Assembly (NCBI GenBank): GCA_021561035.1
Contig: CP067346.1
Location: 1,829,001-1,893,000, forward strand
From: Clostridioides sp. ES-S-0054-01
Lineage (GTDB): Bacteria > Bacillota > Clostridia > Peptostreptococcales > Peptostreptococcaceae
Length of the DNA: 64,000 nt
Direction of reading: 5' to 3'
In this document: positions 1 through 64,000 of the stretch, in pieces
Numbering within the stretch: position 1 is the stretch's first letter
Layout of the letters: each line of letters begins with the position of its first letter
Notes under the pieces: generated by a model
Told to the model about the DNA's origin: nothing
The model's input: only the letters and a program-made list of their open reading frames with translations
The model's database searches: none
Position numbers and translations under genes: made by a program

Positions 1-1
1 T

Positions 2-856
2 CATGGATGTACAGGAAAAGGTAATGACCAAGTTAGATTTGAAGCTACAATTGCAGCTCTTGACCCAACTATAAAAGTTATTGCACCTTGGAGAATGTGG
101 GATATAAAATCAAGAGAAGATGCTATAGACTATGCTGAAAAACACAATATAAAGGTAACAGCAACTAAAACTAAAATATATTCAGTAGATGCTAACCTTT
201 GGCATGTATCAACAGAAGGTGGGGATATAGAACACCTAGAAAATGAACATAAAAAAGATGTTTACAAACAATGTGTAGACCCAGAAGATGCATGTGATGT
301 AGCTGAATATGTAGAGGTTTACTTTGAAAAAGGTGTTCCTAAAAAGATAAATGGTGAAGAATTATCTCCAGTTGCATTGATTCATAAATTAAATGAGTTG
401 GGTTGTAAACATGGGATTGGTGTTATAGATATAGTTGAGAATAGACTTGTTGGTATGAAATCAAGAGGTATATATGAAACTCCAGGAGGAACAATTCTTT
501 ATGAAGCACATAATATTTTAGAAAGTGCTACTTTGGACAAAGATACATTACATTTCAAACAAATGGTGTCTTATAAATATGGAGAACTTATTTACAATGG
601 ATTATGGTACTGTAAATTAAGAGAGTCTATAGATGCATTTATGGAGCAAACTCAAGATAATGTTACAGGAACAGTAAAAGTTAAACTTTACAAAGGAAAT
701 ATAAAACCTGCTGGAATATTTACTGAAAATGCTCTTTATGATGAGGGAATATCTTCTTTTGGAAATAGTGAACTTTATGACCACAAAGATGCAGAAGGAT
801 TTATTAATTTATTTACTTTACCATTAAAAATCAGAGCTATGAAAGCAGGAAAATAA
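2..856 (+). CDS. argG: Argininosuccinate synthase, 3' part (5' end outside window)
   Basis: Catalyses ATP-dependent condensation of citrulline with aspartate to argininosuccinate, the penultimate step of arginine synthesis in the cytosol. The reading frame is open from base 2, so the N-terminal nucleotide-binding part lies upstream of the window. The first visible residues, [14 protein letters not shown], are a conserved segment of the family, followed by IAPWRMWD and later [11 protein letters not shown], both typical. About 284 residues remain of a protein usually near 400. The TAA at 854-856 is followed by AT-rich sequence without a clear T-tailed hairpin. Recognition is firm; whether an argH gene lies elsewhere cannot be seen. 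Confidence 0.95.
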
Positions 857-908
857 TAAAATAAATTATAGTCTCAAATAGCCTAGTAATATTAAAATAT
901 AATAGATA

Positions 909-938
909 TTGACTCTCTTATTGTAAGAGGGTTATACT
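909..938 (+). promoter_or_regulatory. MerR-type promoter/operator upstream of the BtrH-like gene
   Basis: TTGACT at 909-914 and TATACT at 933-938 are separated by 18 bp, and a dyad (CTCTCTT at 913-919, AAGAGGG at 925-931, with one G-T pair) fills the spacer. A long spacer containing a dyad is the arrangement bound by MerR-family activators. No merR gene is visible in the window, so this is inference. The dyad could instead be a weak hairpin after argG, but no T-run follows it. Confidence 0.45.
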
Positions 939-971
939 GAATCTAACAATTATAGTGAGGAGATAGGTTAT

Positions 972-2018
972 ATGAGAAAAATAATTGAAATTAAACATCA
1001 TTCACATGATTATGAATGTATGTGGAATGGTATAGAAGATTTATATATAAATAAAACAGATGAATGTCTTCCAAACGATTTTTTCTTTTTACTATCAAGT
1101 TTTGGTTCGTTTTGTTATATGAAAACAAATAAAGCAGAGTTAAAAAGAATGGTAGCTTTGGGAGATGGAAGGACAAAAAAGATGTATGAATTTTTAGCTC
1201 CAATTGTGGGTTTTGAATACAAACATTATGAGTTTAAAAAATATGAGCAAGCATTAAAGAAAGCAAAAATTGAAATTGATAATGGGTGTCCAGTTATTTT
1301 AGGAGCTTTAGATATGTATTACCTACCATATTATAAAAAGTTATATCATAAAGAACACATTCCTTTTCATTATGTGTTAATGGTGGGATATGATGATGAA
1401 AGAATATATTTGTATGACTGTGGAAGAACAGAACTATTAGATATTTCTTATGATGAATTACGTGAAAGTATGAATTGTAGTTATCCTGGATTGAGCAAAG
1501 AAAATACTATTTGTACAGTAAGAATGAATACTTCAAAGAATAAATATAGGATTGCTCAAGAAGCTATTTCCATAAAGCGTGATATGTTTTTAAACCCATC
1601 TAAAGGATTTTTGGGATATAAAGGTTTTGAAAAGTTTATTAAAGAGTTGCCACAGTGGAAAACTGAATTGCAGAAAGATGATTATGATAAAATTTTAGCT
1701 AATATGGTTATGTTTTTTGGGACAGTACCAACAATTCCAAATGCAATCAAAGGAATTAAAGAACCAGATACTGTTCAATTTAAAGGTGGATTTGATAAAA
1801 TGAGTAGAATGCTTAACAGTATTGGTGAGGAATATAAAAACGACTCTTTTATACAAGTAGCTCAGATTTTTGATAAAGGTGCTGTTATAATTGAGAAAAT
1901 ATCCAATATTATAATAGATTATTTAACTCAAAAATGTGATGATACAGAGCAACTTCCGTTATTATTCTCTGAGGTTTTAAAGCATATGAAAACAGGATAC
2001 TTGATGTTGGATATATAA
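972..2018 (+). CDS. BtrH N-terminal domain / DUF4872-like protein
   Basis: A 348-residue soluble protein resembling the BtrH_N plus DUF4872 family. BtrH itself is an acyltransferase of butirosin biosynthesis that moves an acyl chain from a carrier protein; relatives also occur outside antibiotic clusters. Near the N-terminus there is a conserved CMWNGIEDLY segment with a Cys that could be the nucleophile. HIPFHYVLMVGYDDE (about residues 130-145) supplies the His in a papain-like fold and is followed by the expected IYLYDCG. It has its own start with AGTGAGGAGATAGG just upstream and the MerR-type promoter above. No carrier protein or other biosynthetic gene is adjacent, so the substrate is unknown. 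Confidence 0.7.
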   Translation: MRKIIEIKHHSHDYECMWNGIEDLYINKTDECLPNDFFFLLSSFGSFCYMKTNKAELKRMVALGDGRTKKMYEFLAPIVGFEYKHYEFKKYEQALKKAKIEIDNGCPVILGALDMYYLPYYKKLYHKEHIPFHYVLMVGYDDERIYLYDCGRTELLDISYDELRESMNCSYPGLSKENTICTVRMNTSKNKYRIAQEAISIKRDMFLNPSKGFLGYKGFEKFIKELPQWKTELQKDDYDKILANMVMFFGTVPTIPNAIKGIKEPDTVQFKGGFDKMSRMLNSIGEEYKNDSFIQVAQIFDKGAVIIEKISNIIIDYLTQKCDDTEQLPLLFSEVLKHMKTGYLMLDI

Positions 2019-2221
2019 AAATATATTATTGACCCTAACATTACATAATAGTGTAATATTAAAATATAGCTTGAATAGATTAGTAAATATTGATAGCTAT
2101 AAAATCAAATTTTGAGGTGTAGATATAAGAACAGTAAAACAGGTTTCTGATGAGAAAAGTTAAGGCGATAATGTCAAGTCAACATTTTTATAATAATAAG
2201 TATTGAAAATTTAGAAGCAAA

Positions 2222-2260
2222 AAATAAGGATATAAATTACTTGCATCTATATCCTTATTT
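2222..2260. terminator. Bidirectional terminator between convergent genes
   Basis: A perfect stem (AATAAGGATATA at 2223-2234 with its complement at 2248-2259) is flanked by an A-run on the left and TTT on the right. It can end both the BtrH-like transcript and the DUF421/DUF4363 operon coming from the other strand. Confidence 0.75.
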
Positions 2261-2267
2261 AAGATTA

Positions 2268-2648
2268 TTAAAATATATAGTTTACATCAAACTTAACACT
2301 TTCAACGATATTTCCCAAATATGTTTTTATACTTTCAACTTCTTCTAAAGATTTTAATTTATCTTCAGTATAAATTGCTTTATCGAGAATATTAAACTTT
2401 AATCCTATTTCATCAAAGTATTCATGATTTAAAACTTTGTACCAATGATTTTTTTCTTTAGCCCATCTTGTAGATATGGAATCAGCCTCTTTTTGAGCTT
2501 TTTCCCAGTCTTCATTTTCTATAGATTTTTCTAAAACAGACATGTTATCTTTATATTCATCTGTAAAATCATATAGTTTATTATTAATGTAAAATCCAAA
2601 TAATACAAATAAGATAGTCCATAGTATAACAAATGTTGCAGATTTCAA
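2268..2648 (-). CDS. DUF4363 family membrane-anchored protein
   Basis: A 126-residue protein with one N-terminal membrane helix (about residues 5-22) and a helical, charged remainder with a conserved WxKxxNHW-like stretch, as in DUF4363 proteins. It starts with TTG preceded by GGGTGAT at good spacing, two bases after the stop of the DUF421 gene, so the two are co-translated. DUF4363 and DUF421 proteins are commonly neighbours in Clostridia. Function is unknown; an extracytoplasmic accessory role to the DUF421 protein is inference from context. Confidence 0.75.
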   Translation of the reverse strand: MKSATFVILWTILFVLFGFYINNKLYDFTDEYKDNMSVLEKSIENEDWEKAQKEADSISTRWAKEKNHWYKVLNHEYFDEIGLKFNILDKAIYTEDKLKSLEEVESIKTYLGNIVESVKFDVNYIF

Positions 2649-2650
2649 TA

Positions 2651-3310
2651 TTAATCACCCTTTTTATTTTGAATAAATATTTTGTCGTTTTCATCTAAAA
2701 CACAAATAAGAACATCTTTAAAAGTTTCTATGTGATTAGACTTTAAAATACCCATCAACCAATTAGTATCCTTTTTAGCTATGTCTAGATTTTTATTTAT
2801 TATTCTACCATCCAATATAAGTGGAATTGGTAAATGATTAAAAGCTTTTGGAGGAGTACTATTATAAGTTGATGCTGGAACGACACTTAGGTTACCATCA
2901 GTTTCCAAAATAGCATATTGTACATCTTTTAAATTGAAGTAACCCTGAACTCTAAGTTGTTCCAATAACTCATCTATAGTAACCCTCTCATTTTTTAGTT
3001 CTTTATATATAATTTTTCCCTTATCTATTAGCACAGAAGGTTTGCCTGATAAAAATGAACTCAATTTTCTGCTTTTTAAGGATAAAAATGAAATTAGAGT
3101 TTGCATAATTACAAGTCCAGTTATTGCTGCAACACCATTTATAATTGGTATATTATTATTTTCCATTGGAACTGATGCAACTTCTGCAATTAAGAGTGTT
3201 ATAACTAAATCAAAACAGTTCATTTCAGCTATTTCACCTTTTCCCATGACTCTAAGTGCAATTAGCACTGTTATGTATAATATAATACTTCTTATTAACA
3301 CCACTGTCAT
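2651..3310 (-). CDS. DUF421 (YetF-type) membrane protein
   Basis: About 219 residues. Three N-terminal membrane helices (roughly 5-22, 30-48, 55-78) are followed by the hallmark LRVMGKGEIAEM near the first loop and a C-terminal cytosolic domain with KPSVLIDKGKI and LLEQLRVQGYFNLKDVQ, typical of DUF421/YetF proteins. Biochemical role is not established. An in-frame TTG at 3319 is three bases from AAAGGAG; ATG at 3310 is twelve bases away, and I list the ATG without certainty. First gene of a two-gene operon with the DUF4363 protein; the terminator of the next gene lies just upstream. Confidence 0.8.
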   Translation of the reverse strand: MTVVLIRSIILYITVLIALRVMGKGEIAEMNCFDLVITLLIAEVASVPMENNNIPIINGVAAITGLVIMQTLISFLSLKSRKLSSFLSGKPSVLIDKGKIIYKELKNERVTIDELLEQLRVQGYFNLKDVQYAILETDGNLSVVPASTYNSTPPKAFNHLPIPLILDGRIINKNLDIAKKDTNWLMGILKSNHIETFKDVLICVLDENDKIFIQNKKGD

Positions 3311-3387
3311 ATCTATCAATTACTCCTTTAAAAAATATTTATACTTAGTTAGTATGTCCTGTATAAAAGTTTTAATTCAAGGTATCA

Positions 3388-3427
3388 AAAATACCTTAAA
3401 TAATTGAATTCAACTATTTAAGGTATT
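3388..3427 (-). terminator. 40-bp near-perfect palindrome overlapping the stop of the exonuclease gene
   Basis: AAATACCTTAAATA at 3388-3401 pairs with TATTTAAGGTATTT at 3414-3427, with one mismatch in the inner arm. The TAA of the minus-strand exonuclease gene (3418-3420) lies inside the right arm, and the minus strand continues into a T-run, so the last codons are part of the terminator. Confidence 0.7.
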
Positions 3428-4392
3428 TCTGATAATTTTAATATTAAATTTTTTATAGATTTTCTGTTGCTTTTATTTATCTTAACAACAGATTCAACAA
3501 AACTCTTTTTATCTCCTAATTTTAAGACAAAATCAGGATATTCTTCAAATTCATTGAGCTTTATTAATTTGAAAGAAGAAGAAAGATTTTTAAAGTTAAT
3601 AATTTTAGAGTTATTCACTAATACACTTCTTTTTTTAAAATAAATTTCTTTTTTACTTATATTTAGTATGTTTAATATTTGTTTAAGATATATTATTATA
3701 TCTTCTGGAGTTTTATCAAATTTAAGTTCAAAATTTTCATCTTCAAAGTAGGGCATATAATATAAAGGTGTTTTTAGAGGAGGTAATTTATTGTACAATT
3801 CTTCAAGAATATCGACATTTTTAGCGGAGTTAAAGTAAAAGCATTTACATACGTTCATTAAATCCACAGCGTCTGAAAGTGAGTTATGTTTAATATCTCC
3901 TTTTACAGAAAAAATCTTTTTCATATTCAGTAAAGATAGTTGTCTAGATAAGATTCTATTATTGTATGTAATATGTTGAGATATAAAAGGTTGAATGTCA
4001 ATCATCATATTAAACAACTCTAAGCATTTACCTGTATATTTATATACTCTGAATGAAGTTAGAAGACCAACTATATCAAAATCACCCCAATTATATATTG
4101 TAACATCATTAAATTTACAAAACCATTTATAAAAATCATCCAAAACATATAAAAGATTAGGAGCATTATTAATATCTAATTGGTTCAATTTAGTTAATTT
4201 TTTACATTTATTTGAAAGTATTGTATTGTATCTTGGCTTAACCAAAGAGTAATATTCATCTATTATATTAAATTTATTATCTACTAAAACTCCTCCAATA
4301 GAGATTAATTCGGCTCCATTATATTCTTTTGGTTTATTTTTATTATCATCTAATATATTAAATTCAAAATCTATAAATAACTTGTATTTCAT
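3418..4392 (-). CDS. DnaQ-like 3'-5' exonuclease domain protein
   Basis: About 324 residues. The N-terminal half carries DEDD exonuclease motifs: LFIDFEF (Asp and Glu of motif I), NWGDFD (motif II), and KHNSLSDAVDL (His and Asp of motif III, the DEDDh type). The C-terminal 120 residues are lysine-rich and unrecognised. The family includes ERI1/KapD-like RNA or DNA exonucleases; the substrate here is unknown. The frame opens with TTG at 4413 and also has ATG at 4407; I chose ATG at 4392 because a GAGGATG lies upstream, though at long spacing. It follows the 115-residue gene by a short gap, probably as an operon. Confidence 0.75.
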   Translation of the reverse strand: MKYKLFIDFEFNILDDNKNKPKEYNGAELISIGGVLVDNKFNIIDEYYSLVKPRYNTILSNKCKKLTKLNQLDINNAPNLLYVLDDFYKWFCKFNDVTIYNWGDFDIVGLLTSFRVYKYTGKCLELFNMMIDIQPFISQHITYNNRILSRQLSLLNMKKIFSVKGDIKHNSLSDAVDLMNVCKCFYFNSAKNVDILEELYNKLPPLKTPLYYMPYFEDENFELKFDKTPEDIIIYLKQILNILNISKKEIYFKKRSVLVNNSKIINFKNLSSSFKLIKLNEFEEYPDFVLKLGDKKSFVESVVKINKSNRKSIKNLILKLSEIP

Positions 4393-4431
4393 AAGTCTAA
4401 AGCACATCCTCAAGTATATTATTTATTGAGT

Positions 4432-4779
4432 CTAAACATCATAAGAATCAATAGATATAATGACTCTAAACATCAAAGGCTCATTACAACTTTTATTTAT
4501 TTCATAATTTAATTCAAATAAATCTTTTAAGATATAATTTATAAGTATTCTTTCCCAACCCATTTTTAAATTAACCTTAGAATCTAGCAATATATTTTCT
4601 ATTTTTTTAAATATTTCTATATTTGCTGGTATTATACTGAGCTCAATATTACTTTTAAACGGGTTAGACTGTAAATCAGTTATAAGTATACTTTTTAACT
4701 CTTCTGTAAGCTCGGAAATTAAACTATCACCTATGTATTTTTTTATTATTTCCTCTCTAATTTCTCTTAAATTTAGCAA
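4432..4779 (-). CDS. Hypothetical protein, 115 aa
   Basis: I do not recognise this protein. It is a mixed helical/strand cytosolic protein without membrane helices or cysteine clusters. A TTG start is inferred behind GCAGGT. It precedes the DnaQ-like exonuclease gene on the same strand with fewer than 40 bases between them, so the two are likely co-transcribed; a functional link is inference only. Confidence 0.5.
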   Translation of the reverse strand: MLNLREIREEIIKKYIGDSLISELTEELKSILITDLQSNPFKSNIELSIIPANIEIFKKIENILLDSKVNLKMGWERILINYILKDLFELNYEINKSCNEPLMFRVIISIDSYDV

Positions 4780-4884
4780 TATTAGTACCTGCTACTTACG
4801 TTATATTATATAAAGTGCAGTAAAAATCTAAGTAAATTTTTTATTACACTTAAAATAGTAGCTTTTCCTTTCTTTTTAATACTA

Positions 4885-5115
4885 TTATTTATTTTTGAGT
4901 TTTATTTGAATACATTTTTTTATAGAAGCAACTATTTATTCAGGAGCAAAACTCATAGCAGTAATAATATTAAAAGCATTTATATGAATAAGTTTATCGG
5001 ATGGATCTTCGATTAAATCTACTATTGATTGAAGTGCATCGGGAATATACATCATATCCACCTTTGTACTTTCTGCTATATAAGATTTATATCTTTTATT
5101 TTTAACGCTTCATAA
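4885..5115 (-). pseudogene. Remnant of an NAD-dependent epimerase / L-threonine 3-dehydrogenase-like gene
   Basis: Translating the minus strand gives, from about 5115 downwards, KRYKSYIAESTKVDMMYIPD, then ALQSIVDLIEDPSDKL, then AFNIITAMSFAPE and a TAA at 4936-4938. This matches the C-terminal third of short-chain-dehydrogenase-type threonine dehydrogenases, whose conserved segment is (D/L)MMYMPDA...NLAAMSFTPE. After the stop the frame continues with IVASIKKC, again as in the family, so the stop replaces a Gln codon (CAA to TAA). At the other end, a TATGAAGCGTTA (YEAL) lies in another frame, showing a frameshift. The N-terminal two thirds are gone. Confidence 0.7.
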
Positions 5116-5570
5116 TTATAGTGTCTACATCATATTTTTTTCAATTTGATGACCTACTCAGGATTTAATTTATGTAATCTTATTTTTATTTTATCAAATC
5201 TTTTGTTTAAATACAAAGAATTAAAAATAATAATATATGAATTAATTAAATGAAGTGTAGTGAATGTCTAAAAATTTAAAGTTAATATATGAGTGGATAT
5301 TATATAATAAAAGACTAGATTAAATTATTATGTATAGATATAGATTGTGTGACTAAGTCACAGAAACTATAATAAATTTAATATATAATAAAAGCATATC
5401 AAATAAAGAATTAAATTAAAGTAACTTTATAAATAAAAAGTAATATAAATCGAGAAATTTATAAATTTATTTATAATAAATATATTTTAGATTTTATAGA
5501 TACAAAAAATATTATATAAAATATGGGTACTATTATCATGTTTAAAAGTAGTAAAAAATATAAAATAAAA
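5116..5570. other. AT-rich intergenic region with a 15-bp dyad
   Basis: No supported gene. The only distinctive element is TGTGACTAAGTCACA at 5348-5362, a perfect dyad around one base, about 225 bp before the next gene. It looks like a CRP/FNR-family site but with a spacer one base short of the usual six. Confidence 0.4.
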
Positions 5571-5589
5571 TTTGAAAGGAAGTATAAAA

Positions 5590-5958
5590 ATGACAAGACC
5601 ATCAATATATCATAGCCAAGGATACACTTGTGCAGAGGCATTAATAAAGTCTTATAACGAGGAACACAACACAGATATACCAATCTCAATAGGAAGTGGT
5701 ATGGGAGTTGGAATTACTGTTGGAAGTGTCTGTGGAGCTGTAAATGCAGCTATTGTTATAATAGGATATTTAAATGGACGAAATAGTAATTTAGATGAAA
5801 ATATAGCAAGAAAATACTCAAGAGAATTAATGAATAGAGTAAGGGGTAAATATAGCACAGAAATATGTTCATCCTTGAAGAAAAATAAAGTGAGTTGTGA
5901 AGAAATAATAAATTTCACATACGATGCTTTAAATGAAATGCTAGAAAATCAAAAATAA
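5590..5958 (+). CDS. C_GCAxxG_C_C family protein
   Basis: A 122-residue protein of the C_GCAxxG_C_C family, recognised by YTCAEAL near the N-terminus, the glycine-rich GSGMGVGITVGSVCGAVNAA segment and C-terminal CSSLKK and SCEE cysteines. The family is small, possibly redox or metal related, with no established function. The start at 5590 follows GAAAGGAAG; the frame also opens at a TTG (5572) that precedes this binding site and is unlikely to be used. It stands alone with its own terminator. Confidence 0.75.
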   Translation: MTRPSIYHSQGYTCAEALIKSYNEEHNTDIPISIGSGMGVGITVGSVCGAVNAAIVIIGYLNGRNSNLDENIARKYSRELMNRVRGKYSTEICSSLKKNKVSCEEIINFTYDALNEMLENQK

Positions 5959-5966
5959 TTATAAAG

Positions 5967-6004
5967 AACAAGTATTTTGCATTTGATAGAATACTTGTTT
6001 TTTT
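5967..6004 (+). terminator. Intrinsic terminator
   Basis: AACAAGTATT at 5967-5976 pairs with AATACTTGTT at 5990-5999, followed by a T-run to 6004. It ends the C_GCAxxG_C_C gene. Confidence 0.85.
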
Positions 6005-6044
6005 ATGTTATTTTTAATAAACTTTGGGTGTAGTAGGCAAGATT

Positions 6045-6083
6045 AAAACTGGATAATAACACATAAAACTGGATAATAACACA
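6045..6083. repeat. Two tandem copies of a 20-bp unit
   Basis: AAAACTGGATAATAACACA occurs at 6045-6063 and again at 6065-6083, a period of 20. The following sequence to about 6200 includes an AGGGG followed by an ATG that opens only four codons, giving the look of decayed coding sequence. No origin identified. Confidence 0.6.
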
Positions 6084-6292
6084 ATTGTATAGTATTTATA
6101 ATATTTTAAGTTGATTTTCACATATATGAGATGAGTAAAAAACAAAGATTATTCAATACTGGAGGGGTAGTTTAATGGAATATAGTTAACTTTTCAATTA
6201 ATACAATCTAAAATTAATTTGACAATGTCGGATATTACTACTTGTTGTGTATTTTATATAAAATGGAATTAGTAAATAGTTATTATAAAATA

Positions 6293-6334
6293 ATAATTTG
6301 TAAAGATATACATATGTATATCTTTACAAATTAT
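6293..6334 (-). terminator. 42-bp perfect palindrome downstream of the sulfite reductase-like operon
   Basis: Perfectly symmetrical about 6313/6314; the left arm begins ATAATTTGTAAAGATATA. On the minus strand it is followed by an A/T tail rich in T. It lies 77 bases after the stop of the reductase gene and is the likely end of that operon. Confidence 0.65.
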
Positions 6335-6410
6335 ACTGATTAGTTTTTTAATTCTTAACTAAATTTTTTTACATATGTCAATGCTATTTATACAATTAAA
6401 ACATTTATCA

Positions 6411-7358
6411 TTAGCACAGAGCTCCACCTGTAAGGTGTAAAGGAGCATCAAGTATATCTTCTTTTCTTTCCAAAACGTCATCTGATAAAAGCATTTCTAT
6501 GAATTCATCAACACCTATTCTGTCTATAGTTATTCCAAAACGTTCACCTGTTTTACCTTGTTCTCTAAATAAAAGAATTGCCTTTTCAATTAAAGTCATA
6601 AGTTCCTGTTTTGAAAATAATCTATCAATCTGTGTTCCAGGACGAACAGATTTGCCCCATTTTCCTCCAATATATACTTTATAACTAGATTCTTTTTCTT
6701 CAATACTGTCAAAATTACAACTTTCTATACATTTACCACAGTTATTACATAGATTACTGTCTATTTCAAGTTTACCTTCATCTGTTAATTTAGCTGCTTT
6801 GACAGGACAGACTTCTATGACAGCACATTTTTTACAACCAACACAAAGTTCAGAGTCGTAATCAGGTACACGTTGACCAACAATTCCAAGGTCGTTTAAG
6901 TCGGGTTTAATACAGTTGTTAGGGCATCCTCCAACACCAATTTTAAATTTATGAGGTAGCTTTACATCATACCAACCTTTGTAAAATTCTTGATGTATTT
7001 TAGCAGCAAGTGCCTGTGTATCAGTTAAACCATGAACACAAACAGTACCCTTACAAGCTACAACAGGACGAACTCTTGAGCCAGTTCCGCCTGTGATTAG
7101 ATTTTCACTAGCAATAAATTCACTTAAAGCTTCAATATCTTCAAATTTTACACCAGGTAATTCTACTGTTAATCTAGTAGTAAATGCTAGTTGACCATTT
7201 CCAAATTTTTCAGCAGCTTCTGTAATTTTTTTTGCTTGTGCTGTATTTATTACACCATTTACAGTTATTATACGTGCTACAAAATGTTCTCCGTCCCTAC
7301 TTGGTATAAAACCTCTACCTTTTAATTCTTTTTTTTGTTCTGCTGTAATATTACTCAT
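6411..7358 (-). CDS. Nitrite/sulfite reductase-like 4Fe-4S siroheme protein
   Basis: 315 residues. The N-terminal half has the ferredoxin-like nitrite/sulfite reductase repeat. CKGTVC followed by GGCPNNC matches the paired cysteine signature that holds the 4Fe-4S/siroheme centre. Then comes a two-cluster ferredoxin insert, CVGCKKCAVIEVCPVKA and CNNCGKCIESCNF. This layout resembles AsrC and small single-subunit reductases, so reduction of sulfite or nitrite is likely but the substrate is not fixed by sequence. It starts two bases after the stop of the flavoprotein gene with GAGGAG upstream, so the pair is an operon and the flavoprotein may feed it electrons or handle its sulfur product. Confidence 0.8.
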   Translation of the reverse strand: MSNITAEQKKELKGRGFIPSRDGEHFVARIITVNGVINTAQAKKITEAAEKFGNGQLAFTTRLTVELPGVKFEDIEALSEFIASENLITGGTGSRVRPVVACKGTVCVHGLTDTQALAAKIHQEFYKGWYDVKLPHKFKIGVGGCPNNCIKPDLNDLGIVGQRVPDYDSELCVGCKKCAVIEVCPVKAAKLTDEGKLEIDSNLCNNCGKCIESCNFDSIEEKESSYKVYIGGKWGKSVRPGTQIDRLFSKQELMTLIEKAILLFREQGKTGERFGITIDRIGVDEFIEMLLSDDVLERKEDILDAPLHLTGGALC

Positions 7359-7360
7359 AA

Positions 7361-8992
7361 TTACTCCTCCATTACCTTAAGATTTGGATAAAATAGTATT
7401 CCGCCTTCAAGAACTTTTGTATTTGTATAGCCAAAGCGTCTTAAGCGATTTTGGGCCATATAGCTATTTTTACCTTTAGCACATATAAGAAGAATTTTTT
7501 CGTCCTTAGCAAGACCTTCAATTTCTCCATTAATTTCACCAACAGGAAGATAACGCAAACTAGGAATAGAAGGAGCTTTTGAAACATCAAGTTTAGTCCA
7601 ACTGTCAAAGTCTTCAATTTCGTCAAGTAAAACACTATCAAGTTCTCCGTTTAGTTTGTTTTGTAAAACATTTACTGATACTACAAATGGATGAATAGCA
7701 GTTGAAAAAGGTGGTGCATATGCAAGGTCCATACTTTCTAATGAATAAAGGTCAGCTCCTAAAGTTATTGCAGTAGCAGAGATATCTACTATTTTATCGA
7801 CTGCTCCAGGTCCCATAACTTGAACACCTAATAATTTTCTTGTATTTTTTTCAGCAACCATTCTTATAATAAAATTAGAAGCACCTGGATAATAGTGAGC
7901 CTTATCATCAGTAGCTATGGTTACAGAGCAAACATTATAACCTTCTTTTTCAGCTATTTCTTTACTTAGACCTGTTTTTCCTACATTGAGTTCAGGTAAT
8001 TTTACTACTGTTGTTCCAAGAACACCATTGTAAGTTTTAGATTTTCCAGATATATTTTGTGCACAAATTCTACCTTCATGATTTGCAGATGACCCCATAG
8101 GTGACCACGTAGGTTTATTTGTTAAAGAATTTTTTACAAAAGCACAATCTCCAACTACATATATATCTTTATCATTTGTAAGCATATATTCATCTGCAAT
8201 AAGTGTGTTATTAGGAGCAAATTCTAAACCTGTGTCTTTTAGAAAACCTGTGTTGGGACGAATTCCAACTGACATGACTACCAAATCTGTTTTAATAACT
8301 CTATTTTTAGTACGAAGTTTTTCAACCTTATTTTCACCTTCAATACCTACAACTTGGTCACCTGTAAAAATCATTATACCTTTATCAGCCATATGATTTT
8401 CAACATATTCAGCAAAATCAGTATCAAATCCAGGCATGACATGTTCAGCCATATCAATAACACTTACACGTATACCCATTGCAGAAAGGTTTTCAGCAAT
8501 TTCAAGACCAATGAAACCTCCGCCAATAACAACAGCTCTCTTAATACCATCTTCAATAGAATCTCTTAGTTTTATAGCATCATTTGGAGTACGCATAAAA
8601 AATATTCCAGGTAAATCAATTCCAGGTATTGGTGGTTTTATTGGGTCTGCTCCTGTAGCAATTACAAGTTTGTCATAGCTTAAATTTTCTTTTTCTCCTG
8701 TTGAAATCGTTTTCGAAGTTACTTGTTTTGCATTTCTATCAATAGATGTAACTTCAACTCCACAACGAATTTCTGCTCCTGTCAGTTTTGAAAAACTTTC
8801 AGGTGTATTTACGATTAAAGATGATTTGTCTTTAATAACCTTACCAACGTAATATGGAAGACCACAACCTGCGTAAGAAATATCATCACCTTTGTTTAGT
8901 ATTGTAACAGAGCAATTATCACCCATTTCACGTTTTATTTTTGCAGCAGTTTTTGTTCCAGCAGCAACTCCACCTATAATTAATACTTTCAC
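7361..8992 (-). CDS. FAD-dependent pyridine nucleotide-disulfide oxidoreductase with C-terminal rhodanese domain (CoA-disulfide reductase type)
   Basis: About 543 residues. VLIIGGVAAG is the FAD dinucleotide fold. Cys43 in AGCGLPYYVG is the single active-site cysteine typical of CoA-disulfide reductases. AVVIGGGFIGLEIAE is the NAD(P)H fold and VGDCAFV the FAD-binding end. A rhodanese domain follows, with CAKGKNS as the persulfide-forming loop near residue 510. Related fusions reduce CoA disulfide, CoA polysulfide or persulfide. I chose GTG at 8992, eleven bases after GGAG; the GTG at 9004 overlaps that site. Operon with the siroheme reductase and divergent from a LysR regulator, suggesting control by sulfur status. 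Confidence 0.85.
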   Translation of the reverse strand: MKVLIIGGVAAGTKTAAKIKREMGDNCSVTILNKGDDISYAGCGLPYYVGKVIKDKSSLIVNTPESFSKLTGAEIRCGVEVTSIDRNAKQVTSKTISTGEKENLSYDKLVIATGADPIKPPIPGIDLPGIFFMRTPNDAIKLRDSIEDGIKRAVVIGGGFIGLEIAENLSAMGIRVSVIDMAEHVMPGFDTDFAEYVENHMADKGIMIFTGDQVVGIEGENKVEKLRTKNRVIKTDLVVMSVGIRPNTGFLKDTGLEFAPNNTLIADEYMLTNDKDIYVVGDCAFVKNSLTNKPTWSPMGSSANHEGRICAQNISGKSKTYNGVLGTTVVKLPELNVGKTGLSKEIAEKEGYNVCSVTIATDDKAHYYPGASNFIIRMVAEKNTRKLLGVQVMGPGAVDKIVDISATAITLGADLYSLESMDLAYAPPFSTAIHPFVVSVNVLQNKLNGELDSVLLDEIEDFDSWTKLDVSKAPSIPSLRYLPVGEINGEIEGLAKDEKILLICAKGKNSYMAQNRLRRFGYTNTKVLEGGILFYPNLKVMEE

Positions 8993-9043
8993 AATATACC
9001 ACACTCCAATCTACTTTATAACTCTATGCTAAAATTATACTTC

Positions 9044-9072
9044 TTGACAATGTATTTGTAAAATACTAAAAT
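9044..9072 (+). promoter_or_regulatory. Promoter of the LysR gene and shared regulatory region
   Basis: TTGACA at 9044-9049, a 17-bp spacer and TAAAAT at 9067-9072 form a near-consensus sigma-A promoter for the plus-strand regulator. Just downstream, AAGCATT and AATGTTT form a loose dyad that could be a LysR binding site. The reductase operon starts divergently from the same 130-bp gap. Confidence 0.65.
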
Positions 9073-9121
9073 ATTAATAAAATCATAAGCATTTACTAAT
9101 GTTTGCTAAGGTTGTGATAAT

Positions 9122-10039
9122 ATGACAATTCGTAGTCTTGAGATATTTGTTAAGGTTGCTGAATGTGGTAAAATGAGTGAAGTAGCAAGAAATATGTATA
9201 TTACACAGTCATCAGTTAGTCAAGTTATTTCAGAAATAGAAAAAGAGTATGGAGTTAAGCTATTTGATAGAATTTCAAAAAAATTATACTTAACAGAAGC
9301 AGGAAAAAAACTTCTTGGATACGGAAGGCATCTTTTAGCTGTAAATGAAGAAATGAATGATTGCATGAAACACTGTGCAAAAAACATTCGTATAAGAGTT
9401 GGAGCAACAGTAACTGTTGGTACATGTGTAATAAGCCCAATAATATTAGAGTTATATAAGGTAAATCCCTTGATAGAACCAGAAGTATTTGTAGAGGATA
9501 CAAGGTTGATTGCAAAGAAACTACTCAATAGTGAATTAGATATTGCAATTGTAGAAGGGAAAATTAAGCATCCAGATATTATTACAAAAAGTATTATTAA
9601 TGACCATCTTGTACTTATATGTTCAAATAAGCATAAATTCTACAAAAGAGATTCTATAAAAGTTTCAGAACTTTCAAATCAACCATTAATTATGCGTGAA
9701 TTAGGAAGTGGTACAAGAGCACAATTAGAAAAGCAATTAAAAGAATTAAAAATCCCAATGAATATTAGATGGTCATGTTATAATTCTGAAGCTATATTGA
9801 GAGCAGTTGTAGATAATTTTGGTATTGCAGTTATATCTGAATTACTTATTGAGGATTATTTAAAAAAGCATCTTTTGTGGGCTTGTGATATTGAAGGTAT
9901 CAACTTACATAGAACATTTGATATTGCATATCATAAAAGCAAGTTTTTTACAGAAAATATTTCATCATTTTTTGATATTTCAGTAGAATTTGGAAAAAAA
10001 CAAATGAGAAAAAAGAGTATAAGGGTCAACAATTTATAA
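9122..10039 (+). CDS. LysR family transcriptional regulator
   Basis: 305 residues. The N-terminal winged helix (MTIRSLEIFVKVAE, then SQVISEIEKEYGVKLFDR) is the standard LysR DNA-binding domain, followed by a periplasmic-binding-like effector domain with LDIAIVEG and LGSGTR. It is transcribed away from the siroheme reductase/flavoprotein operon across 130 bp, the usual arrangement for a LysR protein controlling its neighbour. Similarity in kind to CysL-type regulators is suggestive, but the ligand cannot be read from sequence. Confidence 0.85.
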   Translation: MTIRSLEIFVKVAECGKMSEVARNMYITQSSVSQVISEIEKEYGVKLFDRISKKLYLTEAGKKLLGYGRHLLAVNEEMNDCMKHCAKNIRIRVGATVTVGTCVISPIILELYKVNPLIEPEVFVEDTRLIAKKLLNSELDIAIVEGKIKHPDIITKSIINDHLVLICSNKHKFYKRDSIKVSELSNQPLIMRELGSGTRAQLEKQLKELKIPMNIRWSCYNSEAILRAVVDNFGIAVISELLIEDYLKKHLLWACDIEGINLHRTFDIAYHKSKFFTENISSFFDISVEFGKKQMRKKSIRVNNL

Positions 10040-10053
10040 TATATCTAAGTAAA

Positions 10054-10107
10054 AATATTTAATAAAAATAAGAGCATATTAATATGCTCTTATTTTTATT
10101 AAATATT
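10054..10107. terminator. 54-bp perfect palindrome, bidirectional terminator
   Basis: Symmetrical about 10080/10081 with the inner core AGAGCATATTAATATGCTCT. A-run on the left and T-run on the right allow it to end both the LysR transcript and the TerD operon. Confidence 0.85.
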
Positions 10108-10158
10108 ATATTACTAGAGAATTAAAAAAATCTCCTTATTATTTTAAACTACTTAGCA

Positions 10159-10740
10159 TTAACCTATATTAACACCAAAATTTCCACATAATCCTGCAAG
10201 ACCATCTTCAAAACCAGAGCCTAAGGCATTGAATTTCCATTCTCCATTATGTCTATATAATTCTGCAACTACTATTGCTGTTTCTATACTAAAATCTTCC
10301 CCTAACTCATATTTAATAAGTTCTTCATTAGTTTCTTCATTATAGATTCTTATATATGAATTTTCAACTTGTCCAAAATTTTGTCTTCTTGTAATGGCTT
10401 CATTTATAGTAACACTAAATGATATTTTAACAATGTTTTGTGGTATCTTAGATAAGTCCACATTTATTTGTTCATCATCACCATCACCAACACCTGTTCT
10501 ATTATCACCCATATATTCAACTGCCCCAGAAGCGTGTTTTAAATTATTATAGAATATAAAATCTCCATCATTTGTTACTTTACCATCAGCTCCAGTTAAA
10601 AATGCAGAAGCGTCTAAATCAAAATCAAAACCACCATCATATTTATTAATATCCCATCCCAGTCCTACTATTACTTTTTTTAGACCAGGGTTAGTTTTTG
10701 TTAAACTTACTTTTTGTCCTTTTGCTAAAGTTATACCCAT
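10159..10740 (-). CDS. TerD family calcium-binding stress protein
   Basis: 193 residues, the full length of the TerD/TerZ fold. [20 protein letters not shown] and [15 protein letters not shown] supply the acidic calcium-binding loops. Family members are cytosolic and associated with tellurite, oxidative and phage stress. It lies 40 bases after the related gene at 10781-11347 on the same strand, with a GAGGAG site, so the two form an operon and an old duplication. None of the other ter genes (terA, terB, terC) is present nearby. Confidence 0.9.
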
Positions 10741-10780
10741 TTAAACCAACTCCTCGTTATAATTTTTTTTATTGTAATTA

Positions 10781-11347
10781 TTATTTATATGTATTAGATA
10801 ATTCACGAAGTTCTTCATTTTGACCAAGCCCTAAAGCATTAAATTTCCATTCTTCATTTCTGCGATAAATTTCCCCTGCCAAAACTGTTACTTTACCAGA
10901 GAAGTCCTCTTGAAGATTATATTTAAATAATTCTTGTTTGGAATTTGAATCAATTAGTCTTATAAAAGAATTATTCATTTGACTAAAATCTTGGTCTCTT
11001 TTTTTAGCTTTGTATATAGAAACTCCAAAAATTATTTTATGTACATATTCAGGTATATCATCTAAATTAACAATTATTTGTTCATCATCACCTTCGCCTC
11101 TTCCAGTTAAGTTGTCTCCAGTATGTATAATAGCTTTAGAAGGGTGTTTAAGATTTCCAAAATAAACTAAGTCACCTCTAGAGCTCATTTTATCTTGGTT
11201 AGTCAATGCTATTGCAAATGCATCTAGGTCATAGTTTTTTTTACCCAGTTTATTCATATCCCATCCTAATCCTACAACTAAATTTTTTACAGGATTATTG
11301 TCTTTTACTAAGCTAACTCTTTGTCCTTTTTGTAAACTAACACTCAT
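10781..11347 (-). CDS. TerD family protein, divergent paralogue
   Basis: 188 residues with the TerD fold: GLGWDMNKLGKKNYDLDA and GDNLTGRGEGDDEQI. The first calcium loop is changed (KKNYDLDAFAIAL instead of the DFDLDASAF of its neighbour), so metal affinity may differ. First gene of the TerD pair, with AAAGGAG before the ATG. About 400 bp of AT-rich sequence precede it; I did not find a convincing promoter there. Confidence 0.88.
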   Translation of the reverse strand: MSVSLQKGQRVSLVKDNNPVKNLVVGLGWDMNKLGKKNYDLDAFAIALTNQDKMSSRGDLVYFGNLKHPSKAIIHTGDNLTGRGEGDDEQIIVNLDDIPEYVHKIIFGVSIYKAKKRDQDFSQMNNSFIRLIDSNSKQELFKYNLQEDFSGKVTVLAGEIYRRNEEWKFNALGLGQNEELRELSNTYK

Positions 11348-11685
11348 TTTAAGTTCTCCTTTTTATATTTTTAGTTTGATTGTCAGTGCCAAGCATAAGA
11401 ATCATGTTAGATATATTATATACGTATTTAGACTAATTTGGCTATATTTATAAATTATTTATTATATAATTACATGAATATTTTACAATTTAAACATGTC
11501 ACTATTATATGGTTTAAATTATTTTGTAGTGTTATAATATTTAAATTTGTATTTGATTGTTACAAAATGGAGTAGGTATTTCAATCAGAGAGAATAATTT
11601 TTAAAGTTACTATTTAAATGAGAGTAAAGCTAGAAAGACTTATATAAAATAATAATTAATACATTTAATTGTTTATTTCAAAAAA
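11348..11685. other. AT-rich intergenic region upstream of the TerD pair
   Basis: No gene is supported. The region should hold the promoter of the TerD operon on the minus strand; several TATAAT-like hexamers are present but none has a good partner at 17 bp. Confidence 0.4.
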
Positions 11686-11742
11686 AGCAAGTATGATATA
11701 ATATATAAAAAGTTACATTTATATATGTTAATTATACTTGCT
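11686..11742 (-). terminator. Terminator of the YitT gene
   Basis: AGCAAGTAT at 11686-11694 pairs with ATACTTGCT at 11734-11742; on the minus strand the stem is followed by a seven-base T-run. It sits just beyond the YitT stop. Confidence 0.75.
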
Positions 11743-11755
11743 GTTTGTTTTGTAA

Positions 11756-12616
11756 TTATTCTATTTTTTTAAATCCATTACCTAAAGCTTCATGTATATC
11801 TGTAATTATAATGAATGCATTGGGGTCGACATTTTTTACTAATTTTTTTAATTCGACAACTTCTTTCTTTTCAACTACTACTAAAAGCACATTCTTATTT
11901 TCTCCAGTATATGCACCTTCGCCTTTTAGGATAGTTGCACCTCTATCTAAGTCTTCCATTATTTTTTTACTTATATCTTTTGAAAGGTCAGATATAATAG
12001 TGAATGATTTTGAATAATTAAATCCTTCAATAAGCAAGTCACTAACTTTTACTAAAATGTATAAGGCGACAGTTGAATAAAGTGCAATTTCAACCTGTCT
12101 ATTTACTATACCTGATAGAACTACTACAACGCAGTCAACAATACCCATTAAAACAGGTATACTAAACGTAGGAAAATATTTATTTAGTAGGAGTGCCATC
12201 AAATCAGTTCCACCTGTAGAGCCATTTATTCTAAAAATAAGACCTTGACCAACTCCCATTAAAATAGAACCAGATATAATTGCAAGATACATATCATTTG
12301 TTATATCTAATGTAGACATATTTGCAGTAAGTTTAAGTGCTATAGTAAGAAAAATTATTCCTAAAACTGTTTTAAAACAATCTTTCTTTGAAAGTATTTT
12401 GTAAGCAAATATGAATAATGGAACATTTAAAAGTAAATTGACAATCCAAAGTTCTACACCAAATAATGAATTTAAAACAACTCCAAGCCCAGTTATACCA
12501 CCAGCAGCAATTGCATGTGGATTAAAAAATAAGTTAAGGGAAATTGCCATTAATATACAGCCTACAATTAATATTAAAATTTCTGAAAAAGTTATTCTAT
12601 CTTTTTTCAATAACAT
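11756..12616 (-). CDS. YitT family membrane protein (DUF161 plus DUF2179)
   Basis: 286 residues. Five or six membrane helices span residues 12-175, with the family motif NPHAIAAGGITGLG and GSTGGTDLMALL. A C-terminal cytosolic DUF2179 domain holds GATILKGEGAYTGENKNVLL, a ligand-like loop shared with the family. Function is unknown. AAGGAG lies only two bases before the ATG at 12616 and eight bases before an in-frame TTG at 12610, so the true start may be the TTG. Monocistronic with its own terminator. Confidence 0.85.
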   Translation of the reverse strand: MLLKKDRITFSEILILIVGCILMAISLNLFFNPHAIAAGGITGLGVVLNSLFGVELWIVNLLLNVPLFIFAYKILSKKDCFKTVLGIIFLTIALKLTANMSTLDITNDMYLAIISGSILMGVGQGLIFRINGSTGGTDLMALLLNKYFPTFSIPVLMGIVDCVVVVLSGIVNRQVEIALYSTVALYILVKVSDLLIEGFNYSKSFTIISDLSKDISKKIMEDLDRGATILKGEGAYTGENKNVLLVVVEKKEVVELKKLVKNVDPNAFIIITDIHEALGNGFKKIE

Positions 12617-12764
12617 CACTCCTTATATATAGATTATAATATATATTATATAGTTTTTCCAATTTTTAATAAAAGAAATAAAAATATATTATAAAAATAA
12701 TTTGATTAGAATTTTCAGAAAATAAATGCTATAATTAAAAGTAAATTTAAGGGGAGGTCATAAA

Positions 12765-13655
12765 ATGGCTAAATTAACTCTAGAACATATAAAAGGAAAT
12801 ACATATTATATTGCACTTCCTACAATAATAGGTGTATATATAGATGGTAATGATGTAATTTTAATTGACAGTGGAAACAATAAGGATACAGCTAGACAAG
12901 TTTTAAGATTGTTAGAGGAGAATAATTTAAATCTTAAATTAATAATAAACACTCATTCAAATGCAGACCATATAGGAGGAAATGCATATCTGAAAAATCA
13001 AACAAAATGTAAGATTGCCACGACTAAAATAGAAGGATATTTTACAGAAAATCCAATATTAGAATCAGTATTTCTATATGGAGGTTATCCAAGTAAAGCA
13101 CTGAAGAATAAGTTTCTATTGGCAAAGGAAAGTGAAGTTGATTATATTATACCTTCAAATGGAAAAGTTGTAGACACAGAACTTGAAGCGATTTCTCTTC
13201 CAGGTCATTATTTTGAAATGATTGGTATTAGAACTCCAGATAATGTTTTGTTTGTTGCAGATAGTCTTACACCAGAGAATATAATTACTAAATATCATTT
13301 CTTCTTCCTATTAGATATAGATTCACAATTTAAGACACTAGAAAAATTGAGAATGTTAGAGGCAGATTTCTTTGTCCCAAGTCACTCTGTCAAAACTACA
13401 GATATAAAAAATTTAATTGATATTAACAAGAAGAAGATGGAAGAGATAATAGATAATATTAAAAAGGTTTGTTGTGAGCCAATTATGATTGATGAAGTTA
13501 TTGAAAAAATGTGTGATTTGTACAATGTAAAGCTGGATGCTAATCAATACGTATTAGTTGGAAGTACAATACGTTCTTATATAACATATTTATATGAGAA
13601 TGATATAGTTGAATATATATTTGATGGCGGTAAGATGATGATAAAAGCTGTGTAA
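12765..13655 (+). CDS. Metallo-beta-lactamase fold hydrolase
   Basis: 296 residues. The metal motif is NTHSNADHIGGN (HxNxDH rather than the usual HxHxDH, so one first-site His is replaced by Asn), followed by LPGHYFEMIG and FVADSL, which supply later ligands. A C-terminal helical extension of about 90 residues looks like a winged-helix-type domain. A glyoxalase II-like or thioester-hydrolase role is possible, but the altered motif makes this uncertain. AAGGGGAGGTC precedes the ATG. Single gene. Confidence 0.8.
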   Translation: MAKLTLEHIKGNTYYIALPTIIGVYIDGNDVILIDSGNNKDTARQVLRLLEENNLNLKLIINTHSNADHIGGNAYLKNQTKCKIATTKIEGYFTENPILESVFLYGGYPSKALKNKFLLAKESEVDYIIPSNGKVVDTELEAISLPGHYFEMIGIRTPDNVLFVADSLTPENIITKYHFFFLLDIDSQFKTLEKLRMLEADFFVPSHSVKTTDIKNLIDINKKKMEEIIDNIKKVCCEPIMIDEVIEKMCDLYNVKLDANQYVLVGSTIRSYITYLYENDIVEYIFDGGKMMIKAV

Positions 13656-13705
13656 ACAGTCATAATTTTAAAATTATACAATTGAATTATTTGAGTATGA
13701 CTGTT
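13655..13705 (+). terminator. Possible terminator after the metallo-hydrolase gene
   Basis: AACAGTCATA at 13655-13664 pairs perfectly with TATGACTGTT at 13696-13705 across a 31-base AT loop. There is no T-run, and the right arm lies at the beginning of the CWB2 remnant. Confidence 0.4.
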
Positions 13706-13998
13706 GTAATAGGAATTAATAGGTATGAAACAGCAGGACCTATAGGAGATAGACAGACTTATGATACGGTAATATTGTCTAATGTATATAAAAGTCTATC
13801 TGATAAACTTTCATCAAGTGGATTAGCTGGAGCTATTAACGTACCAATACTTTTGACTAAAGAAATGAAATACCAAAAGTTACTTCAAATAGACTAGATA
13901 ATAAGAATTTTAATGTTGTAAAAAAATTATATATAATTGGTGGTTATAATACTATTGAAAATTCAGTAGAAAAAGATGTAAAAGCATTGACTGGATAA
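13682..13998 (+). pseudogene. Broken cell-wall-binding repeat 2 (CWB2) fragment
   Basis: One frame reads NRYETAGPIGDRQTYDTVIL, then SDKLSSSGLAGAINVPILLT and stops at 13895. A second frame continues with KKLYIIGGYNTIENSVEKDV to a stop at 13996-13998. Together they match one CWB2 module (RYETA ... DTVVL ... A.PLAGALNAPILLT ... VYIIGG), which anchors surface proteins to the clostridial wall. There is no signal peptide, only about one of the usual three modules, and a frameshift, so it is a decayed remnant of a Cwp-type gene. Confidence 0.75.
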
Positions 13999-14068
13999 AT
14001 AACTATATTTTATTTTAAATATATAATATAATAAAATAGAATATATCAAATGTAGAAGGTGATAGCCT

Positions 14069-15055
14069 ATGAAAAAAATAACAATAAATGATATTGCTAA
14101 CTTGGCAGGAGTATCTAAAAGTACTGTATCAAGATATCTAAACAATAAAGATATCAGTGATTCTACTAAAAAGAAAATAAAGAAAATAATAGATGAACAT
14201 GGATATGAGCCGAATGCATTTGCTCAAAGCCTGAGAGCTAAAAAAACATACTTTATTGGTATTATAGCACCTTGTTTAGATTCTTTTGTAAAATCTAAAA
14301 TTATGATGGCAATAGACGAAGAACTTAAAGAGTTAAAATATACATCATTAATTATTAATACTAGTAGAAAAATAAGGTCGGAAATAGATAGTATATCAAA
14401 ATTAGCTAGACTAAAAGTTGATGGAATAATACTAGTTGGTACTGAAATAACTAAAGAACATAAAAATGAAATTGAAAAGTTAGATATACCAATAGTTGTA
14501 GTTGGACAAAAGGTTGATGGTATCAATAGCATAGTGAATGATGATTATGAGGCAGGGTATACAATGGGTCAATATATTGCTAATAAAAATTACAAAAAAA
14601 TTGTATATTTAGGTGTTGATGAAAATGATATATCAGTTGGTTTAAATAGAAAAAATGGAGTACTTAATGGTTTAAAAGATAAAGGATATGATGCAAAAGT
14701 ATTTTATACTGATTTTGACCAAGAAACATCTATACAAAAAAGTAGAGAAATGTTAGAAAATGAAAATCCAGATATGATAATATGTGCAACTGATAATATA
14801 GCAATAGCAACAATGAAAGAAATCAATAAGATAGGTAAAAATATACCACAAGATATATCTGTAGCTGGATTTGGAGGATATGACGTATTGTCTATTATAA
14901 GCCCTAAACTTACAACAATAAAGTTTGAAAATGAAAATGCAGGTAAGGTAGCAGCAAATACAATAGTAAACTTAATAGAAGAAAGAAAAGAACCATTATT
15001 AAAGGAGATTAAATTTGAATTAATAGAAGGCGAAAGTACAATAAATAAAACTTAG
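14069..15055 (+). CDS. LacI family regulator of the sucrose operon
   Basis: 328 residues. The LacI helix-turn-helix and hinge are clear (ITINDIANLAGVSKSTVSRY at residues 4-23, then GYEPNAFAQSLR). A ribose-binding-protein-like core follows. It sits immediately upstream of the sucrose PTS operon, separated by its own terminator and a 36-bp palindrome that is an evident LacI-type operator. By analogy with ScrR-type regulators it should repress the operon until sucrose-6-phosphate or fructose binds; the effector is inferred. GAAGGTG precedes the ATG. Confidence 0.85.
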   Translation: MKKITINDIANLAGVSKSTVSRYLNNKDISDSTKKKIKKIIDEHGYEPNAFAQSLRAKKTYFIGIIAPCLDSFVKSKIMMAIDEELKELKYTSLIINTSRKIRSEIDSISKLARLKVDGIILVGTEITKEHKNEIEKLDIPIVVVGQKVDGINSIVNDDYEAGYTMGQYIANKNYKKIVYLGVDENDISVGLNRKNGVLNGLKDKGYDAKVFYTDFDQETSIQKSREMLENENPDMIICATDNIAIATMKEINKIGKNIPQDISVAGFGGYDVLSIISPKLTTIKFENENAGKVAANTIVNLIEERKEPLLKEIKFELIEGESTINKT

Positions 15056-15092
15056 AATGCACATTACGTATATTAGTAATGTGTATTTTTTT
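15056..15092 (+). terminator. Terminator of the LacI regulator gene
   Basis: A 12-bp stem (AATGCACATTAC with GTAATGTGTATT, one G-T pair) is followed by a seven-base T-run. Confidence 0.85.
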
Positions 15093-15172
15093 ATTAAAAA
15101 AGAACTATAATTCTAAAAATAGGAAAACTTTTTCAAAAGAAGTATTGCATTCGAAATAAATTTATGATAATC

Positions 15173-15208
15173 TTTTATTAAACCGGTTTCGAAACCGGTT
15201 TAATAAAA
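15173..15208. promoter_or_regulatory. 36-bp perfect palindromic operator for the LacI regulator
   Basis: Perfect symmetry about 15190/15191; the left half reads TTTTATTAAACCGGTTTC. It contains two copies of AAACCGGTTT back to back. CG-centred palindromes of this kind are typical LacI/GalR sites. It lies 18 bases before the start codon of scrA, downstream of any plausible promoter, so bound repressor would block elongation or initiation. Confidence 0.8.
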
Positions 15209-15225
15209 TCGAAAGGGAGAGCAAA

Positions 15226-16656
15226 ATGAGTGCAAAAATAACTGATTACAATAAAGTATCAAAGCAATTATTAGAGTACATAGGGAATAAACAAAATATA
15301 AAAGGCGTAGCACATTGTGCAACTAGATTAAGAATTGTTTTAGATAGCAATGATAAAGCAAATATAAAAGCAATAGAAGAATTAGACGGAGTAAAAGGAG
15401 TATTTATAGCATCAAACCAACTTCAAGTAGTATTTGGAGCAGGAATAGTAAACAATGTTTATAAGGAATTTAGTAAAATATCAGGATTTGAAAATATGTC
15501 ATTAAGTGATGTTAAATCTGAATCGACTCAAAAACAAAACAAATTTCAACAAGCTATAAAATCTTTATCAGATGTATTTGTGCAGATAATACCGGGATTA
15601 TTAGCAGCAGCATTGCTAATGGGTATTACAGGGCTTTTAGGTCAAGAAGGAATATTTGGAGAATTGTCAATAATAGAAATGTATCCTCAATTAGCAGGGC
15701 TTAATAGATTTATAAGTATAGCATCAACAGGAATATTTACTATATTACCAATGTTAGTAGTATATTCTGCAACTATGAGATTTGGAGGAAGTCCAGTATT
15801 AGGTCTAATAATAGGAGCTATAATGCTTCATCCAGAACTTGCAAATGCATATGCAGTAGGAAATGGTAGTGTAGTACCAGAAATAATAGATTTATTTGGA
15901 TTAAAAATTGAGTTAGTAGGATTCCAAGGTGGAATAATAGTAGCTCTTATGATGGGATTTGTAGTAGCTAAGTTAGATAAATTCTTTAACTCAAAAATAC
16001 ATGATATGCTTAAGTTATTCTTAGCGCCGATATGTACAGTTATAGTAGCATCATTTTTATTATTTGTTGTAGTTGGTCCATTAGGAAGAGGCTTAGCAAA
16101 CATAGTAACATCATCTTTATTATGGACGACTGAAAACTTAGGAATACTTGGATATATGATATTTGCTGGAGTACAGCAAGTTATAGTTATAACAGGACTT
16201 CACCATGTTATAGGAGCTGTTGAAGCACAACTTATAGCAGATACAGGAGTTAACTTTATAATGCCTCTTATGTCAGTAGCATTAATAGGTCAAGGTGGAG
16301 CTGTATTAGGATACTTAGTATTAAATTGGAAAGATATAAAAGCTCGTCAAATAGGAATATCTTCATTTGCTTCAGTATTATTTGGAATATCAGAACCAGC
16401 TATATTTGGAGTTACTTTAAAATATAAGTATCCATTAATAGCAGGGTGTATAGGTGGAGCAATAGGCGGTGCGTATATATACATGATGAAAGTAACAGCA
16501 TTGGCATTTGGAGCAACAGCAGTGCCAGGGTTAGCGATAGTGTCTACTCAAGGTGGGGGACATATTCAATATATATTAGCACATTTAATAGCAATAGTTG
16601 TAGCTATGATAGTAACAATATTACTTGGAAAATTACAGAAAAAATCAGTTAATTAA
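15226..16656 (+). CDS. scrA: PTS sucrose transporter subunit IIBC
   Basis: 476 residues. The N-terminal IIB domain has the phosphorylated cysteine in GVAHCATRLRI (near residue 30). The IIC domain (about 105-470) has ten or so membrane helices and GLHHVIGAVEAQL and FGISEPAIFGV, typical of the glucose/sucrose superfamily. No IIA domain is attached, so phosphate must come from a IIA encoded elsewhere, usually the glucose-type enzyme. It imports sucrose as sucrose-6-phosphate for the hydrolase downstream. GAAAGGGAG lies before the ATG; the operator overlaps the leader. Sucrose rather than another beta-fructoside is inferred from the neighbouring GH32 and fructokinase genes. Confidence 0.9.
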   Translation: MSAKITDYNKVSKQLLEYIGNKQNIKGVAHCATRLRIVLDSNDKANIKAIEELDGVKGVFIASNQLQVVFGAGIVNNVYKEFSKISGFENMSLSDVKSESTQKQNKFQQAIKSLSDVFVQIIPGLLAAALLMGITGLLGQEGIFGELSIIEMYPQLAGLNRFISIASTGIFTILPMLVVYSATMRFGGSPVLGLIIGAIMLHPELANAYAVGNGSVVPEIIDLFGLKIELVGFQGGIIVALMMGFVVAKLDKFFNSKIHDMLKLFLAPICTVIVASFLLFVVVGPLGRGLANIVTSSLLWTTENLGILGYMIFAGVQQVIVITGLHHVIGAVEAQLIADTGVNFIMPLMSVALIGQGGAVLGYLVLNWKDIKARQIGISSFASVLFGISEPAIFGVTLKYKYPLIAGCIGGAIGGAYIYMMKVTALAFGATAVPGLAIVSTQGGGHIQYILAHLIAIVVAMIVTILLGKLQKKSVN

Positions 16657-16662
16657 TAAATT

Positions 16663-16690
16663 ATAGATAGCATTAAAAAATGCTATCTAT
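16663..16690 (+). terminator. Intercistronic hairpin between scrA and scrB
   Basis: A 12-bp perfect stem (ATAGATAGCATT with AATGCTATCTAT) closes an AAAA loop; a short T stretch follows ten bases later. It may act as a partial terminator or protect the scrA message so that transporter and hydrolase are made in different amounts. Confidence 0.55.
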
Positions 16691-16739
16691 TAATGATTTT
16701 TAAGACTATATAAAATTATAAAAGAAAAGGAATAAATGT

Positions 16740-18221
16740 ATGTACAAAGAGCCTAAATATAGAACAATATTAGAATCGACAAAAGAAGAATTAAATAGAT
16801 TAAGAAATATATCTTTAAATGATAAATATAAACCACTATTTCATATACATCCACAACATGGACTACTTAATGACCCAAATGGATTAGCATATTATAATGG
16901 TAAATACCATGTATTTTATCAATGGTATCCATATGATGTAACTCATGGAATGAAGCATTGGGCTTATGTAAGTTCAGATGATTTTGTAAATTGGAATAGA
17001 GAAGATGTAGCATTAATACCAATTAAAAGTTATGAATCTCATGGAGCATATTCAGGAAATGCGATAGAAGTAGATGAAAAACTACACATGTATTATACAG
17101 GGAATATAAAGTATAGTGCAGAAGATAGATATGCATATCAAAACTTAGCTATAATGGATAAAGACGGCAAAATAACTAAATATGAAAATAATCCAATAGT
17201 AAGTGAAATACCAAAAGGATATACAGGACATGTAAGAGACCCAAAGGTATTTAAAAAAAATGCTAAATACTTTATGCTACTTGGAGCACAAACAAGTGAA
17301 AAAAAGGGAGCTATAATAGTATATGAATCTGAAAACTCTATAGATTGGCATTTTAAAGGAGAATTGAATGTAAAAAATATAGATGAAGATTTTGGTTACA
17401 TGTGGGAATGTCCAGATTATATTAATATAGATGGAAAAGATATATTAATATTTTCACCACAAGGAGTAGAACCTAAAGGATTTGATTATCAAAATATATA
17501 TAACGTAGTATATGCTATTGGTAATATGGATTTAGATAATTTAGAATTTGAAATAGATATAATGAAAGAAATGGAAAAAGGATTTGATTTTTATGCACCA
17601 CAAACATTTGTAAAAGACTCACAAACAATACTATTTGCATGGGCTGGAATGGGAGAAGTTTTATATCCTACAGATAAAAATAAGTGGGCACACTGTCTGA
17701 CTGTTCCAAGAAAATTAAATATAAAAAATAATAAGTTATTACAAATGCCTGTAGATGAATTAATTAAATTGAGATATGATGAAACAAGTGGACAAAATAC
17801 TATAAAAGATAATATCGATATTATAGAAAATGATGAAAATTTATATGAACTTAATATTAATATAAAAAATATTGATAGTGATAAATTTGGTCTAGAATTA
17901 TTTGCATCACAAGATGAAGGTGTAAAATTAGAATTTGATAAGGTAGAAAGCACAGTAACTTTAGACAGGAGCAACTTTGAAAAAGTTTTCGGTGTTGAGT
18001 ATGGAACAAATAGAAAAGAATATATAAATATTGATGAAAATACTAATATCAAAGCACTAGCAGATAGAAGTATTTTAGAAATATTTATAAATGATGGTGA
18101 AACAGTATTTACTAGTAGAATATTTGCTAAAGCAAATTCTAGTCAAATAAAGGTTTATAGTGATAAAATAGTAAAATATAAGTATACTAAATATAAATTA
18201 AAGCAAGGTATTGAATTATAA
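16740..18221 (+). CDS. scrB: Sucrose-6-phosphate hydrolase (GH32)
   Basis: 493 residues. Cleaves sucrose-6-phosphate to glucose-6-phosphate and fructose in the cytosol. The GH32 motifs are all present: HPQHGLLNDPNGLAYYNG carries the nucleophile Asp (near residue 45), HVRDPKVF the transition-state Asp, and WECPDY the acid/base Glu. A beta-sandwich C-terminal domain completes the protein. No signal peptide, as expected for the phosphorylated substrate. Second gene of the sucrose operon, 83 bases after scrA, with AAAAGGAAT upstream. Confidence 0.93.
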   Translation: MYKEPKYRTILESTKEELNRLRNISLNDKYKPLFHIHPQHGLLNDPNGLAYYNGKYHVFYQWYPYDVTHGMKHWAYVSSDDFVNWNREDVALIPIKSYESHGAYSGNAIEVDEKLHMYYTGNIKYSAEDRYAYQNLAIMDKDGKITKYENNPIVSEIPKGYTGHVRDPKVFKKNAKYFMLLGAQTSEKKGAIIVYESENSIDWHFKGELNVKNIDEDFGYMWECPDYINIDGKDILIFSPQGVEPKGFDYQNIYNVVYAIGNMDLDNLEFEIDIMKEMEKGFDFYAPQTFVKDSQTILFAWAGMGEVLYPTDKNKWAHCLTVPRKLNIKNNKLLQMPVDELIKLRYDETSGQNTIKDNIDIIENDENLYELNINIKNIDSDKFGLELFASQDEGVKLEFDKVESTVTLDRSNFEKVFGVEYGTNRKEYINIDENTNIKALADRSILEIFINDGETVFTSRIFAKANSSQIKVYSDKIVKYKYTKYKLKQGIEL

Positions 18222-18246
18222 AAACATATTATAAGGGGTAGAAAAG

Positions 18247-19218
18247 ATGAAAAAAGTAATTAGCATAGGAGAAGCTTTAATAGACTTTATACCTAATCAA
18301 AATGGTTGTAAATTAAAAAATGTATCAGGATTTAAAAGAGTAGCAGGAGGAGCTCCAGCAAATGTTAGCGCTGTTGTAGCAAAACTTGGAGGCAAATCAA
18401 GTTTTATATCGAAGTTAGGGAAAGATGCATTTGGTGATTATATAATAGATGTATTAAATGAAGTAAATGTAAATACTAATTATGTATTAAGAACAAATAA
18501 AGCAAATACGGGGCTTGCTTTTGTATCATTAAAAGAAGATGGTAATCGTGATTTTTCATTTTATAGGAATCCAAGTGCAGATATGCTTTTAGAAGCTGAT
18601 GAAGTTAAAAAAGAGTGGTTTGATAATTGTCATAGCCTACATTTTTGTTCAGTAGATTTAATAGATAGTCCAATGAAATTAGCGCACAAAAAAGCAATAG
18701 AATATGCACTTGAGAATAATAGTATAATAAGTTTTGACCCTAATATAAGGTTACCTTTATGGGATAGTGAACAGTCTTGTAAAAATGCAATATTAGAATT
18801 TTTACCTTTTGCTCATATTGTTAAGATATCTGACGAAGAATTAGAATTTATAACAGGAGAAAATGATATAGAAAATGCACTACATAAGCTTTTTGTAGGG
18901 AGTGTTGAGTTAGTATTATATACAAAAGGAAAAGATGGAGTAGATGCATACACTAAAAAAGTAAAAGGCATGTGTAAAGGGGTCAAAGTAAATGCAATAG
19001 ATACAACAGGAGCAGGAGATTCTTATATAGGTTCATTCTTATACACATTATTAGATAACCAAATAACATTAAATGATATAAAAGAAATGAAGCAAGAAAC
19101 ATTAAATAAATATTTGGAGTTTTCTAATTATTATGCAGCTCGTAGTACAACTATCAAAGGCGCTATAAATTCATATGCAACAAAGAAAGAAATAGCTGAA
19201 TTTATAAATAATTTATAG
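18247..19218 (+). CDS. scrK: Fructokinase (PfkB family)
   Basis: 323 residues. Phosphorylates the fructose released by ScrB to fructose-6-phosphate. GGAPANVSAVVAKLGG near residue 35 is the PfkB substrate signature and DTTGAGDSYIGSFLY near residue 255 holds the anion hole and catalytic Asp. Third gene of the sucrose operon, 25 bases after scrB with AAGGGG before the ATG. No hairpin is evident directly after the stop; transcription may run through the remnant downstream to the terminator at 19604. Confidence 0.92.
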   Translation: MKKVISIGEALIDFIPNQNGCKLKNVSGFKRVAGGAPANVSAVVAKLGGKSSFISKLGKDAFGDYIIDVLNEVNVNTNYVLRTNKANTGLAFVSLKEDGNRDFSFYRNPSADMLLEADEVKKEWFDNCHSLHFCSVDLIDSPMKLAHKKAIEYALENNSIISFDPNIRLPLWDSEQSCKNAILEFLPFAHIVKISDEELEFITGENDIENALHKLFVGSVELVLYTKGKDGVDAYTKKVKGMCKGVKVNAIDTTGAGDSYIGSFLYTLLDNQITLNDIKEMKQETLNKYLEFSNYYAARSTTIKGAINSYATKKEIAEFINNL

Positions 19219-19303
19219 TAGTAACAAGTAATTGGATTTGAAGAGGATGGTATTTCAAAGAAAATTATTTATGATATAAATATTGGTAGGTATTTTTCGT
19301 TAA

Positions 19304-19525
19304 AAATATTTTAAGTGTGTGTTTGAATATGTAAATGTTGTTGGAAATCTCTGTACTTCATTAGATTTAATAGCAAATAATGTAAAACTGAAAAAAGCAA
19401 ATATAGGAGATTTGATTTCAATTAGTAATGCTGGGAGTTACTCATATTCTTTATCTCCACTGCTATTTTCTAGTTATGAGCTTCCTAAGCAATATTATAA
19501 AAGAAGAGATGGATACATTGAATAA
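19304..19525 (+). pseudogene. C-terminal remnant of a PLP-dependent (diaminopimelate/ornithine-type) decarboxylase
   Basis: The frame reads VVGNLCTSLDLIANNVKLKK then ANIGDLISISNAGSYSYSLS and SPLLFSSYELP. This matches the end of fold-III PLP decarboxylases (GP.C.S.D.l..n..lp....GDli...naGAY.y..s...F.s...P), including the catalytic Cys of the second active-site half. Nothing of the PLP-binding N-terminal barrel is present upstream, so this is a gene fragment about 74 codons long. Confidence 0.65.
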
Positions 19526-19603
19526 ATTATATTTTAAATATTTAGTTTAGGATATATAATTTTTTATGTATAATGATGAAAATATATATAGTTTTGAGTG
19601 ACA

Positions 19604-19645
19604 AAAGGTATAGAGAGCCATAATAGTTCTTTATACCTTTATTTT
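19604..19645. terminator. Terminator, possibly bidirectional
   Basis: AAAGGTATA at 19604-19612 pairs with TATACCTTT at 19632-19640, with T-rich sequence on both sides. It separates the sucrose region from the convergent DUF2798 gene. Confidence 0.7.
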
Positions 19646-19670
19646 GTTTTGTAAATTTACTATATTTGTT

Positions 19671-20150
19671 TTATGAATTTACTATTTCAATAATTGTGCC
19701 TTCTGGAAACAATGTTCTAAAAATAAATCTGACTAATGGTCCTGCAATTAGCAGTTGTAATGGTAATGCAATAATAAAATTATTTACTATATTTATAATC
19801 CATATAGTGATAAGTGTACTAGAAAACCCAATTGATTTAATGGCTCCAAATAAAGACATACATAAAACCATTCCACATACCATACAACTTGATATAACAA
19901 TAGCCTTTATAATTTGTTTAGAATCTGGGCTTATAATACTAAATGCTATTTTCTTTGCAATATTAGAAACAATAAACCAGTCAAAAATCATAGCTATGAT
20001 ATATGTAATTGGAAAATCCAACCATGCATCTTTAAAAGTATCTAATGAGAATTTATCGTGTATAGAAATATTATAAACGCTCATAAAAAAGACCATAAAA
20101 GCACACATAAGTACTGTAAATATTAAACTTTCTTTTCTATTTTGTGGCAT
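19671..20150 (-). CDS. DUF2798 family membrane protein
   Basis: About 159 residues with four membrane helices arranged as two similar halves (roughly 10-28, 45-70, 85-105, 115-140). The MPQNRKESLIFTVLMCAFMV opening and the IAGPLVRFIF end are typical of DUF2798. Function unknown. GGAGG lies three bases before an ATG at 20156 and nine bases before the ATG at 20150, so I chose the latter. Single gene facing the sucrose operon. Confidence 0.75.
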   Translation of the reverse strand: MPQNRKESLIFTVLMCAFMVFFMSVYNISIHDKFSLDTFKDAWLDFPITYIIAMIFDWFIVSNIAKKIAFSIISPDSKQIIKAIVISSCMVCGMVLCMSLFGAIKSIGFSSTLITIWIINIVNNFIIALPLQLLIAGPLVRFIFRTLFPEGTIIEIVNS

Positions 20151-20426
20151 ATTCATCTACCTCCAAGTGTAATTTATTTCTATTAGGATTATACATGAAG
20201 AAAAATTTTGTCGTAAGTAAAATTTTTAAAATTTTAAATTTATTTTTAGAACGGACTTAAATGAATATAAAAAAATTTTATTTTTTATAGTTATCCATAG
20301 AAATTGGTTTTTTATCTATTTTAATTTTATATTGTAGAATAAAGATTTATTATGTAATTTGTTATGAAATTATATCAAGAAATAGTTCTTGGTAAAAATT
20401 GGAAAATATTATTATCGACAAAATCT

Positions 20427-20455
20427 TTGACTTAAAAACTATATTGCGATAGTAT
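20427..20455 (+). promoter_or_regulatory. Promoter with dyad upstream of blaI-like gene
   Basis: TTGACT at 20427-20432, 17 bp, then TAGTAT at 20450-20455. ACTAT at 20438-20442 and ATAGT at 20449-20453 form an inverted repeat that overlaps spacer and -10, a plausible autoregulatory operator for the BlaI-type repressor. Confidence 0.5.
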
Positions 20456-20489
20456 TAATTTAATAAAAGTTTGAGAGGGGCGTAAGGTT

Positions 20490-20867
20490 ATGACAATTTC
20501 AAAAATACCACAAGCAGAATTAAAAGTTATGAAGTTTATTTGGGGGAAAAATGATACAGTAACATCAAAAGAAACTATTGAAGCTATGGAAAAAAAATAT
20601 GGATGGAAACAAACAACTACATTGACACTTTTATCAAGACTTGTTAAAAAGCATTTTTTAAATGCAGAAAAAATAGATAGATATACTCATTATACAATAG
20701 TTGTTGGACATAAGGAGTATTTAAGTGTTGAGACAAAAGATTTTTTAAGTAATATACACGACAATTCTTTACAGAGTTTGGTTTCCGCACTACATGACGA
20801 TGAAGTCATAGATAAGGATACATTAGATTTATTTGAAAGTCATTTTAAAAACTTAGAAGAGGAGTAA
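20490..20867 (+). CDS. BlaI/MecI family transcriptional repressor
   Basis: 125 residues. The N-terminal winged helix (IPQAELKVMKFIWGKNDTVT, then YGWKQTTTLTLLSRLVKK) matches BlaI/MecI. The C-terminal dimerisation helices follow (LVSALHDDEVIDKDTLDLFE). In classic systems a BlaR1 sensor protease cleaves this repressor, but no sensor gene or beta-lactamase is adjacent here; about 560 bp without a gene follow. It may answer to a distant sensor or control other genes. GAGAGGGGCG precedes the ATG. Confidence 0.85.
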   Translation: MTISKIPQAELKVMKFIWGKNDTVTSKETIEAMEKKYGWKQTTTLTLLSRLVKKHFLNAEKIDRYTHYTIVVGHKEYLSVETKDFLSNIHDNSLQSLVSALHDDEVIDKDTLDLFESHFKNLEEE

Positions 20868-20888
20868 TTATGTAGTCTAAAACTCTAA

Positions 20889-21109
20889 GATTTAAATTAA
20901 TATATGGCTGAAAAAATCCATAAATGGTATTATTTAATCAGTTACTCACTATTTCATAAAGTAATATTAAATAGGTTTTAATTAGTAAAGTACCTATAAA
21001 TATTTGGAATAGGAGTATCAAATTAAATGATACCACTTATCCTATTAAATAGTGACTTTTAACATTTAAAATAATTTTATAACCTATCAATATTTACTAA
21101 TCTAAATCA
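20889..21109. repeat. Nested inverted repeats in a gene-free stretch
   Basis: Several complementary segments surround a centre near 21024: GTATCA (21015) with TGATAC (21028), AATAGGA (21008) with TCCTATT (21040), CACTATTT (20947) with AAATAGTG (21047), and GATTTAAATT (20889) with AATCTAAATC (21100). ATAGGT/ACCTAT and ATTAGTAAA/TTTACTAAT give alternative pairings. This could be a structured RNA, an old miniature element or chance in AT-rich DNA. The rest of the gap to 21430 shows nothing I can name. Confidence 0.4.
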
Positions 21110-21430
21110 TTATTTCTATTTAACCATATCAAAATATACCCCAATACAATTTATTCAAATAAAAAGCTAATATTTACTTTTTTATGTATATTTTTACATA
21201 ATTTTATATAAGAGTTTTTTTATTAAAGGTATATATACTTATATATAGAAATATTATTTTAAAAAGTATTTTTAACTTTAAAAATTAATGTTAAAAAGTA
21301 AGCTTATAAACTAATATTAAAAATTATATTTTAAATATCTTAAATGAACCAGTCTTACATATATTTCCGATAGATTATATTGATAAAAAACACTAAAATT
21401 AAATTAATAAAAGTACTTGGAGGGATGGTA

Positions 21431-21772
21431 ATGAAAGAGGAAAATTTTATTAATATTGAATACGAGGATAAACGTTTTTCAATTAATAGCAAAGAAGTTT
21501 TGTACATAGAGAAGCAAGAATATGAATCAAAGATTTATACAGAAAATGGTAATTATGAAGTTGGAGAAAATGCTCCTTGTATAAGAAAACTAATAAAAGA
21601 AGAAAATTTTTTCAAATGTAGTAATAGCTATATTGTAAATTTAGACAAGTGTGAATTTTATCTAAGCAATAATTGTATTTTTGTGAATAATAATTTTATA
21701 AGAATTTTAGGTTCAGAAAGAAAAAAGAAGTTAAAAAAGAAATTAGAAAAATTATATGATTATGAAGATTAA
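21431..21772 (+). CDS. Stand-alone LytTR DNA-binding domain protein
   Basis: 113 residues consisting almost only of a LytTR domain (NINSKEVLYIE-like opening, then FFKCSNSYIVNLDKCEFYLS and a basic C-terminal helix). LytTR proteins bind DNA as response regulator outputs, but here there is no receiver domain and no kinase gene beside it. I chose ATG 21431, six bases after GGAGGG; an in-frame ATG at 21425 is too close to it. Own terminator follows. Target genes unknown. Confidence 0.8.
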   Translation: MKEENFINIEYEDKRFSINSKEVLYIEKQEYESKIYTENGNYEVGENAPCIRKLIKEENFFKCSNSYIVNLDKCEFYLSNNCIFVNNNFIRILGSERKKKLKKKLEKLYDYED

Positions 21773-21777
21773 TCTTG

Positions 21778-21810
21778 AGAGGCTGTATTTTATACAGCCT
21801 CTTTATTTAT
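21778..21810 (+). terminator. Intrinsic terminator of the LytTR gene
   Basis: An 11-bp stem (GAGGCTGTAT with ATACAGCCTC plus one pair) followed by TTTATTTATT. Confidence 0.85.
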
Positions 21811-21899
21811 TGTATTATTAATAAATTTCAAATTATGATAAAATATAAAACAAGTAACTTATTTCAAAATAAAATACTTTTAAAAGAAAGAGACGAGAT

Positions 21900-22331
21900 A
21901 TGGGAGATTATAATAACATGCTTGAATTAAAAAATAACTCAGGTACTAACGAAAGACAGTTAAAATATCCTTGTATCTATAAACATTTCAAAGGAAAATA
22001 TTATGCTACAATGGGGATTAGTAAAGCTATTGATAATGTAGAAAACATATGTGAACTATACAGTGGAGAAAATTTAATCCAAAATAGAAATAAATATAAG
22101 TTGATTATTAGACATACTGAAAGAGAAGAAAATATCTATGTATATATGGATTTAGATGGAAATTTTTATCATAAAAAAGAAAAAGATACTAATGATTTAG
22201 TTTTATACAAGACTTTATATGATGATACAGGAATATTTGCAAGACCTTTGGATATGTTTTTAGAAAAAGTAGATACAGATAAGTATGTTAATCCAATTCA
22301 AAAGTACAGATTTGAAGAAGTTTATAAATAA
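21900..22331 (+). CDS. DUF1653 domain protein
   Basis: 143 residues. The C-terminal half has the DUF1653 pattern: LVLYKTLYDDTGIFARPLDM, then FLEKV and a final RFEEV. The first half contains a second, weaker copy starting IYKHFKGKYYATMGISKAID. Such proteins are small, cytosolic and of unknown function. AGAGACGAGAT precedes the ATG only loosely as a binding site; an in-frame ATG seven codons in is possible. Confidence 0.7.
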   Translation: MGDYNNMLELKNNSGTNERQLKYPCIYKHFKGKYYATMGISKAIDNVENICELYSGENLIQNRNKYKLIIRHTEREENIYVYMDLDGNFYHKKEKDTNDLVLYKTLYDDTGIFARPLDMFLEKVDTDKYVNPIQKYRFEEVYK

Positions 22332-22530
22332 TATAAGAAAGATGTGTTTATAAATTTAGAAAAATCCTTTAATAGTACAATAACTTGTAGAAATATAAAT
22401 GAGATTTATTGTAAATAATATGTTAGATTAGGTTATAAAATAGAAACAAAGTAAAGTATTATATGATATAATTAAGTTTTGAGAAGTGATAATTTACATT
22501 TAATAAAAATAGCATATATTAGGAGGACAT

Positions 22531-23172
22531 ATGGGAAATACTTTTTATATAGTTAGACATGGACAAACAGATTGGAATCTATTAGGAAAAACGCAAGGTC
22601 ATGGTAATTCTGACCTTACACCTCAAGGTATAAATCAGGCAAAAGAACTTTCTGAAGATATTGGAAAGTATCCAATTGATTATATTTTTAGTAGTGACCT
22701 TGGAAGAGCAATGCAAACAGCTCAAATTTTAGGAGATAAGCTTAATATTGAAGTTCAAAAAACTGAAGCACTTAGAGAAATGGGATTTGGAGTTTGGGAA
22801 GGTCTTTTAATAAAAGAAATTCAAAAAGATTACTCAGATATATATTCAACATGGAGAAATGAGCCACACTTAGTAAATATACCAGAAGGCGAAACTCTTA
22901 AAATTATAAAAGAAAGAGTAGATGCTTTTATAAAGGAATTAAATGAAAAATATGATAATAAAAATATAATTCTTGTTACACATTCAATTACATTGAGAGT
23001 TATGTTATTGTCATTTTTAGAATCAGGTATGGAAAATATATATAGAATTAAGCAGGATAATACTGCTTTAAACATAGTAGAATTTAAAGATTATGGACCT
23101 GTTATAATAAAAATGAATGATACAAGTCATATAAAAAATCATGTAAAGATAAATAATTCTGCATTAGAGTAG
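22531..23172 (+). CDS. Histidine phosphatase family protein (phosphoglycerate mutase-like)
   Basis: 213 residues. IVRHGQTDWN contains the phosphorylated His and the Arg of the catalytic core; FSSDLGRAMQTAQ, REMGFGVWEG and LVTHSITLRV supply the rest, with the second catalytic His. The set resembles CobC/GpmB/PhoE-type phosphatases rather than a glycolytic mutase, and the substrate cannot be assigned. AGGAGG is eight bases or fewer before the ATG. The flavoprotein gene follows 23 bases later, probably in the same operon. Confidence 0.88.
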   Translation: MGNTFYIVRHGQTDWNLLGKTQGHGNSDLTPQGINQAKELSEDIGKYPIDYIFSSDLGRAMQTAQILGDKLNIEVQKTEALREMGFGVWEGLLIKEIQKDYSDIYSTWRNEPHLVNIPEGETLKIIKERVDAFIKELNEKYDNKNIILVTHSITLRVMLLSFLESGMENIYRIKQDNTALNIVEFKDYGPVIIKMNDTSHIKNHVKINNSALE

Positions 23173-23195
23173 GAATCAATTATAAGGAGAAATTT

Positions 23196-24449
23196 ATGAG
23201 TAAAGTTATAGTAGTTGGTGGAGGTGCCTCTGGAATGATGGCAGCTTTGGTAGCTTCGAAAAATAATAATGAAGTAATATTAGTTGAGAGAAATGGAGAA
23301 TTAGGGAGAAAGCTAAGAGCAACTGGTGGAGGTAGATGCAATTTTACCAATAACAGGGAGATAGAAGATTTTTTTGATAAAGTCGTTAATAATAAAAAAT
23401 TTCTTTATAGTAGTTTCTATACGTTTACAAATAAAGACCTTATTTCGTATTTTGAAAGTAGAAATTTAAAATATAAGATTGAAGAAGAAAATGACCACAA
23501 AGTATATACTAAAAATGATAAATCTATAGAAGTAATAGAAGTATTAAATAAAGATTTACTCAATCACAATGTAAAGATAGTGTATAATAAAAAAGTTGCA
23601 GACATTATAACTGAAGACATTGCTCCAAAAGATGACTTTAATAAGGACAAGTCAAAGTATCTAGTAAAAGGAATTATTTTAGATAATGGAGATAAGATAC
23701 TAGGAGACAAGATTATTATATCAACTGGAGGAGTGAGTTATCCAAAAACGGGTTCAGATGGTTCAATGTACAAGATTCTTAAAAATCATGGACATACATT
23801 AAATAAACTATATCCTGCTTTAGTTCCGCTTAGAATAGAGGAAAAATGGATTAAAGATTTGCAAGGAATATCCATGAAGAATGTGGAAATATCTTGTAAG
23901 ATTAAGAAAAAGAAAATATCAAAATCGGGGGATATGTTATTTGCACATTTTGGGATAACAGGACCTTGTGTGCTTATAATGTCTTCTTATATTAATAAGA
24001 TTGTTGAAAAAGAAAAGGTAGAATTAAATATAGATTTCTTACCAAATTTAAGTCATGATGAAATTTCTAGTATAATCAGAGAATTTCCAAATAAAAATAT
24101 TATAAATAATCTTAGGCAAATACTACCTCAAAATTTCTTAAAAGAAATACTATCTCTATTATCTTTGAGTGATAAAAAAGCAAGTGATTTATCTAAGGTA
24201 GATGAAATTAAAATTATTGAGTATATAAAAAATATGAAGCTAACTTGTAATGGAACTACAGGTATAAACACTGGTATGGTTACTTCTGGTGGTATCTCAG
24301 TTAAAGAAATTAATTCCTCTACTATGGAATCTAAATTAATTAAGAACTTGTTTTTTACAGGTGAGGTAATTGATATAGATGCAGAAACTGGTGGATACAA
24401 TTTACAAATAGCGTTTTCAACTGGATACCTTGCAGGTATTAGTGTATAA
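23196..24449 (+). CDS. HI0933-like FAD-dependent oxidoreductase
   Basis: 417 residues. VIVVGGGASGMMAALVA is the FAD fold, and GRKLRATGGGRCNFTN the signature of the HI0933/YhiN family. The C-terminal TSGGISVKEINSSTME and FTGEVIDIDAETGGYNLQIA segments are also typical. Enzymatic activity is not established for most members. It lies between a phosphatase gene and cmk and may be part of a long operon extending to ispH, with gaps of 23 and 45 bases. Confidence 0.85.
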   Translation: MSKVIVVGGGASGMMAALVASKNNNEVILVERNGELGRKLRATGGGRCNFTNNREIEDFFDKVVNNKKFLYSSFYTFTNKDLISYFESRNLKYKIEEENDHKVYTKNDKSIEVIEVLNKDLLNHNVKIVYNKKVADIITEDIAPKDDFNKDKSKYLVKGIILDNGDKILGDKIIISTGGVSYPKTGSDGSMYKILKNHGHTLNKLYPALVPLRIEEKWIKDLQGISMKNVEISCKIKKKKISKSGDMLFAHFGITGPCVLIMSSYINKIVEKEKVELNIDFLPNLSHDEISSIIREFPNKNIINNLRQILPQNFLKEILSLLSLSDKKASDLSKVDEIKIIEYIKNMKLTCNGTTGINTGMVTSGGISVKEINSSTMESKLIKNLFFTGEVIDIDAETGGYNLQIAFSTGYLAGISV

Positions 24450-24494
24450 ATGTAGTTTTTTTATTAATAATTAAATATAAATAGAGGTGTATAT

Positions 24495-25145
24495 ATGGGT
24501 AATTTAGTTATAGCCGTAGATGGTCCAGCAGGAGCTGGAAAGAGTACAATAGCTAAGATAGTAGCAAAAAAGTTAAACATAAATTATATAGATACAGGTG
24601 CTATGTATAGAGCAGTTACTTATAAATGTTTAAAAAGTGGTATTGATGTCAATAATGAGAAGGAAGTTATTCAAATAGCTAGAAATTCAGATATAGATTT
24701 TAAAAATAATAGTATATACTTGGATAAAGAAGTTATAGACGAAGAAATAAGAACAATAGAAGTAAGTAACAATGTTTCTAATGTAGCTAAGATAAAAGAA
24801 GTAAGAGAGTTAATGGTTGAAGTTCAACGAAAAATAGGAACAAAAAGTTCAGTAATATTAGATGGTAGAGATATAGGTTCATATGTTTTCCCAAATGCAG
24901 ATTATAAATTCTTTTTAGTAGCTACTCCAGAAGAAAGAGGAAGTAGACGTTATAAAGAACTTTGTAATAAGGGATATAATACTACTTTAAAAGAAGTAAT
25001 TGAAGATATAATAAAACGAGATGAAATGGATTCAAATAGAGAATTTGCTCCATTAGTAAAAGCTAATGATGCATTAGAAATAGATACTACAGGAAAAACT
25101 ATAGAAGAGGTTGTGTATGAAGTTGTGTCTAAAATAAATCTTTAG
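24495..25145 (+). CDS. cmk: Cytidylate kinase
   Basis: 216 residues. Phosphorylates CMP and dCMP with ATP. GPAGAGKSTIAK at the N-terminus is the P-loop, IDTGAMYRAVT the NMP-binding signature and ILDGRDIGSYVFPNADYKFF the conserved core. GATEERG-like lid region APEERGSRRYKEL is present as TPEERGSRRYKEL. GAGGTG precedes the ATG. First of a cmk-plsC-ispH order that is common in Clostridia. Confidence 0.95.
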   Translation: MGNLVIAVDGPAGAGKSTIAKIVAKKLNINYIDTGAMYRAVTYKCLKSGIDVNNEKEVIQIARNSDIDFKNNSIYLDKEVIDEEIRTIEVSNNVSNVAKIKEVRELMVEVQRKIGTKSSVILDGRDIGSYVFPNADYKFFLVATPEERGSRRYKELCNKGYNTTLKEVIEDIIKRDEMDSNREFAPLVKANDALEIDTTGKTIEEVVYEVVSKINL

Positions 25146-25194
25146 TTTAATGTATCAGAATGAAAATATAATGTAGTGTTGAAGGGAGATAAAC

Positions 25195-25791
25195 GTGAAT
25201 TTTTATAGATTTGCAATAAATATTTTTAAGGGTTTTTCTAAATTATTTTTTAAGTATGAGGTTATAGGTGCACAGAATATCCCTGATAGAGGGAATATAG
25301 TAATAGCTTCAAATCATAAGTCCAATCTTGACCCTATATTCTTGGCAGCGGCTATAGAAAATAGAGAAATAGCTGCAATTGCAAAAAAAGAATTATTTGA
25401 AGTAAAGCCATTAGGATTTATATTAAAAAAATTGCATGTTATGCCTATAAATAGAGAAAAGCCAGATGTATCTACAATAAAAACTATTTTAAGGTCAATT
25501 AGAGATGGTTATGTATTAGGAATATTCCCGGAAGGGACTAGAATAAAGGGGGATTCTTTTGGTAAGGCTAAGGCAGGTCTTTCTGTATTTACAATAAAAA
25601 GTAAGTCTAAAGTTGTTCCAGTATCAATAATATCCAAATATAAACTTTTTAGTAAAGTAATTGTATATATTGGAGAGCCAATATCATTTGAAGAACATTT
25701 TAAGGAAAAATTAAGTAATGATGACCATGAAAGAATATCACAAGAGATTTTAGAAGTGATAAAACAAAATTACTTTAAATATTCAAAATAA
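25195..25791 (+). CDS. plsC: 1-acyl-sn-glycerol-3-phosphate acyltransferase
   Basis: 198 residues. SNHKSNLDP is the catalytic NHX4D motif, PINREKPD and FPEGTR the substrate-binding motifs, and VPVSI the fourth block. Converts lysophosphatidate to phosphatidate at the membrane. GTG start with GAAGGGAG upstream. Twelve bases separate it from ispH. Confidence 0.93.
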   Translation: MNFYRFAINIFKGFSKLFFKYEVIGAQNIPDRGNIVIASNHKSNLDPIFLAAAIENREIAAIAKKELFEVKPLGFILKKLHVMPINREKPDVSTIKTILRSIRDGYVLGIFPEGTRIKGDSFGKAKAGLSVFTIKSKSKVVPVSIISKYKLFSKVIVYIGEPISFEEHFKEKLSNDDHERISQEILEVIKQNYFKYSK

Positions 25792-25803
25792 GGGGGTAAA
25801 CTT

Positions 25804-26643
25804 GTGAATGTAAAAATAGCAAAAAATGCTGGCTTTTGTTTTGGAGTAAAAAGAGCAATGAAAATGGCATGGGACGAAGTTGAAAAAAATGATTCTGGCA
25901 TATATGCTTTAGGTCCTCTTATTCATAACAAACAAGCAGTAGCAAAATATGAAGAAAAAGGTCTTAAGACTGTAGATGAAATTGATATAATACCAAACTA
26001 TGAAAATATGATAATAAGGTCTCATGGAGTTCCTGAGAAGATATATAAAGAAGCAAAAGATAAAAAACTAAAAATTGTGGATACTACATGTCCATTTGTA
26101 AAGAAAATACATACAGTAGTAAGTGAGTATCATAATAAAGGCTATGAAATAATAGTTATTGGAGATATGAAACATCCAGAAGTTATAGGGATAAATGGAT
26201 GGTGTGAAAATTCAGCTATAGTAATAAAGACTTTAGAACAAATGGAAAATATGGAGTTTGATAATTCAAAAAAATATTGTCTTGTTGCACAGACTACAAT
26301 AAATCCAGATTTATATCTAAGTATAGTTGATAAATTATCAGATAAATTAGAGAAGATAGTATTTAATGATACAATTTGTTCAGCTACAAAAGCAAGACAA
26401 GAGTCAGCTAAAGAACTGGCTAAAGAAGTTGATTGTATGATAGTTATAGGAGGCAAACATAGTTCAAATACTCAAAAGTTAGTAAAAGTTTGTGAAGACT
26501 TAGTACCAACTTTTGCAATAGAGACTAAGGATGAACTGGATGTAAAAATGCTTAAAAAATATAAAAATTTAGGTATTACAGCAGGGGCATCTACACCTAA
26601 TTGGATAATAGAAGAGGTTGTAACATTCCTTGAAAATTTATAA
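25804..26643 (+). CDS. ispH: 4-hydroxy-3-methylbut-2-enyl diphosphate reductase
   Basis: 279 residues, the last enzyme of the MEP isoprenoid pathway, an oxygen-sensitive iron-sulfur protein. The three cluster cysteines are in GFCFGVKRA, DTTCPFVKK and DTICSATKARQ, with the active-site GDMKHPEVIGINGW and TAGASTPNW. GTG start behind AAGGGGG. In several clostridia IspH is fused to ribosomal protein S1; here it ends at the usual single-domain length. Confidence 0.95.
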   Translation: MNVKIAKNAGFCFGVKRAMKMAWDEVEKNDSGIYALGPLIHNKQAVAKYEEKGLKTVDEIDIIPNYENMIIRSHGVPEKIYKEAKDKKLKIVDTTCPFVKKIHTVVSEYHNKGYEIIVIGDMKHPEVIGINGWCENSAIVIKTLEQMENMEFDNSKKYCLVAQTTINPDLYLSIVDKLSDKLEKIVFNDTICSATKARQESAKELAKEVDCMIVIGGKHSSNTQKLVKVCEDLVPTFAIETKDELDVKMLKKYKNLGITAGASTPNWIIEEVVTFLENL

Positions 26644-26662
26644 ATTTGATAGATAATAAAAC

Positions 26663-26713
26663 AGGTGGATATTGTTATGATGTAGAACTTATCATAATGT
26701 CCACCTTTGATTT
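26663..26713 (+). terminator. Terminator after ispH
   Basis: AGGTGGA at 26663-26669 pairs with TCCACCT at 26700-26706 and TTATGAT with ATCATAA inside, followed by TTGATTT. Confidence 0.7.
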
Positions 26714-26739
26714 CATATTACATGTGGTAAATAGATAAC

Positions 26740-26808
26740 CTAATATTAAAAAGTGTGTATCTTAATACGAAAAATTAATAATATAAGATACGCACTTTTT
26801 AATATTAG
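26740..26808. repeat. 24-bp inverted repeat with a 21-base loop
   Basis: The arms are 26740-26763 and 26785-26808, complementary along all 24 positions with a single G-T pair; the left arm starts CTAATATTAAAAAGTGTG. It comes after the ispH terminator and has no T-run on the plus strand. A terminator for minus-strand read-through, a processed RNA hairpin or a miniature element are all possible. Confidence 0.6.
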
Positions 26809-26822
26809 AAAGTTAAAGAAAT

Positions 26823-26858
26823 ATTGATATTGATTATCAATAGAAAAAGAAATATAAT
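26823..26858 (+). promoter_or_regulatory. Promoter with a Fur-like box for the metal transporter
   Basis: TTGATT at 26830-26835, 17 bp, TATAAT at 26853-26858. A dyad ATTGATATTGATTATCAAT (26823-26841) overlaps the -35 and resembles the Fur consensus GATAATGATAATCATTATC. Repression by an iron or manganese regulator is inferred. Confidence 0.6.
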
Positions 26859-26893
26859 ATAATTATTGCAAAATTAGTATAGGAGGTAAATTA

Positions 26894-28048
26894 ATGGAAA
26901 TGTTAATATCTGCTTCTGAAGAGGCATTTTTACATGTAGGCTCTATGATTGGATTTTTTATTTTGTTATTTGGATATATTAATTATAAAACTAGTGGAAA
27001 TTTTACTAATATCATATCAAAAAACAGAAAACTTCAGCCTTTAATGGGTGCTTTAATTGGAGCTATACCAGGTTGTGGGGGAAGTTTGGCAATAATGCCA
27101 TTGTATATAAATGGGAAATTAAGCTTTGGGGCAATAATTGCGAGTTTAATAGCTAGTATGGGAGATGCTGCATTTATACTTATTTCATCAAATATTAAAA
27201 TGTATTTTTTTGTCACTATAGTTAGTACCATTACAGGAATAATAACTGGGCAACTAGTGGATTATTTTAAACTAGAAGAAAAATTAGGGCTAAAAAAGCG
27301 TAGAGAATCGGATAAATACAATATAAGTAAAAATAATTCTAAAGAGAATAAAGAACAACATAAACATGATGAAATAATTTTGGACAATCTAGCTAAATCT
27401 CATGGAAATACAAATAGACTTGCATTTATAATAACACATGGAAAAGGATATAAAATTTATATAGGAATTATATTAATCGGCTTTATATTTATGTCACTTG
27501 CTCACTCTGGACTTAATCTTCCTATAATTGAGAAATTACATTCATTAGAAGAAATGATAGCAGTAATTGGAATATTATTTTCAATAATTTATATGTGGTG
27601 TTTTAAAAAGGTATTTAAGAATTCTAATCAAAAAGAGGAAGAAAATAAAAAGATTTCTCTAAGAGAAATGCTGATACATTCTGTTGGTGAAATATCATTT
27701 GTAATTACATGGATTTTTATTGCATATCTTATCTACGATTTGATAATATTAATTTTAGGTGGAGATGAATACTTGGTTAAGCTAGTATTATCAACAGGTG
27801 TAATAAGTGTATTTATAGGTGCAGGTCTTGGGCTTATTCCAGGTTGCGGTATACAAATTGTGCTTATGTCATTTTATTTGAAGGGAACTATACCACTTGG
27901 GGCAGTGATAGCCAACTCTATATCTCAAGATGGGGATGCACTTTTCCCACTTCTAGCAATGGATAAAAAATCTTCTTTATGGGCTATGATTATTACTACT
28001 ATACCAGCAATACTTGTAGGTATGATAGTTTATGTATTTTTAGGATAA
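26894..28048 (+). CDS. Putative 10-TM manganese/heavy-metal exporter (ArsP_2-like, DUF2899)
   Basis: 384 residues, two similar halves of five membrane helices joined by a long charged loop rich in His, Lys and Glu (about 135-180). Each half carries a matching motif: GAIPGCGGSLAIMPLYINGK in the first and GLIPGCGIQIVLMSFYLKG in the second, with SMGDAAF and SQDGDALFP, so the protein is an internal duplication. The family is annotated as a putative manganese or heavy-metal transporter. AGGAGGT precedes the ATG. The Fur-like box upstream supports a role in metal balance. Direction and ion are not determined. Confidence 0.75.
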   Translation: MEMLISASEEAFLHVGSMIGFFILLFGYINYKTSGNFTNIISKNRKLQPLMGALIGAIPGCGGSLAIMPLYINGKLSFGAIIASLIASMGDAAFILISSNIKMYFFVTIVSTITGIITGQLVDYFKLEEKLGLKKRRESDKYNISKNNSKENKEQHKHDEIILDNLAKSHGNTNRLAFIITHGKGYKIYIGIILIGFIFMSLAHSGLNLPIIEKLHSLEEMIAVIGILFSIIYMWCFKKVFKNSNQKEEENKKISLREMLIHSVGEISFVITWIFIAYLIYDLIILILGGDEYLVKLVLSTGVISVFIGAGLGLIPGCGIQIVLMSFYLKGTIPLGAVIANSISQDGDALFPLLAMDKKSSLWAMIITTIPAILVGMIVYVFLG

Positions 28049-28164
28049 ATATAATTATGAATAAAAAAAGTATTGATAAAATAATAAGATACATAAACTT
28101 GTTTGTAAGAATAGTGAAGATTAAATATAGAAATAAAAAAATTCAATATTACTTAAATATTAAT

Positions 28165-28206
28165 GAGAACATGGGAAATAATATTATTCCTCATGTTCTC
28201 TCTATT
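28165..28206 (+). terminator. Terminator of the metal transporter gene
   Basis: GAGAACATG at 28165-28173 pairs with CATGTTCTC at 28192-28200, with further pairing inside, then TCTATTT. Confidence 0.8.
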
Positions 28207-28343
28207 TAATTAAATTGGTAATGGAACAAATTTCAAGTGATATTTTCTATTAAAACTCATATATAATATATATTAATAAATCAAACTATGATATGTAATA
28301 CGACTAGTATATTGATATAAAAACTTAAGAGGAGTTGTAAAGC

Positions 28344-30041
28344 ATGGGTAATTTAAAGAGACAGTGTGATGTGGCAAGTGGAAGAGAGAAAGCTGACATT
28401 GTACTTAAAAATGGGACAATCATAAACGTATTTACAGAAGAGCTAATAGTAGGAGATATAGCAATGGTAGGAGATACTATTGTTGGTATTGGTGATTATA
28501 AGGGCAATGTAGAAATTGATTGTAGAAATAAATATATATCACCTGGTTTTATTGATGCACATATGCATATTGAATCTACAATGGTAATGCCAATTGAACT
28601 ATCAAAAACAATATTAAAATCAGGTACAACAACTATCATAGCTGACCCACATGAGTTAGTTAATGTAAAGGGAGCAAGTGCAATAGATTTTTTATTAGAA
28701 TCGACAAAAGATATACCACTTAATGTATATATTATGATGCCTTCATCTGTACCTGCAACAAGTTTTGAAACTAATGGAATTGGTAAATTTAGTGCAAAAG
28801 ACATGGAGAGATACATAAATAATCCTAGAATTTTAGGTTTAGGAGAGGTAATGTGTTTCAATGATGTTATAAATTCTGAAAATGAAATCTTGGATAAACT
28901 AGAGCTTTTTAAAAATAAGGTGGTAGATGGACATGCACCAAATGTAAATGGAAAATCACTTCAGACATATGTATGTGCAGGAATAGAAAATGACCATGAA
29001 TGTATAACTTTTGATGAAGTATATGAAAAATTGAGAGCGGGACTAAAAATTTTAATAAGAGAAGGAAGTGCAGCAAAAAACTTAAAATCTATAGTAAGTG
29101 GTATGTTAAAGCATAATTTGCCAATTGAAGAATTTATGTTTTGCACAGATGATAAGCACCTAGATGACATAGAAAAACAAGGTCACATAAGATGGAATAT
29201 AAAATGTGCGATTGATTTAGGTATGGAACCTATAAAGGCTATAAAAATTGCAACTTATAATTCTGCAAGAGCATATGGGTTAAAGAAAATTGGAGCAATA
29301 AGTGCTGGTTATAAGGCAGACATTGTTGTATTGAATGATTTGGATAAAATGAAAGTGGATAGTGTTTATAAAGATGGTAAATTAGTAAAAAAAGAAATTT
29401 TCTCTACTTACAATTATGAGATTAAAGATAAAGAATTACTTAATACAGTTAAATTTAAAGATATTAATAAAGAAAAAATACAGTTAAAATTAAATGAAAA
29501 AAATTATGTAATGGAAATTGTGCCTTATCAAATTTTGACAAATAAGTTATATGAATCTCTACCAAGTTCAGATGGATATTTTGTTCCAAATGAAGAGTAT
29601 TCTAAGCTTTGTGTTGTTGAGAGGCATAGAATGACTGGAAATATATCAGTTGCTCCACTAAAAGGATTTGGCATAAAAAATGGAGCAATAGCTACTACTG
29701 TGGCTCATGATTCTCATAACATTATAGTTGCAGGAGATAACGATGATGATATTCTAATTGCAATAAATTATTTAAAAGAGGTTCAAGGTGGTTATGTGAT
29801 TGTATCAAATGGAAAAGTTATTGCACACTTAAGTCTTCAAGTAGCTGGATTAATTAGTACTCTTACAGCTGAAGAAGTACAAGAAACTACTGATAATATG
29901 TTGGAGATAGCAAGAAAAATGGGAGTTCCAAAGTATGTAGACCCTTTTATTACACTTTCTTTTATGGCACTTCCTGTTGTTCCACAAATAAGACTTACTG
30001 ATTTAGGTATGTTTGATGTTGAAGAATTTAAATTTATATAG
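28344..30041 (+). CDS. ade: Adenine deaminase
   Basis: 565 residues, full length. Converts adenine to hypoxanthine for purine salvage. The amidohydrolase metal motif is DAHMHIESTMV; DPHELVNVKG, GEVMCFNDVI, DGHAPNV and CTDDKHLDDI follow in order as in AdeC. The C-terminal domain contains VAHDSHNIIVAGDND, also conserved. AGAGGAG lies before the ATG. Monocistronic; a terminator-like repeated element follows. I saw no purine riboswitch in the 140-bp leader. Confidence 0.95.
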   Translation: MGNLKRQCDVASGREKADIVLKNGTIINVFTEELIVGDIAMVGDTIVGIGDYKGNVEIDCRNKYISPGFIDAHMHIESTMVMPIELSKTILKSGTTTIIADPHELVNVKGASAIDFLLESTKDIPLNVYIMMPSSVPATSFETNGIGKFSAKDMERYINNPRILGLGEVMCFNDVINSENEILDKLELFKNKVVDGHAPNVNGKSLQTYVCAGIENDHECITFDEVYEKLRAGLKILIREGSAAKNLKSIVSGMLKHNLPIEEFMFCTDDKHLDDIEKQGHIRWNIKCAIDLGMEPIKAIKIATYNSARAYGLKKIGAISAGYKADIVVLNDLDKMKVDSVYKDGKLVKKEIFSTYNYEIKDKELLNTVKFKDINKEKIQLKLNEKNYVMEIVPYQILTNKLYESLPSSDGYFVPNEEYSKLCVVERHRMTGNISVAPLKGFGIKNGAIATTVAHDSHNIIVAGDNDDDILIAINYLKEVQGGYVIVSNGKVIAHLSLQVAGLISTLTAEEVQETTDNMLEIARKMGVPKYVDPFITLSFMALPVVPQIRLTDLGMFDVEEFKFI

Positions 30042-30070
30042 ATTAAGACATTATAAAAATAACAATAAAT

Positions 30071-30126
30071 GGAGCTGTCTCAAAATAGAGGTAGGTTTCT
30101 TTTTCATTGTTGAAACGATGAAAATA
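30071..30126 (+). repeat. Repeated terminator-like element, copy A
   Basis: GAGCTGTCTC, a loop AAAATA and GAGGTAGG form an imperfect hairpin followed by TTTCTTTTTCATTGTTGAAA. The same order of words recurs at 56584-56640. Here it follows ade and probably ends its transcript. Confidence 0.6.
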
Positions 30127-30333
30127 TATTAATTTATTATTTAACCTTATTTTAAGTTCAAATATCCCAACAAAACTATTTTCAGCCTATTTTAGCACAT
30201 AAATATATGAAAATTATATGTTTATAAAATTATATAAATAAAAAATAAAATATTTTATTTATATATAGATTTATAGGGTAGTAATATAAGCATAATATAA
30301 AAATTATCAATAAAAACAAAAGGAGAGATATTT

Positions 30334-30801
30334 ATGTTGAGTATAGGAACAAAAGCACCAGAATTTACACTAGAAGATAAAGATGGAAATAAAGTAAGTA
30401 TATCAGATTTTAAGGGGAAAAAAGTAGTAGTGTATTTTTATCCTAAAGATAACACACCAGGTTGTACACGTCAAGCTTGTGCTTTTAGAAATGCGTATGA
30501 TGGATTTAAAAAGGATGATGTACAAGTTATTGGCATAAGTAAAGATAGCATAAAATCACATCAAAAATTTGCAGAAAAGCATGAACTTCCTTTTATTTTA
30601 CTTTCTGACCCTGATTTAGTTGCTATAAAAGCTTTTGATGTATGGAAAGAGAAAAAAATGTATGGAAAAACTGCATTTGGAGTTGTACGTGCGACATATA
30701 TTATAGATGAAAATGGAATTATTGAAAAAGTTTTTGAAAAAGCAAAACCAGATACAAATGCACAAGAGATTCTTGAATATTTGGAAAAACAGGAGCAATA
30801 A
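30334..30801 (+). CDS. bcp: Thiol peroxidase, BCP type (peroxiredoxin)
   Basis: 155 residues. Reduces hydroperoxides with thioredoxin as electron donor. YPKDNTPGCTRQACAFRN contains the peroxidatic Cys and, five residues later, the resolving Cys of atypical 2-Cys BCP enzymes. VVRATYIIDENGII is the conserved strand near the end. AGGAGAG precedes the ATG. The yaaA gene follows after six bases, so the two form a peroxide-defence operon. Confidence 0.93.
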   Translation: MLSIGTKAPEFTLEDKDGNKVSISDFKGKKVVVYFYPKDNTPGCTRQACAFRNAYDGFKKDDVQVIGISKDSIKSHQKFAEKHELPFILLSDPDLVAIKAFDVWKEKKMYGKTAFGVVRATYIIDENGIIEKVFEKAKPDTNAQEILEYLEKQEQ

Positions 30802-30807
30802 GAATTT

Positions 30808-31551
30808 ATGATTATAATGTTATCACCAGCTAAAAATATGAAGAATATAGAAGTATTTGATAGAGATTTGAATTTGCCCTGTTTTATAGATAATACAAAA
30901 GAAATAGTGAAAAATATAAATACATTTAGCATAGAAGATTTTAAAAATAAAATGAAGATTAATGAAAAATTAGCTGTGTTAAATAAAAATAGATTTGAAA
31001 GCATTAAGTTCGATAGATTAGGAAGCCCTGCAATCTTAACTTATGATGGAATACAGTATAAAAATATAGAAGCAGAAAATTTTACAAAGCAAGATGAAGA
31101 ATTTGCAGATAGTTGTATTCGAATCATAAGTGGATTGTATGGGCTTGTAAAACCATACGATAGTATATATGAATATAGGTTAGAAATGCAGACAAAATTA
31201 CAGATAGGTGAGTTTAAGAATTTATATGAATATTGGGGAAATCGCATATATAAAGAATTAAGCAAAGAAAAAACAGCTATCATTAATCTTTCATCAAATG
31301 AATACAGCAAGTCAATAGAAAGATTTATTAAAGATAGTGATACATATATTACATGTACTTTTAAAGTAAACAAAAATGGTATATTGAAAGTGGAATCTAC
31401 ACAAGCAAAGAAGGCTAGAGGTATGATGGCAAAGTACATTGTAAAAAATAGGATAATAAATATTGAGGAGCTAAAAAAGTTTAACTTAGAAGGATATAAG
31501 TACCAAGAAAACTTATCTGATAATAGTGAATACATATTTGTAAAAGAGTAG
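30808..31551 (+). CDS. yaaA: Peroxide stress protein YaaA (DUF328)
   Basis: 247 residues. YaaA limits iron-driven DNA and protein damage during hydrogen peroxide stress and binds DNA in E. coli. The family motifs LSPAKNM, SPAILTYDGIQYK, SGLYGLVKPYD and YRLEMQTKL are in place, as is NLSSNEYSKSI. The binding site AGGAGC lies inside the last codons of bcp. Translational coupling with the peroxiredoxin fits a common induction by peroxide. Confidence 0.92.
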   Translation: MIIMLSPAKNMKNIEVFDRDLNLPCFIDNTKEIVKNINTFSIEDFKNKMKINEKLAVLNKNRFESIKFDRLGSPAILTYDGIQYKNIEAENFTKQDEEFADSCIRIISGLYGLVKPYDSIYEYRLEMQTKLQIGEFKNLYEYWGNRIYKELSKEKTAIINLSSNEYSKSIERFIKDSDTYITCTFKVNKNGILKVESTQAKKARGMMAKYIVKNRIINIEELKKFNLEGYKYQENLSDNSEYIFVKE

Positions 31552-31611
31552 AATTTTTTATTAAGTATTAAATGGCATTGTTAAATTTAGGTAAAATATA
31601 CTTATTGTGTA

Positions 31612-31640
31612 TTGAACTGAACTTGATTTTAAAATATAAT
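31612..31640 (+). promoter_or_regulatory. Promoter of the P-type ATPase gene
   Basis: TTGAAC at 31612-31617, a 17-bp spacer and TATAAT at 31635-31640, about 40 bases before the start codon. Confidence 0.65.
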
Positions 31641-31678
31641 TACTCTTAAATCAAAAAAGAAAGGAGTGGTCTTCCAAA

Positions 31679-34336
31679 ATGGAAAATCACAAACAGATGC
31701 CTTGGCATTCAAGAGCAACTCATGAAATTTTAGAAAGTCTAGATTCATCAGAGGAGGGGCTCACCGATACCGAGGCGGAAAAACGGCTTAAAAAGAGTGG
31801 TTTAAATGAACTGAGGAAAAAATCCCCTAGAACAACCTTACAAATGCTTTGGAGTCAAATTACAGATGCTATGGTTCTCATACTAATAGGAGCGGCAATG
31901 TTGTCTTTAATATTTGGCGAATTTACAGAAGCTTTTGTAATACTAATAATTGTAATAGTAAATGCAATTATTGGTATTGTTCAAGAAAAAAAGGCTGAAA
32001 TATCATTAGAAGCATTAAAAAATATGAATTCACCTATAGCTCGTGTTATGCGTGATGGTGAAGAATGTGTTATTCCAGCAAGTAATCTTGTAGTAGGAGA
32101 TATTGTTTTTTTAGAAGATGGTGCTATGATTCCAGCAGACCTTCGTTTGATAGAAACATCAAGTTTAAAAATTCAAGAGGCTTCTTTAACAGGAGAATCT
32201 GTTCCATCAGAAAAAGATGCAGATACAATCTTACCTGAAGAATGTGTATTAGGAGACCGTAGCAATATGGCTTATACATCTTCAATCGTAACGTATGGTA
32301 GAGGCGTAGGTGTTGTAGTTGCAACTGGTATGGATACAGAGGTGGGTAACATAGCACATCTTTTAGATTCACAAGATGATTTTGACACTCCTATAAAACG
32401 TAAGCTTAATACCGTTGGAAAGACATTAAGTGTCATAGGTATTATTGTATGCGTTGTTATATTTGCAATAGGTGCATTTTATCAGAGACCTCTCTTGCCA
32501 ATGTTTATGATTGCAATTTCCCTTGCCATATCAATTATTCCAGAGGGATTACCTGCAACAGCTACTATTGTAATGGCTTTAGGCGTACAGCGTATGGCTA
32601 AAAGAAATGCTTTAATTAGAAAATTGCCTGCTGTTGAAACATTAGGAGGATCTACAGTAATATGTTGCGATAAAACTGGTACATTAACTTTAAACAAAAT
32701 GACTGTTACACATATTGCTGTAAATGGAGATTTTGAATCTGGGAAAGTGACGTCAATAGATACTGCATCTGAAAAACATCCACTAGTATATAAAGAGATT
32801 GTTTATGCTGGTGCTCTTTGTAATGATGCATGCATTAATCCAGATAAAACTGATGAAATATTAGGTGACCCGACAGAGGGCGCATTAATTTTTATGGCTG
32901 ACAAATTTGGAATAAATCAAGAGGCTCTTGAAGAAGAATATCCACGTTTATTTGAACAGCCTTTTGATTCTGATAGAAAATGTATGACAACTGTTCACAG
33001 TATAGATGGAAAGATTACTGCCTATACAAAAGGTGCAGTAGACGAAATTCTTGATTTATGTACTAGAATATTAACATCAAAAGGTGAAAGAAATATTACT
33101 GAATTAGATAAAAAGAATATACACGAATTATGTCTTACAATGTCTAAAGATGCATTGCGTGTACTTGGTTTTGCTAAGCGTGAGATTTCATCTATACCAA
33201 AAGAAGAAAGTGAAAACATAGAATATGATTTAACATTTATAGGTATGGTTGGTATGATTGACCCACCAAGAACTGAAGTAATTGAGGCAGTAAGTACTTG
33301 TAAAGAAGCAGGTATAAGAACCATAATGATAACAGGTGACCATAAAGTTACTGCTACAACAATAGCTCATGAGTTAGGAATATGGAGTGAAGGAAATACT
33401 GTAATATCTGGTGATGAACTTGATAATTTAAGTGATGATGAACTAGATGAAGCTGTTAAAAATACTACAGTATTTGCTCGTGTGTCCCCATTTGATAAAC
33501 TTAGAATAATAAAATCTTTAAAAAGAATTGGAGAAGTACCAGCAATGACTGGGGATGGTGTAAACGATTCTCCTGCCTTAAAATCTGCTGATATTGGTAT
33601 AGCTATGGGTATAAGTGGTACAGATGTTGCAAAAGATTCTTCTGATATGATTTTAATGGATGATAGCTTTACAACAATTGCTTATGCAATAAAAGAAGGT
33701 AGGCGTGTATATAGGAACATACAAAAAGTTATACAATTCTTGCTTGTTGGTAATATAGCAGAGATACTTACACTGTTTGTAGCAATACTATTAAATTGGG
33801 ATACTCCACTTCTTGCTGTTCATATTCTGTGGGTAAACCTTGCAACTGCTACACTTCCAGCTCTTGCTCTTGGAGTTGACCCACCAAGCAGAAATATAAT
33901 GAAGCATCAGCCAGTGAAATCAACCACTTTGTTTGAAAAAAACCTTATACAAAGAGTTGTTACCCAAGGTATATTTGTGGCAATAATGACTATTTTAGCA
34001 TATAAAATTGGTCTTAATATAGAAAATCATTCTGTAGGTCAAACAATGGCGTTTTGTGTATTAGCATTTTCACAGATGTTACGAGCATTTAGCCAGCGTT
34101 CAAATACAGATTCAATGTTTAATAGAAATAATGGTAAAAATCCATTTCTTTTAATCTCGTTTTTAACTTCTGCATTGCTAATAGCAGTAATACTGTTTGT
34201 ACCTGTTTTTAGAAATGCTTTTAGTCTAACTATTTTAAATAGTTCAGAGTGGCTTATAACAATTGTTTTAGCTGTAATGTCTGTAGTTCAAGTAGAGGTT
34301 GGGAAAGTTATTAAAAGAAAAAAATTAAAAAAATAG
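31679..34336 (+). CDS. Calcium-type cation-translocating P-type ATPase (P2)
   Basis: 885 residues, full length for SERCA/PMCA-like bacterial pumps. N-terminal cation ATPase domain, then LTGESVPSEK in the actuator, PEGLPATATIVMALGVQRM in M4 (the PEGLP ion site), CDKTGTLT with the phosphorylated Asp near residue 330, and TGDGVNDSPALKSADIGIAM in the P-domain. Ten membrane helices overall. Calcium export is the family's usual role; the exact ion is inferred. Codon use shows more CG-containing words at the start (ACCGAGGCGGAAAAACGG), slightly unlike its neighbours. Confidence 0.9.
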   Translation: MENHKQMPWHSRATHEILESLDSSEEGLTDTEAEKRLKKSGLNELRKKSPRTTLQMLWSQITDAMVLILIGAAMLSLIFGEFTEAFVILIIVIVNAIIGIVQEKKAEISLEALKNMNSPIARVMRDGEECVIPASNLVVGDIVFLEDGAMIPADLRLIETSSLKIQEASLTGESVPSEKDADTILPEECVLGDRSNMAYTSSIVTYGRGVGVVVATGMDTEVGNIAHLLDSQDDFDTPIKRKLNTVGKTLSVIGIIVCVVIFAIGAFYQRPLLPMFMIAISLAISIIPEGLPATATIVMALGVQRMAKRNALIRKLPAVETLGGSTVICCDKTGTLTLNKMTVTHIAVNGDFESGKVTSIDTASEKHPLVYKEIVYAGALCNDACINPDKTDEILGDPTEGALIFMADKFGINQEALEEEYPRLFEQPFDSDRKCMTTVHSIDGKITAYTKGAVDEILDLCTRILTSKGERNITELDKKNIHELCLTMSKDALRVLGFAKREISSIPKEESENIEYDLTFIGMVGMIDPPRTEVIEAVSTCKEAGIRTIMITGDHKVTATTIAHELGIWSEGNTVISGDELDNLSDDELDEAVKNTTVFARVSPFDKLRIIKSLKRIGEVPAMTGDGVNDSPALKSADIGIAMGISGTDVAKDSSDMILMDDSFTTIAYAIKEGRRVYRNIQKVIQFLLVGNIAEILTLFVAILLNWDTPLLAVHILWVNLATATLPALALGVDPPSRNIMKHQPVKSTTLFEKNLIQRVVTQGIFVAIMTILAYKIGLNIENHSVGQTMAFCVLAFSQMLRAFSQRSNTDSMFNRNNGKNPFLLISFLTSALLIAVILFVPVFRNAFSLTILNSSEWLITIVLAVMSVVQVEVGKVIKRKKLKK

Positions 34337-34365
34337 TTGACAAAATTAGGAAAAATATATAAGAT
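34337..34365 (+). promoter_or_regulatory. Promoter of the SAM riboswitch-metY-metA unit
   Basis: TTGACA at 34337-34342 directly abuts the stop of the ATPase gene; after 17 bp comes TAAGAT at 34360-34365. Confidence 0.7.
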
Positions 34366-34388
34366 ATAAAACATAGAAAAATTAAATA

Positions 34389-34533
34389 AATCTTATCCAG
34401 AGAGGTGGAGGGACTGGCCCTATGAAACCCGGCAACCAGTATATTTATATACATTGGTGCTAAATCCTGCGGCGAAAGCTGAGAGATGAGTATAATTAAG
34501 CTTATACAGAGCCTGAGTTATATACTCAGGCTT
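34389..34533 (+). promoter_or_regulatory. SAM-I riboswitch (S-box) with terminator
   Basis: The aptamer shows all S-box landmarks: CTTATCCAGAGAGGTGGAGG, GGCCCTATGAAACCCGGCAA, a variable P3 arm, GGTGCTAAATCCTGC and GCGAAAGCTGAGAGATGAG. A terminator stem (AGCCTGAGT at 34510-34518, ACTCAGGCT at 34524-34532) with a T-rich tail follows. SAM binding should favour termination and switch off the downstream genes when methionine is plentiful. Confidence 0.96.
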
Positions 34534-34600
34534 TATTTATTTTAAATCTCATCTGATAAATAGTTTAATTTTTTTAATAAAATCTAAGGGGGATATAAAA

Positions 34601-35866
34601 ATGTATAATAAAGAGACAATATGTGTGCAAGGAAATTATAAACCAGGTAATGGAGAACCAAGAGTATTACCTTTATATCAAAGTACAACTTTTAAATATA
34701 GCAGTATAGACCAACTTGCTGAATTATTCGATTTAAAGGTTGATGGACATATATATTCAAGAATAAGTAATCCTACTATTCAAGCTTTTGAAGAGAAAAT
34801 AAGTTTACTAGAAGGAGGAGTATCTTCTGTAGCTGTATCATCAGGTCAATCTGCAAATATGTTGGCAGTTTTAAATATATGTAAATCAGGAGATAGCATA
34901 CTTTGTTCTTCAAAAGTATATGGAGGAACATTCAATTTATTAGGACCTAGTCTTAAAAAATTTGGTATAGATTTAATATCGTTTGACTTAGATTCAAGTG
35001 AAGATGAGATAGCAGAACTTGCAAATGAAAATACTAAAGTTGTGTTTGCAGAAACACTTGCAAATCCAACTCTTGAAGTTATAGATTTTGAAAAAATAGC
35101 AAATGTAGCTAAGAGAATTAATGTTCCATTTATAGTTGATAATTCATTAGCATCTCCAGTGCTTTGTAACCCTTTAAAGTATGGAGTAAATATAGTTACT
35201 CATTCTACTACAAAATATTTAGACGGGCATGCTTCAAGTGTTGGGGGAATTATAGTAGACGGTGGAAACTTTAACTGGGATAATGGAAAATTTCCAGAAT
35301 TAGTTGAACCAGACCCAACGTACCATGGAATAAGTTATACTGAAAAATTTGGAAATGCTGCGTATGCAACTAAAGCAAGAGTTCAATTACTTAGGGATTA
35401 TGGAAATTGTTTAAGCCCGTTTAATGCATATCTTACTAACTTAAATGTTGAAACACTGCACCTTAGAATGGAGAGACATAGTGAAAACGCACTTAAAATA
35501 GCTAGGTTTTTAGAAAAACATGAAAATGTAGACTGGATTAATTATCCAGGGCTTGAAGATAACAAGTATTATGAGAATGCTAAAAAATATTTATCAAAAG
35601 GGTATAGTGGAGTTTTATCATTTGGAGTAAGAGGTGGGCTAGAAAATGCAAAAAAATTTGTGGAAAAACTACAGATAGCATCTTTGGTTACGCATGTTTC
35701 AGATGTAAGAACATGTGTTATACACCCAGCTTCAACTACTCATAGACAATTAACAGAAGAACAATTAATTGCATCTGGAGTATTGCCTTCACTAATAAGA
35801 TTGTCAGTTGGAATAGAAAATGTAGAGGATTTAATAGCTGATTTAAATCAAGCTTTAAATTTCTAA
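34601..35866 (+). CDS. metY: O-acetylhomoserine aminocarboxypropyltransferase (sulfhydrylase)
   Basis: 421 residues. PLP enzyme that makes homocysteine from O-acetylhomoserine and sulfide. VLPLYQSTTFKYSS at the N-terminus, SSGQSANMLA, NPTLEVIDFEKIA and VTHSTTKYLDGHASSVGG (PLP-binding Lys near residue 207) identify the family. Its length and the GISYTEKFG insert are typical of MetY rather than MetB or MetC. Directly downstream of the SAM riboswitch; metA follows after 29 bases. Confidence 0.94.
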   Translation: MYNKETICVQGNYKPGNGEPRVLPLYQSTTFKYSSIDQLAELFDLKVDGHIYSRISNPTIQAFEEKISLLEGGVSSVAVSSGQSANMLAVLNICKSGDSILCSSKVYGGTFNLLGPSLKKFGIDLISFDLDSSEDEIAELANENTKVVFAETLANPTLEVIDFEKIANVAKRINVPFIVDNSLASPVLCNPLKYGVNIVTHSTTKYLDGHASSVGGIIVDGGNFNWDNGKFPELVEPDPTYHGISYTEKFGNAAYATKARVQLLRDYGNCLSPFNAYLTNLNVETLHLRMERHSENALKIARFLEKHENVDWINYPGLEDNKYYENAKKYLSKGYSGVLSFGVRGGLENAKKFVEKLQIASLVTHVSDVRTCVIHPASTTHRQLTEEQLIASGVLPSLIRLSVGIENVEDLIADLNQALNF

Positions 35867-35895
35867 TATTCTAAGAGAAAGAGAAGTGAAAAAAT

Positions 35896-36786
35896 ATGGC
35901 TTTAATACTACCAAAAGGATTACCTGTTATTAATAAATTATTAGAGGAAGGAATAGATGTAATTTACAAAGAAGATTTTAATAAGGAATTAAAATATGAA
36001 GAAAACATAGATACTAAGATAGCTATACTGAATCTAATGCCTATAAAGATAGATACAGAATTAGATTTACTAAGAAGGATAGATAAAACAGGATTCAATG
36101 TATCTGTGGAATTTATTAAAATTTCAACAAGAGAGAGTAAGAGAAGTTGCAATGAATATGTTAAAGAATTTTATAAAACATTTGATGAAGCCAAAGAAGA
36201 ATACTTTGATGGTCTTATAATAACAGGAGCTCCAGTTGAACAAATGGAGTTTGAAGAAGTTGATTATTGGAATGAACTAGAAGAGATTATGGATTATTCT
36301 AAAAGAAAAACTAAATCTACATTATATATATGTTGGGCGGCTCAAGCAAGTCTTTACAAATACTACAATGTAAAAAAACTTCCACTAAGTCAAAAATGTT
36401 TTGGAGTATTTAAGCATAAAGTAGATAAGAATAGTAAGATAGTAGATGGGTTTGAAAAAGAATTTTTTGCCCCACATTCAAGACATACTACTGTAAATAT
36501 TGAAGCTCTAAAAGAGAATAAAGAGTTGAGCATTGTGAGTCATTCTAAAGAAGCTGGTCCTTATATAATTACAAATTCGAGAGATGTATTCGTAATGGGT
36601 CATAGCGAGTATGATAAATACACTCTTGATAAAGAGTATAAGAGGGATATAAATAGAGGCGATGAAATATCGATACCTCAAAATTACTACATTAATGATG
36701 ACCCTTCAGAAGAGCCAGCTGTAAAATGGAAAAAACATTCAGAATTGTTGTTTAGAAATTGGATAAAAAACTATTTGATACAATAA
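35896..36786 (+). CDS. metA: Homoserine O-acyltransferase (MetA family, probably O-acetyl)
   Basis: 296 residues. Activates homoserine for methionine synthesis. MALILPKGLPVINKLLEEGI opens the protein as in MetA; LNLMPIKIDTELDLLR, TGAPVEQM, ICWAAQASLYKYY (catalytic Cys near residue 142) and FAPHSRHT follow, with GHSEYD holding the catalytic His. Pairing with an O-acetylhomoserine sulfhydrylase suggests acetyl rather than succinyl donor, as found for many Firmicute MetA enzymes. Second gene under the SAM riboswitch. Confidence 0.93.
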   Translation: MALILPKGLPVINKLLEEGIDVIYKEDFNKELKYEENIDTKIAILNLMPIKIDTELDLLRRIDKTGFNVSVEFIKISTRESKRSCNEYVKEFYKTFDEAKEEYFDGLIITGAPVEQMEFEEVDYWNELEEIMDYSKRKTKSTLYICWAAQASLYKYYNVKKLPLSQKCFGVFKHKVDKNSKIVDGFEKEFFAPHSRHTTVNIEALKENKELSIVSHSKEAGPYIITNSRDVFVMGHSEYDKYTLDKEYKRDINRGDEISIPQNYYINDDPSEEPAVKWKKHSELLFRNWIKNYLIQ

Positions 36787-36833
36787 ATTTTAATAGTATA
36801 TAAATGTTAACTAAATAAAATATAGAGATTTAT

Positions 36834-36868
36834 AGGTATAAAGTTAATCTTAATGATTCTTTATACCT
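36834..36868 (+). terminator. Terminator of the metY-metA operon
   Basis: AGGTATAAAG at 36834-36843 pairs with CTTTATACCT at 36859-36868, then TATTTTAAAA. Confidence 0.75.
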
Positions 36869-36917
36869 TATTTTAAAAAAATTTGACCTTATAATAGTAG
36901 TTTTATATATTATGGAA

Positions 36918-37069
36918 ATCACTTTAGGTGCAGATAAAGGTAGTTTTAATTTTATACATGATATGATAATGGGAGATTAAACCTTTAGATTATCAATAAA
37001 TTTGTATTTTAATTTTTAAAATAGATTAAAAATGGAGAAATCGGTGTAAAATATATACATCGATTTTTT
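36918..37069 (+). ncRNA. Candidate small RNA (promoter and terminator without a gene)
   Basis: TTGACC at 36883-36888, 17 bp and TATATT at 36906-36911 form a promoter just after the metA terminator. About 150 bases later there is an 11-bp hairpin (AAATCGGTGTA at 37038-37048, TACATCGATTT at 37056-37066) with a T-run to 37069. The only coding potential is a 22-codon frame beginning at 36913. A short transcript is therefore predicted. It could be an sRNA, a leader of unknown kind or the remains of a gene. Confidence 0.4.
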
Positions 37070-37151
37070 ATTAAATTTTATCAAAAACATCCTGTATAAA
37101 ATTAAATATCCATAAGATAACAAAATTCCAACTGAAGTTACAATATTGTAA

Positions 37152-37216
37152 TTGACAATGAATACTTAATACTATAATATTTAATACATTAAACATTATA
37201 GTATTAAGTATTCATT
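37152..37216 (+). promoter_or_regulatory. Promoter with 22-bp-arm inverted repeat upstream of the MarR gene
   Basis: TTGACA at 37152-37157, 17 bp, TAATAT at 37175-37180. A perfect inverted repeat with arms 37157-37178 and 37195-37216 (left arm AATGAATACTTAATACTATA and on) covers spacer and -10 and reaches past the start point. It is a strong candidate for the autoregulatory operator of the MarR protein, or a cruciform/hairpin in the leader. Confidence 0.65.
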
Positions 37217-37283
37217 TACAGGATAAACTTAAGCCTAAAGTTAATATTTAGAAAAATAAAGTATTTTCGTAGGGAGCGTTTGT

Positions 37284-37727
37284 ATGGACGAGATGAGTTT
37301 TAAGAAAGAGCTATTAGAGTTGACTAGAGACATAAATATGAAGTTTACAACTTTATTAAGTAAGTTTTATCAGCCACTTGGTATTACAGCAGTGCAAGCT
37401 TTGATTTTATCAGAGTTATGTGAACATGGAGAGAAAAAGATAAGCGATTTAGGTAAAAACTTAAACATGACAAATAGTAATCTATCAGTAATCTGTCAGA
37501 GACTTGAAAAAAATGGTTTTTTAAATCGCATAAGAGATATAGAAGACCAGCGAATTGTGAAAGTAAAAGTTACAAATAAATCATTGGATATACAAGAGAA
37601 TATTTCAAGTAGTATTTTTGATAGTTATTTTGAAAATATGACTAGTGAAAAATTGCAAGATATGGAAGATATAATAGAAGGTTTAGAAAAATTAAATAAG
37701 CTTTTAACTCACATTGATTGCAAATAA
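37284..37727 (+). CDS. MarR family transcriptional regulator
   Basis: 147 residues with the MarR winged helix: ALILSELCEHGEKKISDLGK, then NMTNSNLSVICQRLEKNGFL and DIEDQRIVKVKVT for the wing. It is followed after 30 bases by an ftsH-type protease gene, so the regulator probably controls that protease and itself through the inverted repeat upstream. The ligand or signal is not visible. Confidence 0.88.
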   Translation: MDEMSFKKELLELTRDINMKFTTLLSKFYQPLGITAVQALILSELCEHGEKKISDLGKNLNMTNSNLSVICQRLEKNGFLNRIRDIEDQRIVKVKVTNKSLDIQENISSSIFDSYFENMTSEKLQDMEDIIEGLEKLNKLLTHIDCK

Positions 37728-37757
37728 CATAAAAATAATTTAAAGGAGAATAAAATT

Positions 37758-39575
37758 ATGGATGAACATAAACCCCAAAAAAGGTCTGCACTCTATTATT
37801 ATACAGTTATAATAATAGTAGTAATGTTTTTAAATGCTTTAATATTTCCAAGTTTAATGGATAAAAAAATGGTTGAGATTGACTATGGGAAGTTTCTTAC
37901 AATGTTGGATACAGGGAAGGTTAAAGCCGTTGAGATAGAAAACAATAGAATAGCAATAAATCCATCTAGTAGTAAGGATAAGAATATATACATAACTGGT
38001 AGAATGGATGACCCAGAATTGGTAGATAGATTAAAAAATGCAAAGGTAGAATTTACTAAGGTTATTCCCAAGGAAAATTCACCTCTTCTAAGTATTTTAC
38101 TTACATGGATAATACCTATAGGTATTCTTATGCTATTTGGTAATTTAATGATGAAGTCGATGCAAAAGCGAATGGGTGGTAATGCGATGCAATTTGGAAA
38201 AAGCAACGCCAAAATGTATGTATCTGCTCAAAGCGGAAAAAGATTTAATGATGTGGCTGGTCAAGATGAGGCAAAAGAAGCTTTAAGTGAAATAGTAGAT
38301 TTCTTACACAATCCAGAAAAATATAAAAAGATAGGAGCACAAATGCCTAAAGGTGCACTTTTAGTAGGACCTCCAGGTACAGGAAAAACACTTCTTGCAA
38401 AAGCTGTAGCAGGAGAAGCAAATGTACCATTTTTCTCAATATCTGGTTCTGAATTTGTTGAGATGTTTGTAGGAATGGGAGCTTCTAGAATTCGTGATTT
38501 ATTTAAACAAGCAAAAGAAAAAGCTCCATGTATAGTATTTATAGATGAAATTGATACTATTGGTAAAAAACGTGATAATGGAAGTGGATTAGGTGGAAAT
38601 GACGAACGTGAGCAAACTTTAAACCAGTTGCTAAGTGAGATGGATGGGTTTGATGGAGGAATAGGTGTAGTAATACTTGCTGCTACAAATAGACCTGACA
38701 GCCTTGATAAAGCATTACTTCGTCCAGGAAGGTTTGATAGACGTATACCAGTTGAGCTTCCAGACCTTGGAGGGCGTGAAGCTATCTTAAAGGTACATGC
38801 TCAAAATGTAAATGTAAGCTCAGATATAGATTATAATGCAATTGCAAGGTCTACATCAGGAGCATCAGGTGCAGAGCTTGCTAATATTGTGAATGAAGCA
38901 GCACTCTTAGCCGTTAAATCAGGTAGGGATATAGTAGAGCAACAAGATTTTGATGAATCTGTTGAAACTGTAATTGCTGGGTACCAACGTAAAGGAGCTG
39001 TAATTTCTGATAAGGAAAAGAAAATTATAGCCTATCATGAAATAGGTCATGCACTTGTTGCCGCTATGCAAAAACATTCTGCTCCTGTCCATAAGATTAC
39101 TATAATACCTAGAACTTCAGGTGCATTGGGTTATACTATGCAAGTTGCAGAAGATGAAAGTGTGCTTATGTCTAAAGAAGAAGCAATCGATAAAATAACT
39201 ACTTTTACAGGTGGTCGTGCTGCTGAAGAAGTTATTTTTAATACTTGTACATCAGGGGCATCAAATGATATAGAGCAAGCTACTAAAATTGCAAGAGCTA
39301 TGGTTACTCGTCTTGGTATGAGTGAAGAATTTGACATGGTTGCTCTTGAGACAGTAAGTAATCAATACCTAGGAGGAGATACTTCTCTTGCTTGTTCTTC
39401 AGATACTGCTGCTAAAATAGATGAAGAAGTATTTAAAATAGTAAAGGCTTGTCATAAGAATGCAATTGAAATTTTAGAGAACAATATTGATAAGTTGCAT
39501 GAACTTGCTGAATACTTATTAGAAAAGGAAACTATTACAGGTGATGAGTTTATGGAGATACTTAACTTAAAATAA
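37758..39575 (+). CDS. ftsH: ATP-dependent zinc metalloprotease, FtsH paralogue
   Basis: 605 residues. One N-terminal membrane helix (about 13-32), a short extracytoplasmic FtsH domain, a second helix (about 108-128), the AAA ATPase with GPPGTGKT near residue 204, FIDEID and RPGRFDRR, then the M41 peptidase with HEIGHAL near residue 427 and the distal Asp ligand region. Membrane-bound quality-control protease. Clostridia usually carry another ftsH next to hprT/tilS; this one sits with a MarR regulator, so it is likely an inducible paralogue. AAAGGAG precedes the ATG. Confidence 0.93.
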   Translation: MDEHKPQKRSALYYYTVIIIVVMFLNALIFPSLMDKKMVEIDYGKFLTMLDTGKVKAVEIENNRIAINPSSSKDKNIYITGRMDDPELVDRLKNAKVEFTKVIPKENSPLLSILLTWIIPIGILMLFGNLMMKSMQKRMGGNAMQFGKSNAKMYVSAQSGKRFNDVAGQDEAKEALSEIVDFLHNPEKYKKIGAQMPKGALLVGPPGTGKTLLAKAVAGEANVPFFSISGSEFVEMFVGMGASRIRDLFKQAKEKAPCIVFIDEIDTIGKKRDNGSGLGGNDEREQTLNQLLSEMDGFDGGIGVVILAATNRPDSLDKALLRPGRFDRRIPVELPDLGGREAILKVHAQNVNVSSDIDYNAIARSTSGASGAELANIVNEAALLAVKSGRDIVEQQDFDESVETVIAGYQRKGAVISDKEKKIIAYHEIGHALVAAMQKHSAPVHKITIIPRTSGALGYTMQVAEDESVLMSKEEAIDKITTFTGGRAAEEVIFNTCTSGASNDIEQATKIARAMVTRLGMSEEFDMVALETVSNQYLGGDTSLACSSDTAAKIDEEVFKIVKACHKNAIEILENNIDKLHELAEYLLEKETITGDEFMEILNLK

Positions 39576-39592
39576 ATATATTATATAAAAAA

Positions 39593-39626
39593 TAAAAATG
39601 CCTATTATTGGGCATTTTTATTTTTA
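39593..39626 (+). terminator. Terminator of the MarR-ftsH operon
   Basis: AAAAATGCC at 39594-39602 pairs with GGCATTTTT at 39611-39619, then a T-run. Confidence 0.85.
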
Positions 39627-39761
39627 GTTAATAATTACTTATATTTTTTTTATTTATATTTCTATCTTTACATAATCTTAATCATTAAAAATATATTTTA
39701 ACTACAATTTTATACTGGAATTGATATTATAATAGTAATGAAAGATGTAAGGAGGTTTTTA

Positions 39762-40481
39762 ATGGATAGACCTAACCCTGATATTCTGTTAGAAAAAATT
39801 AAAAATGAAGAAGAAAGACTAAGTAGAGGACAATTAAAAATATTCTTTGGTTATGCAGTAGGAAAGACTTATTCCATTGCAAAATGGATAGCTCTATATG
39901 TTGAAATTCCAAGTACAGCAAGACTAGCCCTTGATGAACAAAAACAATTAAATAATCTAAAATTAGCTAAGAAATTAGGTGGTGAAATAATTGTTTTACA
40001 TGGTGAAAATATAATAGAGCAAATGCTTAGAATTGCAAAACTAAGAAATGTAACAAAAATCGTAATAGGTAGAAATCAATCAAATAATAAGAAATTTAGC
40101 AAAAAGTTTAAAAAAGATATAGTTGACAAATTAATTGATGAAGTTGATTATATAGATATACACATAATTCCATATAAATTTGCTTTAAACATTAAATATA
40201 AACCTAAAAAGGGTAAGTCGTCAATAAAATCAAAGTTAAAAATTAGCAAATTAGATTTTCTAAAACTAATAATGATTACTTTAATGATAAGTGTTTTAGC
40301 ATATGCAGTACAAAGTATGGGATGTTTATTGTGTTCATTATTCCTTTCCATTTTTAATATATTAAGTTATTATCTTAATACGCAAATACAAATCCCAGTT
40401 TGTAAGTATCTTAAAAGGACAGGAATTAAACTATCATCATTTCATTTTTATGCAATATCAAGACTTTTATATTCATTGTAA
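39762..40481 (+). CDS. Shortened KdpD-like protein (KdpD N-terminal/universal stress domain plus membrane segment)
   Basis: 239 residues. RPNPDILLEKIKNEEERLSR and GQLKIFFGYAVGKTYSI match the first 30-40 residues of KdpD, but the P-loop GxxxGVGKT is shortened to GYAVGKT. The sequence then jumps to IALYVEIPSTARL, the start of the universal-stress-like domain, with VLHGENIIEQMLRIAKLRNV and IVIGRNQS. About 200 residues of the normal KdpD domain are therefore missing in frame. A hydrophobic segment with two helices (about 168-200) and a basic tail end the protein; there is no histidine kinase and no kdp genes nearby. AAGGAGG is well placed before ATG 39762. It may be a functional mini-sensor or a decaying gene. 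Confidence 0.7.
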   Translation: MDRPNPDILLEKIKNEEERLSRGQLKIFFGYAVGKTYSIAKWIALYVEIPSTARLALDEQKQLNNLKLAKKLGGEIIVLHGENIIEQMLRIAKLRNVTKIVIGRNQSNNKKFSKKFKKDIVDKLIDEVDYIDIHIIPYKFALNIKYKPKKGKSSIKSKLKISKLDFLKLIMITLMISVLAYAVQSMGCLLCSLFLSIFNILSYYLNTQIQIPVCKYLKRTGIKLSSFHFYAISRLLYSL

Positions 40482-40670
40482 TTCAGTAGTAGAATAAATG
40501 GTTTTAAATTGATAAATTGATAATATGTGTAGCGTTTATGAGTATAGTTGTTATTTTTATATAAAATTTAATATAAATATTAAATAATAATTATTCAAAT
40601 AGTGTAAAATAATTACAGTAATGATTGTAGAAAATTTTTAAAGTGCAAATTGAAATTTAGGAGTGGATGT

Positions 40671-41627
40671 ATGTATATACTGAATTTAAATACAAGAGAT
40701 ATTATTGAAGATTTTAGAGATAAATTTTATATAGCAGAAAATTCTTATCTCATATTAAGTGCTCCAAAAAATTTAAAATTGCTTAAGGAAATCCTGGATA
40801 TAGATGAAATAACTTTTAATGATTGTCTTAAATTTGATGAAATAACCAAACTTGATTTATTTGATAATTATGATTTTTTGAGCTTAAATACATTTGAATT
40901 AAGAGAAGGAGAAGCTGTTATAGAAGAAGTAAACATGTATTTATCAGATAATTTTATATTGGTTGTAGTTAATGAAGAGCACTTTTTATTTGAATTTGTA
41001 AAAAATATTATTTTGAAGAATTCTCAACTTGAAAAAAATCCAGTTATCAATCTATTTAAGATAAACTATTTGATTTTTAGAGAAGTTATAAAAAATGGTT
41101 TTGAGTCTTTGGAAAAGGTAGAAGAGTTAATTCTTCAAATAGAAGATGAGATGATGGACAAGATTGACAAAAAACATGTATCTAGAATAAGTGATGTAAG
41201 AGGATTAACAAGGACTATAGTTAAGAATACCAGACCCCTTTTGTATATTGGAGATAGAATAGTCAAAGAGAATATAAGGTATTTAAAATATTCAAATGTG
41301 AAAAAGTACAATTTAGAAACTTTTCAAGGTATAGATTTTGGAATTGACAAATTATACAATTTCGCATTATCGACACGAGAGTTAGCAGATAAACTATTAG
41401 ATATTTATTCTTCTAGAGTAGGTGAAAAAACAAATCACTTAATTACAAAATTAACCTTATTAACAGCTATATCGGCACCACTTACAATTATAACTGGTAT
41501 ATATGGAATGAACTTTAGATATATGCCAGAGTTAAATTGGATTTATGGATATCCAGCAACTTTATTTTTTATGTTATGTATAATTTTTGTTGGAATCATA
41601 ATATTTAAAATAAAAAAATTATTGTAA
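40671..41627 (+). CDS. corA: CorA family magnesium/cobalt transporter
   Basis: 318 residues. A large N-terminal cytosolic domain leads to two C-terminal membrane helices (about 260-280 and 293-313) with the YGMNF motif between them, the signature of CorA channels. ISAPLTIITGIYGMNF is the pore helix end. It lacks the usual acidic segment after GMN in a strict MPEL form but has YMPEL. I chose ATG 40671, seven bases after GGAG; the frame also extends upstream. Confidence 0.85.
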   Translation: MYILNLNTRDIIEDFRDKFYIAENSYLILSAPKNLKLLKEILDIDEITFNDCLKFDEITKLDLFDNYDFLSLNTFELREGEAVIEEVNMYLSDNFILVVVNEEHFLFEFVKNIILKNSQLEKNPVINLFKINYLIFREVIKNGFESLEKVEELILQIEDEMMDKIDKKHVSRISDVRGLTRTIVKNTRPLLYIGDRIVKENIRYLKYSNVKKYNLETFQGIDFGIDKLYNFALSTRELADKLLDIYSSRVGEKTNHLITKLTLLTAISAPLTIITGIYGMNFRYMPELNWIYGYPATLFFMLCIIFVGIIIFKIKKLL

Positions 41628-41728
41628 ATTACAGATTATTTTTAATTGATTTTATAAAAATACATCAATTGAGAAACTAATTTAAGTAAATAAAAAATAT
41701 TTTAAATTGAAAATATTTATAGAAAATA

Positions 41729-41756
41729 TTGACAATTATATTTTCTTTGCTATAAT
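41729..41756 (+). promoter_or_regulatory. Promoter of the aromatic amino acid operon
   Basis: TTGACA at 41729-41734, a 16-bp spacer and TATAAT at 41751-41756: consensus hexamers, so strong basal initiation is expected, with control left to the leader. Predicted start near 41763, about 40 bases before the leader peptide. Confidence 0.8.
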
Positions 41757-41801
41757 TATTAAACAAGAAGAGCAATAATTATAAAAATGGAGGATAATAC
41801 T

Positions 41802-41957
41802 ATGAAAGGAATATTAAAAGAACTAACAGCAAAACTTTATAGCTTTTTTTACTTTATGTTCTGGGGCTTTTATTTTAGCGCTGGCTATTTCTTTTACAAA
41901 GATACATGTAATTTCTTTCTGGTGAGGCCTTGTTTTAATGACTTTGAGCATAAGTAA
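41802..41957 (+). CDS. Phe/Tyr-rich leader peptide of the aro operon
   Basis: A 51-codon frame starting eight bases after GGAGG and ending at TAA 41955-41957. It reads MKGILKELTAKLYSFFYFMF at the start, then WGFYFSAGYFFYKDTCNFFL and a short polar end. Twelve residues are Phe, five Tyr and one Trp, concentrated in codons 13-39. It lies between a consensus promoter and an intrinsic terminator that precedes aroF. The amino acids it is rich in are the products of this operon. The arrangement is that of attenuator leader peptides such as PheL: stalling at Phe or Tyr codons would allow an antiterminator. CUGGUGAG at 41919-41926, right after Phe38-Phe39, can pair with CUCAUUGG at 42025-42032 in the terminator. 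No T-box motif is present. Function is inferred from sequence only. Confidence 0.75.
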   Translation: MKGILKELTAKLYSFFYFMFWGFYFSAGYFFYKDTCNFFLVRPCFNDFEHK

Positions 41958-42018
41958 ATTTTATAAAAATAATTATTTTATATATTTATGTAAGATTTAA
42001 TGCTTGATAGATTATCTT

Positions 42019-42047
42019 AGAGAACTCATTGGTGAGTTCTCTTTTTT
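42019..42047 (+). terminator. Attenuator terminator in the aro operon leader
   Basis: AGAGAACTCA at 42019-42028 pairs perfectly with TGAGTTCTCT at 42033-42042 over a TTGG loop, followed by six T. It lies 40 bases before aroF, so it must be bypassed for operon expression. Confidence 0.85.
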
Positions 42048-42086
42048 ATTTTAAATATAAAATTATAATACTAGGAGGTAGTAAAA

Positions 42087-43100
42087 ATGATAGTAGTACT
42101 AAAAGTAGGAGCAGATAAAAATGAGATTAGGAAGTTAATAGAAGCTATTGGCAGAGAAGGAGTAGAAGTTAATCCCATAGATGGTACAGAATTAACTGTT
42201 TTAGGTTTAGTTGGGGATACTAGTAAAATAGATGCCAAAAGAATAGAAGCAAATAAGATAGTTGAAAAAGTTATGCATGTAGTAGAACCTTTTAAAAAGG
42301 CAAATAGAAAGTTTCATCCAGAACCTTCAATCATAAACGTAAATGGTATGGAGATTGGGTCAAAAAAAATCGCTATGATAGCTGGACCTTGTTCTGTTGA
42401 AACAGAAGAACAAATAGTATCTATAGCTGAGGATGTAAAAAAATCAGGTGCAGGATTTTTGAGAGGAGGAGCATTTAAGCCAAGAACATCACCATACGCT
42501 TTTCAAGGATTAAGATATGATGGATTGGACTTATTAAAGAAAGCAAAAGAGAAAACGGGTCTTCCTATAGTTACAGAAATAATGTCAACACAAGATATAG
42601 ATATATTTGAAGAAAATGTGGATGTAATTCAAGTTGGAGCTAGAAACATGCAAAACTTCGATTTGTTAAAAGAATTAGGAAAAATAAATAAAACAATACT
42701 TTTAAAAAGAGGATTATCTGCTACAATTGAAGAGTGGTTAATGTCAGCAGAGTATATAATGGCTGGAGGAAATGAAAATGTAGTTCTTTGTGAAAGAGGT
42801 ATAAGAACTTTTGAAACATATACTAGAAATACTTTAGATTTGAGTGCAATTTTAGCTGTAAAGAAACTTAGTCATTTACCAGTTATAGTTGACCCAAGTC
42901 ATGCCGCAGGAAAATCATGGATGGTTGATTCTCTATCTAAGGCAGCAATTGCAGTTGGAGCAGATGGTCTTATAATAGAAGTTCATAATGACCCAGCACA
43001 TGCACTTTGTGATGGTAAACAATCAATTAAACCAAACGAATATGATGAATTAATAAGTGAATTAAAAACTATCGCATCAGCGGTTGGAAGAGAAATATAA
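42087..43100 (+). CDS. aroF: 3-deoxy-7-phosphoheptulonate synthase (DAHP synthase)
   Basis: 337 residues. First step of the shikimate pathway, joining phosphoenolpyruvate and erythrose-4-phosphate. The N-terminal 90 residues form the ferredoxin-like regulatory domain (MIVVLKVGADKNEIRKLIEA) found in type I-beta enzymes; the barrel follows with MIAGPCSVETEEQI, GGAFKPRTSPYAFQG and VDPSHAAGKSWMV. The N-terminal domain in such enzymes mediates feedback inhibition. AGGAGGT precedes the ATG. First enzyme of the eight-gene operon. Confidence 0.95.
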   Translation: MIVVLKVGADKNEIRKLIEAIGREGVEVNPIDGTELTVLGLVGDTSKIDAKRIEANKIVEKVMHVVEPFKKANRKFHPEPSIINVNGMEIGSKKIAMIAGPCSVETEEQIVSIAEDVKKSGAGFLRGGAFKPRTSPYAFQGLRYDGLDLLKKAKEKTGLPIVTEIMSTQDIDIFEENVDVIQVGARNMQNFDLLKELGKINKTILLKRGLSATIEEWLMSAEYIMAGGNENVVLCERGIRTFETYTRNTLDLSAILAVKKLSHLPVIVDPSHAAGKSWMVDSLSKAAIAVGADGLIIEVHNDPAHALCDGKQSIKPNEYDELISELKTIASAVGREI

Positions 43101-43121
43101 TCTATAAAAGGATGGTTAAAG

Positions 43122-44186
43122 GTGGAAAAAAAATTATTAGTAAATTTAAAAGAGAATAGCTACAATATATTTATTAAAAAAAATATACTAGAAAATATAG
43201 GAGAAGAAATAAAAAAAATATATTCTGGGAATAAAATTTTTATTGTAACTGACGAAAATGTATCAAAATTATATTTAAATGAAGTGAGAAGTAATTTGAG
43301 TGAATCTGGATTTGAAATTAAATCTATAGTATTAAAATCAGGTGAAGAAACAAAGTCATTTAACACTCTTCCTAAAATATACGATAGTCTACTTGACTTT
43401 AAGTTAACTAGAAAAGATTTGATTATTACTTTAGGCGGAGGGGTAATAGGTGATTTAGGTGGATTTTCAGCAGCAACTTTTTTGAGAGGTGTAAACTTTA
43501 TTCAAATTCCAACATCTCTATTAGCACAAGTTGATAGTTCTGTAGGTGGAAAGGTTGGAGTTGACCTTGAGAGGGGTAAAAACTTAGTGGGAAGCTTTTA
43601 TCAACCTAAAGCTGTATTTATTGACCCAAATGTATTATTATCACTTCCAGAAAAATTCTATAGAGATGGAATGGCAGAAGTTATAAAGTATGGATGTATA
43701 AGAGATAAAACTTTTTTTGATAAGCTTTTAAGTTTGAAAAATAGAGAAGAAGTAATGCAACATATAGAATACATTATACATAAATGTTGCCTTATTAAAA
43801 AAACTGTAGTTGAAGCTGATGAAAGAGATTTTGGAGATAGAATGCTTCTAAACTTTGGTCATACATTAGGTCATGCTATTGAGAAACACTACAATTTTAC
43901 GGGATACACTCATGGAGAAGCCGTTGGTATAGGAATGTATAAGATAACTTTGGAAAGTGAAAAGATAGGAGTTACAAAAAAAGGTACATCAGAACTTATA
44001 AAAACAATTTTAATGAACTATAATTTACCGTATGAGATTGAATTAAGTGATAGCAAATCTATAATAGATGCTATATCTCTTGATAAAAAAAATCTAGGTG
44101 ATACATTAAAAATAATACTTTTAAAGGATATTGGAGAGAGTATTATATATAATACTACTTCTAAATTTTTTCAGGAGGTAAAATAA
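43122..44186 (+). CDS. aroB: 3-dehydroquinate synthase
   Basis: 354 residues. Cyclises DAHP to 3-dehydroquinate with NAD and a divalent metal. GGGVIGDLGGFSAATFLRG and PTSLLAQVDSSVGGKVGVD are the signature segments; GHTLGHAIE and the YTHGEAVGIG stretch carry metal-binding His residues. GTG start 21 bases after aroF. Its TAA shares one base with the ATG of aroA. Confidence 0.95.
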   Translation: MEKKLLVNLKENSYNIFIKKNILENIGEEIKKIYSGNKIFIVTDENVSKLYLNEVRSNLSESGFEIKSIVLKSGEETKSFNTLPKIYDSLLDFKLTRKDLIITLGGGVIGDLGGFSAATFLRGVNFIQIPTSLLAQVDSSVGGKVGVDLERGKNLVGSFYQPKAVFIDPNVLLSLPEKFYRDGMAEVIKYGCIRDKTFFDKLLSLKNREEVMQHIEYIIHKCCLIKKTVVEADERDFGDRMLLNFGHTLGHAIEKHYNFTGYTHGEAVGIGMYKITLESEKIGVTKKGTSELIKTILMNYNLPYEIELSDSKSIIDAISLDKKNLGDTLKIILLKDIGESIIYNTTSKFFQEVK

Positions 44187-45499
44187 TGGGAAGTCTAAAA
44201 ATATATCCAAGTAAATTATCTGGAGAGGTAAAAATTCCACCATCAAAGAGTATGGCACATAGGGCAGTTATTTGTGCATCTTTAAGCAATGGAAAAAGTA
44301 GAATTTCTAATATTGATTTTTCTGATGATATTATAGCGACTATAAGAGCTATGACATCATTAGGAGCTATTATAGAAAGAAAAGAAGATTTTTTAGAAGT
44401 TTCAGGAATTTTTTCTGAAGAAGGCATTTTAAATAGAGATAATCAGTTGAATCAGCCTAAATTAACAATAGATTGTAATGAATCCGGCTCTACTTTGAGA
44501 TTTTTAGTACCTATATCTTTAGCATTTGATGGTGTAAAAAGATTTATAGGTAGAGGTAATCTTGGAAAAAGACCACTTGATACTTATTATGAAATATTCG
44601 ATAGACAGAATATAGAATATAGCTATAAAGAAAATCAATTGGATTTGATTGTATCAGGAAAAATTAAGCCAGATGAATTTAGAGTAAAAGGAAATATAAG
44701 TTCGCAGTTTATAACAGGTTTATTATTTATATTACCTACACTAGAGACTGATTCAAAGATAATAATTACAACTGAGTTGGAATCTAAAGGATATTTGGAT
44801 TTGACTATTTCAACTATGAAAGATTTTGGAGTAGAAATTATAAATAATGACTATAAAGAATTTATTATAAAAGGAAATCAAATCTATAAAGCAAGAGATT
44901 ATAAAGTGGAAGGAGATTATTCTCAAGGAGCATTTTATTTATCGGCAGATGCTATAGGAGAAGATATTAGTATATTGGACCTTAGAGAAGATTCTCTTCA
45001 GGGAGATAGTGAAGTAATTGAGATTTTATCTAGGATGGGTATGGAAATATTAAGAGAAGATAACAAAATCAAAGGAATTGCAAATTGTTTAAATAGTACT
45101 TTGATAGATGCATCTCAATGTCCAGATATAATACCTGTATTATCTGTAGTAGCTGCTTTAAGTAGAGGAAAAACCACAATAATTAACGCTGGGAGACTTA
45201 GAATTAAAGAATGCGATAGACTTCATGCAATAAATGTTGAGTTAAGTAAACTTGGAGCAAATATAGAAGAGAAAGAAGATAGTTTGATAATCGAAGGAGT
45301 AAGTAAGTTAAATGGTGGAGTAGAGGTGTGGAGTCACAAAGACCACAGAATTGCTATGACACTTGCAATTGCCTCTTGTAGATGTGATAAACCAATAATA
45401 TTAAAAGATTTTGAGTGTGTATCAAAGTCTTATCCACATTTTTTTAAAGACTTTGAGATGCTAGGAGGACGAATTGATGAGTGGAATATGGGGAAATAA
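44186..45499 (+). CDS. aroA: 5-enolpyruvylshikimate-3-phosphate synthase
   Basis: 437 residues. Transfers enolpyruvyl from phosphoenolpyruvate to shikimate-3-phosphate. PSKSMAHRAVICASLSNGKS holds the conserved Lys and Arg, DCNESGSTLRFLVP the second, GRGNLGKRPLDTY is a variant of the phosphoenolpyruvate-binding GNAGTAMRP-type loop region, and KECDRLHAI and KDHRIAM complete the site. Start overlaps the aroB stop by one base; the end overlaps aroC by 23 bases. Confidence 0.95.
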   Translation: MGSLKIYPSKLSGEVKIPPSKSMAHRAVICASLSNGKSRISNIDFSDDIIATIRAMTSLGAIIERKEDFLEVSGIFSEEGILNRDNQLNQPKLTIDCNESGSTLRFLVPISLAFDGVKRFIGRGNLGKRPLDTYYEIFDRQNIEYSYKENQLDLIVSGKIKPDEFRVKGNISSQFITGLLFILPTLETDSKIIITTELESKGYLDLTISTMKDFGVEIINNDYKEFIIKGNQIYKARDYKVEGDYSQGAFYLSADAIGEDISILDLREDSLQGDSEVIEILSRMGMEILREDNKIKGIANCLNSTLIDASQCPDIIPVLSVVAALSRGKTTIINAGRLRIKECDRLHAINVELSKLGANIEEKEDSLIIEGVSKLNGGVEVWSHKDHRIAMTLAIASCRCDKPIILKDFECVSKSYPHFFKDFEMLGGRIDEWNMGK

Positions 45500-46556
45500 T
45501 TTAAAAATATCCATTTTTGGAGAATCTCATGGAAATGCTATAGGTATAAATATAGATGGTCTTCCTTCAGGAATTGAACTTGACCTTGAGAAGATTGATA
45601 AAGAAATGAAGAGAAGAGCGCCTGGAAAAAATTCTATATCTACCTCAAGAAATGAAAGTGATATACCAGAAATTCTAAGTGGATATTTTAATGGAAGAAC
45701 TACAGGAACGCCATTATGTGCAATCATAAGAAATAGTGATACTCGCTCAAAAGATTACGGAGAGCTTAAAAATTTAATGAGACCAGGACATGCGGATTTC
45801 ACAGGACATGTGAGATATTCTGGATTTAATGACTACAGAGGAGGAGGTCATTTTTCAGGTAGGATAACAGCTCCATTGGTATTTTGTGGTGCTATATGTA
45901 AACAGATTTTATTGCAAAAAGGAATAGAGATAGGTGCACACATAAAAAAAATTAAAAATATAGAAGATATGAGTTTTGATTATGTAGGTATTACAAAACA
46001 ACAGTTATCAAATTTACAAACTTTAGAACTACCTTTACTCGATTTATCAAAGGAAGAGGCTATGAAAAATACTATTATAGATGCAAAAAATCAAGGAGAT
46101 TCAGTTGGTGGCATAGTTGAATGTGCGGTGGTAGGTGTTAATGTAGGAATTGGAAATCCATTTTTTGATTCTGTTGAATCTACTCTATCACATTTATTGT
46201 TTTCTGTTCCTTCTGTAAAAGGTGTAGAGTTTGGTTTAGGTTTTAAACTTACAGATATGTATGGTTCTCAAAGTAATGATGAAATGTATTATGAAGGGAT
46301 TCAAGTTAAGAGTAAAACAAATAATAATGGGGGAATCATTGGAGGTATTACAACTGGAATGCCAATAATTTTCAAAGTAGCAATAAAGCCAACACCATCA
46401 ATTAGTAGACAACAGAACACTGTTAATATAAAATACAAAAAAGATGATATTTTATCTATTAAAGGCAGACATGACCCTTGTATAGTTCAAAGGGCCATAC
46501 CTGTAATAGAAGCAGTAACGGCTATTGGAATTTTTGATTTGATGAAAGGACGATAA
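45477..46556 (+). CDS. aroC: Chorismate synthase
   Basis: 359 residues. Forms chorismate using reduced FMN. ISIFGESHGNAIGINIDGLP, RRAPGKNSISTSRNE, RPGHADFTG and FNDYRGGGHFSGR are all standard. GIIGGITTGMPI and GRHDPCIVQRA are present towards the end. I chose ATG 45477, eight bases after AGGAGG inside aroA, rather than the adjoining TTG. Confidence 0.95.
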   Translation: MSGIWGNNLKISIFGESHGNAIGINIDGLPSGIELDLEKIDKEMKRRAPGKNSISTSRNESDIPEILSGYFNGRTTGTPLCAIIRNSDTRSKDYGELKNLMRPGHADFTGHVRYSGFNDYRGGGHFSGRITAPLVFCGAICKQILLQKGIEIGAHIKKIKNIEDMSFDYVGITKQQLSNLQTLELPLLDLSKEEAMKNTIIDAKNQGDSVGGIVECAVVGVNVGIGNPFFDSVESTLSHLLFSVPSVKGVEFGLGFKLTDMYGSQSNDEMYYEGIQVKSKTNNNGGIIGGITTGMPIIFKVAIKPTPSISRQQNTVNIKYKKDDILSIKGRHDPCIVQRAIPVIEAVTAIGIFDLMKGR

Positions 46557-46558
46557 TA

Positions 46559-47755
46559 ATGGAGGATTTAACAAGATATAGACATGAAATTGATAATATA
46601 GATAAAGAGCTTATTCAATTATTTGAAAAGAGAATGAATACAGTTCTTGAAATTGCTAAACATAAAATGAAAAATAACACTGCTATACTTCAAAAAGATA
46701 GAGAAGAAAAAGTATTAAGTAGAGCTGTAGATAATTTAGATAATAAAGTATATTCACAAGAAACTATACAATTTTTTAATTCTATAATGGAAATTAGTAG
46801 AGGGTTACAAAAAAGATTAATGGGTAATGATAGTGAGCAGAAAATTGAATATAGTCTAGATTCATCAAATAAGAAATTTGATTTGTCAAATATAGATAAA
46901 TATAAGTCTTTGAAATGCGAATTAAATAAAAAAAATATCCTAGTAGGGTTTCCAGGTATATCAGGTTCATTTACAGAAGAAGCACTAAATAAATTCTTCA
47001 AAAAAACAATTTCAAAAAAACAATTTAAAGAATTCGAAGATGTTTTTATTGCTCTTAAAAATAAAGAAATAGACTATGGAATAATACCCATAGAAAATTC
47101 ATCCACAGGAGCTATTTCTGAAACTTATGACCTATTAAAAAACTACGGTTTTTATATAGTTGGAGAAGAATGCATAAAAATAGACCAGAATTTAATTGGG
47201 ATAAAAGGTACAAAACTTGAAGATATAAAAGAAATATATTCTCACCCACAAGGTATAGGACAAAGTAGTGAGTTTTTAAAACAAAATAGTACTTGGAAGC
47301 TAATACCATTTAATAATACAGCAACAAGTGCTGAACTTGTAAAAAAACTTCAAGATAAAACAAAAGCAGCAATTGCAAGCAAAAAAGCTGCAAGTATTTA
47401 TGGATTAGAAATAATAAGCCCTTGTATAAATGATATTACAAATAACTATACAAGGTTTGTGGTAATCAGTAATCAAATACACATTGAGGAAGAGTCAAAC
47501 AAGATGAGTGTAGTATTTTCTGTTGAACATGAAGCAGGAAGACTTTATAAAGTGCTTGGATACTTTGCGGAAAATAACATAAATATGACAAAAATAGAAT
47601 CAAGACCTATGAAGAACGCTTCATGGAGATATTTCTTTTATATAGATTTTGAGTGTTCTATATATAACCCTAAAGTATATGATTTATTAGAATTGATAAA
47701 GCATAATACAGCATATTTTAAATTTATGGGAGTATATAAAAATAAAACTGAATAA
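46559..47755 (+). CDS. pheA: Bifunctional chorismate mutase / prephenate dehydratase
   Basis: 398 residues. Domain 1 (about 1-90) is an AroQ-type chorismate mutase (RHEIDNIDKELIQLFEKRM). Domain 2 (about 120-295) is prephenate dehydratase (GFPGISGSFTEEAL, YGIIPIENSSTGAI, YTRFVVIS). Domain 3 (about 310-390) is an ACT regulatory domain (INMTKIESRPMKNASWRYFF) whose ESRP motif binds phenylalanine for feedback inhibition. It leads to phenylpyruvate. Starts two bases after aroC. Confidence 0.95.
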   Translation: MEDLTRYRHEIDNIDKELIQLFEKRMNTVLEIAKHKMKNNTAILQKDREEKVLSRAVDNLDNKVYSQETIQFFNSIMEISRGLQKRLMGNDSEQKIEYSLDSSNKKFDLSNIDKYKSLKCELNKKNILVGFPGISGSFTEEALNKFFKKTISKKQFKEFEDVFIALKNKEIDYGIIPIENSSTGAISETYDLLKNYGFYIVGEECIKIDQNLIGIKGTKLEDIKEIYSHPQGIGQSSEFLKQNSTWKLIPFNNTATSAELVKKLQDKTKAAIASKKAASIYGLEIISPCINDITNNYTRFVVISNQIHIEEESNKMSVVFSVEHEAGRLYKVLGYFAENNINMTKIESRPMKNASWRYFFYIDFECSIYNPKVYDLLELIKHNTAYFKFMGVYKNKTE

Positions 47756-47800
47756 ATAAGATAAATTTTTATTTAATTGTAGCTATTAGGAGGTGTAAAG

Positions 47801-48631
47801 ATGAATTTTTTTGGTCTAGTAGGTGAAAAACTTTCTCATAGTGTTTCACCTCAAATTCACAAGAGAATATTTGAGATACTAAATATTGAAAGTGCATATA
47901 AAAACTTTGAAATTTCAAAAGAAGATATATATAAGTTAGATGGTGCTATAAAATTATTGGGAATACAAGGAGTAAATGTTACCGTACCATATAAGGAGCG
48001 TATTATGAAGCATCTGGATTTTATATCATCAGAGGCAAAACGTATAGGAGCAGTTAATACAATTTTACTTAGAGAAAATATGTTATATGGTTACAATACA
48101 GATTACTTTGGTCTTGATAGTATGTTTAAAATGCTTAATATTGATGTTCTAGGAAAAGTAGCTGTTATATTAGGAACTGGTGGCGCTTCTAAAGCAGCTC
48201 TTACATATCTTCTTGATTCTGGCATAGAGAAGGTTTATGTTGCCACTAGAAAAAAGGATAATAAAAAATTATTAAATAGTAAAGCTATATTGATAGACTA
48301 TGAAGAACTTAAATGTATAACAGGTGATATAATATTAAATGCTACACCAGTAGGTATGTACCCTAATGTAGGAATTTCACCAGTGCCAAAATCTATTATA
48401 CAAAATTTTGATACATTAATAGATTTGATTTACAATCCTGGAGAAACAGAGTTTTTAAGGATTGGTAATAGTATAGGTAAAAAAACTTGTGATGGCTTGT
48501 ATATGTTGGTAGGGCAAGCAATAAAATCTCAGGAAATTTGGCAAGATACTAAAATAGATAATAGTATTTTAGATGTCATATATAATGAATTAAAATTAGA
48601 ATTTTTTAAGGGGAATTATTATGATAAATAA
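47801..48631 (+). CDS. aroE: Shikimate dehydrogenase
   Basis: 276 residues. Reduces 3-dehydroshikimate with NADPH. GLVGEKLSHSVSPQIH binds substrate, GVNVTVPYKE contains the catalytic Lys, GAVNTILL, YNTDYFG and ILGTGGASKAALTYL (nucleotide fold) follow. AGGAGGTG precedes the ATG. Eleven-base overlap with aroK. Confidence 0.95.
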   Translation: MNFFGLVGEKLSHSVSPQIHKRIFEILNIESAYKNFEISKEDIYKLDGAIKLLGIQGVNVTVPYKERIMKHLDFISSEAKRIGAVNTILLRENMLYGYNTDYFGLDSMFKMLNIDVLGKVAVILGTGGASKAALTYLLDSGIEKVYVATRKKDNKKLLNSKAILIDYEELKCITGDIILNATPVGMYPNVGISPVPKSIIQNFDTLIDLIYNPGETEFLRIGNSIGKKTCDGLYMLVGQAIKSQEIWQDTKIDNSILDVIYNELKLEFFKGNYYDK

Positions 48632-49154
48632 AACAAAACAAAAATTGATATTAATAGGTATGCCAGGTAGTGGAAAGACTACAATTGGTAAACTTTTGGC
48701 TCAAGAGTATAATTGTAGTTTTTGCGATATGGATGATTATATAAGTCAAATATCCCAAAAAAGCATAGCAGAATTGTTTACAAAAGGAGAAGATATTTTT
48801 AGAGATTATGAGACTCAAGCATGTAGGGAACTTTCTATAAGTGATAAAACAGTGATATCTACAGGTGGAGGTGTAATAAAAAAGGATATCAATATGGAGA
48901 TATTAAAAGAAACAGGTATAATAATTTTTATTGATAGACCTGTACAAAAGATTTTAGAAGATATAAATATTAATTCAAGACCCTTATTAAAAAACGGAAA
49001 AGATAGATTGCATAATCTTTATAATGAGAGAATAAATCTTTATAAAAAATTCTCAGATATAGAAATTTTAAATGATAAATCATTAAATAATGCTGTATAT
49101 AATATTACAAATATAATCAGTGAAAATTTTAAGTTTGAATTTAAAGAAAAATAA
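48621..49154 (+). CDS. aroK: Shikimate kinase
   Basis: 177 residues. Phosphorylates shikimate. IGMPGSGKTTIGKLLA is the P-loop, MDDYI the substrate-binding Asp pair region, FRDYE the conserved Arg, STGGGV the Walker B-like glycine loop. Its start lies within the end of aroE behind AAGGGGAATT. Confidence 0.94.
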   Translation: MINKTKQKLILIGMPGSGKTTIGKLLAQEYNCSFCDMDDYISQISQKSIAELFTKGEDIFRDYETQACRELSISDKTVISTGGGVIKKDINMEILKETGIIIFIDRPVQKILEDININSRPLLKNGKDRLHNLYNERINLYKKFSDIEILNDKSLNNAVYNITNIISENFKFEFKEK

Positions 49155-49174
49155 TCTAGGGGGAAGTAAGAATA

Positions 49175-50014
49175 ATGAATATTGTTATTGTAGGACTAGG
49201 AGTGATAGGAGGCTCTTTTGCCAAAGCATTAAAAAAAGCTGGATATGAAAATGTATTTGGGGTAGACGTAGATTTAGAAACTTTAAAGAAAGCAGAAAAA
49301 GCAAGAATCATAAAAAAAGGATGTACTACAGGTGAAGAGTTATTTAAAAAAGCTGATTTAATTATATTATCTATATATCCTAGATTAGTTGTAGATTTTT
49401 TGAATAATAATAAAAGCTTTTTTAAAAAAGGAACTATAATTACTGATACTACAGGAATAAAAGAAACACTTATCAATGATGTATTGCAAATTATTCCAGA
49501 TGATATAGATTTTATATTTGGTCATCCTATGGCAGGTAGGGAAAAAAAGGGAATTGATTTTGCAAGTGAACAGGTTTTTAATGGTGCAAATTACATAATT
49601 ACTCCAACTGGCAGAAATAACGTAAAGAATTTAGAATTAGTTGAAAATTTAGTTTTAGAGATAGGATTCAAAAGAGTAAAAAAGCTAACTTCACAAAAGC
49701 ATGATGAGATTATAGCTTTTACATCTCAGCTACCTCATGTTATGGCAGTTGCTCTTATAAATAGTGATGAAGAAGGTAGAGATACAGGTAAATTTATTGG
49801 AGATAGCTATAGAGACTTAACTAGAATTGCAAATATGAATGAAGATTTATGGAGTGAACTTTTTTTAGGAAATAGAGATAATTTACTAAAAGTTATAGAA
49901 AATTTTGAATCAGAAATAAACTTAGTAAAAGATGCTATCTTCAATGATGATAAAAATAAATTGATAGAATATTTTAAAAAATCATCAATAAGAAGAGAGG
50001 CTTTAGAAAAATAA
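49175..50014 (+). CDS. tyrA: Prephenate dehydrogenase
   Basis: 279 residues. Oxidises prephenate to 4-hydroxyphenylpyruvate for tyrosine synthesis. IVGLGVIGGSFAKALKKAGY is the NAD fold, GHPMAGREKKGIDFA the substrate-binding loop with the catalytic His, and SQLPHVMAVALI the conserved helix. No ACT domain and no fused chorismate mutase, so it depends on the mutase domain of PheA. Last gene of the operon; a large hairpin follows. Confidence 0.93.
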   Translation: MNIVIVGLGVIGGSFAKALKKAGYENVFGVDVDLETLKKAEKARIIKKGCTTGEELFKKADLIILSIYPRLVVDFLNNNKSFFKKGTIITDTTGIKETLINDVLQIIPDDIDFIFGHPMAGREKKGIDFASEQVFNGANYIITPTGRNNVKNLELVENLVLEIGFKRVKKLTSQKHDEIIAFTSQLPHVMAVALINSDEEGRDTGKFIGDSYRDLTRIANMNEDLWSELFLGNRDNLLKVIENFESEINLVKDAIFNDDKNKLIEYFKKSSIRREALEK

Positions 50015-50041
50015 AAATGAATATTTAAGCTATATATAGAT

Positions 50042-50129
50042 GGGTATAAATATAAGCGATAGTATATTTAATTATATTAGTAACTATAGATTCAATATAA
50101 TTAAATATGCTATTGATATATTTGTACCC
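50042..50129 (+). terminator. Large hairpin ending the aro operon
   Basis: Arms 50042-50078 and 50094-50129 are complementary over about 33 of 37 positions; the outer ends are GGGTA and TACCC (with one insertion), the inner ends TTTAATTATATT and AATATAATTAAA. A long, mostly AT stem around a 15-base loop; AT-rich sequence follows. Confidence 0.65.
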
Positions 50130-50276
50130 TTAAATATTATTATCCTTTAAATGATATTTATTTAAATTGCTCTTTATTAACAATTTATAAAACTTAATTG
50201 TAAAAAACAGCTATTAATAGTAAAATAAAGTGAATCAATTATATTATAAGCGCTAAGGAGGGTGAGGTGTAGCTAT

Positions 50277-52328
50277 TTGAAAAAAAGTAGACCAATAGTA
50301 AAAAATATGTCAGTAGCATTTATAGTACTATTCTTTTTTAGTATATTTGCATTTTGTTATGTAAGTAATATGGATAGAGTATTAGAATATGAAACAAAAA
50401 ATTATTTATCCGAAATTAGTGAAGAGAGCAAAATTGCCATTAATAGCAAGTTGACAAGTAATTTAAATGAATTAGAAAATATTTCTAAACTTCTAGAAAC
50501 AGAGGATGACTTCGATTTAGAAAAGACTTTAAGAATGTTAAAGTCATATAATAAAAGCAGTGATTACAATAATATTGGAATGATTCTACCTAATGGGAAA
50601 GGATATGCTGAAGGAGTTTTTGGAACAGATTTTTCAGATAGAGACTATTTTAAACTTGCTATTAGAGGTAAAGCTAATATATCAAAACCATTAATAGATA
50701 AAACTACTGGAAAACTTACTAAAACATACGCTGTACCATTGTATAATAAAGAGAGGATAGTTGCTGTAATTGCAGCAGATTATAATGTTGAGTTTATATC
50801 TGAATTCTTATCTATTTCTACATTTAAAAATATGAAAATATCAGACCAAGGTGTAGTAGAAGTTAAAGATTCAGAGAAAAAATTTTATATGGCATATACA
50901 TCTCTAGAAATCAATGATTGGTTTATAGCATCTTTTGTTCCAAAGATGGTTGTATCTAAAAAACTAAATGGATTAATGATAGTTACAATTATTGGATGGA
51001 TTATACTTTCACTTTTATTTTTAGGCATCATAATTTATATACTGTACTCAAAGGCAAAAAGTCAAAAAACTATAGAAAAAATAGCATATACAGATTCTGT
51101 GACAGGTTATTCCAATTGGAAAAAGTTTGAATATGATGTCACAAACTTATTGAGGAAAACATCACAAGATAATAAGCATGCAATGGTTATATTTGATATT
51201 GATAAATTTAAAGCAATTAATGATATATATGGTCATAAAAGGGGAAATTTAATCTTAAAAAACATTGCCGATACTTTAAATGAATTGACTGATAGCAATG
51301 AAACTTTTGCTCGTGTAAGTGCTGATAATTTTAACATATTATTAACATATAATACAAAAGAGGATATAATAAATACTATAAAAAAGATTATGATAAATAA
51401 TGAACTTGTAAACTTATCTTTTGGAATTTATGAAATTAAAGATAAGGCTCTATCTGTAAGTGCATATAGTGATAGAGCTTCGCTTGCAAAATCTTCAATA
51501 AAAAATAATCGTGATGTAAACTTTGCATTTTTTAATGATAAATTAAGAGAGAAATTGTTACTTGAAGATAAGATAGAAAAAGAAATGGAGTATGCTCTTG
51601 AAAATGGTCAATTCGTAATGTATCTACAACCAAAATATAATATTAAATTAGATAAATTTTGTGGAAGTGAAGCCCTAGTCAGATGGCAATATACAGAAAA
51701 AGAAGTCATATATCCAGGTGATTTTATACCTATATTTGAAAAAAACGGATTTATTAGAAAGATTGATATGTACATATTAGAACAAGCTTGTAAAGAAATT
51801 AGGTCTTTATTTGATAAAGGAATTTCACCTCTACCTATATCTGTAAATTTCTCAAGAGTTGATTTTTTAAAAGAAGACTTCATTTCAAAAATAGTAAATA
51901 TATGTGATAGATATAAAATACCATATAGTTTAATAGAGATTGAAATTACTGAATCTAGTATGTTTGAAGATACTGATACTTTATTTAATGTAAGTAGAAA
52001 TCTACAGGATATTGGTTTTATAGTTTCAATGGATGATTTTGGGTCGGGATATTCTTCTGTAAATATGCTTAAAAATATACCATTAAATGTAATAAAATTA
52101 GATAGAGGTTTTTTTAGTGATGATAAAGATGCTGATAAGAGTCAAATTGTTATAAAAAGCATAGTCTCTCTAATTAAACAATTAGGAATAAGAGTTGTTG
52201 CTGAAGGAATTGAAACAAAAAGTCAAATAGAAATGTTAAAAGAAGCAAATTGTGATATTGTTCAAGGATATTATTTTTCAAAACCATTACCAGTTAAAGA
52301 ATTTGAAAAATTAGTCTATAAAATATAG
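50277..52328 (+). CDS. Cyclic di-GMP phosphodiesterase with Cache sensor, degenerate GGDEF and EAL domains
   Basis: About 683 residues. N-terminal membrane helix (about 12-30), extracytoplasmic Cache-type sensor (about 35-230, with FSDRDYFKLAIRGKANISKP), second helix (about 240-262), a GGDEF domain whose motif is SADNF and so cannot be a cyclase, and an EAL domain starting near residue 420. The EAL catalytic set is intact: SEALVRW near 465, ISVNFSR, EIEITES, SMDDFGSGYSS, KLDRGF and VAEGIET. It should hydrolyse c-di-GMP, possibly tuned by GTP bound to the inactive GGDEF domain. Start is uncertain: TTG 50277 fits GAGGTG spacing, while GTG 50262 abuts AAGGAGG. Followed by a cyclase gene 32 bases later. 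Confidence 0.88.
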   Translation: MKKSRPIVKNMSVAFIVLFFFSIFAFCYVSNMDRVLEYETKNYLSEISEESKIAINSKLTSNLNELENISKLLETEDDFDLEKTLRMLKSYNKSSDYNNIGMILPNGKGYAEGVFGTDFSDRDYFKLAIRGKANISKPLIDKTTGKLTKTYAVPLYNKERIVAVIAADYNVEFISEFLSISTFKNMKISDQGVVEVKDSEKKFYMAYTSLEINDWFIASFVPKMVVSKKLNGLMIVTIIGWIILSLLFLGIIIYILYSKAKSQKTIEKIAYTDSVTGYSNWKKFEYDVTNLLRKTSQDNKHAMVIFDIDKFKAINDIYGHKRGNLILKNIADTLNELTDSNETFARVSADNFNILLTYNTKEDIINTIKKIMINNELVNLSFGIYEIKDKALSVSAYSDRASLAKSSIKNNRDVNFAFFNDKLREKLLLEDKIEKEMEYALENGQFVMYLQPKYNIKLDKFCGSEALVRWQYTEKEVIYPGDFIPIFEKNGFIRKIDMYILEQACKEIRSLFDKGISPLPISVNFSRVDFLKEDFISKIVNICDRYKIPYSLIEIEITESSMFEDTDTLFNVSRNLQDIGFIVSMDDFGSGYSSVNMLKNIPLNVIKLDRGFFSDDKDADKSQIVIKSIVSLIKQLGIRVVAEGIETKSQIEMLKEANCDIVQGYYFSKPLPVKEFEKLVYKI

Positions 52329-52360
52329 TCAATAAGTCTTAAATGGAAGGTGGTGATTAA

Positions 52361-55300
52361 GTGATAAGAGCAAAATCTTTAAAAAATGTACTGAGTATTG
52401 TTTTAATATTTTTATTTACAATAATTTCTTTTTCTGATTTTGCATTTAAAACTAATGTTCAAGAAGAAGAAAATAATAAAGTTAATTTAAAGAAAATATC
52501 TTTACAAAGTTCTAATGCTATAAAGATAAAATTAGATAGTTCTTTATCCTTTATTAAAAATGTAGCAAATATGGTTTCATACTTTGATACTATAGATAAT
52601 TCAGAAATAATTCCATTACTAGCTAGTATATCAAAAGAATCTGATTTTCAAAGAATCTCTATTGTATCTCCTGATGGAACAAGCCATACTAGTGATGGCA
52701 AAATTATCGATGTGTCAAATTATCAATACTTTAAGAAAGCAATTAGTGGAGAAAGTAATATATCTGAAGTTGTAAAATCTCAAATTGATAAAAAAGATAC
52801 TTTTGCTGTAGCTACTCCTATATTTAATAAAAATAACAAAGTGATTGGTATTTTATATGGTTCTTACTATAAGGATAAATTAGCTGAATTTATAGATATA
52901 ACAAGTTTTAATAGTGAAGGATATATAGATATATTTGAATCTAGTGGGAAGTTTGTTCTAAAATCTTCACATACAAATAAGTTGATTAAATCAAGTAGTA
53001 ATAATATATATGACATACTTAAAAAGGCTTCTTTTGATGATGGATATAGCTATAAAAAAATATATGAAGATATAAAAAATAACAAGAGTGGTTTTGTGTC
53101 ATATGAATACAAAGGAGAAAATGGTTATGCTACTTATACGCCAATTGATATAAATGATTGGTATGTGCTTTCTGTGATACCACAACATACTGTAAGAAAA
53201 AATATTGATAAAATAAATCAATTAGCATTTTCTCTTATTTTTAAAGTGTTCTTGTTGTTTATTATACTCATAATATATATATTTTATAAAAATAATAAAT
53301 CTCAAAGACATATACTAAAAGCCAACAAAGAAATATCATCCATTACAAATAGCATTCCTGGAGGAGTACAAAAATGTACTCTTGGCGAAACATGCGAGTT
53401 TAATTTTTTAAGTGATGGATTTATAGATTTATTCGGTTATACAAGAGAAGAAATAAAAACATTATTTAATAACAATTTTTATAGCTTAATACATAAAGAT
53501 GATGTTAAAAGGATAAAAAGAGAAATCTCTGAACAAGTTTGCAAAAACAAAACTATTGAATTAGAATACAGAGTTATAACAAAAAGTGGTGATACAGTAT
53601 GGGTTTTGGATAAGGGAGAACTCATAACAGAACCTGATGGAAAAGAGTATTTTTGTTGTGTTACTGTAGATATTACTAGAACAAAAAAATTAGAAAAAGA
53701 AATGAAACAAAAAAATCTAGAACTTGAAATGGTATCAGAAAATATTTTAGGTGGTATACTTATAACAGAATTTAATGAGGATTTTACTATAAAATATACT
53801 AATTCTGGTTATCTTTCAATGATTGGATATACGCGTGAACAGTTAGAAGATGAACTTCAATCCAAAGCATGCAATCTTATTTTCTACGATGATAGAAAAA
53901 AGGCTCTTGAAAATATACAACATCAGTTAAATACAAAAGGTATAGCTGTATATGAACATAGAATAAGAAGAAGAGATGGTAATATTATTTGGGTTTCTAT
54001 AAAAGGAAGACTTATTATTGACGATGATGGTATTAAAAAAGGTATTTGGATTATAACTGATATAACAGACTTGAAAAATGCAGAACAAAAACTTAAAATC
54101 AATGAGGAAAGATTTAGAATTGCATTAAAGCAAACATCAAACACCATATTTGAGTATGATATAAAAACTAAGTCGCTTTTAAATACTAGTAAAGAACTTG
54201 ACAAATATAATATTTATAAAATTGTTGAAAATGTTCCATATTCTCTAGTAGAATCAGGCGTTATTCATAAAGATTTTAGTGATGATTTTATAAATATGTA
54301 TGAGAATGTAATAAATGGAGCAAAAACAGCAAGTTGTGTAGTTAAGATAAAACTTCCAGATGGAAGTTATATATGGAACAAGATTACTTTGACTACTATT
54401 TTTGATGAAGATGGTAATCCTGTAAGGGCAATTGGTATACAGGAAGATATAAGCAAACAAAAAGAAGCAGAGATAAGGTATAATGAAGAAGGTAAATATC
54501 ATTCAGCGATATTGTCAGAAGCAATGATAACTTATGAAATAAATGTATCAAAGGATACTTTTATCAAAGGAAATGAAAGCTGGCACAAACCATTTGGAAT
54601 TAAGCCTGACAATAACTATTCTGAAATGGTAAAAACTATAGCAAACAGTATTATCCACAAAGATAATAAAGAAGTATTTTTAAATACATTTTTGTGTAAA
54701 AATTTATTAGCTGCATATAAAAACAATGTAACTGAAATAAAATTAGAATATAGAAGAATGAATCAAGAAAATAAAATGATTTGGGTTGTTTGCACAATGC
54801 ACTTAATAAAAGATTCTATTACAAATGATATAAAAGCTCTTGCTTATGTCAAAGATATTGATAATCAGAAAAAAGAAGAAATCAGATTAAAACTAAAAGC
54901 TGAAAGAGATACTCTTACAGGATTATATAATAAAGGTACTACAGAAAAGTTAATTAATGATTTCTTGGATTCTGAGGAAGCAAGTTCAGGAATTCATGCA
55001 TTTTTAATTGTTGATATAGATAATTTTAAATCTGTGAATGACAATTTAGGACATGTATTTGGAGATAAAGTATTATTTGAAGTTTCTAAACACCTAAAAC
55101 CTATATTTAGAAAAGATGATATAGTGGGTCGTATTGGTGGAGATGAGTTTATAGCATTCTTAAAAAATATTCAATCTTTCGAGAATGCTAAAAAGAAGGC
55201 TGAAAAAATATGTGATATATTTAGGAATTCTTATACAGAAAATAAGAAGACATATAAGATATCTGGCACAGTTGGAATTTCATTTGTTCCAGAACATGGA

Positions 55301-55798
55301 ACTATATTTAAAGAACTTTATCGAAAAGCAGACGTGGCACTTTACTATGCAAAAAGCAAAGGTAAAGATAAATATGCACTTTACGATGATTATATCTATC
55401 AGAATGAACTTAAAAATAATATAAGTGATAACAATATAAAAGAATTAAATGAATATGAAAAATCTAAACCAATACTTAAAGAAGTTATTGATTCTATTGA
55501 TAATTATATGTATATAGTAAATCCAAATACTTATGAACTTATCATTGTCAATAATAAGATAGAAAATCTAGATTTAGGTATAAAATCGGGAGAAACTTGT
55601 TACAAGGCATTATTAAAATCTAACAGTCCTTGCAATAATTGTCCTATTAAGGGATTGAAAGAAAATAGACATTCAAAATTCAAAACGGAGACAAATACCT
55701 TTGGTACAAACATCAGTATAGCAAGTTGGATTAATTGGATGGAAGGAGAATATAACTGCCTTATAGAGTGTATAGATATTTCTTTATACAAAAAATAA
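52361..55798 (+). CDS. Cache- and multi-PAS-domain diguanylate cyclase
   Basis: 1145 residues. Membrane helix (about 10-28), Cache-type sensor (about 40-285, with YQYFKKAISGESNISEV), second helix (about 290-312), then four PAS or PAS-like domains (about 325-445, 455-575, 580-705, 715-840) and a GGDEF domain (about 850-1010). GRIGGDEFIAF at 924-934 is intact, and RKDD lies five residues upstream as an inhibitory I-site. A C-terminal segment (about 1045-1145) resembles another PAS domain with a CNNCP cysteine pair. It should make c-di-GMP. GTG start behind GGAAGGTGG. Encoded beside the opposing phosphodiesterase. Confidence 0.9.
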   Translation: MIRAKSLKNVLSIVLIFLFTIISFSDFAFKTNVQEEENNKVNLKKISLQSSNAIKIKLDSSLSFIKNVANMVSYFDTIDNSEIIPLLASISKESDFQRISIVSPDGTSHTSDGKIIDVSNYQYFKKAISGESNISEVVKSQIDKKDTFAVATPIFNKNNKVIGILYGSYYKDKLAEFIDITSFNSEGYIDIFESSGKFVLKSSHTNKLIKSSSNNIYDILKKASFDDGYSYKKIYEDIKNNKSGFVSYEYKGENGYATYTPIDINDWYVLSVIPQHTVRKNIDKINQLAFSLIFKVFLLFIILIIYIFYKNNKSQRHILKANKEISSITNSIPGGVQKCTLGETCEFNFLSDGFIDLFGYTREEIKTLFNNNFYSLIHKDDVKRIKREISEQVCKNKTIELEYRVITKSGDTVWVLDKGELITEPDGKEYFCCVTVDITRTKKLEKEMKQKNLELEMVSENILGGILITEFNEDFTIKYTNSGYLSMIGYTREQLEDELQSKACNLIFYDDRKKALENIQHQLNTKGIAVYEHRIRRRDGNIIWVSIKGRLIIDDDGIKKGIWIITDITDLKNAEQKLKINEERFRIALKQTSNTIFEYDIKTKSLLNTSKELDKYNIYKIVENVPYSLVESGVIHKDFSDDFINMYENVINGAKTASCVVKIKLPDGSYIWNKITLTTIFDEDGNPVRAIGIQEDISKQKEAEIRYNEEGKYHSAILSEAMITYEINVSKDTFIKGNESWHKPFGIKPDNNYSEMVKTIANSIIHKDNKEVFLNTFLCKNLLAAYKNNVTEIKLEYRRMNQENKMIWVVCTMHLIKDSITNDIKALAYVKDIDNQKKEEIRLKLKAERDTLTGLYNKGTTEKLINDFLDSEEASSGIHAFLIVDIDNFKSVNDNLGHVFGDKVLFEVSKHLKPIFRKDDIVGRIGGDEFIAFLKNIQSFENAKKKAEKICDIFRNSYTENKKTYKISGTVGISFVPEHGTIFKELYRKADVALYYAKSKGKDKYALYDDYIYQNELKNNISDNNIKELNEYEKSKPILKEVIDSIDNYMYIVNPNTYELIIVNNKIENLDLGIKSGETCYKALLKSNSPCNNCPIKGLKENRHSKFKTETNTFGTNISIASWINWMEGEYNCLIECIDISLYKK

Positions 55799-55818
55799 AT
55801 AAAAAGGATTTTGATGAT

Positions 55819-56568
55819 ATGTTAAATAGTATAAGTTTGGTTTTAGGTGTAATATTTACAACTTACTATTTTTATCTTAAAATGGTTTTTGGTAGAATTT
55901 CATTTAGTGAAATTTTCTTAGTTGTAGGAGTTCTATTAATTATTTATCAAATCTTTAAAAATAAAATTAAAGAAAAGAAGGTTTTTTGTAAAGTGCTAAA
56001 AATAATGAGTAGTATCTTTCTAATAATATTCATAATTACTGAGAGTTTAATAATTTTTTATCCTAAAAACAGTATTGAATCAAAGAGTAATTATCTCTTG
56101 ATTTTAGGAGCTTCTGTGAAAAGGAATATACCAGGTACAACTTTAAAGGGAAGATTAAATACTGCTTTAAAATATCTAGAAATTAATAACGATTGTTATG
56201 TGGTCGTATCAGGTGGTAAAGGTAATGGTGAAAACATAAGTGAGGCAAAAGTTATGAAAAATTATCTCGTTAAAAATGGTATAGATAAGAATAGGATAAT
56301 AGAAGAAGATAAATCTACGAATACTTATGAAAATTTTAAATATTCAAAGTTAAAGATAGAAGAACATAGTGGAAAAGCAATAAAAGATATAAAAGTAAAA
56401 ATAATAACGACAGATTTTCATGTTCTTAGGAGTAAAATACTAGCAAATAGAAATGGATATAAAAATATTTCTTTTTATGCTAGTAAGTCAAAGATTTCAT
56501 TTGTTCCAACTTATTATACAAGAGAATTTTTTGCAATATGGAAAACAATTGTTTTTGACAGATGCTAA
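55819..56568 (+). CDS. YdcF/SanA-type DUF218 membrane protein
   Basis: About 249 residues. Three N-terminal membrane helices (roughly 4-25, 32-50, 60-82) and a DUF218 domain: YLLILGASVKRNIPGTTLKG, VVVSGGKGNGENISEA, EEDKSTNTYENF and TTDFHVLRSKI. Family members are linked to cell envelope functions, with no established reaction. The frame runs back into the end of the cyclase gene at 55768, but ATG 55819 with AAAGGA ten bases before is the likelier start, giving a 20-base gap. Probably third gene of the c-di-GMP operon. Confidence 0.85.
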   Translation: MLNSISLVLGVIFTTYYFYLKMVFGRISFSEIFLVVGVLLIIYQIFKNKIKEKKVFCKVLKIMSSIFLIIFIITESLIIFYPKNSIESKSNYLLILGASVKRNIPGTTLKGRLNTALKYLEINNDCYVVVSGGKGNGENISEAKVMKNYLVKNGIDKNRIIEEDKSTNTYENFKYSKLKIEEHSGKAIKDIKVKIITTDFHVLRSKILANRNGYKNISFYASKSKISFVPTYYTREFFAIWKTIVFDRC

Positions 56569-56583
56569 ATAACGATAAGTAAA

Positions 56584-56640
56584 AAGAGGCTATCTCAAAA
56601 TAGAGATAAGCCTTTTTTCATTGTTGAAATTATGAAAATT
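56584..56640 (+). repeat. Repeated terminator-like element, copy B
   Basis: GAGGCTATCTC, loop AAAATA and GAGATAAGCC form a hairpin with one bulge, followed by TTTTTTCATTGTTGAAAT. It matches the element at 30071-30126 word for word in the loop and in TTTTTCATTGTTGAAA. It ends the YdcF transcript. Confidence 0.65.
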
Positions 56641-57680
56641 GATATTATGAATATAGATTGAATATCCATAATATTAATATAAAATAATGTAAAAATAATT
56701 TTAATTTTATATTGATTATTCAGAATATAAATAAAAATTGTAAAACTCATTATAAGTTTACATAATATAAATATAGTTAATTAATTTAAAGGTCTTTCAA
56801 CTTAAATATAGAATTATCCATTTAAATGGATTTTAAGCTTGTTTTTATTAAATAGATATAAAATATCGTATAAATTAATAGCACGTATTTAAAAACTAAA
56901 ATATAAGGTAGTTATTTTAGAATAAAAATCATAAGTTCAACTAGAGTAAATTAAATGTTGAAATATTTAAGATAAACAATATAAAAATTTTAACTAGTCT
57001 CAATATAAAATGCGAATTGAAAGTTATCTAAAACTTAAAAACTATTATCAATAATGCTAAAATTTAAGAGAAACTTTATCATTAATATAAACGTATTTAA
57101 ATTAAAAATATAAAGTGTAACATAAATATGTGGGGGTAAAATTTATCTTAAAAATGAAAAAATAATAAAAAAATTACTGACATTTAACTGACAAATTAGC
57201 ATTTTATTTTTATCAAACCATTAAAAATACTAGATATATAAAAAAGAGCATATAATAATGTATTCTATGCCATTTGCTATTATTTGATAGTTTATCAAGT
57301 AATGATATAAGTTGTTTTTTTACATACATAATAAAATATTAAAAAGTTGATAGTACAAATAGAAAAAAGAGATGTTATAGAAAAAGAACATAATTACAGT
57401 ATTAAAATGAAGTGGTACTTTTTTAATTCATTACTATGATTTATTCTATATAAACGTTAAACACACTAAATAGTTTTAATTTTTTAGAAAAAATATTCAT
57501 ATATTTTATTCATGTTAAAGTTTATATATCTAAAAATAATTTTAGAAATTATTATTTTATGTTAATTTTTTATATCTTATAAGGATTATACTTCTCTAGC
57601 TAGAAAAATATATAATCTTTGTGTTTTAAAAATAAAAGAATTTTATTCCTATTGTGCATGATGAGAATACTATTTTCTTA
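56641..57680. other. Gene-free AT-rich stretch of about 1 kb
   Basis: No frame longer than a few tens of codons with a binding site is supported on either strand. TGTGGGGGTAAAATT near 57129 looks like a binding site without a usable start. It may hold regulatory sites or decayed DNA; I see no clear structure. Confidence 0.4.
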
Positions 57681-57731
57681 TATTGGAATAATAATAGTAA
57701 ATCTATAATATAGAAAAGAGGTATTTTTAGT

Positions 57732-58079
57732 ATGCATGAAAATAAAAAGAATCTATTAGATGGAAGTTTAGCTCAATATAATGATGTAGCAGTTCCAAAA
57801 ATACCAGTATTTGCTGGTAGTGATATAACTTCAGAAGTTTATTATTTTAAACCTGACCAAGTTCTTAAGGCTCATAGACATCCTAATGGCGAGCAAATAT
57901 TTGTGTTCCTAAAGGGAGAAGGTAAAATGAAGCTTGGTGAAAATGAATGCGACGTAAAAGATGGTGATACTGTCTTTGTACCAACAGGAGAGTGGCATGA
58001 AATTACTAATGGAAGCAAGGAAGAAATGATAGCTGTTCAAATTACAAAAATTAATGCTGGAGCAGAATACAGAGGATAG
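57732..58079 (+). CDS. Cupin domain protein
   Basis: 115 residues, a single small beta-barrel. HRHPNGEQIFVFLKGEGKMK holds the first metal motif (His, His, Glu) and VPTGEWHEITNG the second His. Metal-binding cupins of this size act as isomerases, dioxygenases or sensors; no substrate can be assigned. AAAGAGG lies before the ATG. Single gene with a strong terminator. Confidence 0.85.
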   Translation: MHENKKNLLDGSLAQYNDVAVPKIPVFAGSDITSEVYYFKPDQVLKAHRHPNGEQIFVFLKGEGKMKLGENECDVKDGDTVFVPTGEWHEITNGSKEEMIAVQITKINAGAEYRG

Positions 58080-58135
58080 ATATATAAGTACAATTAGTAC
58101 TTTGATTTCTATTTTATTATATAAACTTTAATCTC

Positions 58136-58177
58136 AAAATATAAAAAGAGTCTTTTGAAAGACTCTTTTTATATTTT
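58136..58177. terminator. 42-bp hairpin, bidirectional terminator
   Basis: Perfect arms 58136-58155 and 58158-58177 around a TG centre (inner words GAGTCTTT and AAAGACTC), A-run left and T-run right. It separates the cupin and the convergent lipoprotein gene. Confidence 0.88.
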
Positions 58178-58253
58178 CATATCTTTTATATAGATTTTTT
58201 AATTAAATATTCTACTTAAATAAGAAATTTTTTAGTTAAAATTAAATATAGTT

Positions 58254-59303
58254 TTATTTTATAGTTTTTATGGCAGTCTCAGCAAATTCAGTGTTTACAA
58301 TATCTTTATAAAGTGCTTCCTTATCTAATTCTTTAGCCTCTTTCATAACAGCCATTAATTTCTTTAATCCTTCTTCTTTTAATACAGGATTTTGAGACCA
58401 TGCATCTATTGATTTATATCTATCTACAACTGTAATTAAATCTTCTAAAGATATGTCTTCAAAAAAAGGTTGCATAGCTTTAGCTATTTCTTTACTAGGT
58501 GCTTGTTGAACCCATAATTGACCTTTATAAACAGCATTTGTAAATCTCTGAATTAAATCTTTATTATTTTTCAGATATGATCTTGTAGTAGAGTAAGCTG
58601 TAAAAGGTATTTCTCCAGAATCTTTTCCTATAGATGTGACTATATATCCACTACCTTCTTTTTCCATTGCTGTTGCTGTAGGTTCAAATGCTGTTGTAAA
58701 GTCACCCTCTCCACCTGCAAAAGCTCCAGCCATTACACCAAATTGTACATCAGTTCTTACATTAACATTGCCTGCTTTTAGGTTTTCTCCGAGAGTAAGA
58801 CCTTTTTCTTTTAAAACATATTCAAAAGTCATTAGTGGAACTCCGCCTTTTCTACCACCTAATATTTCTTTTCCTTTTAAATCTTCATAAGAGAAATTAG
58901 GCATTTTTTCTCTAGCAACTAAAAAACTACCATCTCTTTTAGTCAATTGAGCAAAGTTTACTGCATAATCGTTTTTGTTTTGATTATATACATATATAGA
59001 TGCTTCAGGACCCATTAAACCTACATTTGCTTCACCTGAAATCAAAGCAGCCATAGTTTTATCTGCACCTTGAGTATTTATAAGGTCAATCTTTATACCT
59101 TCATCTTCAAAGAAACCTTTGGTAATAGCAGCATACTGTGGAGCATAAAAAACAGAATGAGTAACTTCTGCTATAGTTACTTTATCTAGATTTTTGGATG
59201 AAGAAGATTCATCTGTTTTGCCATTAGAGTTAAAATCACATCCAGTTAGACATATTGTGCTTACAATGATAGAGCTTACTATTGCGACTATTTTTTTAAA
59301 CAT
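58254..59303 (-). CDS. ABC transporter substrate-binding lipoprotein (NMT1/SsuA type)
   Basis: 349 residues. Signal peptide with a lipobox LTGC at residues 19-22, followed by a Ser/Lys-rich linker and a periplasmic-binding fold of the NMT1/THI5-SsuA group (YAPQYAAITKGFFEDEGIKI, GEANVGLMGPE, GGRKGGVPLMTFE). Relatives bind aliphatic sulfonates, thiamine precursors or similar organic molecules. No permease or ATPase gene is adjacent, so it is an orphan here and must work with a transporter elsewhere or act as a sensor. GGGAGGTATTTGTT precedes the ATG. Confidence 0.85.
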   Translation of the reverse strand: MFKKIVAIVSSIIVSTICLTGCDFNSNGKTDESSSSKNLDKVTIAEVTHSVFYAPQYAAITKGFFEDEGIKIDLINTQGADKTMAALISGEANVGLMGPEASIYVYNQNKNDYAVNFAQLTKRDGSFLVAREKMPNFSYEDLKGKEILGGRKGGVPLMTFEYVLKEKGLTLGENLKAGNVNVRTDVQFGVMAGAFAGGEGDFTTAFEPTATAMEKEGSGYIVTSIGKDSGEIPFTAYSTTRSYLKNNKDLIQRFTNAVYKGQLWVQQAPSKEIAKAMQPFFEDISLEDLITVVDRYKSIDAWSQNPVLKEEGLKKLMAVMKEAKELDKEALYKDIVNTEFAETAIKTIK

Positions 59304-59589
59304 AACAAATACCTCCCATAAGACATACGAATAATATATAGTATTAAATACTTATTATAGTTGTTACAAAAATTTATCTCTACTTATAATATTTCTACAA
59401 AAACTTAATAATAAATTTGAGTTTTATGTTTAGTTTTTTTAGTAATGTGTAATATTGAATAAATTATATTGATTATTTATAAGCTAGGTAATAAAATTAA
59501 AATAATATCATTTTTTGCCTATTATATATAAAGAAAAAATTTGTTGATAATATAAATTAGATTAATTTATATGAAAACAATTTATTTAT

Positions 59590-59640
59590 ATAAACTTTTA
59601 TTATTTTTGTGTGAAATAATAAAAGTTTATCTTTTGTATT
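59590..59640 (+). repeat. 17-bp-arm inverted repeat in the leader of the methyltransferase gene
   Basis: Arms 59590-59606 and 59614-59630 (left arm ATAAACTTTTATTATTT) are perfectly complementary, followed by CTTTTGTATTT. A promoter-like TTGATT/TAAAAT pair lies at 59469-59497. It could be an attenuator or terminator of a short leader transcript, since no gene precedes it on this strand. The remaining sequence between 59304 and 59590 shows nothing definite. Confidence 0.5.
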
Positions 59641-59686
59641 TAATAGAGTGTTACTAAACAAAAATAATTAAAATGGAGGAAAATAT

Positions 59687-60421
59687 ATGAAACAGAATAA
59701 ATATGATAATAATGAATTCTTTGACAAATACAGTAAAATGGAACGTTCTATAAATGGACTAGCAGGTGCTGGAGAATGGCATATTTTTAAAAAAATGTTA
59801 CCTGATTTTAAAGGAAAACGAGTTTTAGATTTAGGTTGTGGATTTGGATGGCATTGTCAATATGCAGTTGAGAATGGAGCAAATTCTGCTGTTGGAATAG
59901 ACATTTCAGAAAAAATGCTAAAAGAAGCTAGAAACAAAACACAATTTGATAATATAAAATACATATGTATGCCTATTGAAGATATTAATTTTCCAAAAGA
60001 TAGTTTTGACGTAGTTATTAGCTCTTTGGCATTTCATTATATTCAATCATTTGAAGAGATATGTAAAAATATAAGTAGTTGCCTTTCAAACGGAGGTGAC
60101 TTTGTATTCTCTGTTGAACATCCTATATTTACTGCATATGGAACTCAAGAGTGGTACTGTGATAAAGATGGTAATAATCTACATTGGCCAGTAGATAGAT
60201 ATTTTGAAGAAGGAGTACGTAAGTCAAATTTTCTAGGAGAAGAGGTTATAAAATATCATAAAACACTAACAACTTATCTAAATACTTTAAATAAAACTGG
60301 GTTTGAAATACTAGAAATTATTGAGCCTCAACCAGAAGAAAAGCTGTTAGATACAATTCCTGAGATGAAAGATGAGCTACGCAGACCTATGATGCTACTT
60401 GTAGCTGCACGAAAAAAATAA
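59687..60421 (+). CDS. Class I SAM-dependent methyltransferase
   Basis: 244 residues. VLDLGCGFGWHCQYA is the SAM-binding motif I, GIDISEKML motif II and FDVVISSLAFHYI motif IV, as in the methyltransf_11 group. The C-terminal part, with SVEHPIFTAYG and RRPMMLLVAARKK, is conserved among many small-molecule methyltransferases. Substrate unknown. GGAGG lies eight bases before the ATG. Single gene with terminator. Confidence 0.88.
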   Translation: MKQNKYDNNEFFDKYSKMERSINGLAGAGEWHIFKKMLPDFKGKRVLDLGCGFGWHCQYAVENGANSAVGIDISEKMLKEARNKTQFDNIKYICMPIEDINFPKDSFDVVISSLAFHYIQSFEEICKNISSCLSNGGDFVFSVEHPIFTAYGTQEWYCDKDGNNLHWPVDRYFEEGVRKSNFLGEEVIKYHKTLTTYLNTLNKTGFEILEIIEPQPEEKLLDTIPEMKDELRRPMMLLVAARKK

Positions 60422-60466
60422 ATGAAAAACAAAGAACTATTGTAGAAAGTAACTATACTAGTGGTA

Positions 60467-60497
60467 GGCAAAAGTACTGAGTGCTTTTGCCCTTTTT
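60467..60497 (+). terminator. Terminator of the methyltransferase gene
   Basis: GGCAAAAG at 60467-60474 pairs with CTTTTGCC at 60484-60491, then CTTTTTG. Confidence 0.75.
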
Positions 60498-60509
60498 GTC
60501 AATTTAGAA

Positions 60510-61001
60510 TTATACTTCAACGTAATATATTTCATTTCCATTTTGTTCTATAAGCTTTTTCATATCTTCAAACTTTAAAAATACAGTAGCAGTATTATCA
60601 TTGGGATGTATACCTATTTTATCCATTTTTAATAAATCTTTATCAAATACAACTTTTACAACAGCCTCGGTATCATTTAATATACCAAAAGGAGTCACAG
60701 CTCCTTTAGTAAGTTTCAAGTATTTTTGAAGTCTTTCTTCTGATGCAAAACTAAGAGGTTTACTATCAATTTGTTGACGAATATCTTTTAAATCTGCTTT
60801 TTTGTCTTTACCTAATACAACTAAAAAATGTTCTTTTCCCTTAGCATCACGAAGAAATAAATTTTTTACAACGAATTCCATATGTAATGTTTTTAATTTT
60901 TCCATTTCTTCAATCGTATAAACTGGTGGATGATTTACAGTTTCATAGGATATATCTAATTCATCTAATTTTTTATATACTTCCTGCTGTTGATTGTTCA
61001 T
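60510..61001 (-). CDS. Prolyl-tRNA editing protein, ProX/YbaK type
   Basis: 163 residues of the YbaK/ProX aminoacyl-tRNA deacylase fold (HPPVYTIEEMEKL, KNLFLRDAKGKEHFLVVLGK, SFASEERLQKYL, GAVTPFGIL). Such stand-alone domains hydrolyse mischarged Ala-tRNA-Pro or similar. In this organism group a related protein, PrdX, sits in the proline reductase cluster; here the gene stands alone. TAGGAGG precedes the ATG. Confidence 0.87.
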   Translation of the reverse strand: MNNQQQEVYKKLDELDISYETVNHPPVYTIEEMEKLKTLHMEFVVKNLFLRDAKGKEHFLVVLGKDKKADLKDIRQQIDSKPLSFASEERLQKYLKLTKGAVTPFGILNDTEAVVKVVFDKDLLKMDKIGIHPNDNTATVFLKFEDMKKLIEQNGNEIYYVEV

Positions 61002-61348
61002 ATTATCCTCCTATTAAAAATTTGTATTATATATAAATAATATTATCACAGAATACTTTAAAAGAAAACGCTTTATGTAATATAAACAGTAGATTATCTT
61101 TTTATAAAAAATCAAGAATACTTAATATAACTTAAAAAACTAAACAATTTCTAAAAATAACTTGAAAATAGAACCTTATTTGCCATTTATAAATTATATA
61201 AAAAGAGATTATATAAAGCCATATATGAAAAAACTATATTATACTATCTTTTCTTTTTGGAATAAACTATACTTTAAATATAGATATTTAATTTTAATAA
61301 ATTTTACAGTATTAACAGTAAATTATCTTAGAAAGGAATGTGCTTTAT
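61002..61348. other. Intergenic region between editing protein and PBECR gene
   Basis: About 350 bp, divergent promoters expected at both ends. A frame of 73 codons at 61162-61383 lacks a binding site and has a composition of random AT-rich sequence, so it is not called. No hairpin of note. Confidence 0.4.
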
Positions 61349-61732
61349 ATGTCTACAGACAAAGTTGTTGGAATCATAGATGAAGAAACGGCAGAACTCG
61401 CAGGAATTGAATATACTGGTAAAATTTATGCTTCTTCTGGTGTTATAAAACATATAAAGAAAAAACATAGATGTCAATTGAGTAAGGATATTGTTAGGGA
61501 TATAATAGATACTATAAAAATGGTACTAAAGTCCCCTGAATATATAGGAAGTCATCCTAAAAAACCTAGAAAAAGCGTGGAGTTTATAAAAAAAATTGAT
61601 GATTATATTTTAGTGGCTACAGAATTAGATACAAAAAAAGGCTATTTATATGTCTCTTCACTGTATGCTATAAAAGAAGCAAAGTTAGAAAGTAGAATAA
61701 ACAGTGGAAGAGTAAAACAATATTATGGTTAA
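61349..61732 (+). CDS. PBECR-type (phage Barnase-EndoU-ColicinE5/D-RelE-like) nuclease-fold protein
   Basis: 127 residues. The layout IKHIKKKHRCQLSKD, then IIDTIKMVLKSPEYIG and a final GYLYVSSLYAIKEAKLESR resembles the PBECR3 domain, seen in phage and toxin-like proteins with an RNase fold; HIKKKH would be the catalytic His region. Whether it is active is unknown, and no antitoxin gene is evident beside it. Two starts are possible: ATG 61349 and GTG 61340; AAAGG lies three bases before the GTG and twelve before the ATG. Confidence 0.6.
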   Translation: MSTDKVVGIIDEETAELAGIEYTGKIYASSGVIKHIKKKHRCQLSKDIVRDIIDTIKMVLKSPEYIGSHPKKPRKSVEFIKKIDDYILVATELDTKKGYLYVSSLYAIKEAKLESRINSGRVKQYYG

Positions 61733-61759
61733 CATAATATTATTAAATTTTCAAAAGTA

Positions 61760-61788
61760 TTGAAAAATATTATCATATAAGTTATAAT
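61760..61788 (+). promoter_or_regulatory. Promoter of the structured RNA
   Basis: TTGAAA at 61760-61765, a 17-bp spacer and TATAAT at 61783-61788; predicted start near 61795. Confidence 0.7.
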
Positions 61789-61794
61789 ATAAAT

Positions 61795-61945
61795 ATACAT
61801 GTAAATATTTATTAGTTAGATTTGAGGTTGGAAAAGGCACCCAATACGCTACTATGGAGTAGTTAATAGAGATGCAGGATACGCCGCCCTGCCAGGTCTA
61901 ATTAAATTAAAAAGAGAGGATTAATTCCTCTCTTATTGTTTTTTG
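61795..61945 (+). ncRNA. Structured non-coding RNA of unrecognised class
   Basis: A compact GC-richer block in AT-rich surroundings. A closing helix P1 pairs 61812-61824 with 61893-61905 (TTAGATTTG with CAGGTCTAA and four more pairs). Inside are three hairpins: TTGG/CCAA (61828-61831, 61841-61844) with loop AAAAGGCAC, CTACT/AGTAG (61849-61853, 61858-61862) with loop ATGG, and GCAGG/CCTGC (61874-61878, 61888-61892) with loop ATACGCCGC. GGC in the first loop can pair with GCC in the third loop, giving a loop-loop contact. A 9-bp terminator (AAGAGAGGA with TCCTCTCTT, 61912-61934) with a T-rich tail ends it. A promoter precedes it. It does not match purine, SAM, TPP, c-di-GMP, ZTP, preQ1, fluoride or SRP RNA patterns I know. 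It may be a riboswitch 300 bp ahead of the YtxH gene or an independent sRNA. Confidence 0.65.
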
Positions 61946-62240
61946 AAACACTAATTTAATTTATACAGAAAGATTGAAGTATATTTATACTAAAAAAGTT
62001 TTTAGTCATCCATGCTTATTTAATCAAATAAGATATTTAATTTATCATCTATATCTGATAAATATTATATTTAATAAAATAAAAATATATAGAAAATCCT
62101 TATAAAATTTTAGATTGTAGCAGATAGGGAGCAATTAAAAGAATTTTTATTGATTTTTAAAAATTTAGTTAGAAACTATATCATTATGGTAAAAAATGTA
62201 TTATAATGTTTAAAAATATTATAATAAGGAGCGATTAAAT
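61946..62240. other. AT-rich intergenic region before the YtxH gene
   Basis: No gene or strong hairpin. It may hold the YtxH promoter or be its untranslated leader downstream of the structured RNA's terminator. Confidence 0.35.
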
Positions 62241-62624
62241 ATGAGTTTATCAAAGAAAATAGAGGATAAAAGAAAAGCTAAACAAAGAGCTGAAAAAGTT
62301 AAAAAAGCTAAAATTGCTACAGCTGGTGTGGTATTAGGAGCTGTTACTGGTGCAGTGAGTGGAGTACTGTTGGCTCCAAAATCGGGAAAAGAGACAAGAG
62401 AAGATATAAAAGATGCTTCACAACAAATTGCTGAAAAAATAAATATGAAAACTGTGGATGTAAAAGGTAAGGTATCTGAGAAGCTAGAAGATAGAAAAGG
62501 AAACTTTATAGAATCAAAGAAAAAAATAAAAAAATATATAGATAATAAAAAGAGTATTGAAAATTCTAATGAGGAAGATAAAATAATGGATATTGTTGAA
62601 CCAGTTAGTGTTACTGAGGAATAA
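62241..62624 (+). CDS. YtxH domain protein
   Basis: 127 residues. A very basic N-terminus, a glycine/alanine-rich hydrophobic segment (about 25-47) with GAVSGVLLAPKSGKETREDI, the YtxH signature, and a charged helical tail likely to form a coiled coil. Often general-stress induced, of unknown function. AAGGAGCG precedes the ATG. The DUF948-like gene starts two bases after its stop. Confidence 0.85.
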   Translation: MSLSKKIEDKRKAKQRAEKVKKAKIATAGVVLGAVTGAVSGVLLAPKSGKETREDIKDASQQIAEKINMKTVDVKGKVSEKLEDRKGNFIESKKKIKKYIDNKKSIENSNEEDKIMDIVEPVSVTEE

Positions 62625-62625
62625 T

Positions 62626-62976
62626 ATGAACAATACAATAACAATTAACATAAGTATAATATATGTATTATTAGCTATACTTGGGTGTATTGCTTTAGTT
62701 TATTTAATTATTGTACTTTCTAAACTACATAAGATTTTAAATAATGTTGGGACTATGTTAAGTGAAAATACTCAAAATATAAATGCAACTTTAAATAATC
62801 TTCCTAGTGTTGTAGAAAATTTTGGAGAAGTAGGGGAAAACATGAAAGACGTAACAGAAGTGGTTACTGAGGTTACAGCAGATTTTCTTGTTACTAAAGA
62901 CAGTGTTAAATCAAATATGGATGTTATAGTTGATATATTGACTATAATTAAAAATATTTTTCTAGATAAAAAATAA
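62626..62976 (+). CDS. DUF948-like membrane protein
   Basis: 116 residues. One N-terminal membrane helix (about 9-30) and a long amphipathic helix with heptad-like Asn/Val/Leu spacing (LNNVGTMLSENTQNINATLN, and on), as in DUF948 proteins that pair with YtxH in Bacilli and Clostridia. The reading frame extends upstream to 62593, but ATG 62626 has GAGGAAT at good distance. Same operon as YtxH; the pairing itself supports the assignment. Confidence 0.75.
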   Translation: MNNTITINISIIYVLLAILGCIALVYLIIVLSKLHKILNNVGTMLSENTQNINATLNNLPSVVENFGEVGENMKDVTEVVTEVTADFLVTKDSVKSNMDVIVDILTIIKNIFLDKK

Positions 62977-63013
62977 TATGTTTAATATAAAAGAAGTCTA
63001 GAAGATATAATTT

Positions 63014-63050
63014 AAACGACCTTAAAATAGTATTTATAAGGTCGTTTTTT
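63014..63050 (+). terminator. Terminator of the YtxH-DUF948 operon
   Basis: AAACGACCTTA at 63014-63024 pairs with TAAGGTCGTTT at 63037-63047, then three more T. Confidence 0.88.
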
Positions 63051-63076
63051 ATTAGTTTAATTTGATATTATGTGTT

Positions 63077-63535
63077 TTAATTATTGGTAATATTCCTCTT
63101 TATCATTTGAACATATATATCTATGCTTGTTGTTTCAATTACATCCATAAGAACATCTTTACATTCAAGCTCAAAATCTTCCATTCCTTCTAAATAGTCA
63201 TCATCTTCATCAAAAAAGATATAAGAATTATATAACCATTCTTCAAATTTTTCTTCAAGTACATCCCAATACGAATTCCAAAATAATCCACAACCTGACA
63301 TATAAGATGCTCTACTTTCATTTATATAAATCTCGTTTAGGAGCTTTTGTAATTTACTGCTATAAAGTAAATCTGCTTTTCCACTGCTTGATATTAATTC
63401 ATTTAAATCTTCTATTGACATTAATTCAACTTTACCACTTTTATCATAAGGAGTATAATTTTCATCAACCCATTTATATGGTTTGTTTTCTCTGCATACT
63501 GTTGCTATTAGCTCTACAACTTTTGTTCTTATCAT
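63077..63535 (-). CDS. Hypothetical acidic protein, 152 aa
   Basis: I do not recognise a family. The C-terminal third is strongly acidic (FFDEDDDYLEGMEDFELECK). The middle contains YMSGCGLFWNSYWDVLEEKF with several aromatic residues. No membrane helix or signal. It lies just downstream of the endolysin gene on the same strand, about 50 bases away, and may belong to the same phage-derived unit; that is inference. AGGACAAAG is a weak site before the ATG. Confidence 0.6.
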   Translation of the reverse strand: MIRTKVVELIATVCRENKPYKWVDENYTPYDKSGKVELMSIEDLNELISSSGKADLLYSSKLQKLLNEIYINESRASYMSGCGLFWNSYWDVLEEKFEEWLYNSYIFFDEDDDYLEGMEDFELECKDVLMDVIETTSIDIYVQMIKRNITNN

Positions 63536-63583
63536 TTTTTCTTTGTCCTAACTTATTGATTTTTTTATAAGATAATCATAATT

Positions 63584-64000
63584 TTATAATTTATCTATTT
63601 GTTTTAATGCTAATTTAACAGTTTCATATCTATCAGCACCATTTATTACGACATCACCTTTTACAAGTTTATTAGCTTCCCCACCTACAACATAAACCTT
63701 TTTACCTAAACCTTGCTTATAGCTAGATGCTTCAACTATTAAAGAATCCTTTAATTGCCAGTGTAAAATTTGAGCAGTCACTTTGTCAACATCGCCTGCA
63801 TAAACGATTACATTTTCGTACATTTTATTTCCACCTCCTCCTTGAGAATTTGATATAGATTTGTTTAATATACCTTCTGCTATCAATTTAGCGACTTTAT
63901 CTTTATTGTTAACATAATAATCTGTATCTGCTTTACTATCTACAAAACATACTTCTATTAATATTGCTGGTGCAATGGTATGATTAAGCCAATAAAGACC
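63584..64000 (-). CDS. N-acetylmuramoyl-L-alanine amidase endolysin, 3' part (5' end outside window)
   Basis: The frame is open to the window edge and ends at 63584, giving 138 visible residues. HTIAPAILIEVCFVDSKADT is the end of an Amidase_3 catalytic domain, with the conserved Glu. After a glycine linker (SQGGGGNK) comes a C-terminal domain starting MYENVIVYAGDVDK and containing KKVYVVGGEANKLVKGDVVI and GADRYETV. This domain resembles the cell-wall-binding domain of the C. difficile phage endolysin CD27L. It cleaves the amide bond between muramic acid and the stem peptide. An internal binding site allows separate production of the binding domain. Confidence 0.88.
   Translation of the reverse strand, partial: GLYWLNHTIAPAILIEVCFVDSKADTDYYVNNKDKVAKLIAEGILNKSISNSQGGGGNKMYENVIVYAGDVDKVTAQILHWQLKDSLIVEASSYKQGLGKKVYVVGGEANKLVKGDVVINGADRYETVKLALKQIDKL
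63821..63843 (-). promoter_or_regulatory. Internal ribosome binding site and start within the endolysin gene
   Basis: On the minus strand AAGGAGGAGGTGG is followed by seven bases and an in-frame ATG at 63823-63821. It encodes the 79-residue cell-wall-binding domain alone (63584-63823). The glycine linker is encoded by the binding site itself. Secondary translation products of this kind are described for the CTP1L and CD27L endolysins, where the free domain associates with full-length enzyme. Confidence 0.75.

Follow-up and report, generated by a model that had tools for sequence, protein, structure and literature searches.

The aroF operon of Clostridioides sp. ES-S-0054-01 is probably preceded by a transcription attenuator in which the ribosome senses the supply of charged tRNA-Phe and tRNA-Tyr, a reading to which we give a probability of roughly 0.8. 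The window, a 64,000-nucleotide stretch of DNA, covers positions 1829001-1893000 of a 3.93-Mb contig. A reading frame with a marked codon choice, a hairpin within it, an antiterminator arm, a terminator and an association with aromatic biosynthesis genes emerge from sequence and comparison, and together they point to ribosome stalling as the switch, to Phe and Tyr as the signal and to a role for the hairpin. A sequence-only reading of the window had described a promoter, a Shine-Dalgarno site, a 51-codon frame (12 Phe, 5 Tyr, 1 Trp) and a 10-bp terminator with six T upstream of aroF, and all of these are present (Table 1). Its proposal of ribosome-mediated attenuation gained support from the comparison of 129 related elements, and the conserved in-frame hairpin and the spacer hairpin, absent from that account, are added here.

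Table 1. Features of the leader and operon; coordinates refer to the window.
Feature	Position	Strand	Basis or remark
Sigma-A type promoter TTGACA-16-TATAAT	41729..41756	+	12/12 matches; TG precedes the second hexamer
Shine-Dalgarno site GGAGG of the leader frame	41789..41793	+	sequence
Predicted leader peptide frame, 51 codons and stop	41802..41957	+	12 Phe, 5 Tyr, 1 Trp; frame conserved across genera
Putative aromatic control codons F-F-Y-F-M-F (codons -6 to -1)	41844..41861	+	T[A/T][T/C] codon signature
In-frame hairpin CUGGGGCU-UUUAUUUU-AGCGCUGG with G.G mismatch, within W-G-F-Y-F-S-A-G	41861..41884	+	6/8 pairs with two-sided changes
Antiterminator 5' arm CUGGUGAG, inside the leader frame	41919..41926	+	family position +30 to +39 after the core
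AU-rich spacer hairpin between arm and terminator	41938..42015	+	5' half overlaps the end of the leader frame
Intrinsic terminator	42019..42047	+	10 bp (42019-42042), then six T; CUCAUUGG (42025-42032) pairs with the arm
aroF, DAHP synthase, first gene of the operon	42087..43100	+	Pfam DAHP_synth_1
aroB, aroA, aroC, pheA, aroE, aroK, tyrA, rest of the operon	43122..50014	+	pheA by Pfam, others assigned from sequence

The leader frame starts at ATG 41802, ends with the stop codon at 41955-41957 and encodes aromatic residues at 18 of 51 positions. Dinucleotide shuffles of the frame contained 9.5 aromatic residues on average and none of 2,000 reached 18. The aromatic count alone is weak proof, since two of the 112 open reading frames of similar size (40-70 codons) in the AT-rich window exceed the frame, which ranks third in its mechanically called 56-codon form; conservation decides. 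The start of that longer form (ATG 41787) lies five codons further upstream and, judged by eye, has no Shine-Dalgarno site. Terminators are expected by chance at 0.1 per shuffle. In two of eight genomes of the genus the leader comprises 43 codons, so that the length of 51 codons is not general; in two genus members (L010, L011) the leader ends directly after the arm, and elsewhere a small length difference shifts the stop codon 24 nt downstream (compare window 41930-41957). The pheA product was identified by Pfam as a chorismate mutase-prephenate dehydratase, and the other genes behind aroF are, judged by sequence, aroB, aroA, aroC, aroE, aroK and tyrA. Rfam matches elsewhere in the window include a SAM riboswitch (34390-34492) and a skipping-rope RNA (61817-61900).

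The family was delineated by comparison of related genomes. The aroF gene was searched in 71 genomes of the Peptostreptococcaceae and matched in 70; upstream of it, members of the genus and of several further genera carry a homologous leader frame. The best-conserved part was turned into a pattern, TGGRGCT-N(4-16)-AGCKCTRG, which occurs in 36 of these 71 genomes, compared with one match for the reversed control; many matches lay in leaders of aromatic genes and others within unrelated genes. The pattern-found set was reduced from 36 to 33 elements by dropping two that lie within other genes (L049, L056) and one shortened duplicate (L024), and the 33 were used to build the covariance model R1 (threshold E<=0.001). 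In overlapping samples, R1 had matches in 84 of 393 genomes from the order, 34 of 391 from the class and 9 of 398 from the phylum. The analysed set of 129 elements consists of the 33 pattern-found elements and 96 found by the model, mostly outside the family; two elements whose core is not a multiple of three (L141, L198) were retained, and nine weaker model matches from the order and class as well as seven new phylum matches stand outside the set. A strict-pattern scan of named genomes returned 104 stretches, and R1 matches 72 among the 80 listed. Its eight misses fall exactly on the records from Pseudomonas, Alkalimonas (two), Planctomycetia, Dependentiae, a cyanobacterium, Leucothrix and Micrarchaeota, and serve as a useful negative control.

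Carriers of the element include Clostridium beijerinckii, C. intestinale, Terrisporobacter, Intestinibacter, Peptoclostridium, Alkaliphilus, Geosporobacter, Maledivibacter, Vallitalea, Cellulosilyticum, Megasphaera (Negativicutes) and Tepidibacillus (Bacilli). Intestinibacter bartlettii has three copies per genome, located before pheA-aroF-aroF-tyrA, before aroE and before a lactate-racemase-like gene (assigned by Pfam on a homologue) followed by a sodium:solute symporter-like gene. In the Clostridioides genome itself the covariance model matches one element only and finds no further copies. A DNA search of this genome yielded two weak matches, of which locus L002 is just a similar ribosome-binding site with the start of an unrelated gene. 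Two genomes (G061, G064) have two copies in tandem before aroF; at L017, L061 and L063 both copies are complete with leader and terminator, an arrangement that would multiply attenuation. Among family members lacking the hairpin pattern, L029 as well as L031 and L032 (upstream of aroF) carry unrelated Phe/Tyr leader frames (MNITINNINSTTTAYFYFYRFFKDSE; MNKLNAQLKSYNYYYYFNFTSSGKAF..) with terminators, and at L029 a 13-bp antiterminator can be seen by eye, which does not appear in the minimum-energy fold.

Several properties of the 129 elements indicate that the frame is probably translated. The length of the core is a multiple of three in 127 elements (24, 27, 30, 36 or 21 nt; the exceptions measure 25 and 22 nt), a start codon is found in 126 and a Shine-Dalgarno-like site in 116, and Phe and Tyr account for 29% of the residues in this frame versus 12% and 14% in the other two. 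In the 84 nonredundant elements the codons preceding the hairpin follow the scheme T[A/T][T/C], the Phe and Tyr codon set; Phe or Tyr occupies codons -6 to -2 in 79, 83, 86, 68 and 76% of cases, and codons -6 to -1 comprise 182 TTT, 91 TAT, 58 TAC and 33 TTC. Within the loop, 285 of 292 residues are Phe or Tyr. The codon pattern thus marks Phe and Tyr as the likely signal. Their free replacement by one another is expected if the operon makes both amino acids and a shortage of either opens it. Trp is not the signal, because the Trp codon belongs to the stem and is lost in several lineages. The comparison across aroF leaders suggested by the sequence-only reading was thereby borne out: relatives keep the frame, exchange Phe and Tyr, leave third positions free and show covariation of antiterminator arm and terminator.

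Two other roles for the peptide were weighed against these data. TnaC exemplifies arrest peptides, and the nascent chain encoded here could likewise stall the ribosome in response to a free metabolite instead of a scarcity of charged tRNA. Conserved positions besides the Phe/Tyr codons (S-A-G-Y-F-x-C-K-K) would suit such a peptide, but these conserved residues coincide with stem bases, the Gly at codon 0 is replaced by Ser, Asp, Cys or Arg in 18 of 84 elements, Trp is dispensable, and the interchange of Phe and Tyr suits a codon-based signal, which makes an arrest peptide very unlikely. The second role, that of a functional small protein, possibly of the membrane, with a terminator merely separating its frame from aroF, finds some encouragement in the hydrophobic core W-G-F-Y-F-S-A-G that is conserved among close relatives. 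Against it, drift within the genus affects the C-terminal third, including its length and even its frame; the arm is read in two frames (FLMS versus LSNE); several lineages have lost Trp yet preserve the stem through compensatory changes, the terminator follows in 118 and aroF in 97 of the 129 elements, and neither Pfam nor NCBIfam contains a family that matches the peptide. We regard this role as highly improbable. A codon-based signal read by the translating ribosome remains the preferred reading.

The most conserved part of the leader is a hairpin that lies inside the reading frame and holds Phe/Tyr codons in its loop. The stem CUGGRGCU/AGCKCURG is kept in distant clades through compensatory changes, as in CTTGGGC..GCGCAGG, TTGGGGC..GCGCTGA, CTTTAGC..GCTACGG and CTGGGAC..GGTGCTGG. 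The claim of a conserved stem rests on alignment A3, whose 95 distinct rows were found by the model, because alignments A1 and A4 were selected with a pattern that fixed the stem, which renders their structure counts uninformative. In A3, which was aligned to the structure of the model and leans towards it, 86.3% of the cells are paired and two-sided changes occur in six of eight pairs (20 cells). For four of five measures none of 500 shuffles reached the observed value, and five of 500 did so for the number of further pair types; slid control structures placed on the same alignment were at most 50% paired. The fifth pair is non-standard in 88 of the 95 rows; inspected by eye, most of these are G.G or A.G. 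The 51-nt region around the hairpin in this genome folds best into it, with a z-score of -0.78 and many shuffles folding as well, and its predicted probability in context is a low 0.09. Across the family, folding predicts the hairpin for the untranslated RNA of 96 out of 112 elements.

The roughly 20 nt on the 3' side of the hairpin (41885-41904 in the window, and their equivalents) are also strongly conserved. In the 84 nonredundant elements, U is invariant at +5 and +11, C is found at +13 in 73% and the sequence then becomes A-rich. This flank is possibly a polymerase pause site; as the position after the invariant U at +11 from the stem is G in only 56% of the elements and A in this genome, the pause stays a suggestion. 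Most likely, the hairpin itself coordinates the progress of ribosome and polymerase, as a site of pausing or timing. A more far-reaching version, which we put forward tentatively and consider less than even in its chances, is that the covarying hairpin acts as an RNA-level pause released only by the arriving ribosome, and thereby defines a dual-coded class of attenuators across Clostridia, Negativicutes and some Bacilli with an aromatic regulon that includes uncharacterised transporters. If true, the leader peptide would be read by a forced handshake between ribosome and polymerase.

The same conservation invites the thought that the hairpin is the true sensor, binding a ligand or protein in the manner of a riboswitch, and that the aromatic codons simply reflect the U-richness of its loop. 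Hairpin, mismatch and 3' flank are indeed the most conserved part of the leader, and the hairpin is predicted in untranslated RNA in the large share of elements given above. However, loops differ in length by multiples of three (127 of 129), the Phe/Tyr codons reach six codons upstream with A or T at second and T or C at third positions, and start codon and Shine-Dalgarno site are kept in 116 of 129 elements. A stem of 8 bp with an 8-nt loop is moreover small for an aptamer. A riboswitch-like sensor is thus unlikely, and the attenuator reading is retained in what follows.

Downstream of the hairpin, a terminator was detected within 330 nt in 118 of the 129 elements. The 11 elements for which the script detected none were left out of the arm analysis, and some of these (for example L044) show a terminator by eye. 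The best complement of the 5' arm of the terminator lies +30 to +39 nt after the core in 99 of the 118 elements. Tested against 100 dinucleotide shuffles per element, it reaches p<=0.05 in 56 of 118 and falls short of this in 62. Arm and terminator sequences change together, as illustrated by the pairs UCUAAUGAG:CUCAUUAGA, CAAUGAGAU:GUCUCAUUG and CUCUUUCUAAGG:CCUUAGAAAGGG. The pairing in this genome is among the weaker ones. The sequence-only reading had proposed that CUGGUGAG at 41919-41926 pairs with CUCAUUGG at 42025-42032 and opens the terminator; the positions are right and eight pairs can form, three of them G-U or U-G, yet taken alone the complement does not stand out from shuffles (p=0.30). 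The stop codon lies at or past the end of the arm in 103 of 113 measurable elements (median 24 nt), so that the ribosome must read across the arm.

The result for this leader might suggest that no peptide-dependent regulation takes place and that a plain leader terminator or the remnant of a T-box sets a fixed level of read-through. The non-significant arm-terminator complement would agree with this view, but frame, hairpin, place of the arm and terminator are conserved across many families and no T-box match was obtained at the locus even at a permissive threshold, leaving almost no probability for fixed read-through. The statement of the sequence-only reading that no T-box is seen here accordingly held in the Rfam search, and the attenuator reading was examined further by folding.

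Folding covered 112 of the 118 elements with a terminator. When the transcript was folded up to the terminator loop, in-frame hairpin and antiterminator coexisted, which means that the hairpin is not the 1:2 competitor known from trp attenuators. The stretch that separates the arm from the terminator shows more folding than its shuffles do (mean z -1.13; 23 of 70 below -1.5 and none above 1.5), and in this genome the stop codon falls within the 5' half of the spacer hairpin. Within the genus, 96.6% of the cells of spacer hairpin and terminator pair, and two-sided changes are seen in none of their 40 pairs, so that an impression of compensatory change in the spacer hairpin at this level was not borne out. 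For this leader, the model gives the antiterminator a probability of 0.62 when a ribosome stalls in the in-frame hairpin and of 0.02 when it sits on the stop codon. The drop occurs even though the stop is located 28 nt past the arm, and presumably reflects disruption of the spacer hairpin. An antiterminator probability of at least 0.5 was obtained in 45 of 112 elements with a stalled ribosome versus 12 of 112 with the ribosome at the stop, and in 67 of 112 it stayed below 0.5 even with the stalled ribosome. Among the 57 elements with substantial antiterminator formation in the folding model, moving the ribosome from the stalled to the stop position lowered the probability in 44 and raised it in seven. 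At equilibrium, the terminator forms in 109 or 110 of 112 complete transcripts wherever the ribosome is placed. As the finished terminator wins at equilibrium, the switch must be kinetic and decided during transcription.

These data suggest the following course of events, in which synthesis of the leader peptide, stalling, premature termination and the response to Phe and Tyr are predictions. RNA polymerase would start near 41763 and a ribosome would begin the leader peptide. During shortage of Phe or Tyr, the ribosome would stall on the aromatic codons within and just before the in-frame hairpin and leave the arm, 34 nt past the hairpin, free. The arm could then pair with the 5' arm and loop of the terminator, partners that the spacer hairpin would bring together, and transcription would proceed into the genes from aroF to tyrA. 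With plentiful Phe and Tyr, the ribosome would cross the arm to the stop codon and cover the arm or the spacer hairpin; the antiterminator would fail, the terminator would fold and transcription would stop. In this scheme the in-frame hairpin would help ribosome and polymerase to advance together, by way of a pause or timing effect.

The genes that follow the elements agree with control by aromatic amino acids. By BLAST to the genes of the window, the next gene is aroF in 97 of 129 elements, pheA in five, aroK in four, tyrA and aroE in two each, and aroB and aroA in one each; 13 were unclassified, one of which is aroQ by Pfam, and four had no open reading frame. At some loci the first detected open reading frame need not be the first gene. 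Pfam searches on seven of the 13 unclassified genes identified a type II dehydroquinase, two sodium:solute symporters (one below the cut-off), a lactate-racemase N-domain and a bile-acid-type symporter, and gave no match for two. Lactate-racemase-like genes follow L047, L065 and L068, the latter two with a symporter-like frame behind; L155, L159, L175 and L183 precede symporter-like genes and L059 an SBF-type symporter. Pfam is the basis for L047, L155 and L059, and resemblance for L065, L068, L159, L175 and L183. The products of all these genes are likely transporters or enzymes of aromatic compounds. At L019, L021 and L022, in Peptoclostridium litorale and a related genus, the aromatic operon that follows the element begins with another gene (MDVRIAVVTKDG.. 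/ MKVKVAVLSNAG..), and the N-terminal stretches of the gene product at L019 and L021 had no match in Pfam.

The enterobacterial pheA, trp and his leaders are leader-peptide attenuators of the type described by Yanofsky. The family presented here shares with them a short frame rich in codons for the regulated amino acids, an antiterminator opposed to a terminator and the position of the ribosome as the putative switch. It differs from them in that the antiterminator arm lies inside the frame, and in that a hairpin lies wholly within the frame, holds control codons in its loop and, in the folding model, does not compete with the antiterminator. The four-region arrangement of the trp subtype, in which a 1:2 hairpin competes with a 2:3 antiterminator, is not seen here in the folding model. 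A further difference from trp is that, by prediction, the antiterminator forms just as well in a leader without any ribosome as in one on which a ribosome is stalled. No covariance model of Rfam 15, proteobacterial leader families included, matched at this locus. T-boxes (RF00230) perform the same task, antitermination upon amino acid starvation, in the same genome, where 25 were matched elsewhere and none at this locus; among 20 related loci Rfam identified three T-boxes, none of which overlaps a matched element.

The sequence-only reading knew of no description of such a leader, which was too strong, given that leader peptides have been published for Bacilli, Staphylococcus and the aroF gene of Acholeplasma and that candidate shikimate uORFs have been reported as well. 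The uORFC-13-1 motif upstream of aroF in Acholeplasma has a predicted Phe uORF and a terminator; it is described from Acholeplasma and environmental sequences only, with 24 representatives and at least one Phe (PMC8632094). Judged by its description, it resembles the present family in placing a uORF and a terminator upstream of aroF outside Proteobacteria. In their work on five genomes, Clostridium novyi among them, Stav et al. (2019, PMC6429828) mention two candidate shikimate-gene uORFs with Phe and Tyr in the legend of Fig. 6b. They may be the same family or part of it, judged by that legend, as the text gives neither source genome, mechanism, antiterminator nor distribution. A his leader peptide in Bacilli (PMC2965389) and a Leu-rich ilv-leu leader in Staphylococcus aureus (PMC5794164) likewise have ribosome-mediated attenuation replace T-boxes in Firmicutes; they concern other amino acids, and an in-frame hairpin is not mentioned in the parts consulted. 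The main text of a review of C. difficile riboswitches lists T-boxes for the Phe- and Tyr-tRNA synthetases and does not include aroF (PMC11477304). Neither the main text of a transcription start map (PMC7438776) nor the consulted parts of a later 50-genome motif survey (PMC11109978) name aroF, and it is likewise not named in those of a T-box survey (PMC2494555). Apart from the named precedents, no description of the leader family was found in the open-licence literature, a scope that leaves out most subscription papers. The class of mechanism is therefore old, and the extent of the family, the covarying in-frame hairpin, the antiterminator rule and the regulon appear undescribed within the literature searched.

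A conserved leader-peptide family would fill a gap beside the T-box map, namely the control of aromatic amino acid synthesis in Clostridia, which probably use ribosome-mediated attenuation widely. The in-frame hairpin makes the synchrony of ribosome and polymerase at attenuators, a long-standing question, approachable by comparative and biochemical means. The family also provides a handle on unknown transporters and enzymes that are placed under the same control.
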